Assembly (NCBI RefSeq): GCF_004364935.1
Contig: NZ_SOBT01000011.1
Location: 186,001-250,000, forward strand
Direction of reading: 5' to 3'
Length of the DNA: 64,000 nucleotides
From: Panacagrimonas perspica
Lineage (GTDB): Bacteria > Pseudomonadota > Gammaproteobacteria > Nevskiales > Nevskiaceae
The first letter of the stretch is position 1. Each line of letters begins with the position of its first letter. The translations under genes and the position numbers were made by a program. Of the stretch, positions 1 through 64,000 are shown one piece after another. A model generated the notes under the pieces. The model saw only the letters and a list, made by a program, of their open reading frames with translations, had not been told where the DNA came from and did not search any database.

Positions 1-856
1 CGCCGGCGATCTCGACACCGCGATTGATCGGTCCCGGATGCATCACGACGGCGTCCGGCTTGAGCTTGGCCAGGCGCTCGCGCGTCAGGCCGAAGTCGCG
101 ATGGAATTCACCGAGCGAGGGCAGGAAGGCGCCCAGCATGCGTTCGGTCTGCAGGCGCAGCAGGATGACGACGTCGACACCATCGAGGCCGGGCTCGAGC
201 TGGTGGAACACGCGGGCGCCCATCTGTTCGATGCCGGCCGGGATCAGCGTCGGCGGTGCGACCACGCGGATGTCCTTGCAGCCCAGGATGCGCAGGCCGT
301 GGATGTCCGATCGGGCCACGCGCGAGTGCAGCACGTCGCCGACGATGGCCACGCTGAGGTTTTCCGGCGGGCCCTTGTGGGCGCGGATCGTATAGAGATC
401 CAGCAGACCCTGCGTCGGATGCGCGTGGCGGCCGTCGCCGGCGTTGAGGATCGCCACGCCCGGCGCCGCGTGTTCGGCGAAGAAATGCGCCGCGCCGCTG
501 GCGTCGTGACGGATCACGAACAGGTCGGCCTGCATCGCCTCCATCGTCTTGAGCGTGTCGAGCAGGGTTTCGCCCTTCGACGTGCTCGACGACGAGACCT
601 GCAGGTTGATGACGTCGGCGGAAAGACGCTTGGCCGCCACTTCGAACGTCGAGCGCGTGCGCGTCGAGGCCTCGAAGAACAGGTTCACGATCGTGCGGCC
701 GCGCAGGTTGGGGAGCTTCTTGTCCGCGCCCGAAGTCGCTTCGGCCAGGTGCGCCGCGCGATCGAGGATCTCCGTGAGGAGCTGTCGCGGCAATCCGTCC
801 ATCGTCAGCAGATGGCGCAGGCGGCCGTGCTGATCGAGTTGGAGGGACGAGGTCAT
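1..856 (-). CDS. pyrB: Aspartate carbamoyltransferase catalytic subunit (3' end outside window)
   Basis: Catalyses carbamoyl phosphate + L-aspartate to N-carbamoyl-aspartate, the committed step of pyrimidine synthesis, in the cytoplasm. Translating the minus strand from the ATG at 854-856 gives 285 residues before the left edge cuts the gene. Diagnostic motifs are the carbamoyl-phosphate loop [13 protein letters not shown] (about residues 57-69), the [11 protein letters not shown] block near residue 137 and HPGPINRG near the visible end. A catalytic chain is normally 305-340 residues, so only a short tail is missing. It lies downstream of gshB, yqgE and ruvX on the same strand, a common gammaproteobacterial order, with a 162-base gap after ruvX that holds no gene I can see; no pyrR is present there. 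Identification is secure. Confidence 0.96.
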
Positions 857-1018
857 TTCAGGGCGGCATTCTAGACAACCTCGCGCCGGAACTGGTCGGA
901 AGCCGTCGAAAAAATTGTCCGCGCACGAAATGGGCGGCCGTCGATGCGGGTGCGATCAACGTATCGAGCGGCACATGCCGTGCCGCGCGCGTTGCTCGAA
1001 CGCTTCTGTTCCGCGCCG

Positions 1019-1444
1019 CTATTCCGGGGCCGACGCCATCCACTGCTCGAGGATCACGCGCGCCGCCTCGCCATCGCGATCGCCCTTGCGCACGCGTCGC
1101 GTCATGCGGCCGCTGGAACGCGCGTCGCGCAGGGCATCGTCGGCTGCGCGCGACGAGAAGCGTTCGTCGGCCAGGTGCACCGCCAGCTTGCTGCGACGGG
1201 CCAGTTCCGCGGCGAAGCGCCGCGCGGCGGTGGTGATCTCCTGCTCCGAGCCGTCGTCGTCCAGCGGCAGGCCCACGACGAGGGCCTGCGGCCGCCATTC
1301 GCCGATCACGCGCAGCAGCGCATTCCAGTCCGGCTGGTTTGCGGTGGGAACGGTCGGCAGCGGGCGCGCGGTCCCGGTGATGCGATCACCCACGGCCACG
1401 CCGATGCGCTTGTGGCCGAAATCGAAGGCGAGATAGGTGGCCAC
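1019..1444 (-). CDS. ruvX: Putative pre-16S rRNA nuclease / Holliday junction resolvase-like YqgF
   Basis: A 141-residue YqgF/RuvX protein with an RNase H-like fold. In E. coli, YqgF takes part in 16S rRNA 5'-end maturation; a resolvase role was proposed from fold. The opening AFDFGHKRIGVAVGD (residues 6-20) carries the first metal-binding aspartate, VVGLPLDDDG lies mid-protein, and the LADERFSS segment holds the conserved D-E-R-F-S residues. Length is normal for the family. The start is GTG (1442-1444), 21 bases after the yqgE stop, so the two are probably cotranscribed. Confidence 0.92.
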   Translation of the reverse strand: MATYLAFDFGHKRIGVAVGDRITGTARPLPTVPTANQPDWNALLRVIGEWRPQALVVGLPLDDDGSEQEITTAARRFAAELARRSKLAVHLADERFSSRAADDALRDARSSGRMTRRVRKGDRDGEAARVILEQWMASAPE

Positions 1445-1465
1445 GGCCGGGGAGCTTGCCGCCCC

Positions 1466-2173
1466 TCAGGCGTGACCCGCCCCGCTGCTCAGTTGCGTGA
1501 CGTCCAGCCCCAGCAGGCGCGTGGCGGACTGCCAGCGGCTGCGGGCGGGTGTGGAGAACAGCACGCCCGCGTCCACCGGCGTGTTGAGCCAGGAGTTGGC
1601 GAGGATCTCGTTCTCGAGCTGGCCCGCGCTCCAGCCGGCGTAGCCGAGCGTGACCAGGAATTCCTTCGGCCCGCGGCCTTCGCCGATCGCGGCGAGCACG
1701 TCGCGCGAGGTCGTGATGAACAGATCGCGGCTGATCGGCATGCAGGATTCCCAGCCGCCCGGCGCCTTGTGCACGACGAAGCCGCGCTCGGGCTGTACCG
1801 GGCCGCCCCAGAACACGACGTGCTCGTTCACGTCGGCTGACTCGTGCTTGACGCCCATCTGGTCGAGCATCGCGCTCAGCGTCAGATCGGTCGGACGATT
1901 GATGATCAGTCCGATCGCGCCGTTGTCGTTGTGCTCGCACAGCAGCGACACGGTGTGGCTGAAGTTGTCGTCCTCGAGGCCGGGCATCGCGACGAGGAAC
2001 TGGTTCTTCAGCGACGTCGCGTCGCCATCGAGCGCCGTGTCCGTGCGCAGCTGCGCCTCGGCCTTGTCCTCGTTGCCCTCGTGCGCCTGCAGTGCGCGCC
2101 TGCACGCGGCCAGCGTCGCGCCGGTGCGATCGCGCAGGCGGCGGACGGTTGCAACAGGAATGCGGATGGCCAT
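1466..2173 (-). CDS. yqgE: YqgE/AlgH (UPF0301) protein with an N-terminal EF-Ts-like UBA/TS-N domain
   Basis: Residues about 52-235 are a complete YqgE/AlgH domain: NQFLVAMPGLEDDNF opens it, followed by GAIGLIINRPT, VFWGGPVQPERGFVVH and a GYAGWSAGQLENE block. Molecular function of the family is unknown; AlgH was linked to alginate regulation in Pseudomonas. Unusually, the ATG at 2171-2173 adds about 50 residues before the usual start. Residues 5-43 read like the UBA/TS-N domain of elongation factor Ts: VRRLRDRTGATLAACRRAL is followed by an acidic N-E-D-K-A-E turn and an amphipathic helix. No other in-frame ATG precedes the YqgE core, and the reading frame is open and conserved in character, so I take the fusion as real. 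It sits 27 bases after gshB and 21 before ruvX. Confidence 0.88.
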   Translation of the reverse strand: MAIRIPVATVRRLRDRTGATLAACRRALQAHEGNEDKAEAQLRTDTALDGDATSLKNQFLVAMPGLEDDNFSHTVSLLCEHNDNGAIGLIINRPTDLTLSAMLDQMGVKHESADVNEHVVFWGGPVQPERGFVVHKAPGGWESCMPISRDLFITTSRDVLAAIGEGRGPKEFLVTLGYAGWSAGQLENEILANSWLNTPVDAGVLFSTPARSRWQSATRLLGLDVTQLSSGAGHA

Positions 2174-2200
2174 GGGACGAGTATCCGACCGCCCCGCCGA

Positions 2201-3187
2201 TCAGGCAATAAGGGTCTGGCCGGAGTTCGACAAGCGACGATCAATGGCGTCCATCAGCATGCCGCCGATGTCGGTCCCGTACGTGGCGTCGATCTCGCGC
2301 GCGCAGGTCGGGCTGGTCACGTTGATCTCGGTCAGGTGCTCGCCGATGACGTCGAGGCCCACGAACATCAGACCGCGGCGCTTGAGTTCCGGGCCGACCT
2401 GCGCGGCGATGCGCCGATCCGCGTCGGACAGCGGCTGCGGGCGGCCGCTGCCGCCGGCCGCGAGATTGCCGCGCGTCTCGCCGGCCATCGGCACGCGCGC
2501 CAGGCAGTACGGAACGGGCTCGCCGTCGACCATCAGGATGCGCTTGTCGCCGTCGACGATCGCCGGCAGGTATTTCTGCGCCACGATCATCCGGCGGCCG
2601 CGGTCGGTGAGTTCCTCGATGACCGCGCCCAGGTTCAGGCCATCGCGTCCGACGCGGAAGATGCCGCTGCCGCCCATGCCGTCGACCGGCTTGTAGATGA
2701 CGTCGCCGTGCTCGACGTGGAAGGCGCGCAGCGTCGCGTCATCCCGCGCGAACAGCGTCGGCGGCGACAACTCCGGGAACCAGGCCGTGTAGAGCTTCTC
2801 GTTGCAGTCGCGCAGGCTCTGCGGGCGGTTGACCACCAGCGATCCCTGCACCGCGGCGCGGTCCAGGATGTACGTGCTCATGATGTAGTCGAGGTCGAAC
2901 GGCGGATCCTTGCGCATCAGGATCACGTCGAGGCTCCCCAGCGGCGTGACCTGCGATTCGCCGGTGAAGTCGTACCAATGCTTCTTGTCGTCGTGGACCA
3001 CGACGGCGCGGACGCGGCCGAAGGCCACGCCGTCGCGCACGTACAGGTCGCCCTGCTCGAGATAGCGCAGCGACCAGCCGCGCTTCTGCGCCGCCAGCAT
3101 CAACGCCAGCGTGGTGTCCTTGTAAGGCTTGATCGACCCGATCGGGTCCATGACGACGCCGAGCGTGCGGCTGGGGGTGCTGTTCAT
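2201..3187 (-). CDS. gshB: Glutathione synthetase
   Basis: ATP-grasp ligase joining gamma-glutamylcysteine and glycine to make glutathione. The start chosen (ATG at 3185-3187) gives 328 residues and begins the family N-terminus LGVVMDPIGSIKPYKDTTLA near residue 8; the frame is open further upstream, but that stretch has no family similarity. Visible motifs are VILMRKDPPFDLDYI, the ATP-grasp glycine loop KPVDGMGGSGIF, and the metal-binding end GLDVIGEHLTEINVTSPT. Proteobacterial GshB is usually 315-320 residues. It heads a same-strand run gshB-yqgE-ruvX-pyrB. gshA lies about 3 kb away on the same strand, separated by two unrelated genes. Confidence 0.96.
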   Translation of the reverse strand: MNSTPSRTLGVVMDPIGSIKPYKDTTLALMLAAQKRGWSLRYLEQGDLYVRDGVAFGRVRAVVVHDDKKHWYDFTGESQVTPLGSLDVILMRKDPPFDLDYIMSTYILDRAAVQGSLVVNRPQSLRDCNEKLYTAWFPELSPPTLFARDDATLRAFHVEHGDVIYKPVDGMGGSGIFRVGRDGLNLGAVIEELTDRGRRMIVAQKYLPAIVDGDKRILMVDGEPVPYCLARVPMAGETRGNLAAGGSGRPQPLSDADRRIAAQVGPELKRRGLMFVGLDVIGEHLTEINVTSPTCAREIDATYGTDIGGMLMDAIDRRLSNSGQTLIA

Positions 3188-3377
3188 CTTCGGGATCCAG
3201 AGACTGGCCCGCATCGTACTGCCAGACCGGGCGCCGGCGGAGTCGAGGACAGGGCTCGTGCCGGCGTGTTCAAATTCCGCCCGGCGCCATCCGCGCGTCG
3301 CCGCACTATTCGCGGAATCCCTTGATGAGCCCTGGGTCGCGATGTTCGCGCCCGGCTCGGAGTGCGATGTGAACCCG

Positions 3378-5288
3378 ATGAGCACCCCGAAATTCCCGAT
3401 CCGCTGGCTCGCCGCGATGACATGCGCTGCGTTGCTGGGCGCCTGCAGCGGCGGCGGATCCGGGGAGCGGCTGAATGTCCCGCCGCCCGATCCCGAAGTC
3501 CTGCCGGCATCGGCTGTCGGCAAATGGGGGCCGCTGGTGGGCTGGCCGCTGATCCCGATCCACGCGGCGCTGCTGCCGGACGGCCGGATCCTGAGCTACG
3601 GCACGCAGACGCCGGGCGACAACGGCCCGCCGATTTCGGGCGCGTTCACCTACGACTTGTGGACGCCGGCGGATGGCACCGGCCAGGACGCTCACCTGGT
3701 GCTGCCCAACCTGACGATCACGGACCTGTTCTGCAGCGCGCAGCTCCTGCTCCCCGAGCCGGATGCCGGCGTCCTGATCGTGGGCGGCGACACGTTCCCG
3801 CGATTCGTCGACCCGGATCCGACCGACGAGGTGGTCCCGGAAGACAACAGCGACGGCAATTCGGATTCGAACATCTTCGACTACGCCGGCGGCGACACGC
3901 TCGATGCCGGCCCCGGCATGAATCGCGGACGCTGGTATGGCTCGGTCACGACCTTGCTGGATGGCCGGATCTACATCCAGGGCGGCAAGAGCGAGACGCG
4001 CATCAGCGGCGCGGACCGGCCGGAGGTTCGCGAACTCGACGGCACGTTCAGGCTGTTGCCGGGCGCCGACACCAGCGCCTTGCGCTACTACTACCCGCGC
4101 GGGTTCGTGCTCCCGGATGGACGGCTGTTCGGATTCGATACCCGCGGCACCATGTATTACGTCGATCCGACCGGCCCGGGGTCGCTGACGACCGTCGGCG
4201 AATTTCCGGAGCTCTACCAGGGCGACGACTCGACGGTTGCGATGTTCCGCCCGGGCCGCCTGCTGCAATTCGGCGGCAACCGGGTTCCGAACTCCAGCGC
4301 CCGGGGTTCGCTGGTCATCGACGCCCGCGGCCCGGCGCCGGTGCTGACGCCGTCCGGTGACCTGTCGTCGATCCGTCGCCTGTCGACGGCCACGATCCTT
4401 GCCGACGGCAAGGTGCTGGCAACGGGCGGCAGTGTCTTCTACAACACCACGCGCGGGGCCAATCTCAAGGCCGAGATCTGGGACCCGGTCACCGGCGCGT
4501 GGACCTTGGGCGCGCCCGAGCAGGTGGCGCGCCTGTACCACTCGACCGCCTTGCTGTTGCCGGACGCCACCGTTCTGGTCGGCGGCGGCGGCGCGCCGGG
4601 CCCGCCGGATCTGCCGGGCAATCTCAACGCGGAGATCTACTCGCCGCCCTACCTTTTCACCGCCAGCGGCGCGCTCGCGCCGCGGCCCTCCATCGGGTCG
4701 GCGCCTGCGGAGCTGGTCGTCGGCCGCAATTTCCAGCTCGGTTATGGCGCGGTGGGTGGCTCCGATACGGCGGCGCGCGTGGTGCTGATCAAGACCTCGG
4801 CGGTGACGCACAACCTCAACATGGAACAGCGCTTCGTCGAGTTGCCGTTCTCGATCCTCAATTCGACCCGTCTGAACGTGTACATGACGTCACGGGCGGG
4901 TGATGTGACGCCGGGTTACTACCTGCTGTTCGTGTTCAACAAGGACGGGGTGCCGTCGAAGGCCAGGACCGTGTTCGTCGGCGTGGCGCCCGCGAAGGAC
5001 GCGGCGGCCGATCCCGTCGTCGTCGCGTCGGCGGATCGTACCGATGCCGTCGGCGCCGTGGTCACGTTCAATGTGGCGGGAACCGATCCTGCCGCGCTGC
5101 CGCTCAGCTATGCGGCTGCGGGTCTGCCGCCGGGCGTGAGCCTGTCCGCGGGCGCGGGTTCCAGCGCGCGCATCAGCGGCACGCCGACCGCCGCCGGCAG
5201 CTACGACGTCGTGGTGACGGCGAGCAACGGCACGCGCACCGCCACGAACGCTTTCGTCTGGCAGGTGCAGGCGCCGGTGACGCAGTAA
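3378..5288 (+). CDS. Secreted lipoprotein, galactose/glyoxal oxidase-like (copper radical oxidase fold)
   Basis: A 636-residue protein. The start at 3378 gives a lipoprotein signal ending in the lipobox LLGAC (Cys23); an in-frame ATG at 3342 would add 12 unlikely residues. The body has kelch-like repeats (HAALLPDGRIL, TTLLDGRIYIQGG, TALLLPDATVLVGGGG), then a DUF1929-type early-set domain, then a C-terminal Ig-like putative domain (GLPPGVSLSAG...GTPTAAGSYDV) from about residue 545. All ligands of a copper radical (AA5) oxidase can be placed: Cys119 in DLFCSAQ and Tyr187 in GRWYGS for the Cys-Tyr cofactor, Tyr387-His388 in RLYHST, and His478 in VTHNLNMEQRF. An extracytoplasmic aldehyde or alcohol oxidase giving H2O2 is therefore plausible; the substrate is unknown. 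It is transcribed divergently from gshB across a 190-base gap in which I see no clear promoter. Confidence 0.82.
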   Translation: MSTPKFPIRWLAAMTCAALLGACSGGGSGERLNVPPPDPEVLPASAVGKWGPLVGWPLIPIHAALLPDGRILSYGTQTPGDNGPPISGAFTYDLWTPADGTGQDAHLVLPNLTITDLFCSAQLLLPEPDAGVLIVGGDTFPRFVDPDPTDEVVPEDNSDGNSDSNIFDYAGGDTLDAGPGMNRGRWYGSVTTLLDGRIYIQGGKSETRISGADRPEVRELDGTFRLLPGADTSALRYYYPRGFVLPDGRLFGFDTRGTMYYVDPTGPGSLTTVGEFPELYQGDDSTVAMFRPGRLLQFGGNRVPNSSARGSLVIDARGPAPVLTPSGDLSSIRRLSTATILADGKVLATGGSVFYNTTRGANLKAEIWDPVTGAWTLGAPEQVARLYHSTALLLPDATVLVGGGGAPGPPDLPGNLNAEIYSPPYLFTASGALAPRPSIGSAPAELVVGRNFQLGYGAVGGSDTAARVVLIKTSAVTHNLNMEQRFVELPFSILNSTRLNVYMTSRAGDVTPGYYLLFVFNKDGVPSKARTVFVGVAPAKDAAADPVVVASADRTDAVGAVVTFNVAGTDPAALPLSYAAAGLPPGVSLSAGAGSSARISGTPTAAGSYDVVVTASNGTRTATNAFVWQVQAPVTQ

Positions 5289-5342
5289 GCGGGGCGCCGG
5301 CCGGGCGTCCAGTCCGGCCAGCCGTCCGGCTTTGGCTTTCGG

Positions 5343-5855
5343 CTAGCCGGCGATGCCGCTGCTGGTCGTCACCTGTCCGTCGGAACCCGACAGGCGAACC
5401 TTGCCGTTGCGACGCTCCAGCGTGTCCGTCGACGTGCCGCGCAGGTTGATCAAGGCGCCGCCGATATCGAACGTGAAGCGTGTCTTGACCGTCGCGCTGC
5501 GGCGATCGGCGGCGAGTTCGAGCTTCGTGATGCGCTGGTCGTACTCCAGGACGACCATGCCGCCCATCTTCTCGCCGAGCGCCTCCGCGGCGTCGTAGAA
5601 CTCGTGGTACGCGCTGCAGGCCTCCCCGCGGTTCTGTTCGATCTTCTTGCGCCCGCCCAGCGAGATGCTGACGGCGGTGCCGTGAAAGTCGCTCGCGAGC
5701 ATGTCGCACAGCGCTTCGGGATTGCGATTGAGTGTGGCGCGGGTCTGCTCGGCGTAGAACGCCTTGACGTGGTCTTCAGTGAGCGTGCGGCCGCCCACGA
5801 AGTACCACCATGCGCCGCCGCCGGCGAGCATGACGAACAGAACGAATTTCCCCAC
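5343..5855 (-). CDS. Hypothetical membrane-anchored protein, possible NTF2-like fold
   Basis: 170 residues starting with a short hydrophobic helix (MGKFVLFVMLAGGGAWWYF), probably an uncleaved anchor or signal, followed by a soluble part of alternating helix and strands. The pattern, an N-terminal helix with TEDHVKAFYAEQTRATLNRN, a phenylalanine-histidine-glycine turn, then strands alternating charged and hydrophobic residues such as ATVKTRFTFDI, resembles small NTF2/SnoaL-like proteins, but I do not recognise a named family. It is convergent with the copper-oxidase-like gene (54-base gap) and lies downstream of gshA on the same strand, separated from it by 194 bases that contain an intergenic palindromic repeat. 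Confidence 0.7.
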   Translation of the reverse strand: MGKFVLFVMLAGGGAWWYFVGGRTLTEDHVKAFYAEQTRATLNRNPEALCDMLASDFHGTAVSISLGGRKKIEQNRGEACSAYHEFYDAAEALGEKMGGMVVLEYDQRITKLELAADRRSATVKTRFTFDIGGALINLRGTSTDTLERRNGKVRLSGSDGQVTTSSGIAG

Positions 5856-5964
5856 GCGGACTTCCCCCTGGCTTCTCTTTTGAATCCGATGCCGGTGCTC
5901 GTCACCTTCTGCAACCGATGCAGTGCGCTCTCATCGGCGCGGGGTGTCGGCGGCCGGCGCCTCC

Positions 5965-6031
5965 GTAGCCCGGACGAAGTCCGGGATGGCGCTCCTCAGA
6001 TGAAACAACCCCGATCTTCGTCGGGGTTACG
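5965..6031. repeat. Intergenic palindromic repeat, copy 1 (GACGAAGTCCGGG subtype)
   Basis: An imperfect hairpin: left arm GTAGCCCGGACGAAGTCCGGG, right arm with the complementary CCCCGATCTTCGTCGGGG and a terminal TTAC. It lies between gshA (3' end) and the small membrane protein (5' end). It belongs to the dispersed family also found at eight other places in this window. It may help end the gshA transcript. Confidence 0.85.
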
Positions 6032-6049
6032 CGATTCGTGGCAAACGCT

Positions 6050-7351
6050 TCAGGTCGTGACCGGCCGTGAGAGTGCTGCGATCTCCCGGGCTGCCGCCAC
6101 CAGCGCCAGGCGCGCGACCACACCGTAGGCGTAGAAGCGGTTGGGCTTCGCATCGGGCTGCTGCGACAGGTCCGGATGGTTGCAGCAGGACTCGAAGGCC
6201 AGCGGCTTGAAGCTCATGCCCGGCGCATTGAGATTTTCCTGATTGCCGCGCTTTTCGTTGACGCGGTAGAAACCGCCGACGACGAAGCGGTCGATCATGT
6301 AGACCACCGGCTCGGCCGTGTGATTGTCCGGACCCCAGGTCTCGAAGGTGTGCACGCCTTCCTGAAGGATGGCGCCGGTGACTTCCCGGCCTTCCTTGGC
6401 GCTGCTCATGTGGGTGCGCGCCTTGCGGTTCATCTCGCGCACGTCATTGGCGCTGCGTACCGTCATCACGCCCATGCCATAGGTGCCCGCGTCGGCCTTG
6501 ACGATGACGAAGGGCTCCTCGGCGATGCCGTACTCGGCGTACTTCTCGCGAATGTCCTCGAGCAGCAGTTCCACGTTGCTGACCAGGCATTCCTCGCCTT
6601 CGCGCTTCATGAAGTTGATCTCGCCGCAGTTGCGGAACAGCGGATCCACCCACCAGGAATCGATGCCCGCGATCTTGCCGAACTCGGCAGTGACGTCGCG
6701 GTAGTAACCGAAGTGCTGGGTCTTGAGGCGCGCATGCCAGCCGGCGCCGAGCGGCGGCACGATGGTCTGCTTGATGCCTTCGAGGATCGGCGGGATGCCC
6801 GCCGACAGATCGTTGTTCAGCAGCACCAGGCAGGGAGAGAAATCGCCGACCTTCACGCGATCGCCGTCGCGCACCAGGGGTTCGAGCACCAGTTCGCGTC
6901 CGCTGATCTCCAGCTTGAGCGTGGTCGGCTCCTTGATCTCCGGCAGCAGGGTCCCGATGCGCACGTGGAAGCCGGCCTCGCGGATCAGCTCGAACAGCGT
7001 GGCGACGTTTTCCAGGTAGAACTTGTTGCGCGTGTGATTTTCCGGCACCAGCAGCACGCCGGTACAGGTCGGGCAGCTCCGCTCGACGGCGGACTGGATC
7101 GCCTGCACGCACAGCGACGAGAAATTCTCGTCGAGATTGTTGAAGCCACCCGGAAACAGGTTGGTGTCGACGGGGGCCAGCTTGAAGCCGGCGTTGCGCA
7201 GATCCACCGAGCAATAGAACGGCGGCGGGGTCTTCAGCCACTGGCTGCGGAACCAGGCTTCGATATCGGCGCTGCGCGCGATGAGCTGCTCTTCGAACTT
7301 GAGCAGAGGGGACGTATTGGCGGTGGAAAGCTGCGGGATGGTGCCGAGCAT
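6050..7351 (-). CDS. gshA: Glutamate-cysteine ligase, Thiobacillus-ferrooxidans type
   Basis: First enzyme of glutathione synthesis (glutamate + cysteine + ATP to gamma-glutamylcysteine). The 433-residue product begins MLGTIPQLSTAN at the ATG 7349-7351; the open frame reaches further upstream without family similarity. Recognisable blocks are FYCSVDLRNAGFKLAPVDTN, FPGGFNNLD, VPENHTRNKFY, a long internal ATP-binding region with IVKADAGTYGMGVM, and VVGGFYRVN near the C-terminus. This is the proteobacterial family distinct in sequence from E. coli GshA. It is divergent from pilG across 163 bases containing the AT-rich stretch TGCTAAATATCAGTCATTAC (from 7427), a likely promoter zone. Confidence 0.93.
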   Translation of the reverse strand: MLGTIPQLSTANTSPLLKFEEQLIARSADIEAWFRSQWLKTPPPFYCSVDLRNAGFKLAPVDTNLFPGGFNNLDENFSSLCVQAIQSAVERSCPTCTGVLLVPENHTRNKFYLENVATLFELIREAGFHVRIGTLLPEIKEPTTLKLEISGRELVLEPLVRDGDRVKVGDFSPCLVLLNNDLSAGIPPILEGIKQTIVPPLGAGWHARLKTQHFGYYRDVTAEFGKIAGIDSWWVDPLFRNCGEINFMKREGEECLVSNVELLLEDIREKYAEYGIAEEPFVIVKADAGTYGMGVMTVRSANDVREMNRKARTHMSSAKEGREVTGAILQEGVHTFETWGPDNHTAEPVVYMIDRFVVGGFYRVNEKRGNQENLNAPGMSFKPLAFESCCNHPDLSQQPDAKPNRFYAYGVVARLALVAAAREIAALSRPVTT

Positions 7352-7514
7352 GTTCGGTCCGGATTGGCGGTCTGCGCCTAGCGTAACGGAGGCCCGGCGC
7401 GGACGTAGGCGCATCGCGGCGGTTGTGCTAAATATCAGTCATTACAAAGGGAGATCGACCGGGGCGCCTTCGCCGCGGCACTCGCCTGCGGCGCCAGTGA
7501 GCGAGGGATTGACT

Positions 7515-7895
7515 GTGGCGACAGCGGAAGCGGCGAAGATCATGGTCATCGACGATAGCCAGACCATTCGCCGGACAGCGGAAACGCTGCTGGCGAAGGA
7601 AGGCTTCACGGTTGTGACGGCGCAGGACGGGTACGAAGCGCTGGCCAAGATCGCAGATCACCATCCGGCGCTGATCTTCGTGGACATCATGATGCCCAGG
7701 CTCGACGGGTATCAGGCCTGCGCGCTGATCAAGGCCAACCCGCGTTACGCATCGACGCCGGTGATCATGCTGTCGTCCAAGGACGGACTGTTCGATCGCG
7801 CGCGCGGCCGTATCGTCGGCTCCGACGAATACCTCACCAAGCCCTTCACGCGCGACGAGCTGATCGGCGCGGTGCGGACGCACCTTCGCAAATGA
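7515..7895 (+). CDS. pilG: Twitching motility response regulator PilG
   Basis: Single-domain CheY-like receiver (126 residues from GTG 7515) that relays phosphate from ChpA to control type IV pilus extension. The Asp pair is Asp13-Asp14 in MVIDDSQ, the phospho-acceptor is Asp57 in FVDIMMPRLDGY, and the switch/Lys block is YLTKPF. The sequence ALIKANPRYASTPVIMLSSK and DGLFDRARGRIVGSDEYLT is characteristic of PilG. A GTG at 7515 preceded by GAGGGA is chosen; ATG 7542 is an alternative but would cut into the first beta strand. The stop overlaps the pilI start (ATGA), so translation is coupled. Confidence 0.93.
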   Translation: MATAEAAKIMVIDDSQTIRRTAETLLAKEGFTVVTAQDGYEALAKIADHHPALIFVDIMMPRLDGYQACALIKANPRYASTPVIMLSSKDGLFDRARGRIVGSDEYLTKPFTRDELIGAVRTHLRK

Positions 7896-8440
7896 GTGCG
7901 AACCTTCGCGGACTGCGAGATGACCCCTATCGCCTGCTCGCGGAACTGGACAGCCGCCTGCGCGCGATGCGCTCGGATGCGGCCGCCGGAACCGGGCCGG
8001 TCTGGCAGGGTCTGGCCTTCCGCCAGGGTGAGCGCTGGCTGGTAACGCCCAAGGACGACGTGCGGGAAGTCATTCCGCCGCCCCGTGTCACGCGCGTGCC
8101 CAATGCCAAGCCCTGGCTGGCCGGCGTTGCGAACGTACGCGGCAGCCTGCTGACCCTGGTGGACCTGGGCTTGCTGGGTGGCGGTGACGGTAGTGCCGGT
8201 GGCCGTACGGCGCGCGTTCTGGTGCTCAACTCCGATCAGATGCCGGCGGGCTTTCTGGTCGACGAGGTCGCGGGCTACCGGCAGTTCACGGCCGCCGAAC
8301 AGGCGCCTGCCGATCTGGCCCCCGGTGACGTGATGGCGCCGTATGTCCTGGGCGGTTTCGTGCGCGAGGGTCGCTCCTGGCAGGTGTTGAGCCTGCACAA
8401 GCTGGCCCAGTCCGAAACCCTGCGGCGCGCGGGCTGGTGA
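7892..8440 (+). CDS. pilI: CheW-like adaptor PilI
   Basis: 182-residue CheW-domain protein that normally couples the chemoreceptor PilJ to the kinase ChpA. The CheW fold is visible from WQGLAFRQGERWLV through IPPPRVTRVPNAKPWLAGVANVRGS (the usual P-N-A-x-x-W-L-x-G-x-x-N-x-R-G pattern) and LTLVDLGLLGG to the C-terminal SLHKLAQSETLRRAGW. It overlaps pilG by four bases and is followed after seven bases by chpA. In the usual Pil-Chp order pilJ would come next; here it is absent. Confidence 0.9.
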   Translation: MSANLRGLRDDPYRLLAELDSRLRAMRSDAAAGTGPVWQGLAFRQGERWLVTPKDDVREVIPPPRVTRVPNAKPWLAGVANVRGSLLTLVDLGLLGGGDGSAGGRTARVLVLNSDQMPAGFLVDEVAGYRQFTAAEQAPADLAPGDVMAPYVLGGFVREGRSWQVLSLHKLAQSETLRRAGW

Positions 8441-8447
8441 TGTCGGC

Positions 8448-11400
8448 ATGAGCAAGCAACCGTCACATCTCGAAATCCATAACGCCACGCGTGGCGTCGC
8501 TGCGGGCCTGCACTGGGTCCGCAACGAACTCAACGAGAACCTCCAGCACGCGAGCCAGCTGGTCGAGCTGCACTCCGAGAACCGCAAGGATCCGGGGTCG
8601 CTCAACAAGGCGCTGCACCATCTTCACGAGGTCCGCGGCGCGGCGGTGCTGATCCAGGCCTACGGCCTGGCGCTGCTCGCCGAGGAAATGAAGCAGACGG
8701 TGCAGGACCTGGGCAGCGGCATGCTCCAGGAAGCCGATCCGGCGTACTCCGCCGTCGTCGGCGCCTGCGTGCAGGCGACCGACTATCTCGACGTCCTGCA
8801 GAGCGGCCACAGCGACAGCGCGCTGGTTCTGCAGCCGATCGTCAACGAATTGCGGCTCGCGCGCGGCAAGAGCCTGCTGACCGAGGACGATCTGTTCGTC
8901 GCGCAGTTCCGCGTGCTCGGCCTGCACCTGGACCGCACGTCAGGCGGCCGCAGTGATGCGGATTCGCAGACCGAAGCCGGGCGCCTGCATCCGGTATTCG
9001 CGGCGTCGCTGCTGTCGTGGTTCAAGGACCAGGACAGCGTGCAGGCTTTGTCGCGGATCGGACGCATCGCCGAAATCCTGGCCGACGCGTCACGCGAACG
9101 CGCGCTGCACCAGTTGTGGCGCACCGCTGCGGCCTGTGTCGAGGCGCTGCTGTCGCGAGCGCTGGACGACACGCTGGAGCTCAAGCGCCAGTTCGGTCGT
9201 GCCGGCCAGTTGATGAAGATCCTCGCCGAGATCGGTGAGGCCGGAGCCGTGAAGCAGATGAGCGACGTGTCGCTCCGGCTGCTGTTCTACGCGGGCCGCT
9301 CGAGCTGCACCGGGCCGCGCGTCTCCGCGCTGCGCCGCGCCCTCCAGCTGGACACATGGCTGCCCAGCCTCGAAGTCGTGCAGGCTTGCCGTGCGCGGCT
9401 GCGCGGCGCCAGCACCGGCCTGCTCGTGCGCGTCGCCGAAGAGCTGCGCTCGGACCTCGCCGAGGTTCGCGACAGCATCGACGTCGCCTTGCGTGCGGGC
9501 GCATCGCGCCAGGAATTCGAAAGCACCGCGCAGCTGCTCAAGCGGGTGGCCGACACGCTGCTCGTGCTGGGCCTGTCCGCCGAAAGCCAGGCTCTGGCGC
9601 AGCCGGTCGAAACCTTGCACGACGCGGGTGAGTCCGATCCGGCGGCGTGGATGGAGTTCGCCACCGCCGTACTGCAGGTGGATCTGTCGCTCGAGGCGGC
9701 GTTGTATCGACAGCTGCAGCCCACTCCCATCCTCGCGGATGCGCAGGACAAGCCTCCTGTCCTGGATCTGCGCGAAGGCACCGCTGCGCTGTTGCGCGAA
9801 TCCCTGGTCAACCTGGCGCGGGTCAAGGCCTATGTCGAGGCCTACATCAAGACCGATGATGTCTTCGGTCTGCCGGACGCGGCGCGGATGCTCGACGAGA
9901 TCGCGGCGGGTTTCCGGATGCTCTCGATGGAGCGGGCCGAGGAGCTGGTCCTCGACGTCCTGAAGTTCGTGCAGTCCACCGATTTCCCGCAGGTCCGGGA
10001 AAGCAACACCTCGGCCGGGCGCTTCGCCGACGCGATCGCCGCCGTCGAGTACTACATCGAGATGCGGCGCGACGGATTGCCCGGGTCCGATGGCGTGCTC
10101 GAGAAACTCGGCAAGACCATCGCTCAGCTGCGCACGCCGCCGATCCTGCTCAAGGCAGTACAAGCGGTCGAGGCTCCGCCGGAGTCCGAAGTAGCGGATG
10201 AGAGCGCGACTGCGGCGCCGTCCGTCGCGGATGACGCCGTGCCGTTCGAGCTGGCCATCGTCGAGTACAAGGCGCTGGCCCAGGGCAGCGCGCCGGCGCC
10301 CGAACCGCCAGCGCCGATCGTCACCCCCGAATTCCATCTGATCGGCGAGCCGCTGCCGGAACCCCAGGAAGCCGCGCCGGTGCAGACTGCCGAGCCGGTC
10401 CCCGCGGACGCCGCGCAATCGCCGGCCGTGGCCGCACAGGCACCAGTGGCGAAGCTCGCGCTGGCCGACGTCGACCCCGAGATCCGCGAGGTCTTCATCG
10501 AGGAGGCCGAGGAAGTCCTGCAGACCCTTCAGCGCGCGTTGCCGCGCTGGCTGCGTCATCCGGACGAGCGAGACGTTCTGGGCACGATCCGGCGAGCGTT
10601 CCACACCCTCAAGGGCAGTGGACGCATGGTCGGTGCGGTGGATATCGGCGAGCTGTCGTGGGCAATCGAGAGCATGCTCAATCGCTGCCTCGACCGAACG
10701 ATCGTGCAGTCGCAAGCGGTGCGGGACGTGGTGCGCGAGACCGTGGTTCTGGTGCCCGCGATGATCGCTGCGTTCCGCGACAACATGTCGCCACCGCAGC
10801 AGGCCACCCGGCTTGCGGAGCAGGCGCGTCGGCTCGCGGCTGGAAATGAGGCGGAACAGGAAACCGATCTGATCTCGGTTTTCCGCAGCGACGCCACGGT
10901 GCGGCTGCAGATGATTTCGCGCTGGCTCGAGGATCAGGATCGCAGCATCGGTGAATACGGAATTCCCGAGCCCGTCGTGCGCGCGTTCCATACCTTGCGG
11001 GGCGCGGCGATGGCCATCGGCGCCAAGCCGATCGGGGAGCTCTCCGGCAGCCTCGAGGCCTATCTCGACGTGCTGCATCGCTCGCACATGCCGCTCAACG
11101 CGGTCGGCTTCGCGCTGATCGGCGACTGCTGCAACGTGCTGGGTCAGTGGATCAAGCGTCTGGGCGACGACAACGCGAGCAGCATCGACGCCAGACCCTG
11201 GCTCGACCGGGTGGAGGCGATCCGTGCGGGCGCCGATAGCGAGTCGGGCGAAACCGACGAAGACCATCAGCTCGCCGAGGTGTTCGCCTTCGAGGCGCTG
11301 GATCTGGTTCAGCGGTTCGAGTCCGACCTGCGGGCCTGGGCCAAATCGCCGCAGTCTCCGGGCTACGTGCATTCGCTGAAGACCACGATCCACACGCTCA

Positions 11401-14400
11401 AGGGCGCTGCCGGCATGGCGCACTGCGCGCCGATCGCCGCGGTTGCCCAGGCGCTGAATCTGCGGCTGGCCTCGATGAGCGACATGCCGGCGCCGAGCGA
11501 ATCGTTCTTCGCCGTGATGGGGCAGATCGTCGAAGGGCTCTACACGCAGCTCGACCAGTATCGCGACGGCAAACTGGGCGGCGATGGCTCCGAGTGGCTG
11601 TCGATCATGTCGTCGCTCGACGGTGCCACGCCGATGCCCGAGGGCGGACCGGCCGGTCCGGGGCCGTCTGGCTTCGCGCCGGCGCCCACCAGCGCCGAGC
11701 CCGATCGCGAACTCGTCGAGATCTTCCTGCAGGAAGGCGAGGAACTGGTCGACGAGATCGAGCGCGCGTCCGACGCGATCGCGGCCAGACCCGACGATCC
11801 CGTCCTGCTGGGCGCCTGGCTGCGCGCGTTGCACACGCTCAAGGGCAGTGCACGTGTCGCCGGCATGGACAGCATCGGCGAAGTCGCTCACCGGCTGGAG
11901 ACCGCGACCGAACTGGCGCGTGACTCGGACGAGGCAGGTCGCGAACGTTTCCGTGCGCGGCTGCGCGTCGCCGTCGATGGCTTGCAGGAACTGGTCGACG
12001 AAGCGCGGCGCGGAGAGAGCGGCGCGGCCGCCCGCATCCTGGCGCGTTTCGAGGAAGTGGGTGCGACGCCCGCGGTTGTGCAGCAGCCTTCCGGTGATGG
12101 CTTCGAGCTCATCGAGCTGTCCGAAGCCGACCTGCCGGCGGTCGACACGCCGGTCAACGTACCTGCCGCAGGATCACTCGAGGAATTCGAGGCTGCCTGG
12201 GAGGCGGCGTCGGGATCGGATGTGCCGCTACCGGTCACCGAACCCGAAGAGTTCATCGCCGGGCCGATCGATCAGGAACTCGTCGCGATCTTCCTGCCCG
12301 AGGCGGGAGAGCTGCTGGAGTCCCTCGGAAACCTGCTGGGCCAGTGGCGCGATCAGCCCCACGACCTGCAGTTCCCGCGCGCGATGCAGCGCGACCTGCA
12401 CACGTTCAAGGGCGGCGCGCGCATGGCCGGTCTCACGGCCCTGGGCGATGCCGCGCACGATCTCGAGAGCCGTCTGGATCAACTCGAGCGTGAAGGCCTG
12501 CAGGTCCAGTCGTGGGCGCTGGACGACATCGCGACCGGCATCGACAAGCTGTACCGGCTGCGCGACATGTCCGCGAGAACCGAAGAGCCCGTTCGCGAGA
12601 TGCCGGGCGAGTTCCACAATGCGTTCGTCGCGGAGAATTTTCCCGAGCCCGTGCAGGAGCGGTTCGCGCCGATCCAGCCCGAGCCCTTCGTGTCGCAGGT
12701 CGTCGACGCTGGTTTCCCGTTCGAGCCGGTCCTGGCACCGCTCGAGCCGGTCGCCGAAATCGAGCTGCAGCCCATGGCTGCTGCCGAGCCGGTCGAGCCC
12801 GCACAGGTCGAGGAGGTCCCGGCGGCGGTCGATACGCACAGTGACTGGAATCCGGAACTCTTCTGGAAGCCCGAGGAGGCGGCCGCGGCATCCGAGGCAC
12901 GCCGCGAAGCGGTCCGCGTTCCGGTGGAACGTCTGGACACCATGCTCAACCAGGCGGGCGAGATCTCGATCTATCGCTCGCGCCTGGAAGAAAACCACGC
13001 GACGCTCGGCAGCTCGCTGGCCGAAATGGCGCAGACGATCACGCGCGTTCGCGAGCAGCTTCGCCTGATGGAAGTGGAGACCGAGGCGCAGATCGCCGCG
13101 CGCGGCTTCTCGCGCGGAGACGACGACCACCGCTACGACTCCTCGCAGTTCGACGCGCTGGAGATGGACCGCTACTCGCGCATGCAGGAGCTGTCGCGCG
13201 CACTGGCGGAATCGGTGTCGGACATGAGTTCGCTGCATGCCTCGCTCGATACCTCGAGCACCGAGGCCGAAGGCCTGCTGATCCAGCAGGGCCGCATCAA
13301 CACCGAGGTCCAGCAGGCGCTGATGGGCACGCTGATGGTGCCTTTCTCGCGCCAGGTTCAGCGCCTGTCGCGCGTCGTGCGCCAGACCGCCGAGCAGAAC
13401 GGCAAGCGCGCCCGCACCGAGTTCGACGGCGCCGAAAGCGAGCTGGACCGCAACGTCCTCGAGCGCATGACCGCGCCGCTGGAACACCTGCTGCGCAACT
13501 GCGTCGTCCACGGCATCGAAGATGCGGACGCCCGCCAGGCGGTGGGCAAGGACCCCGAGGGCGTCGTGCGGGTCTCGCTCAAGCGCGAGGGTTCGCAGCT
13601 TCTGATCGAGGTCCGGGACGACGGTCGTGGCCTGGATTTCGAGGCCATCCGCGCGCAGGCGGTCAAGCGCGGTCTGATGCGCACCGACGCCCAGGTTTCC
13701 AACGACGACCTGGCGCGCTTCGTCTTCGCGGCCGGCTTTTCGACTGCGCGCACGCTCACGCAGGACGCCGGTCGCGGCATCGGAATGGATGTCGTCGCCG
13801 CGGAAGTCAAACAGCTCGGCGGCACCGTCGACATCGCATCGGAAACCGGCAGGGGCGTGCGCTTCCGCATCCGCTTGCCGCTGATGCTGGCGGTGTCGCA
13901 GGCCCTGGTCGTGCAGGTGGGCGACGAGTTGTTCGCGATCCCGCTGGGCGCGGTCGAGGGCATCGCGCGTACGCCGCGCGAGGGGTTGGCCGACATGATG
14001 AAGGAGGGTGGAAAGTCCCTCGAGTACGGCGGCAACCAGTACCAGGTGCGCCGGCTCGGCGAACTGGTGGGCCTGCCCGCCCCGACACGCATCGATTCAC
14101 GCACCGTTCCGGCCATCCTGATGCGCCTGGGCGATGGCCTGGGCGGAGTCGAACGCCGCGTCGCCGTCGTGGCGGAACGCCTGATCGGCAACCGCGAGAT
14201 CGTGACCAAGCCGGCCGGGCCGATGCTCGGCTCGGTCGCCGGTGTCTCCGGCGCGACGATCCTGGCCGACGGTCGCGTGATGCTGATCGTCGACATCCCG
14301 GCGCTGATCGGTGAAGCCACCCGTCGACGGCTCGGCGACGAGGCGGCCTCGGCTCCGATCGCGGCGCCGGAAGCGCATCGCCTGATCATGGTGGTGGATG

Positions 14401-14759
14401 ACTCCATCACGATCCGTCGCGTCACCGAGCGGCTGCTCACGCGCAAGGGTTATCGCGTGATCACCATCAAGGACGGCCTCGACGCGATGGCGTCCCTGCA
14501 GACGGAAACGCCCGACGCGGTGCTGCTGGACATCGAGATGCCGCGCGCCGACGGATTCGAGGTCGCCGCATTCATTCGCAATACGCCCCGCATCGCGCGC
14601 CTGCCGATCATCATGATCACGTCGCGATCCGGCGATAAGCACCGCGAACACGCGCGCAGCCTGGGCGTGAACCGGTACCTGATCAAGCCTTACCAGGAGG
14701 ACCAGCTGCTCGCCGAACTGCGCGCGCTGCTGGCTGCCGAAGAGGCGGAGACCGCATGA
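8448..14759 (+). CDS. chpA: Hybrid chemotaxis-type histidine kinase ChpA (PilL) with multiple Hpt domains
   Basis: A 2103-residue CheA-like kinase governing twitching motility. Domains in order: an N-terminal FimL-like region whose Hpt-like motif is degenerate (LHEVRGAAVLI, about residue 62); five Hpt domains with phospho-His at about 719 (FHTLKGSGRM), 848 (FHTLRGAAMA), 982 (HTLKGAAGM), 1129 (HTLKGSARV) and 1318 (HTFKGGARM); a long acidic/proline linker; the P4 dimerisation helix from about residue 1487; the HATPase N-box HLLRNCVVHG near 1680 with DDGRGLD and GRGIGMD; a CheW-like P5 domain; and a C-terminal receiver with phospho-Asp 2028 (LLDIEMPRADGF) and YLIKPY. Pseudomonas ChpA is described with more phosphotransfer domains, so this is a somewhat shorter version. 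The stop overlaps a 35-codon reading frame leading into chpC. Confidence 0.95.
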   Translation: MSKQPSHLEIHNATRGVAAGLHWVRNELNENLQHASQLVELHSENRKDPGSLNKALHHLHEVRGAAVLIQAYGLALLAEEMKQTVQDLGSGMLQEADPAYSAVVGACVQATDYLDVLQSGHSDSALVLQPIVNELRLARGKSLLTEDDLFVAQFRVLGLHLDRTSGGRSDADSQTEAGRLHPVFAASLLSWFKDQDSVQALSRIGRIAEILADASRERALHQLWRTAAACVEALLSRALDDTLELKRQFGRAGQLMKILAEIGEAGAVKQMSDVSLRLLFYAGRSSCTGPRVSALRRALQLDTWLPSLEVVQACRARLRGASTGLLVRVAEELRSDLAEVRDSIDVALRAGASRQEFESTAQLLKRVADTLLVLGLSAESQALAQPVETLHDAGESDPAAWMEFATAVLQVDLSLEAALYRQLQPTPILADAQDKPPVLDLREGTAALLRESLVNLARVKAYVEAYIKTDDVFGLPDAARMLDEIAAGFRMLSMERAEELVLDVLKFVQSTDFPQVRESNTSAGRFADAIAAVEYYIEMRRDGLPGSDGVLEKLGKTIAQLRTPPILLKAVQAVEAPPESEVADESATAAPSVADDAVPFELAIVEYKALAQGSAPAPEPPAPIVTPEFHLIGEPLPEPQEAAPVQTAEPVPADAAQSPAVAAQAPVAKLALADVDPEIREVFIEEAEEVLQTLQRALPRWLRHPDERDVLGTIRRAFHTLKGSGRMVGAVDIGELSWAIESMLNRCLDRTIVQSQAVRDVVRETVVLVPAMIAAFRDNMSPPQQATRLAEQARRLAAGNEAEQETDLISVFRSDATVRLQMISRWLEDQDRSIGEYGIPEPVVRAFHTLRGAAMAIGAKPIGELSGSLEAYLDVLHRSHMPLNAVGFALIGDCCNVLGQWIKRLGDDNASSIDARPWLDRVEAIRAGADSESGETDEDHQLAEVFAFEALDLVQRFESDLRAWAKSPQSPGYVHSLKTTIHTLKGAAGMAHCAPIAAVAQALNLRLASMSDMPAPSESFFAVMGQIVEGLYTQLDQYRDGKLGGDGSEWLSIMSSLDGATPMPEGGPAGPGPSGFAPAPTSAEPDRELVEIFLQEGEELVDEIERASDAIAARPDDPVLLGAWLRALHTLKGSARVAGMDSIGEVAHRLETATELARDSDEAGRERFRARLRVAVDGLQELVDEARRGESGAAARILARFEEVGATPAVVQQPSGDGFELIELSEADLPAVDTPVNVPAAGSLEEFEAAWEAASGSDVPLPVTEPEEFIAGPIDQELVAIFLPEAGELLESLGNLLGQWRDQPHDLQFPRAMQRDLHTFKGGARMAGLTALGDAAHDLESRLDQLEREGLQVQSWALDDIATGIDKLYRLRDMSARTEEPVREMPGEFHNAFVAENFPEPVQERFAPIQPEPFVSQVVDAGFPFEPVLAPLEPVAEIELQPMAAAEPVEPAQVEEVPAAVDTHSDWNPELFWKPEEAAAASEARREAVRVPVERLDTMLNQAGEISIYRSRLEENHATLGSSLAEMAQTITRVREQLRLMEVETEAQIAARGFSRGDDDHRYDSSQFDALEMDRYSRMQELSRALAESVSDMSSLHASLDTSSTEAEGLLIQQGRINTEVQQALMGTLMVPFSRQVQRLSRVVRQTAEQNGKRARTEFDGAESELDRNVLERMTAPLEHLLRNCVVHGIEDADARQAVGKDPEGVVRVSLKREGSQLLIEVRDDGRGLDFEAIRAQAVKRGLMRTDAQVSNDDLARFVFAAGFSTARTLTQDAGRGIGMDVVAAEVKQLGGTVDIASETGRGVRFRIRLPLMLAVSQALVVQVGDELFAIPLGAVEGIARTPREGLADMMKEGGKSLEYGGNQYQVRRLGELVGLPAPTRIDSRTVPAILMRLGDGLGGVERRVAVVAERLIGNREIVTKPAGPMLGSVAGVSGATILADGRVMLIVDIPALIGEATRRRLGDEAASAPIAAPEAHRLIMVVDDSITIRRVTERLLTRKGYRVITIKDGLDAMASLQTETPDAVLLDIEMPRADGFEVAAFIRNTPRIARLPIIMITSRSGDKHREHARSLGVNRYLIKPYQEDQLLAELRALLAAEEAETA

Positions 14760-14863
14760 ACCCGCGCGCAGCGATATCCGTCTTTGCACCTCGCGTGGGC
14801 GCATGCGCGCTCCCCCGTTCATGCGTCTTGCCCGCTGACGAAACCAGGCGGGGTGACGCATGA
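14756..14863 (+). other. 35-codon reading frame coupled to chpA and chpC (possible chpB deletion scar)
   Basis: An ATG-started frame overlaps the chpA stop by four bases (ATGA at 14756-14759) and ends in a TGA that overlaps the chpC ATG by four bases (14860-14863). The product is MNPRAAISVFAPRVGACALP followed by 15 residues; it matches no family I know. In Pil-Chp operons the methylesterase gene chpB lies exactly here. The double overlap is what an in-frame deletion of chpB between coupled genes would leave, but chance cannot be excluded. Confidence 0.35.
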
Positions 14864-15315
14864 ACGAAGCGCTCTATGCGGTGATGATCCAGATCACCGG
14901 GGATTTCCTGCTGCTGCCCAACGCAGCCGTGTCCGAAGTGACCGCGCTCGATCGCTTCGAGCCGGCCGCCGCGGACGCGCCGGCCTGGCTGGCGGGCTGG
15001 CACGCGACGGCCGAACGGCGCATCCCGGTGCTCTCGTTCGAAGCCCTGAGCGGCCATCCTCGACCGGAGGTGGTGAAGCGTTCGCGCATCGTCATCGTCA
15101 ATCCGATCGGGCGGCGTGTCGGCGGCGGCGGTTTTGCGCTGCTGGCCCAGGGCCACCCGCACCTGATCTCGATCAACCGCGGAACCATCAATCCGGTCAA
15201 TCTTTTGCCGACCGATCACGACGATCTCGTGCTGTCGCGTGTGCGCATGGCCGGGCAGGAGTCGGTGATTCCGGACCTCGAGCAGATCGAGGCGAGATTG
15301 GCGGGTCTGGCCTGA
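14860..15315 (+). CDS. chpC: CheW-like protein ChpC
   Basis: 151 residues with a single CheW-like domain: [24 protein letters not shown] at the start, [23 protein letters not shown] in the P-x-W-L-x-G region, then [11 protein letters not shown] and a C-terminal [16 protein letters not shown]. In Pseudomonas ChpC is a second, receptor-linked CheW homologue at the end of the Pil-Chp operon and is the usual neighbour of chpB. It is preceded by a G-rich SD-like AGGCGGGG. It closes the chemosensory operon here; the next gene, fdxA, starts 100 bases on. Confidence 0.82.
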
Positions 15316-15415
15316 GGATCCCGACCGGCCGGGCCCGGCGCCAGGCGGGCCAATCGCGGACGCGACCGGCTGGCACTACAATCTGCGCCCCCCGGCCGTC
15401 GCTTCACTATTCACC

Positions 15416-15739
15416 ATGACCTTCGTCGTCACCGAAAACTGCATCAAGTGCAAGTACACCGACTGCGTTGAAGTGTGCCCGGTGGATTGTTTCCACGAAG
15501 GCCCGAATTTCCTGGTGATCGACCCCGAGGAGTGCATCGACTGCACGTTGTGCGAACCGGAGTGCCCGGCCAACGCGATCGTCGCAGAAGACGACTTGAA
15601 GGCCGAACATGCGCACTTCAAGCCGCTGAACGCGGAATTGGCGAAGGCTTGGCCGGTCATCACCGAGCGCAAGGACGCCCCGGAAGGCGCCAAGGATTGG
15701 GACGGCAAGCCGGACAAGCTGAAGCTGCTGGAACGCTGA
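15416..15739 (+). CDS. fdxA: Seven-iron ferredoxin FdxA
   Basis: A 107-residue electron carrier holding one [3Fe-4S] and one [4Fe-4S] cluster. The N-terminal cysteines are Cys9, Cys12, Cys17 and Cys21 ([20 protein letters not shown]), and the second set is [12 protein letters not shown]. The extended C-terminus after residue 60 ([20 protein letters not shown], then [14 protein letters not shown]) is typical of the Azotobacter FdI / FdxA type. A TACAAT hexamer at 15377-15382 lies 33 bases upstream of the ATG and could be a -10 element, without an obvious -35. It is transcribed as a lone gene. Confidence 0.95.
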
Positions 15740-15776
15740 CCCGCGGCCATGCGGATCCCGGACAGCGGAATTCGCA

Positions 15777-18437
15777 ATGAACGAAGCGGACCCGCCTGAC
15801 GCCGCGTTTCGAAGTCCGCATTCCGAAGTCGTCCTGACGTCAACCGACCGTCTCGCGCGCCAGCGCCGCGAAGACGCGAATCTCGCCCGCTCCCGCGCGG
15901 GCGCACAGGTCTGGGAAGCCCCGCAGATCGCCAGCTTCTCGCGCTGGCTCACCGAATCCTGGACCGCCAGCTGGCCTGACGCGCAGCTCCTGAGCAGCAC
16001 GCAGGAACTGGTTCTGTGGCGCGAGGCCGTGGAACGCGACGAGGCCGGTGCCCAGTTGCTGGCGCCTCTGGCCGCCGCGCGCGAGGCGCGCCGCGCCGAC
16101 CAGATCGTGCGGCGGCACGCGATCGATCTCGATACCGCGCCAGCCTGGCAGGACGAGCATCACGCCTTCCGGCGCTGGCGGCAGCACGTGTTGCGGCGCA
16201 TGCGCCAGAACCAGTGGCTGACCGGTGGCGATCTGGCGGCCCAGGTCGCGGGACTGATCACCAGAGGGGACATCGCGGTGCCCGATGCGATCCGGCTCGC
16301 GGGTTTCGTCAATGCGCTGCCGCCCTCCGAACAGCGTGTGCTCGATGTGCTGGCCGCCCGCGGCACGCGGATCGAATTCGAGGCGCCGCCGGCGTTGTCG
16401 CCGCAGGTGATCCGGCAGTCGCTGCCGGACCAGGAAACCCAGTGGCGGCACGTCGTTCACGACATCCGCGAGCGCCTGCGCCGTGTCGGCGACGCGATGC
16501 CGCCACGCATCCTCATCGCGTTGCCGGACCCGGAATCTCAGCGGGAACTCGGCGAGTCGACGTTGCGTGACCTGCTCGCGCCCTGGGCGGCCGGCGGCGA
16601 AGGAGCCTTGCCCTGGCGCTGGGAGCGCGGGCGCAGGCTCGCGCAGACGCCGCAGCTCGACATCCTGCTGGCCTTGCTGCAGCTCAAGGTCGACGACAAC
16701 ACGCCCGAACTGATCAGCCGCGTGCTGCTCTCGACCAGCCTGTGGACCGAGAGCGAACGTGCGCAGACCGCGCGCGCCGACCTGCAGCTGAGGCACAAGG
16801 GCTGGCCGCGCATTCGTCTTGCACGCGTGATCGCGCTGCTGCCACCGACGCTCGCGCTGCGCTTCACGGCGCTGGCGGAGCGCCTGTCGGCGCTGCCGTC
16901 GCGCGCGCTGCCCAGCGAATGGGCCCAGGGCTTTCGCGAACTCGTCGAGACGCTCGGCTGGCCTGGCGCGGATGCGCTGGACTCGCAGACCTACCAGGCC
17001 GTGCGCGCCGGGCGCGGACTGTTCGACCGTCTGGGCACGCTCGACGCGCAGCTCGGCCGCGTGCCGCTGTCGAGCGCGCGAGACTGGCTGTCGGAGCTGG
17101 CGCGCGGCAGCACGTTCGCACCGCGCGTCGAATACGCGCAGCCGGTGCTGATCACGTCGCTTGACGAGGCCGCGGCGCTGGCCTGCGACGTGCTGTACGT
17201 GCTCGACGCAACCGCCGCGCAGGTGCCTTCGCTGGCCCGGCCCACGCCGTTCCTGCCGCTGGAGGTGCAGCGCCTCGCGGGTGTCGCCGAGGCGTCTCCG
17301 GAGACCTGGCTGGCGCGTACGCAGGCGCAGGCCGCGCGACTGCTCCAGGGCTGCGCGAGCGAGGTGATCGTGTGCATGCCGGGCGTCGATTCGCGCGGCG
17401 CGATGCTGCAGCCCTCGAGCCTGTTTGGCGCGCCGCAGGATTGGGTGCGCGCGACGCCCGAGCGCAGCGTCAGTGCGCTCGAACGTTCGCTGCCCGAAGA
17501 CCGGCCCGCGCTCGAATGGCCGGAGGCCGACGAGGTGCCGCCCGTCGATGCCGCCGAACAGGCCGCGCTGCGCCCGGCGAGCGCCTTGTTCCGCGCCTGG
17601 TTCGAATCCCCGTTCTTCGCGTTCTGCTGCTACCGGCTCGGCATCGAGTCCTTGCCGCAGCCCGGGCACGGCCTCGATGCGCGGGTGCAGGGCATGCTCG
17701 TGCACGCGGCATTGGACGAGCTGTGGGGCACGCTGCGCGACAGCGCGGGTCTTGCCGCCATCGACGACGCGGCGCTGTCGGTGCGTATTGCGCGGGCGCT
17801 GGATGCGAGCCTGCCGCGGCTGCTGCCCGCCACCGAGTACGGCGCGGTGACGCGCGAACTCGAACGCGCGCGAGCGCACGACGTGATCCAGCAGTGGCTG
17901 CGTCACGAGCGCGAGCGCATCGATCCTTTCCACGTGGAGATGCGCGAGGTCGGCGCCGAGCCCACGGTCGCAGGCCTGAAGCTGCGCCTGCGGCTGGATC
18001 GCGTGGATCGCGTGGAAACGCCGCTCGGCGAGCGCTGGCTGGTGATCGACTACAAGACCGGTCGCGACGCCGATCCGAAGGGCTGGCGCGCCGAGCGCCC
18101 GCTGGAGCCGCAGCTGCCGCTGTATGCGAGTCACGCGGCGACCGCTGCCGCCGGCATCCCGCAGGTCGACGGCATCTGCTTCGCGCACGTGAAGGACGGT
18201 CATCCGGCGCTGGTGGCGCAGACGAGCTGGCGCAAGAAGCTGCGCGAGGAGCCAGCCGCCGATCTGCAGGGAGAATGGAGCGGCCGGCTCGATCAGTGGC
18301 GCTACGCGATGGAGATGGCCGCGCTTGGTTTTCTGTCCGGCGAAGCCTGGATCGATCCGAAGACCAACGAGCGATCCGCGTACGCCGACCTGCTCGTGCT
18401 GTCGGGCCTGAGTCCTGACGAGGCGGACGGCGCATGA
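15777..18437 (+). CDS. AddB-like PD-(D/E)XK nuclease (proteobacterial DNA repair protein)
   Basis: 886 residues. The C-terminal RecB-family nuclease is clear: LKLRLRLDRVDRV provides the first acidic strand, and ERWLVIDYKTG has catalytic Asp758 and Lys760. An upstream LFRAWFESPFFAFCCYRLGI block and GMLVHAALDELW correspond to the conserved entry of this nuclease domain. The N-terminal half looks like an inactive helicase fold: there is no Walker A, and I do not find the four cysteines of the Bacillus AddB iron-sulfur staple. It overlaps the following helicase gene by four bases (ATGA), so the two proteins probably form one complex acting on double-strand breaks, like AddAB. The gene is distinct from RecC. 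Confidence 0.85.
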   Translation: MNEADPPDAAFRSPHSEVVLTSTDRLARQRREDANLARSRAGAQVWEAPQIASFSRWLTESWTASWPDAQLLSSTQELVLWREAVERDEAGAQLLAPLAAAREARRADQIVRRHAIDLDTAPAWQDEHHAFRRWRQHVLRRMRQNQWLTGGDLAAQVAGLITRGDIAVPDAIRLAGFVNALPPSEQRVLDVLAARGTRIEFEAPPALSPQVIRQSLPDQETQWRHVVHDIRERLRRVGDAMPPRILIALPDPESQRELGESTLRDLLAPWAAGGEGALPWRWERGRRLAQTPQLDILLALLQLKVDDNTPELISRVLLSTSLWTESERAQTARADLQLRHKGWPRIRLARVIALLPPTLALRFTALAERLSALPSRALPSEWAQGFRELVETLGWPGADALDSQTYQAVRAGRGLFDRLGTLDAQLGRVPLSSARDWLSELARGSTFAPRVEYAQPVLITSLDEAAALACDVLYVLDATAAQVPSLARPTPFLPLEVQRLAGVAEASPETWLARTQAQAARLLQGCASEVIVCMPGVDSRGAMLQPSSLFGAPQDWVRATPERSVSALERSLPEDRPALEWPEADEVPPVDAAEQAALRPASALFRAWFESPFFAFCCYRLGIESLPQPGHGLDARVQGMLVHAALDELWGTLRDSAGLAAIDDAALSVRIARALDASLPRLLPATEYGAVTRELERARAHDVIQQWLRHERERIDPFHVEMREVGAEPTVAGLKLRLRLDRVDRVETPLGERWLVIDYKTGRDADPKGWRAERPLEPQLPLYASHAATAAAGIPQVDGICFAHVKDGHPALVAQTSWRKKLREEPAADLQGEWSGRLDQWRYAMEMAALGFLSGEAWIDPKTNERSAYADLLVLSGLSPDEADGA

Positions 18438-21400
18438 GCGTAGGAGTGCTGCCCGATGCCGACGATCGCGCCGCCGCGCTCGATCTGTCCGTCCACGCGC
18501 TGGTGATGGCCCCCGCGGGCTCGGGCAAGACCGGCCTGCTGGTGCATCGCCTGCTGTGCGCGCTCGCGGTCGTCGAGGCGCCCGAGCAGGTCGTCGCGAT
18601 CACGTTCACGAACAAGGCGGCCGCCGAGATCCGCGCACGCGTTCTCGAAGTCCTGCGTGCTGCGGCGCGCGAGCAGGCCACCGACGATCCGCACGAGCGG
18701 GCGCTGCACGAGACCGCGCGCGCCGTGCTGGCACGCGACGCCGAGTTGAACTGGCAATTGCTGGCACAGCCGGCACGGCTGAACGCGCTGACGATCGATG
18801 CGTTCTGCGCGCAGATCGGTGCACAACTGCCGCTGCTGTCCGGCCTGGGTGGCGGCATCGGCATCGCGGAGGACGCGCGCAGCCTCTATCTCGACGCGAT
18901 CTCGCGGCTGTTCGAGGAGATCGAGGATGCCTCGGTGCCGGTGGAGGATCGCGACGCGCTGGCGCGCATCCTGCGCCTGAGCGGCAATCGCATCGACCGG
19001 CTGATCGAGCCGCTGTCGTCGCTGCTCGCGCGACGCGAACAATGGATGCACGCCGCCGCCGCGCGCGACCACGATTGGGAAGCGCAGGACGCGCTGGCAC
19101 TGGCCGCGCTGATCGAACCCGCGGTACGCGACTTCGAGGATAGTCTCGATGCCGTCCAGCGCACGGCGCTCGTCGATCTGCTGCGCGAAGGCGCCGGCCA
19201 GAGTCCGCTGCTGGCCTGGGCCGCGGAGCTGCAGGGATGGCCGGGTATCGAGGGGGCGGAATTCGCGCTGCTGCGGCGCCTCGCCGACGTGCTGCTGACC
19301 AAGAGCGGCGAGCGCGACCTGCGCAAGCCCAAGGGCGTGAACGTCAGCGGCGGCTTCGTCGCCAAGCAGCCCTACACGTTGGCCTTCAAGGCGCTGCTCG
19401 AATCGCAGGAAGGCAACGAGGCGCTGGTGCGCGCCGCGCGTGCGGTCTGCGTGCTGCCCGACACCGAGCTGCCGGCCGAACTGCGGGAGCTGCGTGCTGC
19501 CTGGTTGCGCGTGCTGCGACGACTGGCGGCGCATCTGCGGCTGAGTTTCGCCGAGGCGCAGCAGGCGGATTTCCCGCAGCTCGCGCAGTCGGCGCTGCAG
19601 GCCCTGCGCCCCGCGGGTGGCATCGGCGACGCCTTGCTGTCGGCCGACCGTCGCATCCGGCACCTGCTCGTCGACGAGATGCAGGACACCAGCGATACGC
19701 AGTTACGCCTGCTCGAAAGCCTCACCGCGGCATGGACCCAAGGTGACGGGCGCTCGCTGTTCCTCGTCGGCGATCCGCAGCAGTCGATCTACGCGTTCCG
19801 CAAGGCCGAGGTGCGTCTGTTCCTGCGGCTGTGGGAAGAGCGGCGGCTTGGAACGCTGCCGCTTCGGCGCCTGCGGCTGAGTGCGAACTTCCGCTCGCAG
19901 CCGGCCGTCGTCGAGTGGTTCAACGATGCCTTCACGCGCATCTTCCCGCGTGCGTCCGACCTGCTGCGCGGTGCGGTGCCGTTCGCTTCCAGCGTCGCGC
20001 TGCGACGTGCCGAGGGCGAGGGCGGCGTGCACGTCGAGGTCTGCGACAGCGCCGAGCGCGAAGCCGAGGCCGCGGCCGGCGAAGCCGCGCGGCGCATCGC
20101 GCCGGATCGCAGCGTGGTCGTGCTCGCGCGCACGCGGCGGCATCTGGAGCCGGTGATCCGCGCGCTGCGCGCACGGGGCCTGACGCCGGCCTGCCAGGAC
20201 ATCGACCCGCTCGGCGCCTTGCCCGAGGTGCGCGACCTGTTCGCGCTGGCCCGCGCGCTGTGGCATCCGGAAGACCGGCTCGCCTGGGCCGTGCTGCTGC
20301 GCGCGCCCTTCGTGGGCCTGAGCTGGGCCCAGCTCGTCGATCTTTCGCGCGGCCGCAACGAGCTGTCGTGGCCACAGCGGATCGAGGCGGCGCTGGAGCA
20401 TTCGACGCTCGACGACGATGGCCTGCGGCGGCTGCAGGCACTCCAGCAGGCGCTCGATGCGAGTGCCGCCAACCGCTCGTTGCGCGCCGAACTGGCGGAT
20501 CGTGTCGAGGCGGTGTGGACGGCGCTGGGTGGACCGGCGTGCTGCACGCGTTCGGCGCTCGACGACGTGCGGCAGGCGCTGCGTGCGCTGCGCGAAGAGA
20601 CGCGCGGCGGCGGCATCCGCGATCTGGATCGCCTCGAACGCCGCCTGGGCGAGCTCTACGCCGCGCCGCGCGAAGGCCAGGTCCAGTTGATGACGGTGCA
20701 CAAGGCCAAGGGGCTGGAGTTCGATCACGTACTGCTCGTCGGCGTGAACCGCGGCGCGCGCGGCGAGGATCAGCCGGCGCTGCACCTGCTCGAACTGGCG
20801 GACACCGCGCTGCTGGTGCCCAGGCCCGACGAGGCCTGGCCCGAGGATCACGCGGCGCATCGCGCCTTCGACCTGCTGCACGATCTGCACACGCAGTCGC
20901 GCCGCAACGAGGCACTGCGCCTGCTCTACGTCGCCGTCACGCGCGCGCGCCGCACGGCCACGCTCTACGTTTCCGCGGAGCGCGATGGGCTGACCGGCGC
21001 GGCAAAGCTGAAGTCGAATTCGTTCGCGGGCGCGCTGGAGCCAGTGATCCGCGAGCTGGTCGATCGGGCGGCGACGCAGCCAGCGCCCGTATCTCCTGCG
21101 CCGAGCGGGCAAGCGCCCACGTTGCTGCCGCCGCGCGCGCCGCGGCTTCCAGTCGGCGCGCGTCTTGTGTTCGACGAGGACCTGTACCGGCCCGCGGAGA
21201 TCCGCACGTTGCGGCCGAGCGAGGCCGTGCTCACCGCGCAGGAAGAACCGGAGGCGCGGCGCGACGAGGGCGACCTGTACGCGCAGCTCGTCGGCACGCT
21301 GTACCACGAGGCGATGCAACGGATCGCAGGCGAGGGACTCGATGCCTGGGCCGATGCCGGCGCGTCGCGTCGCGCCTCGATGGCGGCCGGCCTGCGTCGT

Positions 21401-21802
21401 CGCGGCATGCCCGAGCCGCTGGTCGAACCGGCCGTGTCAAGAGTCAGCGATCTGCTCGCGCGCACGCTGGCCTCGGAGCGGGGACGCTGGCTGGTCTCGC
21501 CAAAATCCTGGGCCCGCTCCGAATTTCCGCTCGCCGGCCTGCGTGACGGTCGCTGGATTTCCGCGGTGATCGATCGCTGCTTCGAGGACGAGGACGGCGG
21601 TCTGTGGGTGATCGACTACAAGACCAGCGCGCAGTCGATCGCGGTCGATCAACGCGAGGCCTACATCGCGGCCGGCACCGAGCATTACCGCGGCCAGATC
21701 GAACAGTACGTCGGCCTGCTCGGGACGCTGCGGGCGGGCCGGAAAGTGCGCGGCGCGCTGTATTTTGTCGAAGCCGACCGGCTGGTCGAGATCCCGGCGT
21801 AG
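18434..21802 (+). CDS. AddA-like UvrD/Rep helicase-nuclease
   Basis: 1122-residue superfamily 1A helicase fused to a RecB-type nuclease. Helicase motifs in order: Walker A APAGSGKTGLL (about residues 26-36), ITFTNKAAAEIRAR, motif II VDEMQDTSDTQL, motif III VGDPQQSIYAFRKAEV, motif IV LSANFRSQP, motif V LMTVHKAKGLEFDHVLLVGV and motif VI LLYVAVTRARR. The C-terminal nuclease has GLWVIDYKTS with Asp1061 and Lys1063. Together with the upstream AddB-like protein it should process broken DNA ends for recombination; a dedicated RecBCD set may or may not exist elsewhere. The TAG stop (21800-21802) lies inside an intergenic palindromic repeat. Confidence 0.92.
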   Translation: MSVGVLPDADDRAAALDLSVHALVMAPAGSGKTGLLVHRLLCALAVVEAPEQVVAITFTNKAAAEIRARVLEVLRAAAREQATDDPHERALHETARAVLARDAELNWQLLAQPARLNALTIDAFCAQIGAQLPLLSGLGGGIGIAEDARSLYLDAISRLFEEIEDASVPVEDRDALARILRLSGNRIDRLIEPLSSLLARREQWMHAAAARDHDWEAQDALALAALIEPAVRDFEDSLDAVQRTALVDLLREGAGQSPLLAWAAELQGWPGIEGAEFALLRRLADVLLTKSGERDLRKPKGVNVSGGFVAKQPYTLAFKALLESQEGNEALVRAARAVCVLPDTELPAELRELRAAWLRVLRRLAAHLRLSFAEAQQADFPQLAQSALQALRPAGGIGDALLSADRRIRHLLVDEMQDTSDTQLRLLESLTAAWTQGDGRSLFLVGDPQQSIYAFRKAEVRLFLRLWEERRLGTLPLRRLRLSANFRSQPAVVEWFNDAFTRIFPRASDLLRGAVPFASSVALRRAEGEGGVHVEVCDSAEREAEAAAGEAARRIAPDRSVVVLARTRRHLEPVIRALRARGLTPACQDIDPLGALPEVRDLFALARALWHPEDRLAWAVLLRAPFVGLSWAQLVDLSRGRNELSWPQRIEAALEHSTLDDDGLRRLQALQQALDASAANRSLRAELADRVEAVWTALGGPACCTRSALDDVRQALRALREETRGGGIRDLDRLERRLGELYAAPREGQVQLMTVHKAKGLEFDHVLLVGVNRGARGEDQPALHLLELADTALLVPRPDEAWPEDHAAHRAFDLLHDLHTQSRRNEALRLLYVAVTRARRTATLYVSAERDGLTGAAKLKSNSFAGALEPVIRELVDRAATQPAPVSPAPSGQAPTLLPPRAPRLPVGARLVFDEDLYRPAEIRTLRPSEAVLTAQEEPEARRDEGDLYAQLVGTLYHEAMQRIAGEGLDAWADAGASRRASMAAGLRRRGMPEPLVEPAVSRVSDLLARTLASERGRWLVSPKSWARSEFPLAGLRDGRWISAVIDRCFEDEDGGLWVIDYKTSAQSIAVDQREAYIAAGTEHYRGQIEQYVGLLGTLRAGRKVRGALYFVEADRLVEIPA

Positions 21803-21867
21803 CCCGGGTGAAACCCGGGATCATTCTGCTTCGTCGCGCGAAGACTCCCGGGTTTCACCCGCGCTAC
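21799..21867. repeat. Intergenic palindromic repeat, copy 2 (GTGAAACCCGGG subtype)
   Basis: Left arm GTAGCCCGGGTGAAACCCGGG, a spacer of about 29 bases, right arm CCCGGGTTTCACCCGCGCTAC. It sits between the convergent addA-like and GST genes, and its first TAG is the stop codon of the addA-like gene. It could act as a bidirectional transcription end through its stem, but has no T-tract. Confidence 0.9.
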
Positions 21868-21874
21868 GACGTCC

Positions 21875-22507
21875 TCAGCCCGGCGGTTTCGCGCCGGGCC
21901 CCGCGATCTCCATCGCCTTGCGATAGGCCGGACGCGCGTTGAGTCGCTCGACGTAGGCGCGCACGTTCGGCAGGTCATCCACCGCACGGCCGCCGAACAG
22001 CGGCAGCGACGTGAACGTGAACGCGGCCATGACGTCCGCGCAGGTGAACTCCGGGCCGGCGAGGTAGGGCGAGTTGGCGAGGCGCTGGTCGGCGAAGTGG
22101 TAGCTGCGATCCTCGCGCCGGTTCAGCAGCGTGTCCCACAGCGCGCTGTCGCCTTCGGTGCGACCACCCAGCGCCCGCTTGGCGAAGAACAGTCCCATGA
22201 TGTTGTTGTTGAAGTGCATCCAGTACAGGTAGTCCGTGTAGTTCGGCTGGTCCGGACTCACCGTGAAGCGGCCGCCGCCGTAGCGATGGCAGAGGTATTC
22301 CACGATCACCGCCGACTCCGTCAGCGTCTTGTCGCCGTCCTGGATCACCGGTGCCGTCGCGGTGGGATGCAGCGCCAGCAGTTCGGGCGGAGCGAGGCGA
22401 TTGGGCATGCGGTGATGCCACTTGAGCTCGTAGGGAAGGCCGAGCTCTTCCATCAGCCACACGATGCGGTCGGACTGGGATACGCCCAGGTGGTGAATGA
22501 CGATCAT
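21875..22507 (-). CDS. Glutathione S-transferase family protein
   Basis: 210 residues from ATG 22505-22507, which has a good SD (GAGGAGCTGCAC before the ATG). The N-terminal thioredoxin-like domain reads MIVIHHLGVSQSDRIVWLME with the Ser of SQSDR in the catalytic position, the cis-proline motif TAPVIQDGDKTLTESAVIVEY is the glutathione-binding block, and the C-terminal all-helical domain carries YLAGPEFTCADVMAAF with the N-capping aspartate. Such GSTs conjugate or reduce electrophiles with glutathione; the substrate is not predictable. It ends eight bases from the palindromic repeat it shares with the convergent helicase gene. Confidence 0.9.
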   Translation of the reverse strand: MIVIHHLGVSQSDRIVWLMEELGLPYELKWHHRMPNRLAPPELLALHPTATAPVIQDGDKTLTESAVIVEYLCHRYGGGRFTVSPDQPNYTDYLYWMHFNNNIMGLFFAKRALGGRTEGDSALWDTLLNRREDRSYHFADQRLANSPYLAGPEFTCADVMAAFTFTSLPLFGGRAVDDLPNVRAYVERLNARPAYRKAMEIAGPGAKPPG

Positions 22508-22586
22508 GTGCAGCTCCTCGTGGGTGGTCGTGCGGGCACGCCGCAATCTACCGATCCTGGCGCGCAGCCGCCAAAGAGGGCGCTCC

Positions 22587-23678
22587 CTAGGGTTTGTGCG
22601 GCGTCGCCAAGTATTCCTGCGTCTGCATTTCGGTCAGCCGCGAACGCGTGCGCCGGAATTCGAACTGCAGCTTGTTGCCGGTGTAGAGATCTTCCGGCGC
22701 CACGTCGGCCGCCAGCAGCAGCTTCACGCCGCGATCGTAGAACTCGTCCACCAGGTTGATGAAGCGGCGCGCCGGATCTTCGCGCTCGTAGGTGAGCTGT
22801 GGAATGCGCGAGATCAGGATGGTGTGATGTTCGCGCGCCAGCTCGATGTAGTCGGCGGCGGCGCGCGGGCCTTCGCACAGCTCGGCGAAATCGAACCAGG
22901 CGACGCCATCGGCGAGACGCCGCACCTTCAGCTTGCGGCCGTGGATTTCCAGCTCGACGTTCGGCTGGCCGGGTTCGGGTGCAATGTCCTTGAACGCGAT
23001 CTCGAACTTCTCGTCGGCCCGCGCGCCGTTCGGCCAGTGGTAGAGCTCGGCGCGCGTCAGCGCACGCAGGCGGTAATCGACGCCGCCGTCCACGTTCAGG
23101 ACGTCGACGTTGGACTTGAGCATCTCGATGGCGGGCAGGAAGTTCGCGCGCTGCAGGCCGTTGCGATACAGCTCGTCGGGCGCGCAGTTGCTGGTCGCCA
23201 CCAGGGTCACGCCCTGCGCGAACAGGTGCTGGAACAGGCGGCCGAGGATCATCGCGTCGGCAATGTCGGAGACGTAGAACTCGTCGAAGCAGACGACGCG
23301 CACCTTCTCGGCGAGTTCCGCCGCGACCAGCTTCAGCGGGTCCTGCTCGTCGGGGAATTTCCGGCGGCGCTCGTGCACGTCGAGCATGAAGCGATGGAAG
23401 TGCGTGCGCAGCTTGTACTCGAACGGCAGCGCCTCGAAGAAGGCGTCCATCAGGTGGGTCTTGCCGCGGCCGACGCCGCCCCACAGGTACAGGCCGTCGA
23501 CGTCGGGCCAGCGCAGGCGGCGCCCCAGGAAGCGCTTCTTCGGCGGATTGGCGAGCAGCTTTTCGTAGACGCGCTGCAGCGCATCCACGGCGGCGGCCTG
23601 CGCCGCATCCGGCACGAAGCCGGGCTCGGCCAGGTCGGCAAGATAGCGATCGCGCGGCGACATCGGGCTCTCGCTCAT
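22587..23678 (-). CDS. zapE: Cell division protein ZapE (AFG1-like ATPase)
   Basis: 363-residue AFG1/ZapE P-loop ATPase; in E. coli ZapE associates with the Z-ring and is needed under low oxygen or heat. The Walker A is LYLWGGVGRGKTHLMDAFF, followed by the family motif KLRTHFHRFMLDVH, Walker B VRVVCFDEFYVSDIADAMIL, and sensor region LVATSNCAPDELYRNGLQR. C-terminal blocks FDFAELCEGPRAAADYI and RRFINLVDEFYDRGVKLL complete it. Its ATG overlaps the upstream plsC stop (ATGA), so the two are cotranscribed. Confidence 0.94.
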   Translation of the reverse strand: MSESPMSPRDRYLADLAEPGFVPDAAQAAAVDALQRVYEKLLANPPKKRFLGRRLRWPDVDGLYLWGGVGRGKTHLMDAFFEALPFEYKLRTHFHRFMLDVHERRRKFPDEQDPLKLVAAELAEKVRVVCFDEFYVSDIADAMILGRLFQHLFAQGVTLVATSNCAPDELYRNGLQRANFLPAIEMLKSNVDVLNVDGGVDYRLRALTRAELYHWPNGARADEKFEIAFKDIAPEPGQPNVELEIHGRKLKVRRLADGVAWFDFAELCEGPRAAADYIELAREHHTILISRIPQLTYEREDPARRFINLVDEFYDRGVKLLLAADVAPEDLYTGNKLQFEFRRTRSRLTEMQTQEYLATPHKP

Positions 23679-24455
23679 GCCTCGGCCTCGGCCAGCACGG
23701 CGGTTCTCGCTGCGACGTCCGGCTCGCCGCAGACCCGCAGCACGGCGTCCCGGGCGGCGTCCCGCAACTGCAGCGCGTCAGGCGACGCCGGGATCGGCGG
23801 GAGGATGTCGATGTCGACGCGGCTCCAGTGCGGAAGGCGGCTGTGGCCACCGTACAGGCGGCGCGTTCCCCGGATCCCGACCGGCAGCACCGGGACGCCG
23901 GCGCGCGCGGCGATCAGGAACGCGCCTTTCTTGAACGACAGCAGGCCGGGATCGGGTTCGAAGGTGCCCTCGGCGAAGATCGCCAGCGACGCTCCTTCCT
24001 CGACCCGCCGGATCAGCGCACGCGTCTGCGCGGCGCCCTCGCGCGCGGAGTTGCGGTTCACGAACGTCACGCCCATGCGCCGCAGCACGTAGCCGACGTA
24101 GGGCCACTCGGCGGCGCCGTCCTGGACGACGAACGTGAAATTTGCGGGCAGCGCCGAGGTCAGCACGATGCCGTCGATGTAGCTGGCGTGGTTGGCGACG
24201 GCGATGCACGGCGTGGCGGGCACCCGGTCGCGCCCGCTGACCTGCAGCGGCACGCCGATGCACAGCAGCGACAGGCGAACCCCGTGGCGGCCGAACCAGC
24301 GGCGGATCGGGAGCGTCGGACCGAGGATCACGAGCGGGCTGACGACGCCCAGGATCGCCACGGCGAATATCAACGAGGCCACGGCGCCGTAGAGCCGGTC
24401 GAGCAGGCGAACGAGGATCAAAAGGGGAGCGTGAGCGAGAATTTCAGCGCCTATT

Positions 24456-24466
<11 letters not shown>
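23675..24466 (-). CDS. plsC: 1-acyl-sn-glycerol-3-phosphate acyltransferase (PlsC family)
   Basis: Membrane-bound acyltransferase making phosphatidic acid or remodelling phospholipids. From ATG 24464-24466 the product has 263 residues: a membrane region at about 14-50 (LLILVRLLDRLYGAVASLIF, then AVAILGVVSPLVILGP), the catalytic HX4D motif as NHASYIDG, RRMGVTFVNR, and the acceptor-binding FAEGTFEPDPG with FKKGAFLIAARAGVPVLPVGI. A longer open frame upstream has no family similarity. Its start overlaps the 5' end of the divergent xerD by 11 bases, so the two promoters must lie within each other's coding sequence. Confidence 0.88.
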
Positions 24467-25460
<994 letters not shown>

Positions 25461-25511
25461 GCGGCCGGGCAGGTGGAGTCAGGACCCGGATGCGGCGCCG
25501 GGGGACGCGCG

Positions 25512-25607
25512 TCAGGCGTTGGGAATGCCCAGGTACGCCAGGACCACGATCAGCAATACCCCCACCAGCATGCGGCCACAGACGACGAAGAGGGAGCGCT
25601 TGGCCAT
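25512..25607 (-). CDS. Candidate small membrane peptide (31 residues)
   Basis: In the 346-base gap between xerD and dsbC, a minus-strand ATG at 25605-25607 starts a peptide with basic residues then one hydrophobic helix: AKRSLFVVCGRMLVGVLLIV followed by VLAYLGIPNA. That shape suits a single-pass inner-membrane miniprotein. No strong SD is visible, and the frame is open upstream to 25715, so the start is uncertain. The rest of the gap holds a TACAAT hexamer at 25775-25780, 26 bases before dsbC, and nothing else I recognise. Confidence 0.3.
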   Translation of the reverse strand: MAKRSLFVVCGRMLVGVLLIVVLAYLGIPNA

Positions 25608-25806
25608 GCGGGCTGTCCGGGTGAGGCCTGGGCGGTCGGCTCGACCCGGATACGGGACGTTTGCGGCTGCCTGGGTCGACGGCAGGATTCTGGGTGGCGA
25701 TGAAGGAACGAACAAGGCGATCCGATGGTCCCCTTGTGCACGGCGTCACAGCCCGTAGCGGGTTTCCTTCCCCTTACAATGACCGCTGATCAACAGGTCC
25801 TCTTCC

Positions 25807-26619
25807 ATGCAGAAGCTACTGATTCCGATGCTCCTCGCCGTCATGGCGCTCGCGGGCTGCGCTCCGCCGCTGGAAGAGGGAGCCAAGACGTCCGCCTCGA
25901 CGGGCACGGGCGCCACGCCCACGTCGGTGCAGCCGGCCGATCCGAACGACATGGAAGCGCTGCGCCAGCTCGTCTCGGCGCGCCTGAAGGGCACACCGGT
26001 GGATGCCGTGCGTCCCACGCCGCTGCCGGGCATCTACGAGGTGCAGTCCGGCCTGAATTTCGGCTACGTGACGCTCGACGGGCGTTACCTGATCGAGGGT
26101 GACCTGAACGACATGACGACCGGTCGCAGCCTGACGGAAGACACGCGTCGCACGGCCCGCATGGCACTGGTCAACCAGTTCTCCGACGACCAGTCGATCG
26201 TCTACGCGCCCGAAGGCGTCCCGGCGAAGTACACGGTGACGGTCTTCACCGACATCGACTGCGGGTACTGCCGCAAGCTGCATCAGCACATCGCCGAGTA
26301 CAACGCGGACGGCATCGCGGTGCGCTACCTGTTCTTCCCGCGCTCGGGTCCCGATACGCCGTCGTACTTCAAGGCCGAGAAGGTGTGGTGCGCGGCGGAT
26401 CGCAAGGCGGCGCTCACGCAGGCCAAGCTGGGTAGCGGCTACGAGGGCGACGCCGGCTGCCAGAACCCGGTGATGGATCATCTGAAGCTGGCGAGCCAGC
26501 TCGGTCTGCGCGGCACGCCGGCGATCGTCCTGCCGGATGGCCAGCTCATCCCCGGCTACCAGACGCCGGACGAACTGCTGAAGGCGCTCGCGCGACAAGA
26601 CGCCTCACGCCCGAGCTGA
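25807..26619 (+). CDS. dsbC: Thiol:disulfide interchange protein DsbC-like, probable lipoprotein
   Basis: Periplasmic disulfide isomerase. 270 residues: signal region MQKLLIPMLLAVMALAGCAP with an LAGC lipobox at Cys18 rather than an ordinary signal-peptidase I site, a low-complexity Ser/Thr/Ala linker, a dimerisation domain (TPLPGIYEVQSGLNFGYVTL, GRYLIEGDLNDM), and a thioredoxin domain with the active-site pair Cys152/Cys155 (DIDCGYCRKLHQHI). A second cysteine pair (VWCAADR, AGCQNPV) and the cis-Pro loop RGTPAIVLPDGQLIPGYQ complete the fold. It follows xerD, as in many gammaproteobacteria. The downstream gap to gor (convergent) holds a palindromic repeat. Confidence 0.92.
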   Translation: MQKLLIPMLLAVMALAGCAPPLEEGAKTSASTGTGATPTSVQPADPNDMEALRQLVSARLKGTPVDAVRPTPLPGIYEVQSGLNFGYVTLDGRYLIEGDLNDMTTGRSLTEDTRRTARMALVNQFSDDQSIVYAPEGVPAKYTVTVFTDIDCGYCRKLHQHIAEYNADGIAVRYLFFPRSGPDTPSYFKAEKVWCAADRKAALTQAKLGSGYEGDAGCQNPVMDHLKLASQLGLRGTPAIVLPDGQLIPGYQTPDELLKALARQDASRPS

Positions 26620-26632
26620 TCCGCCCGGCAAC

Positions 26633-26713
26633 GTAGCCCGGACGCAGTCCGGGATCGTTGCTCGCAGGAGGTTGTGCGCGTCGAAGAGTTTCCCCGGACC
26701 TCGTCCGGGCTAC
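26633..26713. repeat. Intergenic palindromic repeat, copy 3 (GACGCAGTCCGGG subtype)
   Basis: Left arm GTAGCCCGGACGCAGTCCGGG and right arm CCCCGGACCTCGTCCGGGCTAC, separated by about 38 bases. It lies between the convergent dsbC and gor genes, 13 bases after the dsbC stop. This is the longest spacer among the copies in the window. Confidence 0.88.
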
Positions 26714-26735
26714 GCGTCGCCGTCTCGTCGATCCT

Positions 26736-28094
26736 TCAGCGCGTCGCGGTGCGCAGCGTGACGAATTCCTCGGCGGCCGTCGGATGCACGCCGATGGTCT
26801 CGTCGAACACGCGCTTGGTGGCACCGGCTTTCAGGGCCACGGCGAGGCCCTGAACGATCTCGCCGGCTTCGGGACCGACCATGTGCACGCCGAGCACGCG
26901 ATCGCTGTCGGCATCCACGACCAGCTTCATCAGCGTGCGTTCCTGCACGTCGGTGAGCGTCAGTTTCATCGGCCGGAAACGGCTCTCGAAGATCTTCACC
27001 TTGTGACCGGCTTTCTTCGCGGCGTCTTCGCTGAGTCCGACGGTGCCGATGTTGGGCAGGCTGAACACCGCGGTCGGGATCATCGTGTAATCGAGCGGCC
27101 GGTATTCCGCGGGACGGAACAGCCGCCGCGCCACCGCCATGCCCTCGGCCAGCGCCACCGGCGTGAGCTGCACGCGGCCAATCACGTCGCCCAGCGCCAG
27201 GATCGACGGCTCGCTGGTTTCGAACTCGGCATTCACCTTCACGTGGCCGCGCTCGTCGAGCTCGACCTTCGTGTTCTCGAGGCCGAGGTTGTCCAGCATC
27301 GGACGCCGGCCGGTGGCGAAGAACACGCAGTCGGTCTCGATGCTGCCGCCGTCCTTCAGCTTCGCCACCAGCGTGCCGTCGGCGCGCTTCTCGATGGCCG
27401 TGATGTCGGTGTTGAAGCGCAGGTCGAGCTTCTTGCGCAGCAGTTCGTCACGCAGATGCTCGCGCACGCCGATGTCGAACTCGCGCAGGAACAGATCGCC
27501 GCGATAGAGCTGCGTGGTCTTCGCGCCCAGCCCGTGGAAGATCGAGGCGAATTCCACCGCGATGTAGCCGCCGCCGACGACGATGACGCGCCGCGGCAAT
27601 TCCTTGAGGAAGAAGGCCTCGTTCGAGCTGATCGCGTGCTCCTTGCCGGGGATCTCCGGGATCTGCGGCCAGCCGCCGGTGCAGATCAGGATGTGCTTGG
27701 CGGAGAACGTCTCGGCGCCGACCTGCACGGTCTTGGCATCGAGCAGGCGCGCATGGCCATCGAGCACTTTCACGCCGGCATCCACGAGCAGCTTGCGGTA
27801 GATGCCGTTGAGCCGCGCGATCTCGCGGTTCTTGTTCTGGATCAGCGTCGACCAGTCGAACACCGGTTTTTCGCCCAGGCTCCAGCCGTAGCCGGCGGCC
27901 TGCTCGAAGTCCTCGTGGAAATGCGCGCCGTAGACCAGCATCTTCTTCGGAACGCAGCCGACATTGACGCAGGTGCCGCCGAGATAGCGGCTCTCGGCGA
28001 CGGCTACCTTGGCCCCGAAGTTCGCGGCGAAGCGCGCGGCGCGGACGCCGGCCGAGCCACCGCCGATCACGAACAGGTCGAATGCATCGGACAT
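26736..28094 (-). CDS. gor: Glutathione-disulfide reductase
   Basis: FAD-dependent enzyme that reduces GSSG with NADPH. The start [20 protein letters not shown] (ATG 28092-28094) gives 452 residues; the open frame continues upstream without similarity. The FAD Rossmann motif GGGSAG is followed by the redox-active pair in [15 protein letters not shown], a second nucleotide-binding motif [15 protein letters not shown] with basic residues after it fitting [18 protein letters not shown], and the interface motif [16 protein letters not shown] with the catalytic histidine at the C-terminus. It is convergent with dsbC. Together with gshA, gshB and GST, the window has a full glutathione set. Confidence 0.95.
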
Positions 28095-28165
28095 CGCGCG
28101 GACTCCAGCGTGGGAAAGAAGCCAGCTTAAGGCGCACAGCGCCCGTGACCTAGCCGGGAATACCC

Positions 28166-28232
28166 GTAGCCCGGGTGCAACCTGGGGTGTCGCTCGCATA
28201 CGGAGCGCAATCCCGGGTTGCACCCGGGCTAC
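28166..28232. repeat. Intergenic palindromic repeat, copy 4 (GTGCAACC subtype)
   Basis: Left arm GTAGCCCGGGTGCAACCTGGG, right arm CCCGGGTTGCACCCGGGCTAC, spacer about 25 bases. It lies between the 5' end of gor and the 3' end of the metallopeptidase lipoprotein gene; read on the minus strand its right arm begins with the TAG that is that gene's stop codon (28229-28231). Confidence 0.9.
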
Positions 28233-29284
28233 TTGGGCGCGGCTTGCAACTCCGCCAGACGCTCTTGCCGCGCCTGCGCGCCCGATTCGCCGAGTGCCTT
28301 CGCAGCCGCATGGAATCGCGCCCAGTCATTCCCGCATTCTTCGAACAGCGTGCGAAACGCCGGCACCCACTCGTCGTACAGCCCCACCGGCAGCAGGCTG
28401 GCGTTGTTGAGATCGCGCGCGAACCAGCCTTCGTAATCGCGCGAGCCGTTCCACTCGGCGTCCCGCATCCGCGCGTAGTCGAGCTTGAGTTGCGCGAAGA
28501 TCCCGGCCTTCTGCGTGCGCATGGCCTCGGGCGACAAGGGCAGCGAGTACAGGTCTGCCAGCTTGCGGCGCGCGTCAATCACCAGCGCGACGAACTGCGC
28601 CTCGTGCGCGCGCTGCGTCTCCGATTCCGCCGGATCGACCTGGCCGCCGGTGAAGTATTCGAGCAGGCCCTGCTGCTCGATGAAGCTCGCGTAGGACTCG
28701 TTGAACGTCGTGTCGTTCTTGACGTAGAGGCGCTGGTGGCCGAGTTCGTGGAACACCGTGCCGACCAGCACCGCGTCGCTCCAGCGCATCATCGTGCTCA
28801 GCACCGGATCGTCGAACCAGCCCAGCGTGGAGTAGGCCGGAACGCCGCCGATGTCCACGTCGTAGCCCTTTGCCTTCATCTTCTCGACCTGTTCCTGCGC
28901 GAGTTCCTTGCGGTAGTGGCCGCGGTACGCCAGGCACCCCGTCAGCGGGAAACAGGATTCGATCGGCTGCAGCGAGAACTCCGGCGTCGCGAACACGTTC
29001 CAGACGACGTAGGGGCGACCCAGGTCCGCGTAGAGCGTGTAGCTGGCGTTGTCCGGCAGGCCCAGCTTGGCGACGGCGAACCGGCGCGCATCGAGCACCA
29101 GCGCGAGGCGGCGGCGCAGCTCGGCATCACGTTGCGGATCCTCGACGATCTTCTCGATGGGTTCGCGCTTGGAGAGCAGCTCCATCTGCCCGCGCGCGAG
29201 GTGCGCGTAGTAACCCAGCGACGCGCACCCGCACAGCGAGGCGCCGAGCAGCGCGACGACGAGCGCCCTCAGTCCTGCGTCCAC
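28229..29284 (-). CDS. Lipoprotein zinc aminopeptidase family protein (HELGH motif)
   Basis: 351 residues if started at GTG 29282-29284, inside the end of the permease gene (16-base overlap). This gives a lipoprotein signal, [20 protein letters not shown], with lipid Cys at about residue 20. The zinc-binding motif is His179-Glu180-x-x-His183 in [15 protein letters not shown], followed by [40 protein letters not shown] and [20 protein letters not shown] match the putative-aminopeptidase (Pfam Aminopep) family as I know it, whose members are outer-membrane lipoproteins of unproven substrate. Overlap with the ABC-2 permease suggests one transcript with the exporter. The stop codon is provided by a palindromic repeat. 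Confidence 0.83.
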
Positions 29285-30294
29285 TTGAACAGCAGCGAAC
29301 CGAAGCTCATGCACACCACGGTGGTGCCGACCAGAACCAGCAGTGGGTAGCCCAGATCGATCAGGCGGGTGCCGTCGAGCATGATGCTGCGGGCGGCGGA
29401 GAGCATGTGCGTCAGCGGGAAGATCTCGGCCAGCGCCTGCACCCAGCGCGGCGAGCCGTCGAGCGAGAAGAACGCGCCCGAGAGAATCATCATCGGCGAG
29501 CTGATGACGTTGAGCAGGCCGCCGGAGATCTCCTCGCTGCCGACGCGCGCGGCCACCAGCAGGCCCATCGAGGTCAGCGACAGGCTGCCGATCAGCGTCA
29601 GGATGAAGAGGTCGATGTACGAGCCTTCCATCGGGAAATGCATGAACAGGTTGCAGCCCACGAACATCATCGTCGTCGTGGTCATCACCAGTGCGAGGCG
29701 CGAGACGATCTGCGCGGAGACGAATTCCAGCGCGCGCAGTGGCGTGGCGTTGAGGCGCTTCAGATGCCCGCTCTTGCGGTAGCGCACGATCACGTAACCC
29801 ACGCCCCACAGGCAGGAGAACATCAGATTCACGCCGAGGATGCCGGGCACGGCCCAGTCGACGTAGCGGATCGGCTTGCCGGTGGCCTGCTGCTTCTCGG
29901 GTGCGACGCCGCCGCTGCCGAGCAGCAGCTTCTCGACGAGTTCACCCTTTGGCGATTCGGGGTTGGTCCAGTAGCGCGGCTTCTCGCCGCTGAAGTCCAG
30001 CAGCAAGTCCACGCGATGGCGCGCGACCTTGCGCTTGGCGGCTTCGAGTTCGGGCTCGCGGTAGAACTGGACGTGCGGCGTTCCCAGAAAGGGATGCATC
30101 GCGGGCGAAGGTTCCGCCGACGCGACGACGGCGACCTTGAACACCGGCTGCCCCGGTCCCGAGAAGATGGCGGCGAAGCCGACGACCATCAGCACCGGGA
30201 ACATCAGGTTCCAGGCCAGCGCGGAACGGTCGCGCAGGAATTCGATGCTGCGCGCGATGGTGGCGGCGCGGAATCGCTGGAACGAGAATCCCAT
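29269..30294 (-). CDS. ABC-2 type transporter permease
   Basis: 341 residues. Near the N-terminus, a membrane segment (LAWNLMFPVLMVVGFAAIFS) is followed by an extracytoplasmic loop of about 130 residues (VVASAEPSPAMHPFLGTPHV and onward), then five more membrane segments in the C-terminal half (IRYVDWAVPGILGVNLMFSC, LALVMTTTTMMFVGCNLFM, LFILTLIGSLSLTSMGLLVA, MMILSGAFFSLDGSP, and the last before LLFKWTQD). This is the ABC-2/YhhJ-like topology of drug, lipid or polymer exporters. The ATG (30292-30294) shares one base with the ATPase stop (TGATG), so the two are coupled. Cargo is unknown. Confidence 0.87.
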   Translation of the reverse strand: MGFSFQRFRAATIARSIEFLRDRSALAWNLMFPVLMVVGFAAIFSGPGQPVFKVAVVASAEPSPAMHPFLGTPHVQFYREPELEAAKRKVARHRVDLLLDFSGEKPRYWTNPESPKGELVEKLLLGSGGVAPEKQQATGKPIRYVDWAVPGILGVNLMFSCLWGVGYVIVRYRKSGHLKRLNATPLRALEFVSAQIVSRLALVMTTTTMMFVGCNLFMHFPMEGSYIDLFILTLIGSLSLTSMGLLVAARVGSEEISGGLLNVISSPMMILSGAFFSLDGSPRWVQALAEIFPLTHMLSAARSIMLDGTRLIDLGYPLLVLVGTTVVCMSFGSLLFKWTQD

Positions 30295-31172
30295 CACGAG
30301 CGTTCGTCCTTGCCGGTGAGTTCCAGGAACAGGTCGTCCAGCGACGGCGGGCGCTGGTGCAGCTGCGTGAGATCCACGCCCGCGCCGAGCAGTTCGCCCA
30401 GCACAGAATTCACCGAACGCGTACGGATCTCGGCGCCGGCTTCGCTGTGATGAACCGGAAAGCTCCACTCGCGTCCCGCGAGCAGGCTCGATGGCAGTTC
30501 CAGCACCTTCTCATCGAAGTGCTGCGCCAGCAGCGCCTTGGGCGTACCGCGCGCGATCAGGTGACCGTGATCCATGATCCCGATCTCGTCGCACAGCGCG
30601 TAGGCCTCTTCCATGTAGTGCGTCGTCAGCAGCAGCGTCTTGCCCGCGCGCTTGATGTCGCCGATCAGCTCCCAGAAATTGCGCCGCGCCTGCGGGTCCA
30701 GTCCGGTGGTGGGCTCGTCGAGGAACAGCAGTTCGGGGTCGTTGATCAACGCGATGCCCAGCAGCGCGCGCTGGCGTTGCCCGCCCGAGAGCTTGCGCGT
30801 GTCGCGGTCCAGGAAATCCCCCAGGTTGCAGCGCTCGATGATCTCGTCCATCGACCGGTGCGAGGGGTACAGGGCGCCGAAGAAGTTCAGGTTCTCGCGC
30901 ACGGTCAGGAAGTCCTGCAGCGCGGTGGTCTGGAACTGGATGCCGATGTGATCGCGGTAGTCCGCGCCCAGCGGCGCACCGCGAAACAGCACCTGCCCGC
31001 CGGTGGGCTTGCTCAGGCCTTCGAGCATTTCGATGGTCGTGCTCTTCCCGGCGCCGTTGGGACCGAGCAGTCCGAAGCAGATCCCCTGCGCGACGTCGAA
31101 GCTCACGCCGTCGACGGCCTTCACCTTCGGGTAGTGCTTGACGAGGTCGCGGGCTTCGAGGAGGACGGGCAT
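30294..31172 (-). CDS. ABC transporter ATP-binding protein (ABC-2 exporter)
   Basis: 292 residues from ATG 31170-31172 (MPVLLEARDLVKHYPKVKAV). Walker A is GLLGPNGAGKSTTIEMLEGL, the Q-loop IGIQFQTTALQDFLTV, signature KLSGGQRQRALLGIALIND, Walker B ELLFLDEPTTGLDPQ and the switch histidine in LLLTTHYMEEA. The C-terminal extension after residue 215 (RGTPKALLAQHFDEKVLELP and onward) is typical of CcmA/NodI-like exporter ATPases. It pairs with the following permease. Divergent from the UDG-family gene across 77 bases. Confidence 0.92.
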   Translation of the reverse strand: MPVLLEARDLVKHYPKVKAVDGVSFDVAQGICFGLLGPNGAGKSTTIEMLEGLSKPTGGQVLFRGAPLGADYRDHIGIQFQTTALQDFLTVRENLNFFGALYPSHRSMDEIIERCNLGDFLDRDTRKLSGGQRQRALLGIALINDPELLFLDEPTTGLDPQARRNFWELIGDIKRAGKTLLLTTHYMEEAYALCDEIGIMDHGHLIARGTPKALLAQHFDEKVLELPSSLLAGREWSFPVHHSEAGAEIRTRSVNSVLGELLGAGVDLTQLHQRPPSLDDLFLELTGKDERS

Positions 31173-31249
31173 GGAGACAGGATTCGGGAGCCCGGGCAGT
31201 TTCGCATTCCCGCTCACGCGAAGCACCGGGCCGGAATTACCATCGTGCG

Positions 31250-31855
31250 ATGCCGAGCCGTCTCAAGTCCGCCGATGCACCGCTCGAGCGGCTCGTCACC
31301 GAGATTCGCGCCTGCACGCTGTGCAGCGAGCACCTGCCGCTCGGGCCCCGCCCAGTCGTGCGCCTCGGCTCGAGCGCGAAGCTGCTGATCATCGGACAGG
31401 CGCCCGGCACCAAGGTCCACGCCAGCGGCGTGCCCTGGGACGACGCCAGCGGCGAGCGGCTGCGCGCGTGGATGAACCTCGAGAAGGAGATCTTCTACGA
31501 CACCGCGCGCATCGCGATCATGCCGATGGGCTTCTGCTACCCGGGACGCGGCAAGGGCGGCGATCTGCCGCCGCGGCCGGAATGCGCGCCGCGCTGGCAC
31601 GACCGCGTGCGTGCGCTGCTGCCCGAGGTGCGGCTGACCTTGTTGATCGGCCAGTACGCGCAGGCGCGCTACCTGGACACGCGAGGACAGACGCTGGAGC
31701 AGACGGTGCAGAACTGGCGGCAGCACCTTGCGCTCGGATTCCTGCCGCTGCCGCATCCGAGTCCGCGCAACACGCTGTGGCTCAGGAAGCGGCCGTGGTT
31801 CGAGGAAGAGGTGGTGCCAGTGCTGCAGGCCGAACTTCGCAGGCTCCTCGCGTAG
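31250..31855 (+). CDS. Uracil-DNA glycosylase family protein
   Basis: 201 residues. Two hallmark regions of the UDG superfamily are visible: the active-site stretch IIGQAPGTKVHASGVPWDDA followed by SGERLRAWM, and the C-terminal LPLPHPSPRNTLWL. The N-terminal pair in RACTLCSEHLPLG recalls the cysteines of iron-sulfur UDGs, but I count too few for a four-cysteine cluster. The protein may remove uracil or other lesions from DNA, or be a non-canonical member with another role; it is not the classical Ung. The TAG stop (31853-31855) is contributed by an adjoining palindromic repeat. Confidence 0.85.
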   Translation: MPSRLKSADAPLERLVTEIRACTLCSEHLPLGPRPVVRLGSSAKLLIIGQAPGTKVHASGVPWDDASGERLRAWMNLEKEIFYDTARIAIMPMGFCYPGRGKGGDLPPRPECAPRWHDRVRALLPEVRLTLLIGQYAQARYLDTRGQTLEQTVQNWRQHLALGFLPLPHPSPRNTLWLRKRPWFEEEVVPVLQAELRRLLA

Positions 31856-31887
31856 CCCGGGTGCAACCCGGGTTTCACCGGGGCTAC
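31852..31887. repeat. Intergenic palindromic repeat, short copy 5
   Basis: A compact copy, GTAGCCCGGGTGCAACCCGGG directly followed by TTTCACCGGGGCTAC, with no spacer. Its TAG is the stop codon of the UDG-family gene. Confidence 0.85.
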
Positions 31888-31902
31888 GACGGCTGAGTAA
31901 AC

Positions 31903-31929
31903 CGTAGCCCGGACGAAGGCCGGGGTTGG
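31903..31929. repeat. Intergenic palindromic repeat, half copy 6
   Basis: GTAGCCCGGACGAAGGCCGGG followed by GTTGGC, the single left arm of the GACGAAGTCCGGG subtype. It sits 16 bases from copy 5, in the 130-base gap between the convergent UDG-family and RND pump genes. Confidence 0.75.
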
Positions 31930-31985
31930 CACATCACATCGAGCGGGAATCCCGGCTCTTTGCTCTTCGCAAAATTCACGTCCGG

Positions 31986-34900
31986 CTACGGCAGGCTGCC
32001 TTCCACTGCGACGGCATGGTGGGACGCGGAACCGCCATTGCCGTTCGACGTCGAGCGCGGCACCTTGAACCAGGCCGCGTACAGCGCTGGCAGGAACAGC
32101 AAGGTCAGCACGGTCGCCGCGAACAGGCCGCCCATGATGGCCACCGCCATCGGGCCGAAGAACACGCTGCGCGACAGCGGAATCATCGCGAGCACGGCCG
32201 CCAGCGCGGTCAGCACGATGGGACGCAGGCGGCGCACGGTGGCTTCCACGACGGCGTCGAACGGCGAGCGCCCGTGCTCCAGGTCCTGCCGGATCTGGTC
32301 GATCAGGATCACGCTGTTGCGCATGATCATGCCCAGCAGCGCGATCGTGCCGAGCATCGCGACGAAGCCGAATGGCTGGCCGAACAGCAGCAGGAAGCTG
32401 GCCACGCCGATGATGCCCAGCGGCGCCGTGAGCATCACCATGATGCTCTGCGAGAAACTGCGCAGCTGGATCATCAGCACGGTGAACACCGCGAGCAGGA
32501 ACAGCGGCATGCCGACGTTCACGCTGCCCTGGCCCTTGGCGGCGTCCTCGACGGTGCCGCCGACCTCGATGCGATAACCGGTCGGCAGGCCCGCTTCGAT
32601 CTTCGCGATCTCGGGTGCGAGCTGTGCGACGACTTCGGGCGGCTGGATGTCGTCGTAGATGTCGGCGCGCACGGTGATCGTCGGCGCGCGGTTGCGGCGC
32701 CACAGGATGCCGGGCTCGAAGCTGTATTCGAGCCGCGCGATCTGCGCGAGCGGGATGTTCGCGCCACTGGCCGTCGGCACCGCGAGGCTGCTCAGCAGTT
32801 CGAGATGCTCACGCTCGCGCGGCGGACCGCGCATGACCACCGAGATCAGCTTGTTGTCCTCGCGGAACTGCGTGACGGTGGCGCCGTTGATCGCGGTCTC
32901 CAGCAGCTGCGACACGCTGGACGTGGTCACGCCCAGGCTGCGCGCACGCGACTGGTCGATCGTCACGTGGATGACCTTCGAGGGCTCCGCCGTGTCCAGG
33001 TGGATGCCGCGCGGATACGGATTCGCGCGCATGGCCGCGGCGATCTTCTCGGCGTGGATCGTGGCGATATCGCGGTCAGGGCCGGACACGCGGTACTGCA
33101 ACACGTAGCCGACCGGCGGGCCGTTCTCGAGGCGGTTGACGCGCCAGCGCGCCTCCGAGAATTCCTGCGGCAGGATCTCGATCAGATGCGCGCGGATCGC
33201 CTCGCGCGCCTTGTAGTCGCGCGTGTTGAGCACGAACTGCGTGAAGCTCGCGGCCGGCAGCTGCTGATCGAGCGGCAGGATGAAGCGCGGTGCGCCGCTG
33301 CCGATGTACGCAACGAAACTCTCCAGGCCGTCCACGTCCGTGAGCAGGCCCTCGAGCCGCTTCGCGGCCTTCTCGGTCTGATCGATCGAGGCGCCTTCCG
33401 GCAGCTTCAGATCCACCAGCAATTCCAGGCGCGTCGACGCCGGGAAGAACTGCTGCGGCACCGTGCTGAACAGCACGAGGCTGCCGACGAAAAGGCCCAC
33501 CGTGATGCCGATCGTGCTCCAGCGGCGGTTCACGCAGAGCTGCACGAGCTTGCGGAAACGGTTGTAGAACTTGGTGTGATAGACGGCGTGCTCGTCGTGC
33601 GCCTTGCCGTCGTCGGACAGGCCCTTCTCGGGCAGCAGCTTGTAGCCGAGCAGTGGCACGAAGATCACCGCCGCGATCCACGACAGCAGCAGCGCCAGCG
33701 TGACCACCTGGAAGATCGAGACCGTGTACTCGCCGGTGCTGCTCTTGGCCAGCGCGATCGGCAGGAAGCCGGCCGCGGTGATCAGCGTGCCGCTGAGCAT
33801 CGGAAAAGCCGTGGAGGTATAGGCGAAGGCCGCGGCCTTGACGCGGTCGTACCCCTGCTCGAGCTTCACCGCCATCATCTCGACGGCGATGATCGCGTCG
33901 TCCACCAGCAACCCCAGCGCGATCACCAGCGAGCCCAGCGAAATCTTGTGCAGGCCGATGCCGAAGTAATGCATGGCCGCGAACGTCATGCCCAGCACCA
34001 GCGGGATCGAGGCCATGACCACCAGCCCCACGCGCGTGCCCAGCGACACGAAGCACACGATCAGCACGATGATGACGGCCTCGCCCAGCGCGCGGACGAA
34101 GACGTTGGTGGCGCGCGTCACCGCGCGCGGCTGGTCGGCCACGCGTGACAGCTGCATGCCCATCGGCACGACCTGGTTGAGCGTCTCGAACTCGGCGTCC
34201 AGCGCCTTGCCCAGCCGGATAATGTCGCCGCCCTTTTCCATCGACACGGCGATGCCGATCGCATTCTCGCCGTTGAACCGCATGCGCGGACCGGGAGGGT
34301 CCTGGTAGCCGCGCGAGATCTCGGCGACATCGCCGAGACGGAACGTGCGGCCGTTGAATTCGATCGGGAGCTGCTTGAGCTGATCGACGCGCGACAGGCC
34401 GCCGCTGACGCGCAGGTAGATCTTGTCGGTGGAGGTATCGAAGTCGCCGGCGGGGGAAACATCGTTCTGCTGTGCGAGAACCCGGGCGATCAGGTCAGGC
34501 GGAATGCCGAGCTGCGCGCGCCGCGTGTTCGCCATGTCGACGAAGATGCGTTCTTCCTGCAGACCGATGAACTCGACCTTGGCCACGTCGCGCACGCGCA
34601 GCAGGCGATCGCGGACACGGTCGGCGTAGTCCTTGAGCTCCTCGTAGCTAAAGTCCTTGCCCTGCAATGCGTAGATGTTGCCGAAGGTGTCTCCGAACTC
34701 GTCGTTGAACGACGGACCGATCACGCCGGGCGGCAGCAGATGCCGGATGTCGTTGACCTTCTTCCGCGTCTGGTACCAGCTGTCGGGGATCGTGCTGCGG
34801 GCCACGTCTTCGCGGTAGAGCACGAAGACCTGCGACTCGCCCGGTCGCGAATACGAGCGCAGGAAATCCAGCGAATCGAGTTCCTGCAGTTTCTCCTCGA

Positions 34901-35108
34901 TGCGGTCGGTGACCAGGCGGTCGACCTCGTCGGCGGTCGCGCCCGGCCAAATCGTGCGCACGACCATGATGCGGAACGTGAACGGCGGATCCTCGGATTG
35001 CCCGAGATGGAAGTAGCCCCAGACGCCGAGCACGCCCAGCAGCACCATGAAATACGTCACCAGCGACCGGTTCGCCAGCGCCCACTCGCTCAGGTTGATG
35101 CGGGTCAT
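31986..35108 (-). CDS. RND efflux transporter, inner-membrane permease subunit
   Basis: 1040-residue AcrB/HAE-RND-type pump driving export by proton antiport. Twelve membrane segments are arranged as one plus five in each half, with two large periplasmic loops (roughly residues 35-330 and 560-860). The proton-relay region GLLVDDAIIAVEMM in TM4 carries the paired aspartates, and TM10-12 contain MLGTIALLGMIMRNSVILID. The N-terminus SEWALANRSLVTYFMVLLGV is typical of the subgroup found beside a simple adaptor gene without its own outer-membrane channel. The substrate is not predictable, though the intact Asp-Asp pair argues for an active pump. The adaptor lies 13 bases upstream on the same strand. 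Confidence 0.93.
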   Translation of the reverse strand: MTRINLSEWALANRSLVTYFMVLLGVLGVWGYFHLGQSEDPPFTFRIMVVRTIWPGATADEVDRLVTDRIEEKLQELDSLDFLRSYSRPGESQVFVLYREDVARSTIPDSWYQTRKKVNDIRHLLPPGVIGPSFNDEFGDTFGNIYALQGKDFSYEELKDYADRVRDRLLRVRDVAKVEFIGLQEERIFVDMANTRRAQLGIPPDLIARVLAQQNDVSPAGDFDTSTDKIYLRVSGGLSRVDQLKQLPIEFNGRTFRLGDVAEISRGYQDPPGPRMRFNGENAIGIAVSMEKGGDIIRLGKALDAEFETLNQVVPMGMQLSRVADQPRAVTRATNVFVRALGEAVIIVLIVCFVSLGTRVGLVVMASIPLVLGMTFAAMHYFGIGLHKISLGSLVIALGLLVDDAIIAVEMMAVKLEQGYDRVKAAAFAYTSTAFPMLSGTLITAAGFLPIALAKSSTGEYTVSIFQVVTLALLLSWIAAVIFVPLLGYKLLPEKGLSDDGKAHDEHAVYHTKFYNRFRKLVQLCVNRRWSTIGITVGLFVGSLVLFSTVPQQFFPASTRLELLVDLKLPEGASIDQTEKAAKRLEGLLTDVDGLESFVAYIGSGAPRFILPLDQQLPAASFTQFVLNTRDYKAREAIRAHLIEILPQEFSEARWRVNRLENGPPVGYVLQYRVSGPDRDIATIHAEKIAAAMRANPYPRGIHLDTAEPSKVIHVTIDQSRARSLGVTTSSVSQLLETAINGATVTQFREDNKLISVVMRGPPREREHLELLSSLAVPTASGANIPLAQIARLEYSFEPGILWRRNRAPTITVRADIYDDIQPPEVVAQLAPEIAKIEAGLPTGYRIEVGGTVEDAAKGQGSVNVGMPLFLLAVFTVLMIQLRSFSQSIMVMLTAPLGIIGVASFLLLFGQPFGFVAMLGTIALLGMIMRNSVILIDQIRQDLEHGRSPFDAVVEATVRRLRPIVLTALAAVLAMIPLSRSVFFGPMAVAIMGGLFAATVLTLLFLPALYAAWFKVPRSTSNGNGGSASHHAVAVEGSLP

Positions 35109-35121
35109 GAGCGGCGTCGCC

Positions 35122-36234
35122 TCAGAGTGCGGCCTTGGCGGCGCGATCGATGGGTTGCACCGCCATGCCCTCGACCAGGCGGTGCACGCCGGCGGTGACG
35201 AGGCGGTCCTTCGTCGTGATCGGGCCTGCCACGATCACGACGCCGTCCAGGTACTGCAGCACCTGCACCGGCACCGGCTTCACGGTGTTCGCGCCGTTCT
35301 CGCCGGCAACGACGGTCCAGACCGTCGCGTGATGCTTGTCGACGCTGCCCAGCGCCGTTGCCGGAAGCCGGAAGGTCTTGCCGTCGGCGGTATCCGCGGT
35401 CATCACGGTGGCGGTGACGCCGAGCTGCACCGCGGCGTCGGCATCGACGATCGTGACGCGGGCGTCGTGCGTGCGCGTGGCCGGGTCGGCCTGCGGATTG
35501 ATCTCGCGAATCCGGCCCTCGTAGCGTTTGCCGGGCTGGCTGTAGATCTCCACCGCGACCGTGGGCGACTTGGCGAGCGCATCGATGCGGCCTTCGGGCA
35601 CGTCGATGTGCACTTCGCGTTCGCCGTCTGCGGCGAAACGGACCACCGGTTGCCCGGCGTTGACGACGTTGCCCGGTTCGGCCAGGACCTGCGTGACCAC
35701 GCCGGCGCTGTCGGCCGTGAGCTTGGTGTAGCTCGACTGGTTCTGCGCCAGGTTGAGCTGCGAGCGCGCCTGCGACAGGCGGGCCTGCGCGAGCTTGGAC
35801 GTGTTGGTGCGCGAATCGACCGCGGACTGGCCGACGTGGCCGCGTGCCTTGAGGTCGGTGTAGCGGCGTTCTTCTTCCTGCGCGAGCCAGGCGTCGGCTT
35901 CGGCGGCCTTGAGGGCGGCGCGCGCGGCGTCGAGATTGAGCTGGGCGTCCTCTGGATCGAGCACGGCGAGGACCGTGCCGCGCACCACGCGTGCGCCCAT
36001 GTCGACCTTGCGCTCGGCGATCTTGCCCGGGACGCGGAACGACAGGTCGGCTTCGGTGCGGGCGTGGACCGAACCCGGGAACAGCTCCACGCCGGTGGCG
36101 CCGCCGAGCGGCTGCGGCGATTCGACGACGACGGGGCGGGCCGCGTTGACGGGGGCTGCGTCGCGGGAGCAGCCTGCAACCAGGCCCGCCACCAGCAGAG
36201 CCGCGTAGCACCCGCAAGGATGGATCTTCATCAT
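35122..36234 (-). CDS. RND efflux periplasmic adaptor (membrane fusion) lipoprotein
   Basis: 370 residues from the ATG at 36232-36234 (a second ATG follows immediately). The signal MMKIHPCGCYAALLVAGLVA leads to an AGCS lipobox at about Cys22. A biotinyl-lipoyl half-motif GKIAERKVDMGARVVRGTVL, an alpha-helical hairpin (LDAARAALKAAEADAWLAQE, then LAQARLSQARSQLNLAQNQS), the second lipoyl half SAGVVTQVLAEPGNVVNAGQ and a beta-barrel region define the HlyD/MFP family. It links the pump to an outer-membrane channel, which is not encoded here. Divergent from the tetR gene across 119 bases holding a partial palindrome. Confidence 0.92.
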   Translation of the reverse strand: MMKIHPCGCYAALLVAGLVAGCSRDAAPVNAARPVVVESPQPLGGATGVELFPGSVHARTEADLSFRVPGKIAERKVDMGARVVRGTVLAVLDPEDAQLNLDAARAALKAAEADAWLAQEEERRYTDLKARGHVGQSAVDSRTNTSKLAQARLSQARSQLNLAQNQSSYTKLTADSAGVVTQVLAEPGNVVNAGQPVVRFAADGEREVHIDVPEGRIDALAKSPTVAVEIYSQPGKRYEGRIREINPQADPATRTHDARVTIVDADAAVQLGVTATVMTADTADGKTFRLPATALGSVDKHHATVWTVVAGENGANTVKPVPVQVLQYLDGVVIVAGPITTKDRLVTAGVHRLVEGMAVQPIDRAAKAAL

Positions 36235-36280
36235 GGTTCCTACGCTCCCCGTGGCCGCCGTTACGGTGACCGTCCCGATA

Positions 36281-36297
36281 TACTGAACCGAATAGTA
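36281..36297. promoter_or_regulatory. Candidate TetR operator between efflux operon and its regulator
   Basis: TACTGAACCGAATAGTA is an imperfect 17-base dyad (outer TACT/AGTA and inner C/G pairs match, three pairs do not) in an AT-richer patch of the 119-base divergent gap. Its place, 47 bases before the adaptor start and 57 before tetR, fits an operator controlling both. No binding evidence; inferred from position and symmetry. Confidence 0.4.
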
Positions 36298-36353
36298 CAT
36301 TTAATCGGTCGCGGCGTTGAAGCCCCCGGCCGGAGCAAAAAATCGCGCACCCC

Positions 36354-37013
36354 ATGGCAGCTCCACCCCCCACAGCAGGTCGCAAGAACATCGGCCGAGG
36401 ACGGCCCAAGGACCCGGACAAACGTGCGGCGATCCTGCTGGCGGCCAAGAAGATGTTCACCGCGCAGGGGCTGCCGGGGACCAGCATGGAGGGCATCGCG
36501 GCCGAGGCCGGCGTCTCCAAGCTCACGGTCTACAGCCACTTCCGCAGCAAGGAGGAACTGTTTCGCGAGACGGTCTGCTCGAAGTGCAACGAGCACTGGC
36601 CGGAAGTCCTGTTCGATGTGCAGGCACGCTCGCCGTTGCGGGAGCGGCTGCGCCTGATCGGCCGGGGATTTCTCGACCTCGTGAACAGTGACGACGTGAT
36701 CAGCATGTACCGCCTGATGTCGGCCGAGGGGGCAGGACCGACGGACTTCGGGCGCCTCTTCTGGGAGTTCGGGCCGGAACGGACGCTGGAGCGGTTTTCC
36801 CAGGTCCTCGAGGCCGCTCACCGTGCCGGCGAGCTGCAGATACCCCACTTTCGACGAGCGGCCTCGCACTTCTTCGTGCTGCTGAAGGGGGAACACCACA
36901 TCAAGTCGCTGGTCGGCGCCGCGCTCCCGCCGGATTCCGCGGAGCGCCAGCGTCACGTCGAGGAGGTCATCGACCTGTTCCTGCGTGCCTACGCGCCGCC
37001 CGTGCGGCGCTGA
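36354..37013 (+). CDS. TetR/AcrR family regulator of the RND pump
   Basis: 219 residues. The N-terminal DNA-binding domain RAAILLAAKKMFTAQGLPGT leads into the helix-turn-helix MEGIAAEAGVSKLTVYSHFR and SKEELFRETV. The C-terminal part (FDVQARSPLRERLRLIGRGF, then FFVLLKGEHHIKSLVG) resembles the AefR-like TetR_C subgroup often found divergent from RND efflux operons. It most likely represses the pump genes and itself and is released by a pump substrate. An unusual basic Gly/Arg/Lys tail, GRKNIGRGRPKDPDKR, precedes the domain. A large imperfect palindrome follows the gene. Confidence 0.9.
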   Translation: MAAPPPTAGRKNIGRGRPKDPDKRAAILLAAKKMFTAQGLPGTSMEGIAAEAGVSKLTVYSHFRSKEELFRETVCSKCNEHWPEVLFDVQARSPLRERLRLIGRGFLDLVNSDDVISMYRLMSAEGAGPTDFGRLFWEFGPERTLERFSQVLEAAHRAGELQIPHFRRAASHFFVLLKGEHHIKSLVGAALPPDSAERQRHVEEVIDLFLRAYAPPVRR

Positions 37014-37027
37014 CACCGCGGAACGAG

Positions 37028-37086
37028 GCCGGTTTCGAGGGCCCGGACGGGACTCGGCCGTCCGGAGGAGGTGCCCTGAAACCGGC
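37028..37086. repeat. Large imperfect hairpin between tetR and cysD
   Basis: The left arm starts GCCGGTTTCGAGGGC and runs on to CCGGACGG; the right arm is CCGTCCGG, a seven-base bulge AGGAGGT, then GCCCT and GAAACCGGC. About 22 pairs with a seven-base loop can form. It is unrelated in sequence to the GTAGCCCGGG repeats and has no T-tract. It starts 14 bases after the tetR stop and ends about 79 bases before cysD; a TAAAAT hexamer at 37129-37134 lies between. It could be a terminator-like structure or a single REP-like element. Confidence 0.6.
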
Positions 37087-37164
37087 GACGGGATCATTGC
37101 GCCGGCCGGATTCGCCCCGATGTCGGGCTAAAATCGCCGATTCACTGACAGGCTACGACCGCTA

Positions 37165-38103
37165 ATGGACACACCCGCGAAGACCGAACGGTCCTCGTCG
37201 CCGACGATGCTCACGCACCTGCAACGACTCGAGGCCGAGTCGATCCACATCATGCGCGAGGTCGTCTCGGAGTCCGAGAAGCCGGTGATGCTGTATTCGG
37301 TGGGCAAGGACAGCGCGGTGATGCTGCACCTGGCGCGCAAGGCCTTCTACCCGTCGCCGCCGCCGTTCCCGCTGCTGCACGTCGACACGACGTGGAAATT
37401 CCGCGCCATGTACGAGCTGCGCGACCAGATGGCGCGCGAGTCGGGCATGGAGCTGCTGGTCTACCAGAACCCCGAAGCCAAGGCCAAGGGCATCAATCCG
37501 TTCGATCACGGCTCGCTGCATACCGACCTGTGGAAGACCGAGGGACTCAAGCAGGCGCTGGATCTCCACGGATTCGACGTCGCCTTCGGCGGCGCCCGCC
37601 GCGACGAGGAGAAGTCGCGCGCCAAGGAGCGCATCTTCTCGTTCCGTACCTCGAGCCACCGCTGGGACGGCAAGAGCCAGCGTCCCGAACTGTGGAATCT
37701 CTACAACGCGAAGAAGGCCAAGGGCGAGAGCATCCGCGTGTTCCCGATCTCGAACTGGACAGAGCTGGATATCTGGCAGTACATCCACCTCGAGAACATT
37801 CCCATCGTGCCGCTGTACATGGCGGCGCCACGTCCTACGGTGGAGCGCGACGGCCTGCTGCTGATGGTCGACGACGATCGTTTCCGCCTGAAGCCCGGTG
37901 AAAAGCCGGTGACGCGCTCGATCCGCTTCCGCACGCTGGGCTGCTATCCGCTCACCGGCGCGGTCGAGAGCACCGCTGCCACCTTGCCCGCCGTGATCCA
38001 GGAAATGCTGTTGACGACGACCTCGGAGCGGCAGGGCCGCATCATCGACAAGGACGCCGGATCCGCGAGCATGGAGAAGAAGAAGCAGGAGGGGTATTTC
38101 TGA
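37165..38103 (+). CDS. cysD: Sulfate adenylyltransferase subunit 2
   Basis: Small subunit of ATP sulfurylase, forming APS from ATP and sulfate for cysteine synthesis. 312 residues with the PP-loop [17 protein letters not shown] (about residues 47-63), [15 protein letters not shown], the family block [34 protein letters not shown] and the C-terminal [20 protein letters not shown] with GYF. The stop shares a base with the cysNC start (TGATG), ensuring coupled synthesis of the two subunits. No cysH, cysI or cysJ is adjacent. Confidence 0.97.
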
Positions 38104-40025
38104 TGAGCACGCCCTCCACCACGCAAGACAGCGTGTACCAGACCGATGCGCTGATCGCGGCGGACATCGACGCCTACCTCGTCCGCCACCAGCACAAGAG
38201 CCTGCTGCGCTTCATCACCTGCGGCAGCGTCGACGACGGCAAGTCCACGCTGATCGGCCGCCTGCTGTACGACTCGAAGATGATCTTCGAGGACCAGCTC
38301 GCCGCGCTGGAAGCGGATTCGAAGAAGGTCGGCACGCAGGGTCAGGAGATCGACTTCGCGCTGCTGGTCGATGGCCTGGCCGCCGAGCGCGAGCAGGGCA
38401 TCACGATCGATGTCGCGTACCGGTTCTTCGCCACCGAGAAGCGCAAGTTCATCGTCGCCGACACCCCGGGACACGAGCAGTACACGCGCAACATGGTCAC
38501 CGGCGCGTCGACCGCCGATCTGGCGGTGATCCTGATCGATGCGCGCAAGGGCGTACTGACGCAGACGCGGCGGCACGGTTACCTCGCGCACCTGATCGGC
38601 ATCCGCAACCTGGTGCTGGCCGTCAACAAGATGGACCTGATCGGCTACGACCAGGCCCGGTATGACGCGATCGTCGACGACTACCGCGCGTTCGCCAAGA
38701 GCATCGGCATCACGCACTTCGTGCCGATGCCGATCTCGGGTTTCAAGGGCGACAACATCACGGCGCCGTCGCCGAACACGCCCTGGTACACCGGTCCGAC
38801 GCTGATGGCGCACCTGGAAACCGTCGAGCTGGACACGATGGCCGACCAGGCCAAGCCGTTCCGGCTGCCGGTGCAGTGGGTCAATCGTCCGAATCTCGAT
38901 TTCCGCGGTTTCGCGGGCCTGATCGCCAGCGGCGTCGTGAAGCCCGGTGACGCGGTGCGCGTGCTGCCCTCGGGCAAGACCAGCACCGTGACCCGCGTCG
39001 TGACCTTCGATGGTGATCTGCCACAGGCGGTCGCGGGGCAGTCGGTGACGCTGTGCTTCGCCGACGAGATCGACTGCTCGCGCGGCGACGTCATCACCAA
39101 GGCCGAGGAACCGACCCAGGTCGCCGACCAGTTCGAAGCCACGATCGTCTGGATGAACGACGAGGCGCTGGTGCCGGGTCGTCCGTACTGGCTCAAGATC
39201 GGCACGCAGACGGTGACGGCGCGCCTGCAGGCGCCGGAGTACCAGATCAACGTCAACACGCTCGAGCATCTGGCGGTCAAGACGCTGGAGCTCAACGCCA
39301 TCGGCGTCGCCAAGCTGACGTTGGAGCGTGCGATTCCGTTCGAGCCCTACGCGGACAACCGCGCGCTCGGCGGCTTCATCCTGATCGACAAGTTCAGCAA
39401 TGCGACCGTCGCGGCCGGCATGCTGCAGTTCTCGCTGCGCCGTGCGCAGAACGTGCACTGGCAGGCGCTGGACGTCACGCGCGAAGTCCGCGCGGGTCTC
39501 AAGGGTCAGCAGCCGTCGGTGCTGTGGTTCACCGGCTTGTCGGGTTCCGGCAAGTCGACGATCGCCAATCTCGTCGAGAAGAAGCTCGCGCACCTGGGCA
39601 AGCACACGTTCCTGCTCGACGGCGACAACATCCGTCACGGCCTGAACAAGGACCTGGGCTTCACGCAGGCGGATCGCATCGAGAACATCCGCCGTATCGG
39701 CGAAGTCGCCCGGCTGATGACGGATGCGGGGCTGATCGTGCTGACCGCGTTCATCTCGCCGTTCCGCGCCGAGCGCGAACTGGTGCGATCGATGCTGCCG
39801 GCCGGCGAGTTCATCGAGATCTTCATCGACACGCCGCTGGCCATCGCGGAGAAGCGCGACGTGAAGGGCCTCTACAAGAAGGCGCGCAGCGGCGAACTGC
39901 CGAACTTCACCGGCATCGATTCGCCGTACGAGGCTCCGGAGTCGCCGCAGATCCGCATCGACACCACGTCGATGAGCGCCGAAGCGGCCGCAGACCTGAT
40001 CGTGAGCCGGCTGCTCGATCGTTGA
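38103..40025 (+). CDS. cysNC: Bifunctional sulfate adenylyltransferase subunit 1 / adenylylsulfate kinase
   Basis: 640-residue fusion. The N-terminal EF-Tu-like GTPase (CysN) has the P-loop [21 protein letters not shown]2-G3 region [15 protein letters not shown] and [13 protein letters not shown], and G4 [11 protein letters not shown] hydrolysis drives APS formation with CysD. From about residue 470 the CysC part begins: P-loop [35 protein letters not shown], and [16 protein letters not shown], phosphorylating APS to PAPS. Fusion of the two is known from several proteobacteria. A palindromic repeat with a T-run in its loop starts two bases after the stop and may end the transcript. Confidence 0.97.
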
Positions 40026-40026
40026 C

Positions 40027-40096
40027 GTAGCCCGGGGGTGCAACCCGGGGTTTTTTGCATCTAGTCGGACGGAACCCCGGGTTGCACCCGGGCTAC
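40027..40096. repeat. Intergenic palindromic repeat, copy 7 (terminator-like loop)
   Basis: Left arm GTAGCCCGGGGGTGCAACCC plus GGGG, then TTTTTTGC in the spacer, right arm CCCCGGGTTGCACCCGGGCTAC. The T-run directly after a self-complementary left arm (CCCGGG-GTGCAA-CCCGGG) could make this copy an intrinsic terminator for cysNC. Confidence 0.9.
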
Positions 40097-40135
40097 GGTC
40101 TGCGCCGCGACTGCATGGAAAAACAGGAGAGAGCG

Positions 40136-40900
40136 ATGAGCGAGGACGTACAGGTATCCGTTGCCGACGGCATCATGACCGTCACGATCAATCGCCCGGC
40201 GGCACGCAACGCGGTGAACCGCGCGGTCGCGGTCGGCATCGCCGAAGCGATGAAGGAGCTGGACGCCAACGACGCGATCCACGCCGCGATCATCACCGGC
40301 GCCGGCGGCACGTTCTGCTCGGGCATGGACCTCAAGGCCTTCGTCAGCGGCGAGCTGCCGATCGTGCCGGGCCGTGGTTTCGCCGGCATCGCCGAGGCGC
40401 CGCCGGCCAAGCCGCTGATCGCCGCGGTGGAAGGTTTCGCGCTCGCGGGCGGCTTCGAGATCGCGATCACCTGCGATCTCATCGTGGCGGCCAACACGGC
40501 ACAGTTCGGTATTCCCGAGGTCAAGCGCGGTCTTGCGGCGGGTGCCGGCGGTCTGGTGCGCCTGCCGCGGCAGATTCCGCGGCGCGTGGCGATGGAACTG
40601 GCGATCACCGGTGAATTCATTTCAGCGCAGCGCGCCTACGAACTGGGCCTGATCAATCGCGTCGTGCCCGCGGGTACGACGCTGGAAGCGGCGACGGCAC
40701 TGGCGCGCACGATCGCCGCCAATGGCCCGATCGCGGTCAAGGCCAGCAAGCAGGTCGTGCAGCAGTCGCAGGACTGGTCGCTGACCGAGACGTTCGCGCG
40801 TCAGCAGCCGTTTCTCGACACCGTCTTCAAGAGTTCGGATGCGATCGAAGGCGCGAAGGCTTTCGCGGAGAAGCGCGCCCCGGTCTGGAAGGGGAAGTAG
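40136..40900 (+). CDS. Enoyl-CoA hydratase/isomerase (crotonase) family protein
   Basis: 254 residues from ATG 40136, which follows a clear SD (AGGAGAGAGCG). Crotonase-fold motifs: TINRPAARNAVNRAVA, the oxyanion-hole block ITGAGGTFCSGMDLKAFVSG, AAVEGFALAGGFEIAITCDL and the helix GIPEVKRGLAAGAGGLVRLP. In the second acidic position a glutamate is present (PEVKRG), compatible with hydratase chemistry. The specific substrate cannot be told. The last 74 bases of the gene overlap, antisense, the 3' end of the convergent TetR gene. Confidence 0.9.
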   Translation: MSEDVQVSVADGIMTVTINRPAARNAVNRAVAVGIAEAMKELDANDAIHAAIITGAGGTFCSGMDLKAFVSGELPIVPGRGFAGIAEAPPAKPLIAAVEGFALAGGFEIAITCDLIVAANTAQFGIPEVKRGLAAGAGGLVRLPRQIPRRVAMELAITGEFISAQRAYELGLINRVVPAGTTLEAATALARTIAANGPIAVKASKQVVQQSQDWSLTETFARQQPFLDTVFKSSDAIEGAKAFAEKRAPVWKGK

Positions 40901-41468
40901 GCGGCGCGGTTTCACCCTCGGGCTGACGCAGCGCAGCGATCACCTGATCGCGCACGCTGTCGAGCAGCGTCTTGCGGGCGCGGCCCGCCGGCAGCGCCCG
41001 GGCCAGGGTCACTGCTCCGACGGCCTGCGCCACCATCGGCCAGGCCTTCTCCTCGCTGCCCGCGCGCTGCGCGAGTTGCTGCACGACCTCGGCCAGGCCG
41101 CGCGCATAGGTGCTGCGCACGGTGTCGTCCGCGCGCGCGACTTCCGAGCTGAGCGTCGGTAGCGGACATCCCTTGCGCGGCCGCTCGACGTGCTGCGGGC
41201 TCAGGTAGGCGCCGATCGCGGCTTCCAGGGCCGCGTCCGAATCCACGGCGAACATCCGCTGCGATCGCTTCAGCTCTCGCTCGACCAGCGCGCTCAGCAA
41301 TTCGGACTTGGACGCAAAGTGCGCGTAGAACGCGCCGGCGGTCAGGCCCGCGGCCGCCATCAATGCGTCGACGCCGGTCGTCGCGAAGCCGCGCTCCTTC
41401 GCCAGCTGGCCCGCCTCGTCGAGGATCCGCTCCCGTGTCGTCGTCTTGTGGCTGGCTGGATAGCGCAT
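40827..41468 (-). CDS. TetR family transcriptional regulator
   Basis: 213 residues from ATG 41466-41468 (MRYPASHKTTTRERILDEAG). The HTH is GVDALMAAAGLTAGAFYAHF with SKSELLSALVERELK after it, a subgroup often placed next to oxidoreductase genes. C-terminal signal-binding helices include RSTYARGLAEVVQQLAQRAG. The final 25 residues (TSPSRPGRASPRKPSRLRSH) are low in complexity and encoded antisense to the enoyl-CoA hydratase end. It is divergent from the molybdopterin oxidoreductase gene across 86 bases and is the natural candidate to control that gene and the following OYE gene. Confidence 0.87.
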   Translation of the reverse strand: MRYPASHKTTTRERILDEAGQLAKERGFATTGVDALMAAAGLTAGAFYAHFASKSELLSALVERELKRSQRMFAVDSDAALEAAIGAYLSPQHVERPRKGCPLPTLSSEVARADDTVRSTYARGLAEVVQQLAQRAGSEEKAWPMVAQAVGAVTLARALPAGRARKTLLDSVRDQVIAALRQPEGETAPPTSPSRPGRASPRKPSRLRSHPNS

Positions 41469-41509
41469 GGTCGTGGGTGCCGCGGTCAATGGCGGGGTTC
41501 GTGTTCATA

Positions 41510-41527
41510 GAATAACGTCCGTCATAC
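41510..41527. promoter_or_regulatory. Candidate TetR operator upstream of the molybdopterin oxidoreductase
   Basis: GAATAACGTCCGTCATAC is an 18-base dyad with six of eight pairs matching, inside the 86-base gap between the tetR gene (start 41468) and the oxidoreductase (start 41555). Symmetry, size and location fit a TetR-type operator. No promoter hexamers are convincing around it. Confidence 0.45.
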
Positions 41528-41554
41528 CAAGCTGCCGGCCCGAGGACATCCGCC

Positions 41555-43831
41555 ATGGCGACCGAGAAGACCGCGTGCATCCTGTGCTCGCGCAACTGCG
41601 GACTCACGGTGGAGATCGAGGACGGTCACTTCCGGCGCGTGCGCGGCGACGAGGAGCACCCGATCTCCAAGGGCTACCTGTGCCAGAAGGCCGCGCGGCT
41701 CGAGCATTACCAGAACCATCACGACCGCCTGACGCATCCGCTCAAGCGTCAGCCCGACGGCTCGTTCGCGCGCGTGAGCTGGGACGAGGCATTGAGCGAC
41801 ATCGCGACGCGACTCAAGGCGATCCGCTCGGAACACGGCGGCGATGCCTTCGCCTTTGCCGGTGGCGGCGGGCAGGGCAACCACCTCGGTGGCGCCTACA
41901 GCCGGCAGCTGATGGCAGCCATGAAGAGCCGCTACGCCTACAACTCGCTGGGCCAGGAGAAGACCGGCGACTTCTGGGTCAACGGCCGACTGTTCGGCAG
42001 CCAGACCTGCCACACGACCGAGGATGTCGAGCACGCCGACTACGTGCTGTTCATCGGCTGCAATCCGTTCCAGGCGCACGGCATCCCGAACGCGCGCGAC
42101 GTGCTGCGCGACCTCAAGCGCGACCCCGCACGCACGATGGTGGTGATCGATCCGCGCCGTTCGGAGACGGCCAAGCAGGCCGACATCCACCTGCAGCTGA
42201 AGCCGGGCACCGATGCGTTCCTGATGGCGGCGATGCTCGCGATCATCGTGCGTGAAGGTCTGGTCGACCGCGCGTTCCTGGCCGCGCATTGCCGCGATTT
42301 CGAAGCCGTGGAGACGGCGCTGCGCGCGGTGCCGATCGAGGACTACGTGGCACGCGCCGACGTACCGCTGGCCGACGTCGAACGCGTCGCGCGCGGATTC
42401 GCGCAGGCCAAGGCCGGCTGCGTGCGCATCGACCTGGGCATCCAGCACACGCTGCACACCACGCTCAACGGCTATCTGGAGAAGCTGCTCTACCTGCTGA
42501 CGGGAAACTTCGGCCGGCGCGGCGGCAACAACCTGCACAGCTTCCTGCTGCCGATCCTGGGCAACACCGACGAGCGCAAGACCGTGCGCGGAAAATCGCT
42601 CAAGCGCACGGCGTTCCACGGTGTGCAGCCGATCGCCGGCATCTATCCGCCGAACATCCTGCCCGACGAGATCGAGAAGGCCGGCGACAAGCGCATCCGC
42701 GCCGTGTTCGTCGACAGCGCCAATCCGGTGTTGACGTGGACCGACACCGCCGGCTTCGAGCGCGCATTCGCAAAGCTGGACCTGCTGGTGGTCGTCGACG
42801 TGGCGCTGACCGAGACGGCGCGGCTGGCGCACTACGTGTTGCCGGCGGCGTCGCAGTTCGAGAAATGCGAGGCGACCGGATTCAACCTGGAGTTCCCGGA
42901 GAACTTCTTCCACCTGCGCCACCCGCTGCTTGCGCCGCTCGGCGAGTCGCTGCCCGAGCCGGAGATCTACACGCGCCTGCTGGAGAAGATGGGCGAGATT
43001 CCGTCGCGCTTTCCGATGCTCGAACGGATCGCGCGCCTGCAGCCGCGGCGCGCAGCCTACCTGCCGTTCCTGGCGGCGCTGGGCGCGGCGCTGGCGCGCA
43101 ATCGCAAATGGATTCCGCATGCGGCGTCGATCGTCTATCGCACCTTGGGACAGACGCTGCCCGGTGGGACGGCCGCCGCCGCGCCCATCCTGGCGCTGAC
43201 GATGGCCTACGCGCAGCAGCACCGCGCGGCGGTGCTACGCGCCGGACATCGTGGCAACCGGCTCACCTTGGGCGCGGCGCTGTTCGACGCCATCACCTCG
43301 CGACGATCGGGCACCTTGCTGAGTCGCCACGAGTACGAGGACACCTGGTCGCTGGTGGCGAATGCGGATCGCCGCGTGCACCTGGCGATACCCGAGATGC
43401 TCGAGGAACTGCGCGCACTGCGCGAAGAGAAGCCGGTGGGAGCGCAGTTCCCGTTCATCCTCGCGGCCGGCGAGCGGCGCAGCTACAACGCCAACCAGAT
43501 CTATCGGGATCCGGCCTGGCGCAAAGTCGATCCGCACGGCGCGATGCGCATCCATCCGCTGGACGCCGATGGGCTGGGCCTGGGTGATGGCGATCGCGCG
43601 CGCTGCTGTTCGGAGCACGGCGAGATCGAAGTGGTCGTCGAACGCGACGAGGATCTGCGCCGCGGCACCGTCTCGCTGCCCCATGGTTATGGCATGCGTT
43701 ACCGCGACGGCGCGCCCGCGGGTCCGCAGCTCAACCGGCTGACGGGCGCTGCGCACTGCGATCCGCTGTCGCGAACGCCATACCACAAGTACGTGCCGGT
43801 CCGGATCCTGCCGGTTCCCGTTGCTGCCTGA
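41555..43831 (+). CDS. Molybdopterin-dependent oxidoreductase with an N-terminal [4Fe-4S] site
   Basis: 758-residue member of the DMSO reductase/formate dehydrogenase superfamily. The iron-sulfur ligands are Cys8, Cys11, Cys15 (ACILCSRNCGL) and Cys43 (GYLCQKA). Molybdopterin-binding blocks follow: DPRRSETAKQADIHLQLKPG, LYLLTGNFGRRGGNN, VDSANPVLTWTD and the C-terminal beta-barrel region QFPFILAAGERRSYNANQIY through HKYVPVRI. There is no Tat signal, so it is cytoplasmic, as in uncharacterised members found in degradation clusters. It is followed seven bases later by an OYE-family gene, suggesting a joint reductive or hydroxylating step; the substrate is unknown. Confidence 0.88.
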   Translation: MATEKTACILCSRNCGLTVEIEDGHFRRVRGDEEHPISKGYLCQKAARLEHYQNHHDRLTHPLKRQPDGSFARVSWDEALSDIATRLKAIRSEHGGDAFAFAGGGGQGNHLGGAYSRQLMAAMKSRYAYNSLGQEKTGDFWVNGRLFGSQTCHTTEDVEHADYVLFIGCNPFQAHGIPNARDVLRDLKRDPARTMVVIDPRRSETAKQADIHLQLKPGTDAFLMAAMLAIIVREGLVDRAFLAAHCRDFEAVETALRAVPIEDYVARADVPLADVERVARGFAQAKAGCVRIDLGIQHTLHTTLNGYLEKLLYLLTGNFGRRGGNNLHSFLLPILGNTDERKTVRGKSLKRTAFHGVQPIAGIYPPNILPDEIEKAGDKRIRAVFVDSANPVLTWTDTAGFERAFAKLDLLVVVDVALTETARLAHYVLPAASQFEKCEATGFNLEFPENFFHLRHPLLAPLGESLPEPEIYTRLLEKMGEIPSRFPMLERIARLQPRRAAYLPFLAALGAALARNRKWIPHAASIVYRTLGQTLPGGTAAAAPILALTMAYAQQHRAAVLRAGHRGNRLTLGAALFDAITSRRSGTLLSRHEYEDTWSLVANADRRVHLAIPEMLEELRALREEKPVGAQFPFILAAGERRSYNANQIYRDPAWRKVDPHGAMRIHPLDADGLGLGDGDRARCCSEHGEIEVVVERDEDLRRGTVSLPHGYGMRYRDGAPAGPQLNRLTGAAHCDPLSRTPYHKYVPVRILPVPVAA

Positions 43832-43838
43832 GAGCCCC

Positions 43839-45071
<1,233 letters not shown>

Positions 45072-45312
45072 GTCGACGGCACCAGCGAGGGGCCGTTCGC
45101 GGCTCGTCGCCATGCTGCAGTGCGATGCCCGGCAGCAGGCCGGCATACCGCACGATGGCCCCCCCGATGTTGCGGCCCGCCCCCCCCATCGCGAGGGAAG
45201 CGGCGGGAGCGTGCACCCGATAACTTCTCCCTACGGTCGCAGGCGTGGACTTCGCACCGGCCGGCCCCGCGCAAAGCGGTGGACCCACTACAGAATCAGA
45301 GGAGAATTTCAG
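45072..45312 (+). promoter_or_regulatory. Leader region of the first BVMO gene
   Basis: 241 bases without a gene. It contains two cytosine runs (around 45156-45162 and 45181-45188) and ends in a good SD, GAGGAG at 45299-45304. No clear -35/-10 pair or repeat is visible; it must hold the promoter unless the gene is read through from the OYE gene. Confidence 0.4.
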
Positions 45313-46947
45313 ATGTCCGCTAACCCTACCGCCGCCAAGGCGACCCAGACGTGTGACGCCGTCGTCGTCGGCGCCGGCGTTGCCGGCCTCGCCGAGACCT
45401 ACCAGCTGCGAAAGAAAGGCCTGAAGGTGCAGGGCATCGAAGCCGGATCGGATGTGGGCGGCACGTGGTACTGGAACCGGTATCCCGGATGCCGCTTCGA
45501 CTCGCAGACCGAGATCTACCAGTTCTGGTTCTCGCAGGAACTGCACGATGCGTGGGAAGGACCGCGCGAGCGCTTCGGCGCCCAGCCCGACAACGAGCGC
45601 TGGTTGCAGTTCGCCGCCAACTTTCTCGACCTGAAGCCCAACTACAAGTTCGACACGCGCGTCGAATCCGCGCACTACGACGAGTCGACCGGCCGCTGGC
45701 TGGTGACGACCGACAAGGGCGACAAGATCGACACGCAGTTCTTCGTGAGCTGCACCGGCATGCTGTCCGCGCCGATGACGGACCTCTTCAAGGGCCAGAA
45801 GACCTTCAAGGGCCAGTTGCTCACCACGGCGCGCTGGCCGCGTGAAAAGGTGGACCTCGCCGGCAAGAAAGTCGGTGTCGTCGGCGTGGGCGCCACCGGC
45901 ATCCAGGTGATCCAGACCATCGCGCCGGTGGTCGGCAGCATGGAAGTGTTCGTGCTCAATCCGAACTACATCACGCCGATGCGCAACCCGAAGTACAACG
46001 ACGCGGATCGCGCGGAATTCAAGAAGCGCTTCGCGGAGACCCAGAAGCAGGTCAACAGCACGTACGCCGGCTTCGACTACGACTTCACCAACGGCAAGTG
46101 GCACGACCAGACGCCCGAGGAGCGCCACAAGGTGTACGAGCGCCTGTGGGCCGACGGATCGCTGTCGCTTTGGCTGGCGGCGTACACGGAGATCTTCTTC
46201 TTCAAGGAAGCCAGCGAAGAAATCTCCGCGTTCGTGCGCGGCAAGATGCAGGAGCGTCTCAAGTCCCGTCCGGACCTGTGGGAGACGCTGATTCCGTCCA
46301 ACCACGGCTTCGGCATCCACCGCGTACCGCTCGAGAGCGGCTACCTCGAAGCGTTCCTGCAGCCCAACGTCACGGCGGTGAACTGCCACAAGACGGGAAT
46401 CACGGAGATCGTGCCCGAGGGCGTGAAGACCTCCGATGGCAAGGTGCACGAGTTCGACGTGCTGATCCTGGCCACGGGCTTCGATGCCGGCAGCGGCGCG
46501 CTCACGCGCATGGACATCCGCGGTCGTGACGGGCGCTCGCTGAAGGAAGAGTGGGGCAAGGACATCCGCACCACGCTGGGCCTGCAGGTGCATGGCTATC
46601 CGAACCTGTTCACCACCGGCGCGCCGCTCGCACCCGCGGCCGCGCTGTGCAACATGACCACCTGCCTGCAGCAGCAGGCGGGCTGGATCGCGGACACGAT
46701 CGGCTATATGCGCGACAAGGGTCTCAAGGTCATCGAACCGACCAAGGAGACCGAAGACGCTTGGGTGGAGCACCACGACGGCATCTCCAATTCCTCGCTG
46801 TTCGCCAAGTCCAACTCCTGGTACATGGGCTCGAACGTGCCGGGCAAGCCGCGTCGCTTGCTGTCGTACCCGGGCGGCGTTCACACGTACAAGAAGGCCT
46901 GCGAAGACATCAAGGAAAGCGGGTACAAGGGTTTTGCGCTGAGCTGA
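45313..46947 (+). CDS. Baeyer-Villiger-type flavin monooxygenase with altered fingerprint (BVMO 1)
   Basis: 544 residues from ATG 45313. The overall architecture is that of cyclohexanone-type BVMOs: FAD motif GAGVAG (20-25), GGTWYWNRYPGCRFD, NADPH motif GVGATG, VLILATGFDAGSGALTRMDI and a C-terminal WYMGSNVPGK. Two positions normally fixed in the family differ. The fingerprint F-x-G-x3-H-x3-W-P reads FKGQLLTTARWP, with Thr171 instead of His, and the QRTPNY segment reads VLNPNY, with Leu215 where the Arg that contacts the NADPH 2'-phosphate should be. The catalytic Arg equivalent to CHMO Arg327 is retained in GIHRVPLESGY. It may be a diverged monooxygenase with changed cofactor use or a ketone-binding partner of BVMO 2 next door, with which it shares most sequence blocks. 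Confidence 0.88.
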   Translation: MSANPTAAKATQTCDAVVVGAGVAGLAETYQLRKKGLKVQGIEAGSDVGGTWYWNRYPGCRFDSQTEIYQFWFSQELHDAWEGPRERFGAQPDNERWLQFAANFLDLKPNYKFDTRVESAHYDESTGRWLVTTDKGDKIDTQFFVSCTGMLSAPMTDLFKGQKTFKGQLLTTARWPREKVDLAGKKVGVVGVGATGIQVIQTIAPVVGSMEVFVLNPNYITPMRNPKYNDADRAEFKKRFAETQKQVNSTYAGFDYDFTNGKWHDQTPEERHKVYERLWADGSLSLWLAAYTEIFFFKEASEEISAFVRGKMQERLKSRPDLWETLIPSNHGFGIHRVPLESGYLEAFLQPNVTAVNCHKTGITEIVPEGVKTSDGKVHEFDVLILATGFDAGSGALTRMDIRGRDGRSLKEEWGKDIRTTLGLQVHGYPNLFTTGAPLAPAAALCNMTTCLQQQAGWIADTIGYMRDKGLKVIEPTKETEDAWVEHHDGISNSSLFAKSNSWYMGSNVPGKPRRLLSYPGGVHTYKKACEDIKESGYKGFALS

Positions 46948-46973
46948 TGCGGTAAGTCCGCAGCCGCGAGGGC

Positions 46974-46996
46974 GGGCCACGTCGTGGCCCTGTTCT
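46974..46996 (+). terminator. Weak terminator-like hairpin after BVMO 1
   Basis: GGGCCAC-GTC-GTGGCCC, a perfect seven-pair stem with a three-base loop, followed by TGTTCT. The U-tract is poor, so it may attenuate rather than stop transcription towards BVMO 2. The remaining gap to the next start ends in GAGGAGA, the SD of BVMO 2. Confidence 0.4.
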
Positions 46997-47112
46997 CTCG
47001 GCGGCCGAGGTGTCGCCGGAAGGAGGCGACCCTTGGTGGAAATCGGAGCGGTGGTGCACGGGCGGCGGCAGACCGCGCGGCCCACCGCAGGGTCCGCTCG
47101 AGGAGATACTCA

Positions 47113-48738
47113 ATGGCCTTCACCGCACAGGTCCCGCAGCCAGCCAAGACTTACGACGCGATCGTCGTCGGCGCCGGCATTTCGGGCATGTACATGCTGT
47201 ACCGCCTGCGGGAGCAGGGGCTCCGGGTGAAGGTGCTCGAAGCCGGCACCAGCGTCGGCGGTACCTGGTACTGGAACCGCTATCCGGGCGCCCGCGTCGA
47301 CTCGCAGGCCTACGTCTACCAGTACTGGTTCTCCGACGAACTGCTCGACGAGTGGAGCTGGCCCGAACGTTTTCCGGACCAGACCGTGATGGAGAAATAT
47401 CTCAATCACGTGGCGGATCGTTTCGATCTGCGCGAAAACATCCAGTTCAACACGCGCGTCAAGGCCGCCCGATACGACGAGAAGAGCGGCCGCTGGACCA
47501 TCACGACGATGATGGGCGAAGTGTTCGACACGCAGTACGCCGCATTCTGCACCGGTGGTATCTCGGCACCGCTGGTGCCGTCGTTTCCGGGCCATGAGAA
47601 GTTCAGGGGGCAGATCATCCACACCGCCCGCTGGCCCAAGGAGGAGGTCGATTTCTCCGGCCTGCGCGTGGGCATCGTGGGCACCGGCGCCACCGGCATC
47701 CAGGTGATCCAGACCGTCGGGCCGCAGTGCGCGCACCTGACGGTGTTCCAGCGCACGCCGAACTACGCGGTGCCGATGCGCAATCCGAAGTACGGGCCCG
47801 GTGACATGCAGGCCTTCCGCGAGCGCTACGGCGATCTCAAGAAGCGCGTACATCGCACGTTCGCGGGCTTCGATTACGACTTCCAGGACAAGACGTTCCG
47901 CCAGACCGATCCCGAGGAGCGCGAGGCGATCCTCGAACGCCTGTGGGCCGACGGCTCGCTGGCGATGTGGATCGGTGGCTTCAGCGATCTGTTCACGGAC
48001 GCGGAGGTCAACGAGGAAATCTCGAAGTTCGTACGCGGCAAGATCCGCGAACGCATTCGCGATCCGAAAGTCGCCGACAAGCTGGTGCCGACGACGTACG
48101 GATTCGGAACGCGACGGGTTCCGCTGGAGACGCAGTATTACGAGACCTTCAACCGCGACAACGTGGAGCTGGTCGACATCAGCGACGAGAAGATCGAGGC
48201 GATCACCGCGAACGGGGTGCGCACGTCGAAGCAGGAATATCCGCTCGACCTGCTGATCTTCGCGACCGGGTTCGACGCGGGAACCGGTGCGCTGTCGGCC
48301 ATCGATGTCCGCGGCCGCGATAACATCTCGCTCAAGGAGAGCTGGAAACAGGGCATCCGCACGACGATGGGCCTGTCGGTGCACGGGTATCCCAACTTGT
48401 TCACGACGATGGCGCCGTTCGCGCCCGCGGCGGCGTTCTGCAACGTGCCGACCTGCCTGCAGCAGCAGGTCGACTGGATCAGCGACTGCATCCAGCACTC
48501 GCGCTCGAAGGGCGCGATGCGCGTCGAGCCGACGCGCGACATGGAAGACCGCTGGATCGCGCACCACGACGAAGTCGCCAACATGACGCTGATCACCAAG
48601 ACCCGGTCCTGGTACATGGGCAGCAACGTGGAGGGCAAGCCGCCGCGCCTGCTGTCGTACATGGGCGGTGTCGGTGCGTACCGGCAGCAGTGCGAGGATG
48701 TGAAGGCGAGTGGCTACGAAGGATTCTCGATGTCCTGA
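47113..48738 (+). CDS. Baeyer-Villiger flavin monooxygenase (cyclohexanone-monooxygenase type, BVMO 2)
   Basis: 541 residues from ATG 47113 with SD GAGGAGA. All BVMO signatures are canonical: FAD motif GAGISG, GGTWYWNRYPGARVDSQAYV, fingerprint FRGQIIHTARWP with His170, NADPH motif GTGATG, VFQRTPNY with the 2'-phosphate Arg, and the active-site Arg in FGTRRVPLETQYY. FATGFDAGTGALSAIDVRGR and SWYMGSNVEGK complete the fold. It inserts oxygen next to a ketone to form an ester or lactone; cyclic ketones, steroids or terpenoids are possible substrates. It is clearly paralogous to BVMO 1 along its whole length and ends at a strong terminator. Confidence 0.93.
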   Translation: MAFTAQVPQPAKTYDAIVVGAGISGMYMLYRLREQGLRVKVLEAGTSVGGTWYWNRYPGARVDSQAYVYQYWFSDELLDEWSWPERFPDQTVMEKYLNHVADRFDLRENIQFNTRVKAARYDEKSGRWTITTMMGEVFDTQYAAFCTGGISAPLVPSFPGHEKFRGQIIHTARWPKEEVDFSGLRVGIVGTGATGIQVIQTVGPQCAHLTVFQRTPNYAVPMRNPKYGPGDMQAFRERYGDLKKRVHRTFAGFDYDFQDKTFRQTDPEEREAILERLWADGSLAMWIGGFSDLFTDAEVNEEISKFVRGKIRERIRDPKVADKLVPTTYGFGTRRVPLETQYYETFNRDNVELVDISDEKIEAITANGVRTSKQEYPLDLLIFATGFDAGTGALSAIDVRGRDNISLKESWKQGIRTTMGLSVHGYPNLFTTMAPFAPAAAFCNVPTCLQQQVDWISDCIQHSRSKGAMRVEPTRDMEDRWIAHHDEVANMTLITKTRSWYMGSNVEGKPPRLLSYMGGVGAYRQQCEDVKASGYEGFSMS

Positions 48739-48755
48739 AGCCAACGTGATGCATG

Positions 48756-48790
48756 AAAAAAGGGCCGCATCAGCGGCCCTTTCTGTTTTC
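48756..48790. terminator. Bidirectional intrinsic terminator
   Basis: AGGGCCGC-ATCA-GCGGCCCT (48761-48780), an eight-pair stem with four-base loop, has AAAAAA on the left and TTTTCTGTTTT on the right. It can end BVMO 2 on the plus strand and the glutamine-rich gene on the minus strand. Confidence 0.88.
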
Positions 48791-48888
48791 CATGATCGTC
48801 CTGTGACGCAATGATCTCGACGATCGGTCCAAGCTACGCGGACGCCGCTGGCAATGACGCGCGCCGAGCGGACCCTGCGATCGTCATG

Positions 48889-49185
48889 CTATCGCCCGGC
48901 CTGTTTGTCGCCCTGCTTCTGATCCGGTTCGATCTGGTGGCGGCCCTGCTGGTCGCGCTTCGGATCCTGGTTGTTGCCCTGCTGCTGATCGCGATTGGAC
49001 TCGTTGCCCTGCTGTCCCTGCTGGCGCGACTGGCCGCCGTCAGACGGGTTGTCGCCCTGCTGACGGCTGCGGTTCGGGTCGTCCTGCTGACCCTGCTGCC
49101 GCGCTTGATCCGCCTGCTGCTGGGCGTCGGTCTTCTGGCCTTGCTGGCCCTGCTGATTGCGACTCTGGTCGTTCTTCTGATTCAT
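48889..49185 (-). CDS. Glutamine-rich, hydrophilic, probably disordered small protein
   Basis: 98 residues, of which 32 are Gln, with Asp, Gly, Asn, Arg and Lys making up most of the rest. There is one isoleucine and no Leu, Val, Phe, Tyr, Trp or Cys. Short units QQGQQG recur through the chain. It must be unfolded and very soluble, like hydrophilins or other desiccation/stress proteins, though I can name no family. The ATG (49183-49185) has SD GGAG at the right distance, but that SD lies in a strong hairpin. The opposite strand has a long open frame of poly-Leu/Val/Ala that is a mirror of this composition and not a credible gene. A terminator with a T-tract on this strand follows at 48756-48790. 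Confidence 0.72.
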   Translation of the reverse strand: MNQKNDQSRNQQGQQGQKTDAQQQADQARQQGQQDDPNRSRQQGDNPSDGGQSRQQGQQGNESNRDQQQGNNQDPKRDQQGRHQIEPDQKQGDKQAGR

Positions 49186-49190
49186 CAGAT

Positions 49191-49229
49191 TCTCCAGTGG
49201 TGGCCGGCAGAAATGCCGGACCCTGGAGA
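49191..49229 (-). promoter_or_regulatory. Hairpin masking the Shine-Dalgarno of the glutamine-rich gene
   Basis: Read on the minus strand: TCTCCAG, GGT, CCGGCA, loop TTTC, TGCCGG, CCACCA, CTGGAGA, then AATCTG... leading to the ATG. The two stems (seven and six perfect pairs, with a 3x6 internal loop) include the whole SD GGAG in the lower stem. Such a structure would limit ribosome access until melted, bound or unfolded, as in RNA thermometers or other translational switches. Confidence 0.6.
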
Positions 49230-49525
49230 GGTCGCAGGGAGCATACCCAGGTGGCCGATCCGCGCAGAAATCGGCGACTTATTCGGATAAATACTAGCGC
49301 GCGCCCGTGTGCACTCGAACGCGTGATCAAGGCTCGGGCGCTCTGCCTTGCTCCGGTCGATTCCATTCGTTTTGCCGTGAAGCCGGATGCGCTGCGGTGT
49401 GCAGGCTGCGAGGCCTGGAACGGGCCTTCATGCGGCGCAGGGTTGTAAGCTGCGATCAGCGATGGGTGAATCGCACAGATCGATCGACGACCCGCAACGA
49501 GGTCATCAACGGGAGGAGCTTTGCC
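49230..49525. promoter_or_regulatory. Divergent promoter region of the glutamine-rich gene and BVMO 3
   Basis: The rest of the 340-base gap. An AT-rich patch, GACTTATTCGGATAAATACT (49273-49292), is the only obvious promoter-like stretch and, read leftwards, lies about 45 bases beyond the SD hairpin. A strong SD, GGGAGGAG (49511-49518), serves BVMO 3. I see no repeat or RNA gene here. Confidence 0.4.
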
Positions 49526-50983
49526 ATGCGCAACACGCATTTCGATGTCCTGATCCTCGGTGCGGGTCTCTCCGGCATCGGCGCTGCCTGCCACCTGACG
49601 CGCAAGCTCAAGAACAAGACCTACGCGATCCTCGAGCGGCGCAGCGCCATCGGCGGAACCTGGGACCTGTTTCGTTATCCGGGCATCCGGTCGGACTCGG
49701 ACATGTCGACCTTCGGATACAACTTCCGTCCCTGGCGCGAACCCAAGGTGCTGGCCGACGGCGCGTCGATCAAGCGCTACGTCAACGACGCGGCCGGGCA
49801 GTACGGGGTCACGCCGCACATCCACTTCGGCCGCAAGGTATTGCGCGCGGACTGGTCGTCCGCGAAGACGCTGTGGTCGGTGACGGTGCTCAACGAGCAG
49901 ACCGGCGTCGAAGAGATCTACACCGCGCCGTTCGTCATCGCGGCCACCGGCTACTACAGCTATGACGGTGGCTTCACGCCGGAATTCCCGGGCAGCAAGG
50001 AGTTCAAGGGGCAGATCGTCCACCCGCAGCACTGGCCCGAGCAGCTCGACTACGCGGGCAAGAAGGTCGTCGTCATCGGTAGCGGTGCCACCGCCATCAC
50101 GCTGGTGCCCTCGATGGCCGCAGGCGGCGCGAAGGTGACGATGCTGCAGCGCTCGCCGACCTACGTGCTGTCAGTGCCCGCGGTCGATCCGCTGTGGTCC
50201 AAGCTGTCGCGCTTCATGCCGTCCAAGGCCGTGTACCTGGCCACGCGCATCCGCAACATCGGCTTGCAGCGTGCGCTGTTCGTCGCGTCGCGTGAACGGC
50301 CCAAGGTCGTCAAGCGGCTGCTGCACAAGCTCACCGCGCACCAGCTCGGCGGCGAAGTCGACATCAAGCACTTCTCGCCGCGCTACAACCCCTGGGACGA
50401 GCGCCTGTGCGTCGTGCCCGATGGCGATCTGTTCCGCGCGCTGCGCAAGGGCGCGGCGCATATCGTCACCGACAAGATCAAGGCCTTCGATGCGACCGGC
50501 ATCCAGCTGGAATCCGGCGGACATCTCGACGCCGACATCATCGTCACCGCGACCGGACTGAACCTTCAGCTCTTCGGCGGCGCGAAGATGAACATCGACG
50601 GTGAGCCCGTCGTCATCAAGGAGCGGCTGGTCTACAAGGGGATGATGATCGACCGAGTGCCGAACCTGCTCGCGATCTTCGGCTACACCAATGCGTCTTG
50701 GACGCTGAAGGCCGACATCGTCACCGAGCACTTCATCCGCATGATCGCGCACATGGACAAGAAGAAGTTCAAGACCGTCACGCCGCGTGCGAAGGGCATC
50801 AAGCTCACGCAGGACACGGTGATGGGAAGCCTGGCGTCGGGTTATGTGCGACGTGGCGCCGACAACCTGCCGCGGCAGGGCGACAAGGCGCCGTGGACGG
50901 TGCTCAACGATTACCTGCGCGATGCGGCGGCGCTGAAGCTGGGGTCGGTGACGAACAAGGCGCTGGAGTACGAGGCGCGCTGA
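49526..50983 (+). CDS. EthA-like flavin monooxygenase (BVMO 3)
   Basis: 485 residues from ATG 49526. It is close in length and sequence to mycobacterial EthA (489 residues), the BVMO that activates ethionamide and oxidises ketones and thioethers. Shared blocks are GGTWDLFRYPGIRSDSDM, fingerprint FKGQIVHPQHWP with His166, VVIGSGATAITLVPSMA, MLQRSPTYVLS, HYNPWDERLC-like RYNPWDERLCVVPDGDLFRA, TATGLNLQLFGGAKMNIDGE and GYTNASWTLKAD. It is a different subfamily from BVMO 1 and 2. It has its own strong SD, GGGAGGAG, and is followed by a half copy of the palindromic repeat. Confidence 0.93.
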   Translation: MRNTHFDVLILGAGLSGIGAACHLTRKLKNKTYAILERRSAIGGTWDLFRYPGIRSDSDMSTFGYNFRPWREPKVLADGASIKRYVNDAAGQYGVTPHIHFGRKVLRADWSSAKTLWSVTVLNEQTGVEEIYTAPFVIAATGYYSYDGGFTPEFPGSKEFKGQIVHPQHWPEQLDYAGKKVVVIGSGATAITLVPSMAAGGAKVTMLQRSPTYVLSVPAVDPLWSKLSRFMPSKAVYLATRIRNIGLQRALFVASRERPKVVKRLLHKLTAHQLGGEVDIKHFSPRYNPWDERLCVVPDGDLFRALRKGAAHIVTDKIKAFDATGIQLESGGHLDADIIVTATGLNLQLFGGAKMNIDGEPVVIKERLVYKGMMIDRVPNLLAIFGYTNASWTLKADIVTEHFIRMIAHMDKKKFKTVTPRAKGIKLTQDTVMGSLASGYVRRGADNLPRQGDKAPWTVLNDYLRDAAALKLGSVTNKALEYEAR

Positions 50984-51030
50984 GCGTTGATGCAGCCGGG
51001 ACGAGATCGCGGTATCGGCACGTTGGGGAT

Positions 51031-51053
51031 TCCCGGACTTCGTCCGGGCTACG
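51031..51053. repeat. Intergenic palindromic repeat, half copy 8
   Basis: CCCGGACTTCGTCCGGGCTACG, the right arm of the GACGAAGTCCGGG subtype, itself a short hairpin (CCCGGAC/GTCCGGG). It lies between the convergent BVMO 3 and small membrane protein genes and could end both. Confidence 0.75.
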
Positions 51054-51064
51054 GGGGCCTTTCT

Positions 51065-51307
51065 TCAGGTCTTGAACAGCAAGGCTGGTCCGTTGCGCAG
51101 GCGGGCTTCATCGGCGTCGAGGTCCTCGCGCACGTCGGCAGCCTGATCGACCGTTGGGGCCGACACGGCTCGGGAAGCCGCACGCTCGTCGCGTTCTTCC
51201 GAATGCTGGGAAGACTCGTCGATCAGTGCATGCAGCTGCACGGAACCGAGCAGGAAGATCGAGACCAGAACGATCTTGAGTCCGTCGCCGAAATCGAATT
51301 CGTCCAT
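51065..51307 (-). CDS. Small single-pass membrane protein of unknown function
   Basis: 80 residues from ATG 51305-51307, chosen because ATGGAGCG provides an SD six bases upstream; the frame extends further to 51346. Sequence: a short acidic start (MDEFDFGDG), one membrane helix (LKIVLVSIFLLGSVQLHAL, about residues 10-28), then a charged, probably disordered tail rich in Glu, Asp, Arg and Ala. No family is recognised. It follows the MalT/AlkS-type regulator gene by 67 bases on the same strand and may be cotranscribed with it. Confidence 0.6.
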   Translation of the reverse strand: MDEFDFGDGLKIVLVSIFLLGSVQLHALIDESSQHSEERDERAASRAVSAPTVDQAADVREDLDADEARLRNGPALLFKT

Positions 51308-51374
51308 GACACGCTCCATCTGGATTCGCTGAGGACAAGCCAGCAATCGGCGGACCCGGGTGCCTCCGGCGCGA

Positions 51375-54122
51375 TCAGGCGGGTGCGGAGAACAGGTTCT
51401 GCCGGCGCGATTCGGTCACGGCCTGGGCGCGCGTGGAGACGCCGAGCTTCACGAAGATGTTCTTCAGGTACCACTTCACCGTCTCGACGCCGATGGCGAG
51501 CGCGCGCGCGATCTCCTTGTTCGAGCGCCCCTGCTCGAGCAGGCGCAGCACCTCGGTTTCGCGCGCGGTGAGTTCCGCGACGCGTGTGCGCGAACCCGAC
51601 TGGCCGCGCACACCGTGTGCCGGATGCCGGCTGATCATCAGCAGGCGTTGGGCCGTGGCGCTGAAGCGCACGCCCTCGCCGGCGTCGGCACCGTGCTTGC
51701 GGCAATGGTCGCGCGCGCGTTCCAGGATCGTGATCAGCGGCGGCCCCTCGTCGAGCAGCGAGCGGATCAGACCCAGCGGAACGGCCTCGTCGACGGTATC
51801 GAGCAGCGCGCGTTCGGCTTCCGCGGCCTCACCATCGAGGTCCAGCGCCACCGACAGCAGGATGCGCATGACCAGTTCCTGCAGCTTCTGTCCGCGGCGC
51901 GTGGCGGCGGCGATCTGTGCACGCAGGATGCCCACCGCCAGCCCCGCGGTGCCGCGCGCGCACAGCAGGCGCGCCTTGGCGGTCGCGATATAGACGCGCA
52001 CCTCGTCGCTGTCGGTGGGCTGCTGGCGGGTGTCGACCTCGGCCAGGATCTGCTCGGCGCCGCGCACGTCCCCCCCGGTCAGCTTCACGCGCACGCGTTC
52101 GCAGGCCACCGCGACGCGCAGCCGGTCGAGCGACAGCGCGCGTCCCGTGTCCTCGCCTTCCTGGAGGATCGCCAGCGCTTCCTCGGCGTCGCCCTTGAGC
52201 AGCATCAGGCGGCTGCTCGACAGGTAGGTCGCGGTGTAGAAATCCACGACGCCGCCTTCGAAGCCGAGCACGCGGCTGTCGCTGAGCAGGCGCTCGGCCC
52301 GGGCCAGATCATTCTCTTCGTACAAGAGCTGGCCGAGCAGCGCGCCGGCGAGCCGCGCTGCGTGGGACTGGCGTCCGGCCGTACGGATCGCCACGTCCAT
52401 CGCGCCCGAGAACATCTCGCGCGCCGCACCCAGGCGCCCTGCGCTCTGCGCGGCGATGCCGTCGAAACAGCGGCCGTAGACCGCCGCGAAGACACCCTCG
52501 ACCCGATCCTGATAGGCGCGCGCCGACAGCATCAGCGGCGCGACCTTGCCGTAGTCCGAGGCCCGGATGTAGCAGTACGCCCGGATGTTGGCGGCCACCG
52601 CGACGGCCCAGGGCGAGAACTTGTCGACCTGCGAGAGGACCGGCTTCACGAGTTGCTCGACGCCGGTGATCTGGTCCGCGTAGACGCTGTTGCACGCGCG
52701 CACGCACTTGGCCTCGTCGAGCAGCAGCGCCTTCTGCTGCGGCGGCGCGGCCTCGGCGAGGCGCTCGACGTGCCACAGCGCTTCCATCGATTCCTGGCGG
52801 CGATGCGTCAGGCAGGTGGCCCAGGCGATGGCCATCTGCAGGCGTGGGCGGTCGAACAGCGCGGTGCGCGGCAACTGGCTGACCAGGTTCAGCAAGGTCG
52901 ACATGTGACTGTGTTCGACCAGGTTCATCGCATCGCGCTCGACCAGCGCGACGGCCTCGGAGGTCTCTTCGGCGAGCAGAGCGTGCTTCACCGCATCGGC
53001 GGTGTGGCCGCGCGACGAAAACCACTCGGCGGCCGCCAGATGCAGATCCTTGATCTTGTCCGGCATCTGCTTCTGCAGGCGCCGGTGCAGGAAGCGCGCG
53101 AACAGGTGGTGGTAGCGGAACCACTGCCGCTCCTCGTCCATCGGCAGCAGGAACATCTCCTGCTTTTCCAGCGCCTCGAGCCGTGCCGTGCTGTCCTTCT
53201 TGCCGGTCACCGCGGCACAGAGATCGCCGCAGAGGCGGTCCAGCACCGAGGTCTTGAGCATGAAGCTGACCTGGTCCGCCGGCAGGTTGTCGACGACGTT
53301 CTCGGCCAGGTATTCGCCGATGTCGTTGGATGCGCCCGAGGTCCATTGCAGGATGCGCTCGTGATCGCCGGACTCGCGCAGCGACAGCGAGGCAAGCTGC
53401 AGCGCGGCCGCCCAGCCTTCGGTACTGCGCCACAGCGCGACCAGGTCTTCGGGCCGAAGATCCAGCGATTTCACCGAGGTCAGGTAGGTGCGCGATTCCT
53501 CGAAATCGAAGCGCAGCCGCGCGGCGTCAATTTCGACCAGCTCGTTCTGCACGCGCAGGCGGGCCAGCGGAATGCCGGTTCGCGTGCGGCTGGCGACGAC
53601 GACGTGCAGGTTGGGCGGGCTGCGCGACAGCAGCATCTGCAGCGTCTCGTGCACGCGCGACTCGGTGACCAGGTGCCAGTCGTCGAGGAACAGCACAAAG
53701 TCGGCGTCGTGCAGCGAAAGATCATTGACCAGCGTGTCGATGACGAAGTCGACGGCGCTGCCCGGGCTGGCCTCGATCACGTCGCGCAAGCCTTCGCCCA
53801 TGTCGGGCTCGGCGCTGCGCACGGCCTCGACCAGGTATCCGAGGAAGCGGTTGAGATCGTTGTCGGATGAATCGACGGCGAGCCAGGCCACCGAGGTGCC
53901 GGCCTCGCGAAGCTGGGCATGCCACTGCGTCGCCAGCGTCGTCTTGCCGAAGCCCGCAGGCCCGTAGACCAGCGCCAGCTTGCGCGACAAGGTCTCGCGC
54001 AAGGTTTCGATGAGCTGCGGCCGCTCGATCAGCGTCCCGCGGTTGGACGGAGGCCGCAGCTTGGTACTGACCAGGGGCTTGGGCCGCGTGCCGGTATTGT
54101 TCTTGTTCGCTGCGCGCTTCAT
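51375..54122 (-). CDS. LuxR-family ATP-dependent regulator (MalT/AlkS type)
   Basis: A 915-residue LAL activator. Order: N-terminal STAND ATPase with Walker A VYGPAGFGKTTLATQW (about residues 52-67), Walker B FVLFLDDWHLV, a winged-helix-like region through FRYHHLFARFLHRRLQKQMP, a long run of TPR-like helices (roughly 370-800), and the C-terminal LuxR helix-turn-helix ELTARETEVLRLLEQGRSNK, then EIARALAIGVETVKWYLKNI. The start MKRAANKNNTGTRPK is the first methionine before the conserved LVSTKLRPP motif. MalT/AlkS proteins bind ATP and a small inducer and activate neighbouring catabolic operons. Being inside the monooxygenase cluster, it is the likely activator of the BVMO genes, an inference from context only. 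Confidence 0.92.
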   Translation of the reverse strand: MKRAANKNNTGTRPKPLVSTKLRPPSNRGTLIERPQLIETLRETLSRKLALVYGPAGFGKTTLATQWHAQLREAGTSVAWLAVDSSDNDLNRFLGYLVEAVRSAEPDMGEGLRDVIEASPGSAVDFVIDTLVNDLSLHDADFVLFLDDWHLVTESRVHETLQMLLSRSPPNLHVVVASRTRTGIPLARLRVQNELVEIDAARLRFDFEESRTYLTSVKSLDLRPEDLVALWRSTEGWAAALQLASLSLRESGDHERILQWTSGASNDIGEYLAENVVDNLPADQVSFMLKTSVLDRLCGDLCAAVTGKKDSTARLEALEKQEMFLLPMDEERQWFRYHHLFARFLHRRLQKQMPDKIKDLHLAAAEWFSSRGHTADAVKHALLAEETSEAVALVERDAMNLVEHSHMSTLLNLVSQLPRTALFDRPRLQMAIAWATCLTHRRQESMEALWHVERLAEAAPPQQKALLLDEAKCVRACNSVYADQITGVEQLVKPVLSQVDKFSPWAVAVAANIRAYCYIRASDYGKVAPLMLSARAYQDRVEGVFAAVYGRCFDGIAAQSAGRLGAAREMFSGAMDVAIRTAGRQSHAARLAGALLGQLLYEENDLARAERLLSDSRVLGFEGGVVDFYTATYLSSSRLMLLKGDAEEALAILQEGEDTGRALSLDRLRVAVACERVRVKLTGGDVRGAEQILAEVDTRQQPTDSDEVRVYIATAKARLLCARGTAGLAVGILRAQIAAATRRGQKLQELVMRILLSVALDLDGEAAEAERALLDTVDEAVPLGLIRSLLDEGPPLITILERARDHCRKHGADAGEGVRFSATAQRLLMISRHPAHGVRGQSGSRTRVAELTARETEVLRLLEQGRSNKEIARALAIGVETVKWYLKNIFVKLGVSTRAQAVTESRRQNLFSAPA

Positions 54123-54204
54123 TTCCGTTCGAGCATCACCGATACAGGGTTTTATCGGAGTGCCGGGCGCAAGTCCACGCGCGCAGGGAAGAACGGCAGC
54201 CGTG

Positions 54205-55824
54205 TCAGCCGCGCAGCATCGCCTGCGCAGCGTTGCGCCCACAGGCGCCCATCACGCCGCCGCCCGGGTGGGCCGCGGCGCCGCACAGGAACAGGCCCGG
54301 CACGGGTGTCGCGTAGTCACCCCAGCCCGGTACCGGACGGAAGCTGAAGAGCTGATGCAGCGGCATGGCGCCCTGGAAGATGTTGCCGCCGGTGAGATTG
54401 AAACGGCGCTCCAGGTCGGGCGGCGCCAGCACTTCGCGATGCAGCACACTGGCCGCGAAGTTGGGCGCATGCTCGTTGATCTGCGAGATGCAGCGGTCGG
54501 CGAACACGTCGCGCAGGCTGTCCCAGCCCGCTTCGGTCGGGGTATACGGCGCGTACTGCACGAACAGGTTCACGATGTGGTGACCGGCCGGCGCGAGCGT
54601 CGTGTCCACGCTGCTCGGGATCACCATCTCGATCACCGGCCGTTGGCTTGGCATGCCGCGCCGCGCATCCTCGTAGGCGCGCTCGAGGTCTTCTGGCATC
54701 GAGTTGATGTGGATCGTGCCGCGATGCTCCGGGCCGACCGCGCCGCCGCGATCCGGCATGCAGCGGAAGCGCGGCAATTCGGAGACGGCGAGATTGATCT
54801 TCACCGCGGCGCTCGAGTAGTCGATCCGGCGCACGGCGCGCCGGAAGTCTGCGGGCAGCGCATCGGCGCGGACCAGATGCTCGAACGTGACCTGGGCGGT
54901 GGCGTTGGAAGCCACTTGCCGGGCGCGGATCATCTCGCCGTTGCCTAGCCGCACGCCGCAGGCGCGGCCGTTCTCGACCAGGATCTCGGCCACCGGCGCA
55001 TCACAACGGATCTCGACGCCCGACGCCTGTGCCGAGCGTGCCATCGCCTGCGTCAGCGCTCCCATGCCGCCTTCCACATAGCCCCAGACACCACGCGCAC
55101 CGCCGGCCATGCCCATGACGTGGTGCAGCAGCACATAGCCGGAACCGGCAGCGGAGGGCGGGGCGAAGCTGCCGATGATCGCGTCGGTGGCGAGCGTGCC
55201 CTTCAGCTCCGGCGATTCGAACCAGCGATCGAGCACCGGCGTCGCGGCGCCCGTCAGGATCTCGATGGCCTCCGGCAGATCGGGGCCCAGCTTCTTCATC
55301 GCCCGATACAGCGCGCTGCCGCGGCGCAGGTTGCGCAGGCGGTCCATGAAGCCGCGACGGCGCCACTCGGCGGGCAGCGGCAGCAGGTCGGGCGGCGTGT
55401 CCATCAGCGCCGGCTCGAGGTGCTCGGCGATACGCGTCAGCAGCGCTTCGTACTTCGGGTAGGCCTCGGCATCGCGCGCCGAGAATTTCGCGATCTCGCT
55501 GCGATTGAGTTCCGCGTCCGGCCCCATCAGCAGCGAACGGCCGTCCGCGAACGGCGTGAACGACGAAGGGCTGCGCGGCAGAACCTTGTAGCCGAATTGC
55601 GTGAGCCGCAGATCGCGTTCGATCTCCGGCAGCAGCAGGCTGACCACGTACGAGGCGGTGGACGTGCGATAGCCCGGCGCGATCTCCTCGGTGACGCAGG
55701 CGCCGCCGACGAGGCCGCGCCGTTCGAGAACCAGCACCTTGCGGCCGGCTTTTGCGAGATAGGCGGCGCAGACCAGGCCGTTGTGGCCGGCGCCGATGAT
55801 CAGGGTGTCGTAGGTCGCGTTCAC
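54205..55824 (-). CDS. PYROXD2-like FAD-dependent oxidoreductase (phytoene-desaturase superfamily)
   Basis: 539 residues. The N-terminal dinucleotide-binding motif IIGAGHNGLVCAAYLAKAGR is followed by VLERRGLVGGACVTEEIAPG, the typical opening of the PYROXD2/CrtI-like amine-oxidase superfamily. The C-terminus has GNIFQGAMPLHQLFSFRPVP, PGLFLCGAAAHPGGGVMGAC and GRNAAQAMLRG, closing the FAD site. Bacterial members occur in carotenoid-like and degradation contexts, but their reaction is mostly unknown. The ATG at 55822-55824 fits the motif position. It is upstream of the LAL regulator on the same strand (82-base gap) and divergent from the DUF3293 gene. Confidence 0.9.
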   Translation of the reverse strand: MNATYDTLIIGAGHNGLVCAAYLAKAGRKVLVLERRGLVGGACVTEEIAPGYRTSTASYVVSLLLPEIERDLRLTQFGYKVLPRSPSSFTPFADGRSLLMGPDAELNRSEIAKFSARDAEAYPKYEALLTRIAEHLEPALMDTPPDLLPLPAEWRRRGFMDRLRNLRRGSALYRAMKKLGPDLPEAIEILTGAATPVLDRWFESPELKGTLATDAIIGSFAPPSAAGSGYVLLHHVMGMAGGARGVWGYVEGGMGALTQAMARSAQASGVEIRCDAPVAEILVENGRACGVRLGNGEMIRARQVASNATAQVTFEHLVRADALPADFRRAVRRIDYSSAAVKINLAVSELPRFRCMPDRGGAVGPEHRGTIHINSMPEDLERAYEDARRGMPSQRPVIEMVIPSSVDTTLAPAGHHIVNLFVQYAPYTPTEAGWDSLRDVFADRCISQINEHAPNFAASVLHREVLAPPDLERRFNLTGGNIFQGAMPLHQLFSFRPVPGWGDYATPVPGLFLCGAAAHPGGGVMGACGRNAAQAMLRG

Positions 55825-55870
55825 GGAGTCGGGCCTGTTGCGCGGTTGCGCGCGCGGCTACTGTGCGTCA

Positions 55871-56311
55871 ATGGACGTTCCGGAGCATCTGTCGGCCCTC
55901 GACCCCGGCCTGGTCGCTGCCTATCGCGCGACGCATTACCGCGTCGATCTCGCGCCGCCGTTCACGATGAAGGTAGACGTGCACGGCCCCGGCCTCGGGC
56001 GTCTGATGCAGGCCGGGGGCCACACTGGCGCGATGTTCATCACGGCCTGGAATCCGCTCGGCGAGTCGCTGTCGCGCGATCGGAACGAGCAGCGGCAGCA
56101 GCGGTTGATCGATGAACTGCGCGCCGCCGGCCTGGCCTGGGTGCCCGGCGTCGGGTCGGATCCCAGCGGTGCCTGGCCGGACGAGGAGGTCAGCGTCCTG
56201 GTACCGGACGTGGATCGAGCGGCGGCCTGCGATTGGGGGCGCCGGCATGGTCAGAACGCGGTGCTGTGGGCGGATACCGATGCGGTGCCGAAGTTGCTGC
56301 TGCTGCGTTGA
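55871..56311 (+). CDS. DUF3293 domain-containing protein
   Basis: 146 residues from ATG 55871; an earlier start in the same frame would overlap the divergent promoter without adding similarity. The pattern YRATHYRVDLAPPFTMKVDV, FITAWNPLGESLSRDRNEQR, then LIDELRAAGLAWVPGVGSDP and a C-terminal RHGQNAVLWADTDAVPKLLL matches the small DUF3293 family, for which no function is established. It stands alone between the PYROXD2-like gene (46 bases away) and the palindromic repeat before ppa. Confidence 0.82.
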   Translation: MDVPEHLSALDPGLVAAYRATHYRVDLAPPFTMKVDVHGPGLGRLMQAGGHTGAMFITAWNPLGESLSRDRNEQRQQRLIDELRAAGLAWVPGVGSDPSGAWPDEEVSVLVPDVDRAAACDWGRRHGQNAVLWADTDAVPKLLLLR

Positions 56312-56316
56312 GCGCG

Positions 56317-56385
56317 GTAGCCCGGGTGAAACCCGGGGCTTTGCGCTCCGATCGCGCCGAAAATTCCGGGTTTCACCCGGGCTAC
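56317..56385. repeat. Intergenic palindromic repeat, copy 9 (GTGAAACCCGGG subtype)
   Basis: Left arm GTAGCCCGGGTGAAACCCGGG, spacer of about 26 bases, right arm CCGGGTTTCACCCGGGCTAC. It fills the gap between the convergent DUF3293 and ppa genes and is nearly identical in its arms to copy 2. Confidence 0.9.
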
Positions 56386-56397
56386 GGTGCGGAGAAA

Positions 56398-56946
56398 TCA
56401 GAAGTTCGGGGCAACCGGCTCGGCCTTGTAGCGCTGGACGCTGTCGAGGATCGCCTTCTTGGCGTCCTGGGGGCCGTGCCAGCCCCTGATCTTCACCCAC
56501 TTCCCTTTTTCGAGATCCTTGTAGTGCTCGAAGAAATGGGAGATCTGGTCGCGGATCAGGTCGGGCAGCTCGCGGACCGAGGTGATGTCGCTGTACAAGC
56601 GGCTGATCTTGTCGCTGGGGACCACCACCAGCTTCTCGTCGATGCCGCTCTCGTCTTCCATCTCGAGCATGCCGATCGGACGGCAGTTGATGATGCAGCC
56701 CGGCGTCAGCTGCATCGGCATCATCACCAGGGCGTCGATCGGATCGCCGTCGCCGCTCAGCGTGTGCGGCACATACCCGTAGTTGCAGGGGTAGCGCATC
56801 GGCGTCGTCAGCAGGCGATCCACGAAGATCTGCCCGGATGCCTTGTCCACCTCGTACTTCACGGGCTCGCTGTTCATCGCGATTTCGATGACGACGTTGA
56901 TGTCGTCGGGAACGTTCTTGCCAGTGGGGACGAGTTCGAGGGACAT
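56398..56946 (-). CDS. ppa: Inorganic pyrophosphatase, soluble family I
   Basis: 182 residues hydrolysing PPi to phosphate in the cytoplasm. Family motifs: IEIAMNSEPVKYEVDKASGQ, RYPCNYGYVPHTLSGDGDPI with the metal-binding aspartates, DALVMMPMQLTPGCIINCRP and KISRLYSDITSVRELP. Start chosen at ATG 56944-56946, matching the known N-terminus SLELVPTGK; the frame continues upstream without similarity. It is on the same strand as the membrane pyrophosphatase hppA just upstream, from which it is separated by a terminator, so they are probably separate transcripts. Confidence 0.96.
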   Translation of the reverse strand: MSLELVPTGKNVPDDINVVIEIAMNSEPVKYEVDKASGQIFVDRLLTTPMRYPCNYGYVPHTLSGDGDPIDALVMMPMQLTPGCIINCRPIGMLEMEDESGIDEKLVVVPSDKISRLYSDITSVRELPDLIRDQISHFFEHYKDLEKGKWVKIRGWHGPQDAKKAILDSVQRYKAEPVAPNF

Positions 56947-57037
56947 CAGGAGGGACCTTGCCGGAGCGGGGAATCGGGGGGCGGGAATTATATCGGCGGT
57001 GCCGTCCGGAATGATGCGTCGCACCAAATCAGGACGC

Positions 57038-57068
57038 AAAAAAAGCCCCGGACGAGCCGGGGCTTTTT
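57038..57068. terminator. Bidirectional intrinsic terminator between hppA and ppa
   Basis: AGCCCCGG-ACGAG-CCGGGGCT, an eight-pair stem (57044-57064) flanked by AAAAAAA on the left and TTTT on the right. On the minus strand it terminates hppA, lying 15 bases past the extra copy of the hppA 3' end. Confidence 0.88.
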
Positions 57069-57082
57069 CTTGATGCAGACCG

Positions 57083-57125
57083 ATCAGAGCAGGGGCACCA
57101 GCAGCAGGGCCACGATGTTGATGAG
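57083..57125 (-). pseudogene. Duplicated 3' end of hppA (remnant)
   Basis: On the minus strand this encodes [12 protein letters not shown] followed by TGA, the same 12 residues and stop that end the intact hppA at 57210. The differing bases are all synonymous (GCC for GCG, CTG for TTG three times). It lies next to the terminator, where the original gene end would be expected. Confidence 0.85.
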
Positions 57126-57199
57126 TCCCGCGCCGCGTTTACGAACTGCCAGTGACAGTTCGTGCGGCGCGGGACGGGCGACGGGTCCCCCGTCGCCCC
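57126..57199. repeat. Two perfect hairpins between the hppA tail copies
   Basis: Hairpin 1: TCCCGCGCCGC (57126-57136), bulge GTTT, ACGAACTG, loop CCAGTGA, CAGTTCGT, GCGGCGCGGGA (57164-57174). Hairpin 2: GGGCGACGGG (57176-57185), loop TCC, CCCGTCGCCC (57189-57198). They fill the space between the two hppA tails and are unlike the GTAGCCCGGG family. Confidence 0.85.
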
Positions 57200-57209
57200 A
57201 TCTCTCAAA

Positions 57210-59255
57210 TCAGAGCAAGGGCACCAGCAACAACGCCACGATGTTGATGATCTTGATCAGCGGATTGATGGCCGGGCCGGCGGTGTCCTTGTACGGATCG
57301 CCCACGGTGTCGCCGGTGACGGCTGCCTTGTGCGCTTCCGAACCCTTGCCGCCGTGATGGCCTTCTTCGATGTACTTCTTGGCGTTATCCCAGGCGCCGC
57401 CACCCGTGCACATCGAGATCGCCACGAACAGGCCGGTCACGATGGTGCCCATCAGCAGGCCGCCCAGCGCATCCGCACCCAGCGTCATGCCGACGATGAT
57501 CGGGATGAACAGCGGGAGCATCGAGGGGATGATCATCTCGCGGATGGCGGCCTTGGTCAGCAGGTCGACGCTCTTGGCGTAGTCCGGCTTGCCCGTGCCT
57601 TCCATGATGCCGGCGATCTCGCGGAACTGGCGGCGAACTTCCACCACCACCGCACCGGCCGCGCGACCCACCGCCTGCATGGCGAACGCGCCGAACAGGT
57701 AGGGAATCATGCCGCCGATGAGCAGGCCGATGACGACGTCGACGTTGTTGATCGAGAAGTCGACCGCCGTGCCCTTCTCGCTGAGCTTGTGCGCGTAGTC
57801 CGCGAACAGCACCAGCGCCGCCAGGCCCGCCGAACCGATGGCATAGCCCTTGGTCACGGCCTTGGTCGTGTTGCCGACCGCATCGAGCGCGTCCGTGGTC
57901 TTGCGGATGGACTTGTCCATGCCGCTCATCTCCGCGATGCCGCCCGCGTTGTCGGTGATCGGACCGTAGGCGTCGAGCGCCACGACCATGCCGGCCATCG
58001 ACAGCATGGCCGTCGCCGCGATCGCGATGCCGTACAGGCCCGCGATCTCGTAGGTGCCCCACATCGCGGCCGCCACCACCAGCACCGGTGCAGCGGTCGA
58101 CTTCATCGACACGGCGAGGCCGGCGATGACATTGGTGCCGTGACCCGTCTCCGAAGCCAGCGCGACCTGTTGAACCGGGCCGTACTCGGTTGCGGTGTAG
58201 TACTCGGTGATGACCACCAGCAGCGCGGTCAGGGCCAGGCCGATCAGCGTGCAGTAGAACAGCGGCATGCCGCCGTGGGGTAGGGCGTCGCTGACGGGGA
58301 ACAGCGTCGTCGTCACGAAGTAGAACGCCACCGCCGCCAGGCCGCCGGAAACCGCGAGGCCGCGATACAGCGCGTTCATGATCTTGCCGCCTTCACGCGC
58401 CTTCACGAAGAACGTGCCGACGATCGAGGCGGGGATGCTGACCGCGCCGAGCAGCAGCGGGTACATCGCACCGGCCCAGCCGTAGGTCGCGTAGGAGATG
58501 CCCGCAACGAGCATCGCCGCGATCACGGTGACCGCGTAGGTCTCGAACAGATCCGCGGCCATGCCGGCGCAGTCGCCGACGTTGTCGCCCACGTTGTCGG
58601 CGATGACGGCCGGGTTGCGTGGGTCATCCTCGGGGATGCCCGCTTCGACCTTGCCCACCAGGTCGGCGCCGACGTCGGCACCCTTGGTGAAGATGCCGCC
58701 GCCGAGGCGCGCGAAGATCGAGATCAGCGACGAGCCGAAGGCCAGGCCGATCATGGGCTGCAGCGTCGCGTTGAGCGCTTCGGCGCTCGGCTCACCCTTC
58801 ATGACCACCATGAAGTAGCCGGCCACGCCGAGCAGGCCCAGACCGACGACCAGCATGCCGGTGATGGCGCCGCCCTTGAAGCTGACGTTGAGCGCGTTGT
58901 TGAGGCTGACGGTGGCGGCCTGCGCGGTACGCACGTTGGCGCGAACCGACACGAACATGCCGATGAATCCGGCGAGGCCCGAGAGCACGGCACCGATGGC
59001 GAAGCCGATGGCGGTAGGCCAGCCGAGCTGCGGCACGAAGCCGATCACCAGGAACAGGATCACGCCGACGACGGCGATGCTCGTGTACTGGCGCCGCAGG
59101 TAGGCGCCGGCGCCTTCCTGAATCGCCGCGGCGATCGACTGCATCTTCTCGTTGCCCGCCGGCATGCCGACGATCCATTTGGCGACGACGCCGCCGTACA
59201 CGATTGCCGCGGCCGCACAGGCCAGCGCAATCAACAACCCGTTTTCCAACAACAT
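57210..59255 (-). CDS. hppA: K+-insensitive pyrophosphate-energized proton pump
   Basis: 681-residue integral membrane H+-pyrophosphatase with about 16 membrane segments, coupling PPi hydrolysis to proton export. Catalytic signatures are [40 protein letters not shown] and the C-terminal [20 protein letters not shown]. Lys465 in [20 protein letters not shown] marks the K+-independent class; K+-dependent forms have Ala there. The ATG at 59253-59255 has SD GAGGGGAG. The 3' end is duplicated downstream beyond two hairpins. It is divergent from adk, across 287 bases that hold the promoters of both but no other feature I can recognise. Confidence 0.96.
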
Positions 59256-59542
59256 CGTATTGGCTCCCCTCTAATAGGTTTTGGGACGTCCGGTGCTGCG
59301 ACGCGCTAGCCCGACCGTACATCCGGCCGATGGCCTTATAAGGCGACAAAAAACGCGCGCGAGTCTACCACGGGGTTTTTGGGCTCCGACCATGCCGAGG
59401 GTGCTCCCGTAACTCGCCCAAGAGGGGGCCCTTCGGGCACAATCCGTGCAGTTAGAAAGGGGCCAGAGCACGCGCGCCGCACGGCGGGCGTTGAACCATC
59501 ACAAGCCCGGTACAGGGCTGACACTCAAGCGATAGACACACC

Positions 59543-60106
59543 ATGAGACTAGTGCTGCTAGGTGCGCCCGGCTCGGGCAAGGGAACCCAGGGCGAGAAGT
59601 TGGTCGCCCACTTCGGTATTCCCAAGATTTCGACTGGCGACGCGCTGCGTGCCGCGGTCAAGGCCAAGACGCCGCTGGGCATGACCGCCAAGGCGGCCAT
59701 GGACGCGGGCGACCTGGTCGCCAACGAGGTCGTGTACGGCATCGTCGAGGACCGGCTGGCCGAGGACGACGCCAAGAAGGGCTTCATCCTCGACGGCTTC
59801 CCGCGCAATCTCGCGCAGGCGCAGGTGCTCGACGACATGCTCAAGCGCCAGGGCGCCGCGGGCATCGGCAAGGCCCTGCACCTGCACGTGACCGACGAGG
59901 AGATCGTCAAGCGTCTGCTCGACCGCGCGCAGAAGGAAGGCCGCGCGGACGACACCGAGCCGGTCATCCGTCATCGCATCGAGGTCTACAACGCCGAGAC
60001 CAGCCCGCTGCTCGACTTCTACGGCAAGCAGGGCAAGCTGGTGAAGGTCGAAGGCGTTGGCACGCTCGACGAGATCTTCCAGCGCATCGTCGCGGTGCTG
60101 AAGTAA
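59543..60106 (+). CDS. adk: Adenylate kinase (short form)
   Basis: 187 residues interconverting ATP + AMP and 2 ADP. The P-loop is LLGAPGSGKGTQGEKL (residues 5-20), the AMP site KISTGDALRAAVK and GFILDGFPRNLAQAQVLDDM, with LLDRAQKEGRADD as the short LID. It lacks the long zinc-binding or beta-stranded LID of E. coli Adk (214 residues), as in other bacteria with the short type. A perfect eight-pair hairpin just after the stop probably ends the transcript. Confidence 0.95.
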   Translation: MRLVLLGAPGSGKGTQGEKLVAHFGIPKISTGDALRAAVKAKTPLGMTAKAAMDAGDLVANEVVYGIVEDRLAEDDAKKGFILDGFPRNLAQAQVLDDMLKRQGAAGIGKALHLHVTDEEIVKRLLDRAQKEGRADDTEPVIRHRIEVYNAETSPLLDFYGKQGKLVKVEGVGTLDEIFQRIVAVLK

Positions 60107-60112
60107 CCATTC

Positions 60113-60137
60113 GGGTCCGCACGTCGCGGACCCGTTT
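60113..60137 (+). terminator. Terminator-like hairpin after adk
   Basis: GGGTCCGC-ACGTC-GCGGACCC, eight perfect pairs with a five-base loop, followed by GTTTC. It starts six bases after the adk stop. The T-tract is short, so strength is uncertain. Confidence 0.65.
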
Positions 60138-60239
60138 CGAAAGCTTGGCTGGATCGACCGCTGATCTGACGCGCCGGCCAAGGTTCGGTTCCGACGCCGC
60201 GTGCGACGCTCCTCGAACGATGACGAGGAGAGTCCCGAA

Positions 60240-60728
60240 GTGAACATCAAGATCGACCTGGAGCGGCACAAGACCGTGCCGCTGTCGCAAGTCCAGCTCG
60301 CAAGCCTGCTGACGGATGTCGAAGGCACGCTGAAGAAATTTCCCAAGCTGAAGAAGCTGAACGTGCTCGGCGCGCAGGACTTCCGCCTGGACATGCACAC
60401 CATCGGGTCTTCGATCGCCAAGATCGCGCATGACGTCAGCTTCGGCGCGCGCTGCACGCTCGACCTGCCCAAGTCCGAGCTGAGCTGGAAGCCGATTCCC
60501 AAGGTCGGCAACGCGCAGCTCGAAGGGCAGCTCCGGCTGGCCGGCGAGGGTAAGTCCACGCGCATCACGCTGCGCGTGCGCGGCGAACTCAACGATGTGC
60601 CGGTGCCGCTGATGTATCGCCTCGTGGCGCCGGCCTTCATCCAGGGCAAGTTCACGGCCCTGATCGACAGCTTCCTCGACAAGCTCACCGCCGCCTCCGG
60701 CAGTCACAAGGCCCAGGTTTCGGCCTGA
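60240..60728 (+). CDS. SRPBCC-like (START-fold) protein of unknown function
   Basis: 162 residues if started at GTG 60240, which has GAGGAGAG eight bases before it; an upstream GTG at 60201 would add 13 charged residues. The profile, an N-terminal strand (EVNIKIDLERHKTVP), helices, FPKLKKLNVLG, then alternating strands (FRLDMHTIG, ARCTLDLP, QLEGQLRLAGEGKSTRITLR) and a long C-terminal helix (PAFIQGKFTALIDSFLDKLT), is what lipid- or ligand-binding SRPBCC proteins show. No exact family is recognised. It lies 25 bases upstream of an acyl-CoA dehydrogenase gene and is probably in the same transcript. Confidence 0.65.
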   Translation: MNIKIDLERHKTVPLSQVQLASLLTDVEGTLKKFPKLKKLNVLGAQDFRLDMHTIGSSIAKIAHDVSFGARCTLDLPKSELSWKPIPKVGNAQLEGQLRLAGEGKSTRITLRVRGELNDVPVPLMYRLVAPAFIQGKFTALIDSFLDKLTAASGSHKAQVSA

Positions 60729-60753
60729 GCCTTCACCTTCAGGGGTTCGACGA

Positions 60754-62070
60754 ATGAATGTCGCCAAGGACGCGATGGGCCTGGGCCTGCGTGTGCTCAA
60801 TCGTTTCGCAGGACTCAAGGCGGTGGACAAGCTCGGCCTGCGCAAGCCCGCCGAGAAGGCGATCTTCGGCGCTTCGCGCGCGGGCTTCGCCACGGTCGGC
60901 GCCGCCAGCCGCGTCTTCAAGTCGACGCAGAAACTCGTGCAGCCTGCACGGTTGACGCAGCGTTCCGGCGACGGCCTCTTCGATCTGACTCCCAGCGAAG
61001 AGCAGGAGATGCTGCGTGACTCGTGCCGCAGCTTCGCGGACGAGCAGCTGCGTCCTGCGGCCCTTGCCGCCGACACGGCCTGTGCAGCGACGCCCGAACT
61101 GCTCGCCTCGGCAAGTGAGCTCGGCATCCACCTGCTGGGCCTGCCGGAGTCGCTCGGCGGAGCAGGGCAGGAACGTTCGGCGATGACCAGCGTGCTGGTG
61201 GCCGAGGCGCTCGCGCATGGCGATCTGTCGCTTGCCGTGGCCTGCCTCGCACCCTCGGCGGTCAGCAATGCGCTGGTGCTGTGGGGGGACAGCGAGCAGC
61301 AGTCGGCCTATCTGCCCGCTTTCGCCGGAGAGAAATCGCCGGCGGCGGCGCTTGCGATCCAGGAACCTTCGGCGCTGTTCGATCCGTTCAAGTTGTCGGT
61401 CAAGGCGCGCCGCACGCCGGACGGTTATGTGCTCGACGGCGTGAAGTCGCTGGTCCCGCGCGCGGCGCAGGCCGAGCTGTTCATCGTCGCGGCTCATCTC
61501 GAAGGTCGTGGTCCGGCCTTGTTCATCGTCGAATCGTCGACGGCCGGTCTGAGCATCCAGGCAGAGCCGGCCATGGGCCTGCGCGCCGCGGCCACCGGCC
61601 GTGTCGTGCTCGACAACGTCGTGCTCGCGAATCGCGCGCTGCTCGGCAACGGGTCGGCCGACATCTACGCCACCTGCATCAGTCTTGCGCGCGTGGGCTG
61701 GTGCGCGGTGGCGGTCGGCACAGCGCAGGCCGCGCTCGATTACCTCGTGCCCTACGTCAACGAGCGTGTCGCGTTCGGCGAGCCGATCAGTCATCGCCAG
61801 GCGGTCGCGTTCACGGTGGCCAATGCGGCGATCGAGATCGAGGGAATGCGCCTGTTGACGTATCGCGCCGCGAGCCGCGCGGAGCAGTCGAAATCCTTCT
61901 TCGAGGAGACGGCGCTCGCGCGCCGGCTGTGCGCCGACAAGGGCATGCAGATCGGCTCCGACGCCGTGCAGCTGCTCGGCGGACACGGCTTCGTGAAGGA
62001 GCATCCGGCGGAACGCTGGTATCGCGATCTTCGCGCCGTCGGTTTCATCGAAGGCGTGCTGCTGGTCTGA
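60754..62070 (+). CDS. Acyl-CoA dehydrogenase family protein with N-terminal extension
   Basis: 438 residues. A basic, amphipathic stretch of about 75 residues (MNVAKDAMGLGLRVLNRFAG onward) comes before the usual start of the fold at LTPSEEQEMLRDSCRSFADE. FAD-binding and catalytic regions include LAIQEPSALFDPFKLSVKAR, AVAFTVANAAIEIEGMRLLT, LLGGHGFVKEHPAERWYRDL and a C-terminal Glu in GFIEG at the usual catalytic position. Beta-oxidation-type chemistry is likely. The extension could bind membrane or partner. It is followed after three bases by an SDR gene and then by a second ACAD, suggesting a dedicated pathway. Confidence 0.9.
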   Translation: MNVAKDAMGLGLRVLNRFAGLKAVDKLGLRKPAEKAIFGASRAGFATVGAASRVFKSTQKLVQPARLTQRSGDGLFDLTPSEEQEMLRDSCRSFADEQLRPAALAADTACAATPELLASASELGIHLLGLPESLGGAGQERSAMTSVLVAEALAHGDLSLAVACLAPSAVSNALVLWGDSEQQSAYLPAFAGEKSPAAALAIQEPSALFDPFKLSVKARRTPDGYVLDGVKSLVPRAAQAELFIVAAHLEGRGPALFIVESSTAGLSIQAEPAMGLRAAATGRVVLDNVVLANRALLGNGSADIYATCISLARVGWCAVAVGTAQAALDYLVPYVNERVAFGEPISHRQAVAFTVANAAIEIEGMRLLTYRAASRAEQSKSFFEETALARRLCADKGMQIGSDAVQLLGGHGFVKEHPAERWYRDLRAVGFIEGVLLV

Positions 62071-62073
62071 ACC

Positions 62074-62865
62074 ATGAAGCCGACGAATCGCTGCGCATTG
62101 GTCACCGGCGCCTCCGCCGGCATCGGAACCTCGTTCGCGCGGCTGCTCGCCGCCGAAGGCTATGACCTGTTGCTGGTCGCGCGGCGCGAAGACCGCCTGC
62201 GAGAGCTGGCAAACGAACTGTCGAGCGCCCACGGCGTGCGTTGCGAGATCGCGCCGGCCGACCTGACCGATCGTTCCGCGCCGCTCGACGTCATGGCGCG
62301 AGCCGACGCGCTGCGCATGCCGATCGACGTGCTGATCAACAACGCGGGGCTCTCCGGCAAGGGCAAGTTCGCGGAGACGCCATGGAAGGATCTGGCCGGC
62401 GAACTGCAGATCATGGTCACCGCGGTGACCGAACTGGCGCATCGTGCGGCGCCCGGCATGAAGGAACGAGGCTGGGGCCGCATCGTGAACCTGTCCTCGA
62501 TCGCCGCGTTCGCCCCGCCGGGTGCGAGCCTGCTGTACACCGGCATCAAGAGCTACGTGCTCAACATGTCGCAGGCGCTGGACATGGAGCTCAAGCCGCA
62601 CGGGGTTTTCGTCACGGCGCTCTGTCCCGGGTTCACGCGCAGCGAGTTCCACGACGTGATGGGCACGCGCGACACGATGAACAAGTTTCCCGACTTCGTC
62701 TGGCAGACGGCGGACGAAGTCGCGAAGGCCGGTTACGAGGCCGTCATGAAGGGCCGGCCGGTATGCGTGCCGGGCCTCGTGAACAAGCTGACCGTGGGTG
62801 CCCTGCGTCCGCTGCCCGAAACGCTGCGCTATCACCTCGGCCGGCTCGCCAATCCGTTCAAGTAA
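62074..62865 (+). CDS. Short-chain dehydrogenase/reductase (SDR)
   Basis: 263 residues of classical SDR type: cofactor motif LVTGASAGIGTSFARLLAAE, NNAG in VLINNAGLSGKGKFAET, the active-site Ser in VNLSSIAAFAPPG, and Tyr-x-x-x-Lys as LYTGIKSYVLNMS, then LCPGFTRSEFHDVM. The Arg-Arg after strand 2 (LLLVARREDRLREL) suggests NADP(H). It starts three bases after the first ACAD stop and is followed by the second ACAD after 42 bases, so the three act together on one acyl substrate, perhaps as hydroxyacyl dehydrogenase or ketone reductase. Confidence 0.92.
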   Translation: MKPTNRCALVTGASAGIGTSFARLLAAEGYDLLLVARREDRLRELANELSSAHGVRCEIAPADLTDRSAPLDVMARADALRMPIDVLINNAGLSGKGKFAETPWKDLAGELQIMVTAVTELAHRAAPGMKERGWGRIVNLSSIAAFAPPGASLLYTGIKSYVLNMSQALDMELKPHGVFVTALCPGFTRSEFHDVMGTRDTMNKFPDFVWQTADEVAKAGYEAVMKGRPVCVPGLVNKLTVGALRPLPETLRYHLGRLANPFK

Positions 62866-62907
62866 ATTCATGAGCGCCCGCCGCGGCGGACGCTCGAGGA
62901 TCGCTCG

Positions 62908-64000
62908 ATGATGAATCTCGAAACGCCCCGCAAGTTCGCCGGCCTCGTGCAGCAGGCGCAGCAGGTAGCGACGGAAATCTTCCGGCCCAATTCGCGCAAG
63001 TACGATCGCGCCGAGCACCGCTATCCGAAGGAACTCGACGTGCTCGCCGCGCTGCTCGACGGCATGACCGCGGCGGGCGGCAACTCCGGCGCGGGTGCGG
63101 CAGGTGTGCGCCGCGACGCGGTGATGGAAGCCGGCAATCGCAACGGCTCCAACCTGTCGACCGTGCTCGGTGCGATGGAACTGTGCTGGGGCGATGTCGG
63201 CTTGCTGCTGTCGATGCCGCGCCAGGGCCTTGGCAACTCGGCGATCGCCAGCGTGGCCAACGAGGAACAACTCGCGCGCTTCAAGGGACGCTGGGCGGCG
63301 ATGGCCATCACCGAGCCGGGTTGCGGTTCCGATTCCGCGGCGATCCGCGCGACCGCCGTGCTCGATGGCGACGACTACGTCCTCAACGGCGAGAAGATCT
63401 ACGTCACCGCGGGCGAGCGCGCGGAACTCGTCGTGGTCTGGGCCACGCTCGACAAGAGCAAGGGCCGCGCAGCGATCAAGAGCTTCGTCGTCGAGAAAGG
63501 CACGCCCGGGTTCGAACTCGTGCGCCTGGAACACAAGCTCGGCATTCGCGCTTCCGATACCGCGGCGTTCCTGTTGAAGGACTGCCGCGTGCCGAAAGCG
63601 AATCTGCTCGGCGATCCGGAGATCAACGTCGAGAAGGGTTTCGCTGGCGTCATGCAGACCTTCGACAACACGCGTCCGCTGGTGGCCGCGATGGCCGTCG
63701 GCCTGACGCGCGCCTGTCTCGAAGAGACGCGCAAGCTGCTGACCAAGGCTGGCGTGACCGTCGACTACCTGAAGTCGACGCACACGCAGACGGCCGCCGC
63801 CTCCGAGTTCCTGCGCATGCAGGCTGATTACGAGGCCGCGCGCCTGCTGACCTTGCAGGCCGCGTGGATGGCCGACAACCGCAAGCCCAACTCGCTGCAG
63901 GCGAGCATGGCCAAGGCGAAAGCCGGACGCGTCGCCACCGAGGTGGCGCTCAAGTGCGTGGAGCTCGCGGGCAGTCTCGGTTACGTCGAAGGCGAGAGCG
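62908..64000 (+). CDS. Acyl-CoA dehydrogenase family protein (3' end outside window)
   Basis: 364 residues are visible from ATG 62908 (a second ATG follows at once). It is a full ACAD fold as far as it goes: RFKGRWAAMAITEPGCGSDS for FAD/substrate binding, NGEKIYVTAGERAELVVVWA, FLLKDCRVPKANLLGDPEIN, and a start of the C-terminal helical bundle. The catalytic base region lies beyond the window. It is a different subfamily from the ACAD two genes upstream. Paired ACAD genes can form mixed complexes, as in steroid side-chain degradation of actinobacteria, but that is only analogy here. Confidence 0.92.
   Translation, partial: MMNLETPRKFAGLVQQAQQVATEIFRPNSRKYDRAEHRYPKELDVLAALLDGMTAAGGNSGAGAAGVRRDAVMEAGNRNGSNLSTVLGAMELCWGDVGLLLSMPRQGLGNSAIASVANEEQLARFKGRWAAMAITEPGCGSDSAAIRATAVLDGDDYVLNGEKIYVTAGERAELVVVWATLDKSKGRAAIKSFVVEKGTPGFELVRLEHKLGIRASDTAAFLLKDCRVPKANLLGDPEINVEKGFAGVMQTFDNTRPLVAAMAVGLTRACLEETRKLLTKAGVTVDYLKSTHTQTAAASEFLRMQADYEAARLLTLQAAWMADNRKPNSLQASMAKAKAGRVATEVALKCVELAGSLGYVEGES

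Follow-up and report, generated by a model that had tools for sequence, protein, structure and literature searches.

The window, the whole 64-kb stretch of Panacagrimonas perspica DNA that was analysed, contains a small glutamine-rich (Q-rich) gene on the minus strand, which has a predicted hairpin directly before its start codon and lies among larger genes, as follows.

45112-46947, plus strand: presumed flavin monooxygenase-like ORF
46984-48738, plus strand: presumed flavin monooxygenase-like ORF
48753..48782, minus strand: intrinsic terminator-like stem downstream of the Q-rich gene (10 bp and a run of six T)
48889..49185, minus strand: 98-aa ORF (the Q-rich gene), start ATGAATCAGAAG, rich in Q, G, N, D and R, without L or V
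49176..49189, minus strand: second small predicted hairpin, TCTGA-TGAA-TCAGA, weak, including the ATG of the Q-rich gene
49185..49244, minus strand: possible 19-codon leader ORF, MLPATSPGSGISAGHHWRI, spanning the whole hairpin and ending TGATG
49191..49229, minus strand: predicted hairpin that buries the Shine-Dalgarno (SD) sequence (7 + 3 + 6 bp, TTTC loop, bulges CC and A)
49192..49195, minus strand: SD core GGAG, in the 3' outer arm CTGGAGA, 6 nt before the ATG at 49185
49307-50983, plus strand: presumed flavin monooxygenase-like ORF
51375-54242, minus strand: 955-aa ORF with a GTG start, adjoining the monooxygenase-like genes

The three plus-strand ORFs around the Q-rich gene are taken to be flavin monooxygenase-like from GAGxxG motifs, and the 955-aa ORF presumably resembles a large ATP-binding regulator of the LuxR/MalT type. 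At E 1e-50, the ORF at 49307-50983 has a homologue in 45 of the 61 related genomes compared, its own genome included.

The Q-rich gene is probably real, as judged from its codon composition, its properly spaced SD, the terminator-like stem and the like proteins in three genomes of the family. The in-frame codon log score is +28.7, and GC by codon position (0.78, 0.36, 0.83) fits coding in this genome. The antisense frame scores nearly as high (+26.6) because CAG reversed reads CTG, and a strongly hydrophobic 159-aa antisense ORF (window 48811-49290, plus strand) overlies the gene; this ORF is probably a by-product of the CAG/CTG reading, and not a gene. The terminator-like stem also follows the convergent monooxygenase-like gene, and the terminator scan reported it in the plus-strand reading only. 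The encoded protein is probably disordered. A search against Pfam and NCBIfam returned no family match for the 98-aa protein, which leaves its description as a stress protein in the sequence-only reading unsupported, and a literature search on glutamine-rich hydrophilins in bacteria gave no result. A phage or plasmid origin of the gene was considered and dropped, there being no match in the searches, one of which is prone to masking losses.

The hairpin comprises 16 standard pairs within 39 nt (49229-49191, minus strand), interrupted by two small bulges but by no mismatch. The outer stem joins TCTCCAG (49229-49223) with CTGGAGA (49197-49191), the middle stem GGT (49222-49220) with ACC (49201-49199), and the inner stem CCGGCA (49219-49214) with TGCCGG (49209-49204) around the TTTC loop, all on the minus strand; the GGAG thus held in the outer stem is an ordinary SD core. 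The outer and inner stems, their coordinates and the enclosed SD had been described correctly in the sequence-only reading, and the 13 pairs counted there are present, while the three GGT/ACC pairs of the middle stem had been overlooked. The start-codon hairpin TCTGA-TGAA-TCAGA did not figure in that description; a perfect 5-bp hairpin lies across the start codon in 14 of 381 predicted starts of the genome. The SD-burying hairpin was rejected as a terminator, as no T run follows it.

The predicted fold of the 45 nt upstream of the ATG has an energy of -25.8 kcal/mol, and the hairpin by itself -25.6 kcal/mol. This leader is the most stable among the 381 predicted starts (mean -10.9, sd 4.5), which were drawn from 464 kb (20 stretches of 20 kb plus the window) by a simple gene finder that rewards an SD in its choice of start, and which include some mis-called starts. 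The cost of opening the SD, 11.0 kcal/mol, is likewise the highest of the 292 starts with an SD-like match of at least 3 bases and enough flank (mean 3.3, sd 2.0), and none of 5000 dinucleotide shuffles of the leader's own 45 nt is equally stable (z -5.6). All of these ranks are post hoc because the spot had been picked out of the whole window by the earlier reader. The hairpin is confirmed as real and as the extreme of its genome sample. Its description as far from what random sequence gives holds for the spot itself, by the shuffles and by its rank among the starts, and is overstated for the window, where 40-mers at or below -25.6 kcal/mol occur on either strand at 27 separate places, the SD hairpin included.

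The same background also speaks for a reading in which the hairpin is not regulatory, being either a chance GC-rich palindrome or a structure within or after whose 5' arm the transcript starts, leaving the SD open. Chance is a live explanation because an equally stable fold is reached by roughly 1 in 200 45-mers drawn at random from this GC-rich genome: 98 of 20,000 draws (which may contain a few masked positions) reach -25.8 kcal/mol, with the SD zone paired in 58 of the 98. At this rate (~0.5%) about 1.9 such folds are expected per 381 positions, and one such hairpin per few hundred starts is within what chance can give in a GC-rich genome. In 462 kb there are 21 two-stem hairpins with at least 6 + 7 perfect pairs inside 42 nt (a count that excludes one masked run), and eight Markov-1 controls gave 5 to 17; the window accounts for two of the 21, one of which is the SD hairpin. 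Against chance, this hairpin is the extreme of a set of starts at which structure is weaker than at random genome positions (means -10.9 vs. -13.3 kcal/mol), and the only argument for selection is that, this case aside, starts are held less structured than random positions.

For the second form of this reading, a transcript starting at 49215 would have an SD opening cost of 2.8 kcal/mol, near the mean of the 292 starts, and nothing would be left to explain. A search of both strands for a consensus promoter between 48700 and 49600 found none, hence none within the hairpin, which tells against an internal start; the sequence does not decide where transcription begins because a consensus promoter was found on neither strand. 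With no conservation of the hairpin found either (see below), we regard a non-regulatory hairpin as a serious contender, if somewhat short of an even chance.

The sequence-only reading had proposed translational control, for instance by an RNA thermometer, and it is this form of control that the predictions contradict. The SD is predicted to be paired in a hairpin beside the start, as in a thermometer. In fourU thermometers, a run of four U lies opposite the SD; neither such a run nor the ROSE motif U(U/C)GCU is present here, where the opposite strand is TCTCCAG. The pairing probability of GGAG is at least 0.96 at 70 C, and the SD is predicted to be closed at every temperature modelled between 20 and 70 C. 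In Pseudomonas, ROSE-like thermosensing hairpins, as cited from PMC3669281, likewise pair the SD in the hairpin closest to the start codon, but they are weak and imperfect, with U(U/C)GCU facing the SD, and range from -4.1 to -7.6 kcal/mol; the mismatch-free hairpin here, with its 16 standard pairs and two small bulges, would exceed the most stable of those cited values by about 18 kcal/mol. At its predicted -25.6 kcal/mol the hairpin would be a lock and not a thermometer, a role that is hardly credible for it.

In a switch operated by a ligand, a protein or an sRNA, the hairpin would represent the closed, inactive form, from which the SD would be freed by a factor or by an alternative pairing. 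An upstream CCUGG (49251-49247) could, by eye, pair with CCAGG of the 5' arm; constrained folds with a freed SD, however, skipped this pairing and left the inner stem largely intact. A competing fold near in energy was not found, the free-SD state costing 9.5 to 11.0 kcal/mol more for the three upstream 5' ends tried. Covariance models of Rfam gave no match above the gathering score in four loci, the window's region (L001) included; five weak matches all fell below that score. With no family match, and no relatives for covariation, we consider such a switch unlikely.

The hairpin leader was found in no other genome by a DNA search of 61 genomes, of which 15, its own included, had some match; the other matches are pieces of 25-69 bases at 15 places in 14 genomes, one of them inside the Q-rich gene of G008. 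A protein search of 58 family genomes recovered the protein in its own genome only (1/58), and a profile search of 85 genomes of the order gave matches in four (its own genome, G008, G019 and G032), the profile having been built from these same matches except G032. A protein scan of genome contigs gave no relative (79 stretches matched the pattern), and distant relatives could be lost in it, as the default tblastn self-alignment of the 98-aa protein covered residues 37-98 only. A pattern scan of named genomes yielded 83 stretches, and among the 80 loci listed 17 passed the Q-rich filter, none of them orthologue-like by eye. Compared with seven loci that carry homologues of the monooxygenase-like gene (L027-L033), the intergenic region gave a best blastn piece of 17 bases (E 0.20), and by this comparison it appears not to be common to homologues of that neighbouring gene. 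Looked for as a basis for covariation, a comparable leader was found in no relative.

A further reading places the function in the DNA, with the nested inverted repeat serving as an operator bound by a regulator and the RNA fold being incidental. The nested repeats do lie beside a start in a divergent intergenic region, and the inner palindrome with a loop of 3-6 bases has 28 sites in the genome vs. 7 for a reversed-pattern control, one other site having a similar loop (TTTCG). However, the region 49160-49280 has no second copy in the genome (next best E 1.06), and none of the 15 of the 28 palindrome sites examined with their flanks shares the loop or the flanks; we therefore hold an operator to be distinctly improbable. 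A repeat element was also rejected: the region is single-copy, the 15 sites have other loops and flanks, and there is no T run.

The three related genomes recovered by the profile belong to another genus of the family (g7), and their Q-rich proteins have the same size and composition, each with an SD. Within the yqeY neighbourhoods of 20 family genomes, Q-rich genes occur in G008, G019 and G032 only. The g7 proteins match the 98-aa protein at E 1.3e-5 to 1.2e-4 with filters off, and not at all with default filters; they may be homologous to it or similar in composition only. Their SDs are partly and weakly paired in short local stems, with opening costs of 4.8, 5.8 and 5.7 kcal/mol, which exceed the mean of 3.3 for the window's genome and are far below 11.0. 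Upstream of the three g7 genes (L011, L035, L115) is a conserved block, GGGCATGGTTCTTGGG[AT]CAT, after which a small hairpin is possible whose stem varies by species (CCCCA/TGGGG vs. CCCCG/CGGGG), and which appears in the predicted best fold for G008 only. By eye, the CCCC segment can pair with an upstream GGGG (GGG in one genome) or with a downstream GGGG; from its sequence, the g7 leader is possibly a two-state leader. With up to 3 mismatches allowed, the block is not matched anywhere in the window's genome, and its sole match in a genus relative (G002) has no adjacent Q-rich ORF.

Another small Q-rich gene was among the 80 listed loci of the pattern scan:

L181, 4292-4453, minus strand: 54-aa Q-rich protein of the Afipia sp. 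64-13 MAG

In its leader, TCCTGTTGA/TCAACAGGA forms a 9-bp stem, and the SD borders and partly enters this stem. The 45-mer of this leader folds at -21.1 kcal/mol, yet the opening cost of its SD is 4.0 kcal/mol; an upstream CTCCTCC could also mask the SD. The protein was matched in 3 of 296 genomes (its own and two more). One relative (L237) keeps the stem in the 45-mer fold, with the SD outside it, and the other (L238) lacks a strong leader hairpin (45-mer -9.9 kcal/mol). In longer context, the Afipia gene and its two relatives have opening costs of 4.0, 2.6 and 6.4 kcal/mol, far cheaper than that of the window's gene. At most, the g7 and Afipia cases point to a loose tendency of Q-rich genes to have structured leaders, and not to a shared element. 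We give very little credence to the broader idea that small disordered Q-rich genes in unrelated bacteria share structured leaders that hold the SD, with the window's gene as an extreme that could be opened only by a ribosome on the leader ORF.

The 19-codon leader ORF spans the hairpin, and its stop codon shares one base with the ATG of the Q-rich gene (TGATG); this arrangement suggests, at the level of sequence, that the hairpin may be opened by ribosome coupling. No SD-like purine run lies at the usual distance before its start at 49244. Overlapping short leader ORFs are found in 29 of 237 leaders of the genome (those of the 381 starts without a close same-strand upstream gene and with enough flank). 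The arrangement is absent from the g7 counterparts: in G008, leader ORFs of 24 and 17 codons both end TAATG on the start, and G019 and G032 have only a five-codon leader ORF, with its stop 57 bases upstream.

Two described systems, as far as the cited accounts of them go, are precedents for a translated leader ORF that opens or feeds a masked or SD-less start: mgtQ-mgtB of Salmonella (PMC8092293) and uPPE2-PPE2 of M. tuberculosis (PMC11260477). As described for mgtB (PMC8092293), the gene has its ribosome-binding site within a stem-loop, and a short ORF upstream overlaps the structured part of the leader. Unlike mgtQ, described there as conserved, as having a strong SD (AGGAGG) and as working through alternative stem-loops, the leader ORF here has no clear SD, conservation was not found for the leader, and an alternative fold of comparable energy was not seen. 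The resemblance to uPPE2 is in the out-of-frame upstream ORF whose stop overlaps the start, as AUGA there and TGATG here (PMC11260477). In contrast to PPE2, described as lacking an SD (PMC11260477), the Q-rich gene has one, and whereas the uPPE2 leader ORF is placed under a B12 riboswitch in that account, the leader here matches no riboswitch family.

The best-supported functional reading, put forward tentatively and at less than an even chance, is that this single-copy leader hairpin is a translational brake on a small Q-rich protein, opened by ribosomes. In E. coli, initiation is reported to drop fast beyond a limit of -6 kcal/mol (PMC3155529). It is well supported by the predicted energetics that, if the mRNA contains the entire hairpin, initiation would be blocked, and to this extent translational control, as proposed in the sequence-only reading, stands apart from its thermometer form. 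The leader would be transcribed from upstream of the hairpin, translation would by default be absent or very weak, and the structure would be opened by a ribosome, not by heat. By the likeliest route, reading of the leader ORF would unwind the hairpin and bring the ribosome to a stop at the start codon of the Q-rich gene, allowing termination-reinitiation; alternatively, initiation might occur before the nascent hairpin closes.

In favour of the brake are the most stable leader of the 381 starts, the costliest SD of the 292, the absence of an equal among the 5000 shuffles, and a leader ORF that covers the hairpin. Against it are the ~0.5% of random 45-mers that fold equally well, the frequency of leader ORFs (29/237), the lack of a clear SD for this one, the failure to find the hairpin in relatives, the weakly paired g7 SDs, the antisense score of +26.6 and a promoter that could not be placed; against coupling in particular is that the g7 counterparts do not share the leader-ORF arrangement. 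Almost as probable as the brake is that the hairpin is missing from the functional mRNA or that it arose by chance. Should transcription take in the entire hairpin, an SD lock of about 11 kcal/mol would make this gene a clean natural experiment on the way ribosomes gain access to a thermodynamically closed start; if it does not, the locus would be a warning on inferring regulation from a single hairpin in a GC-rich genome.
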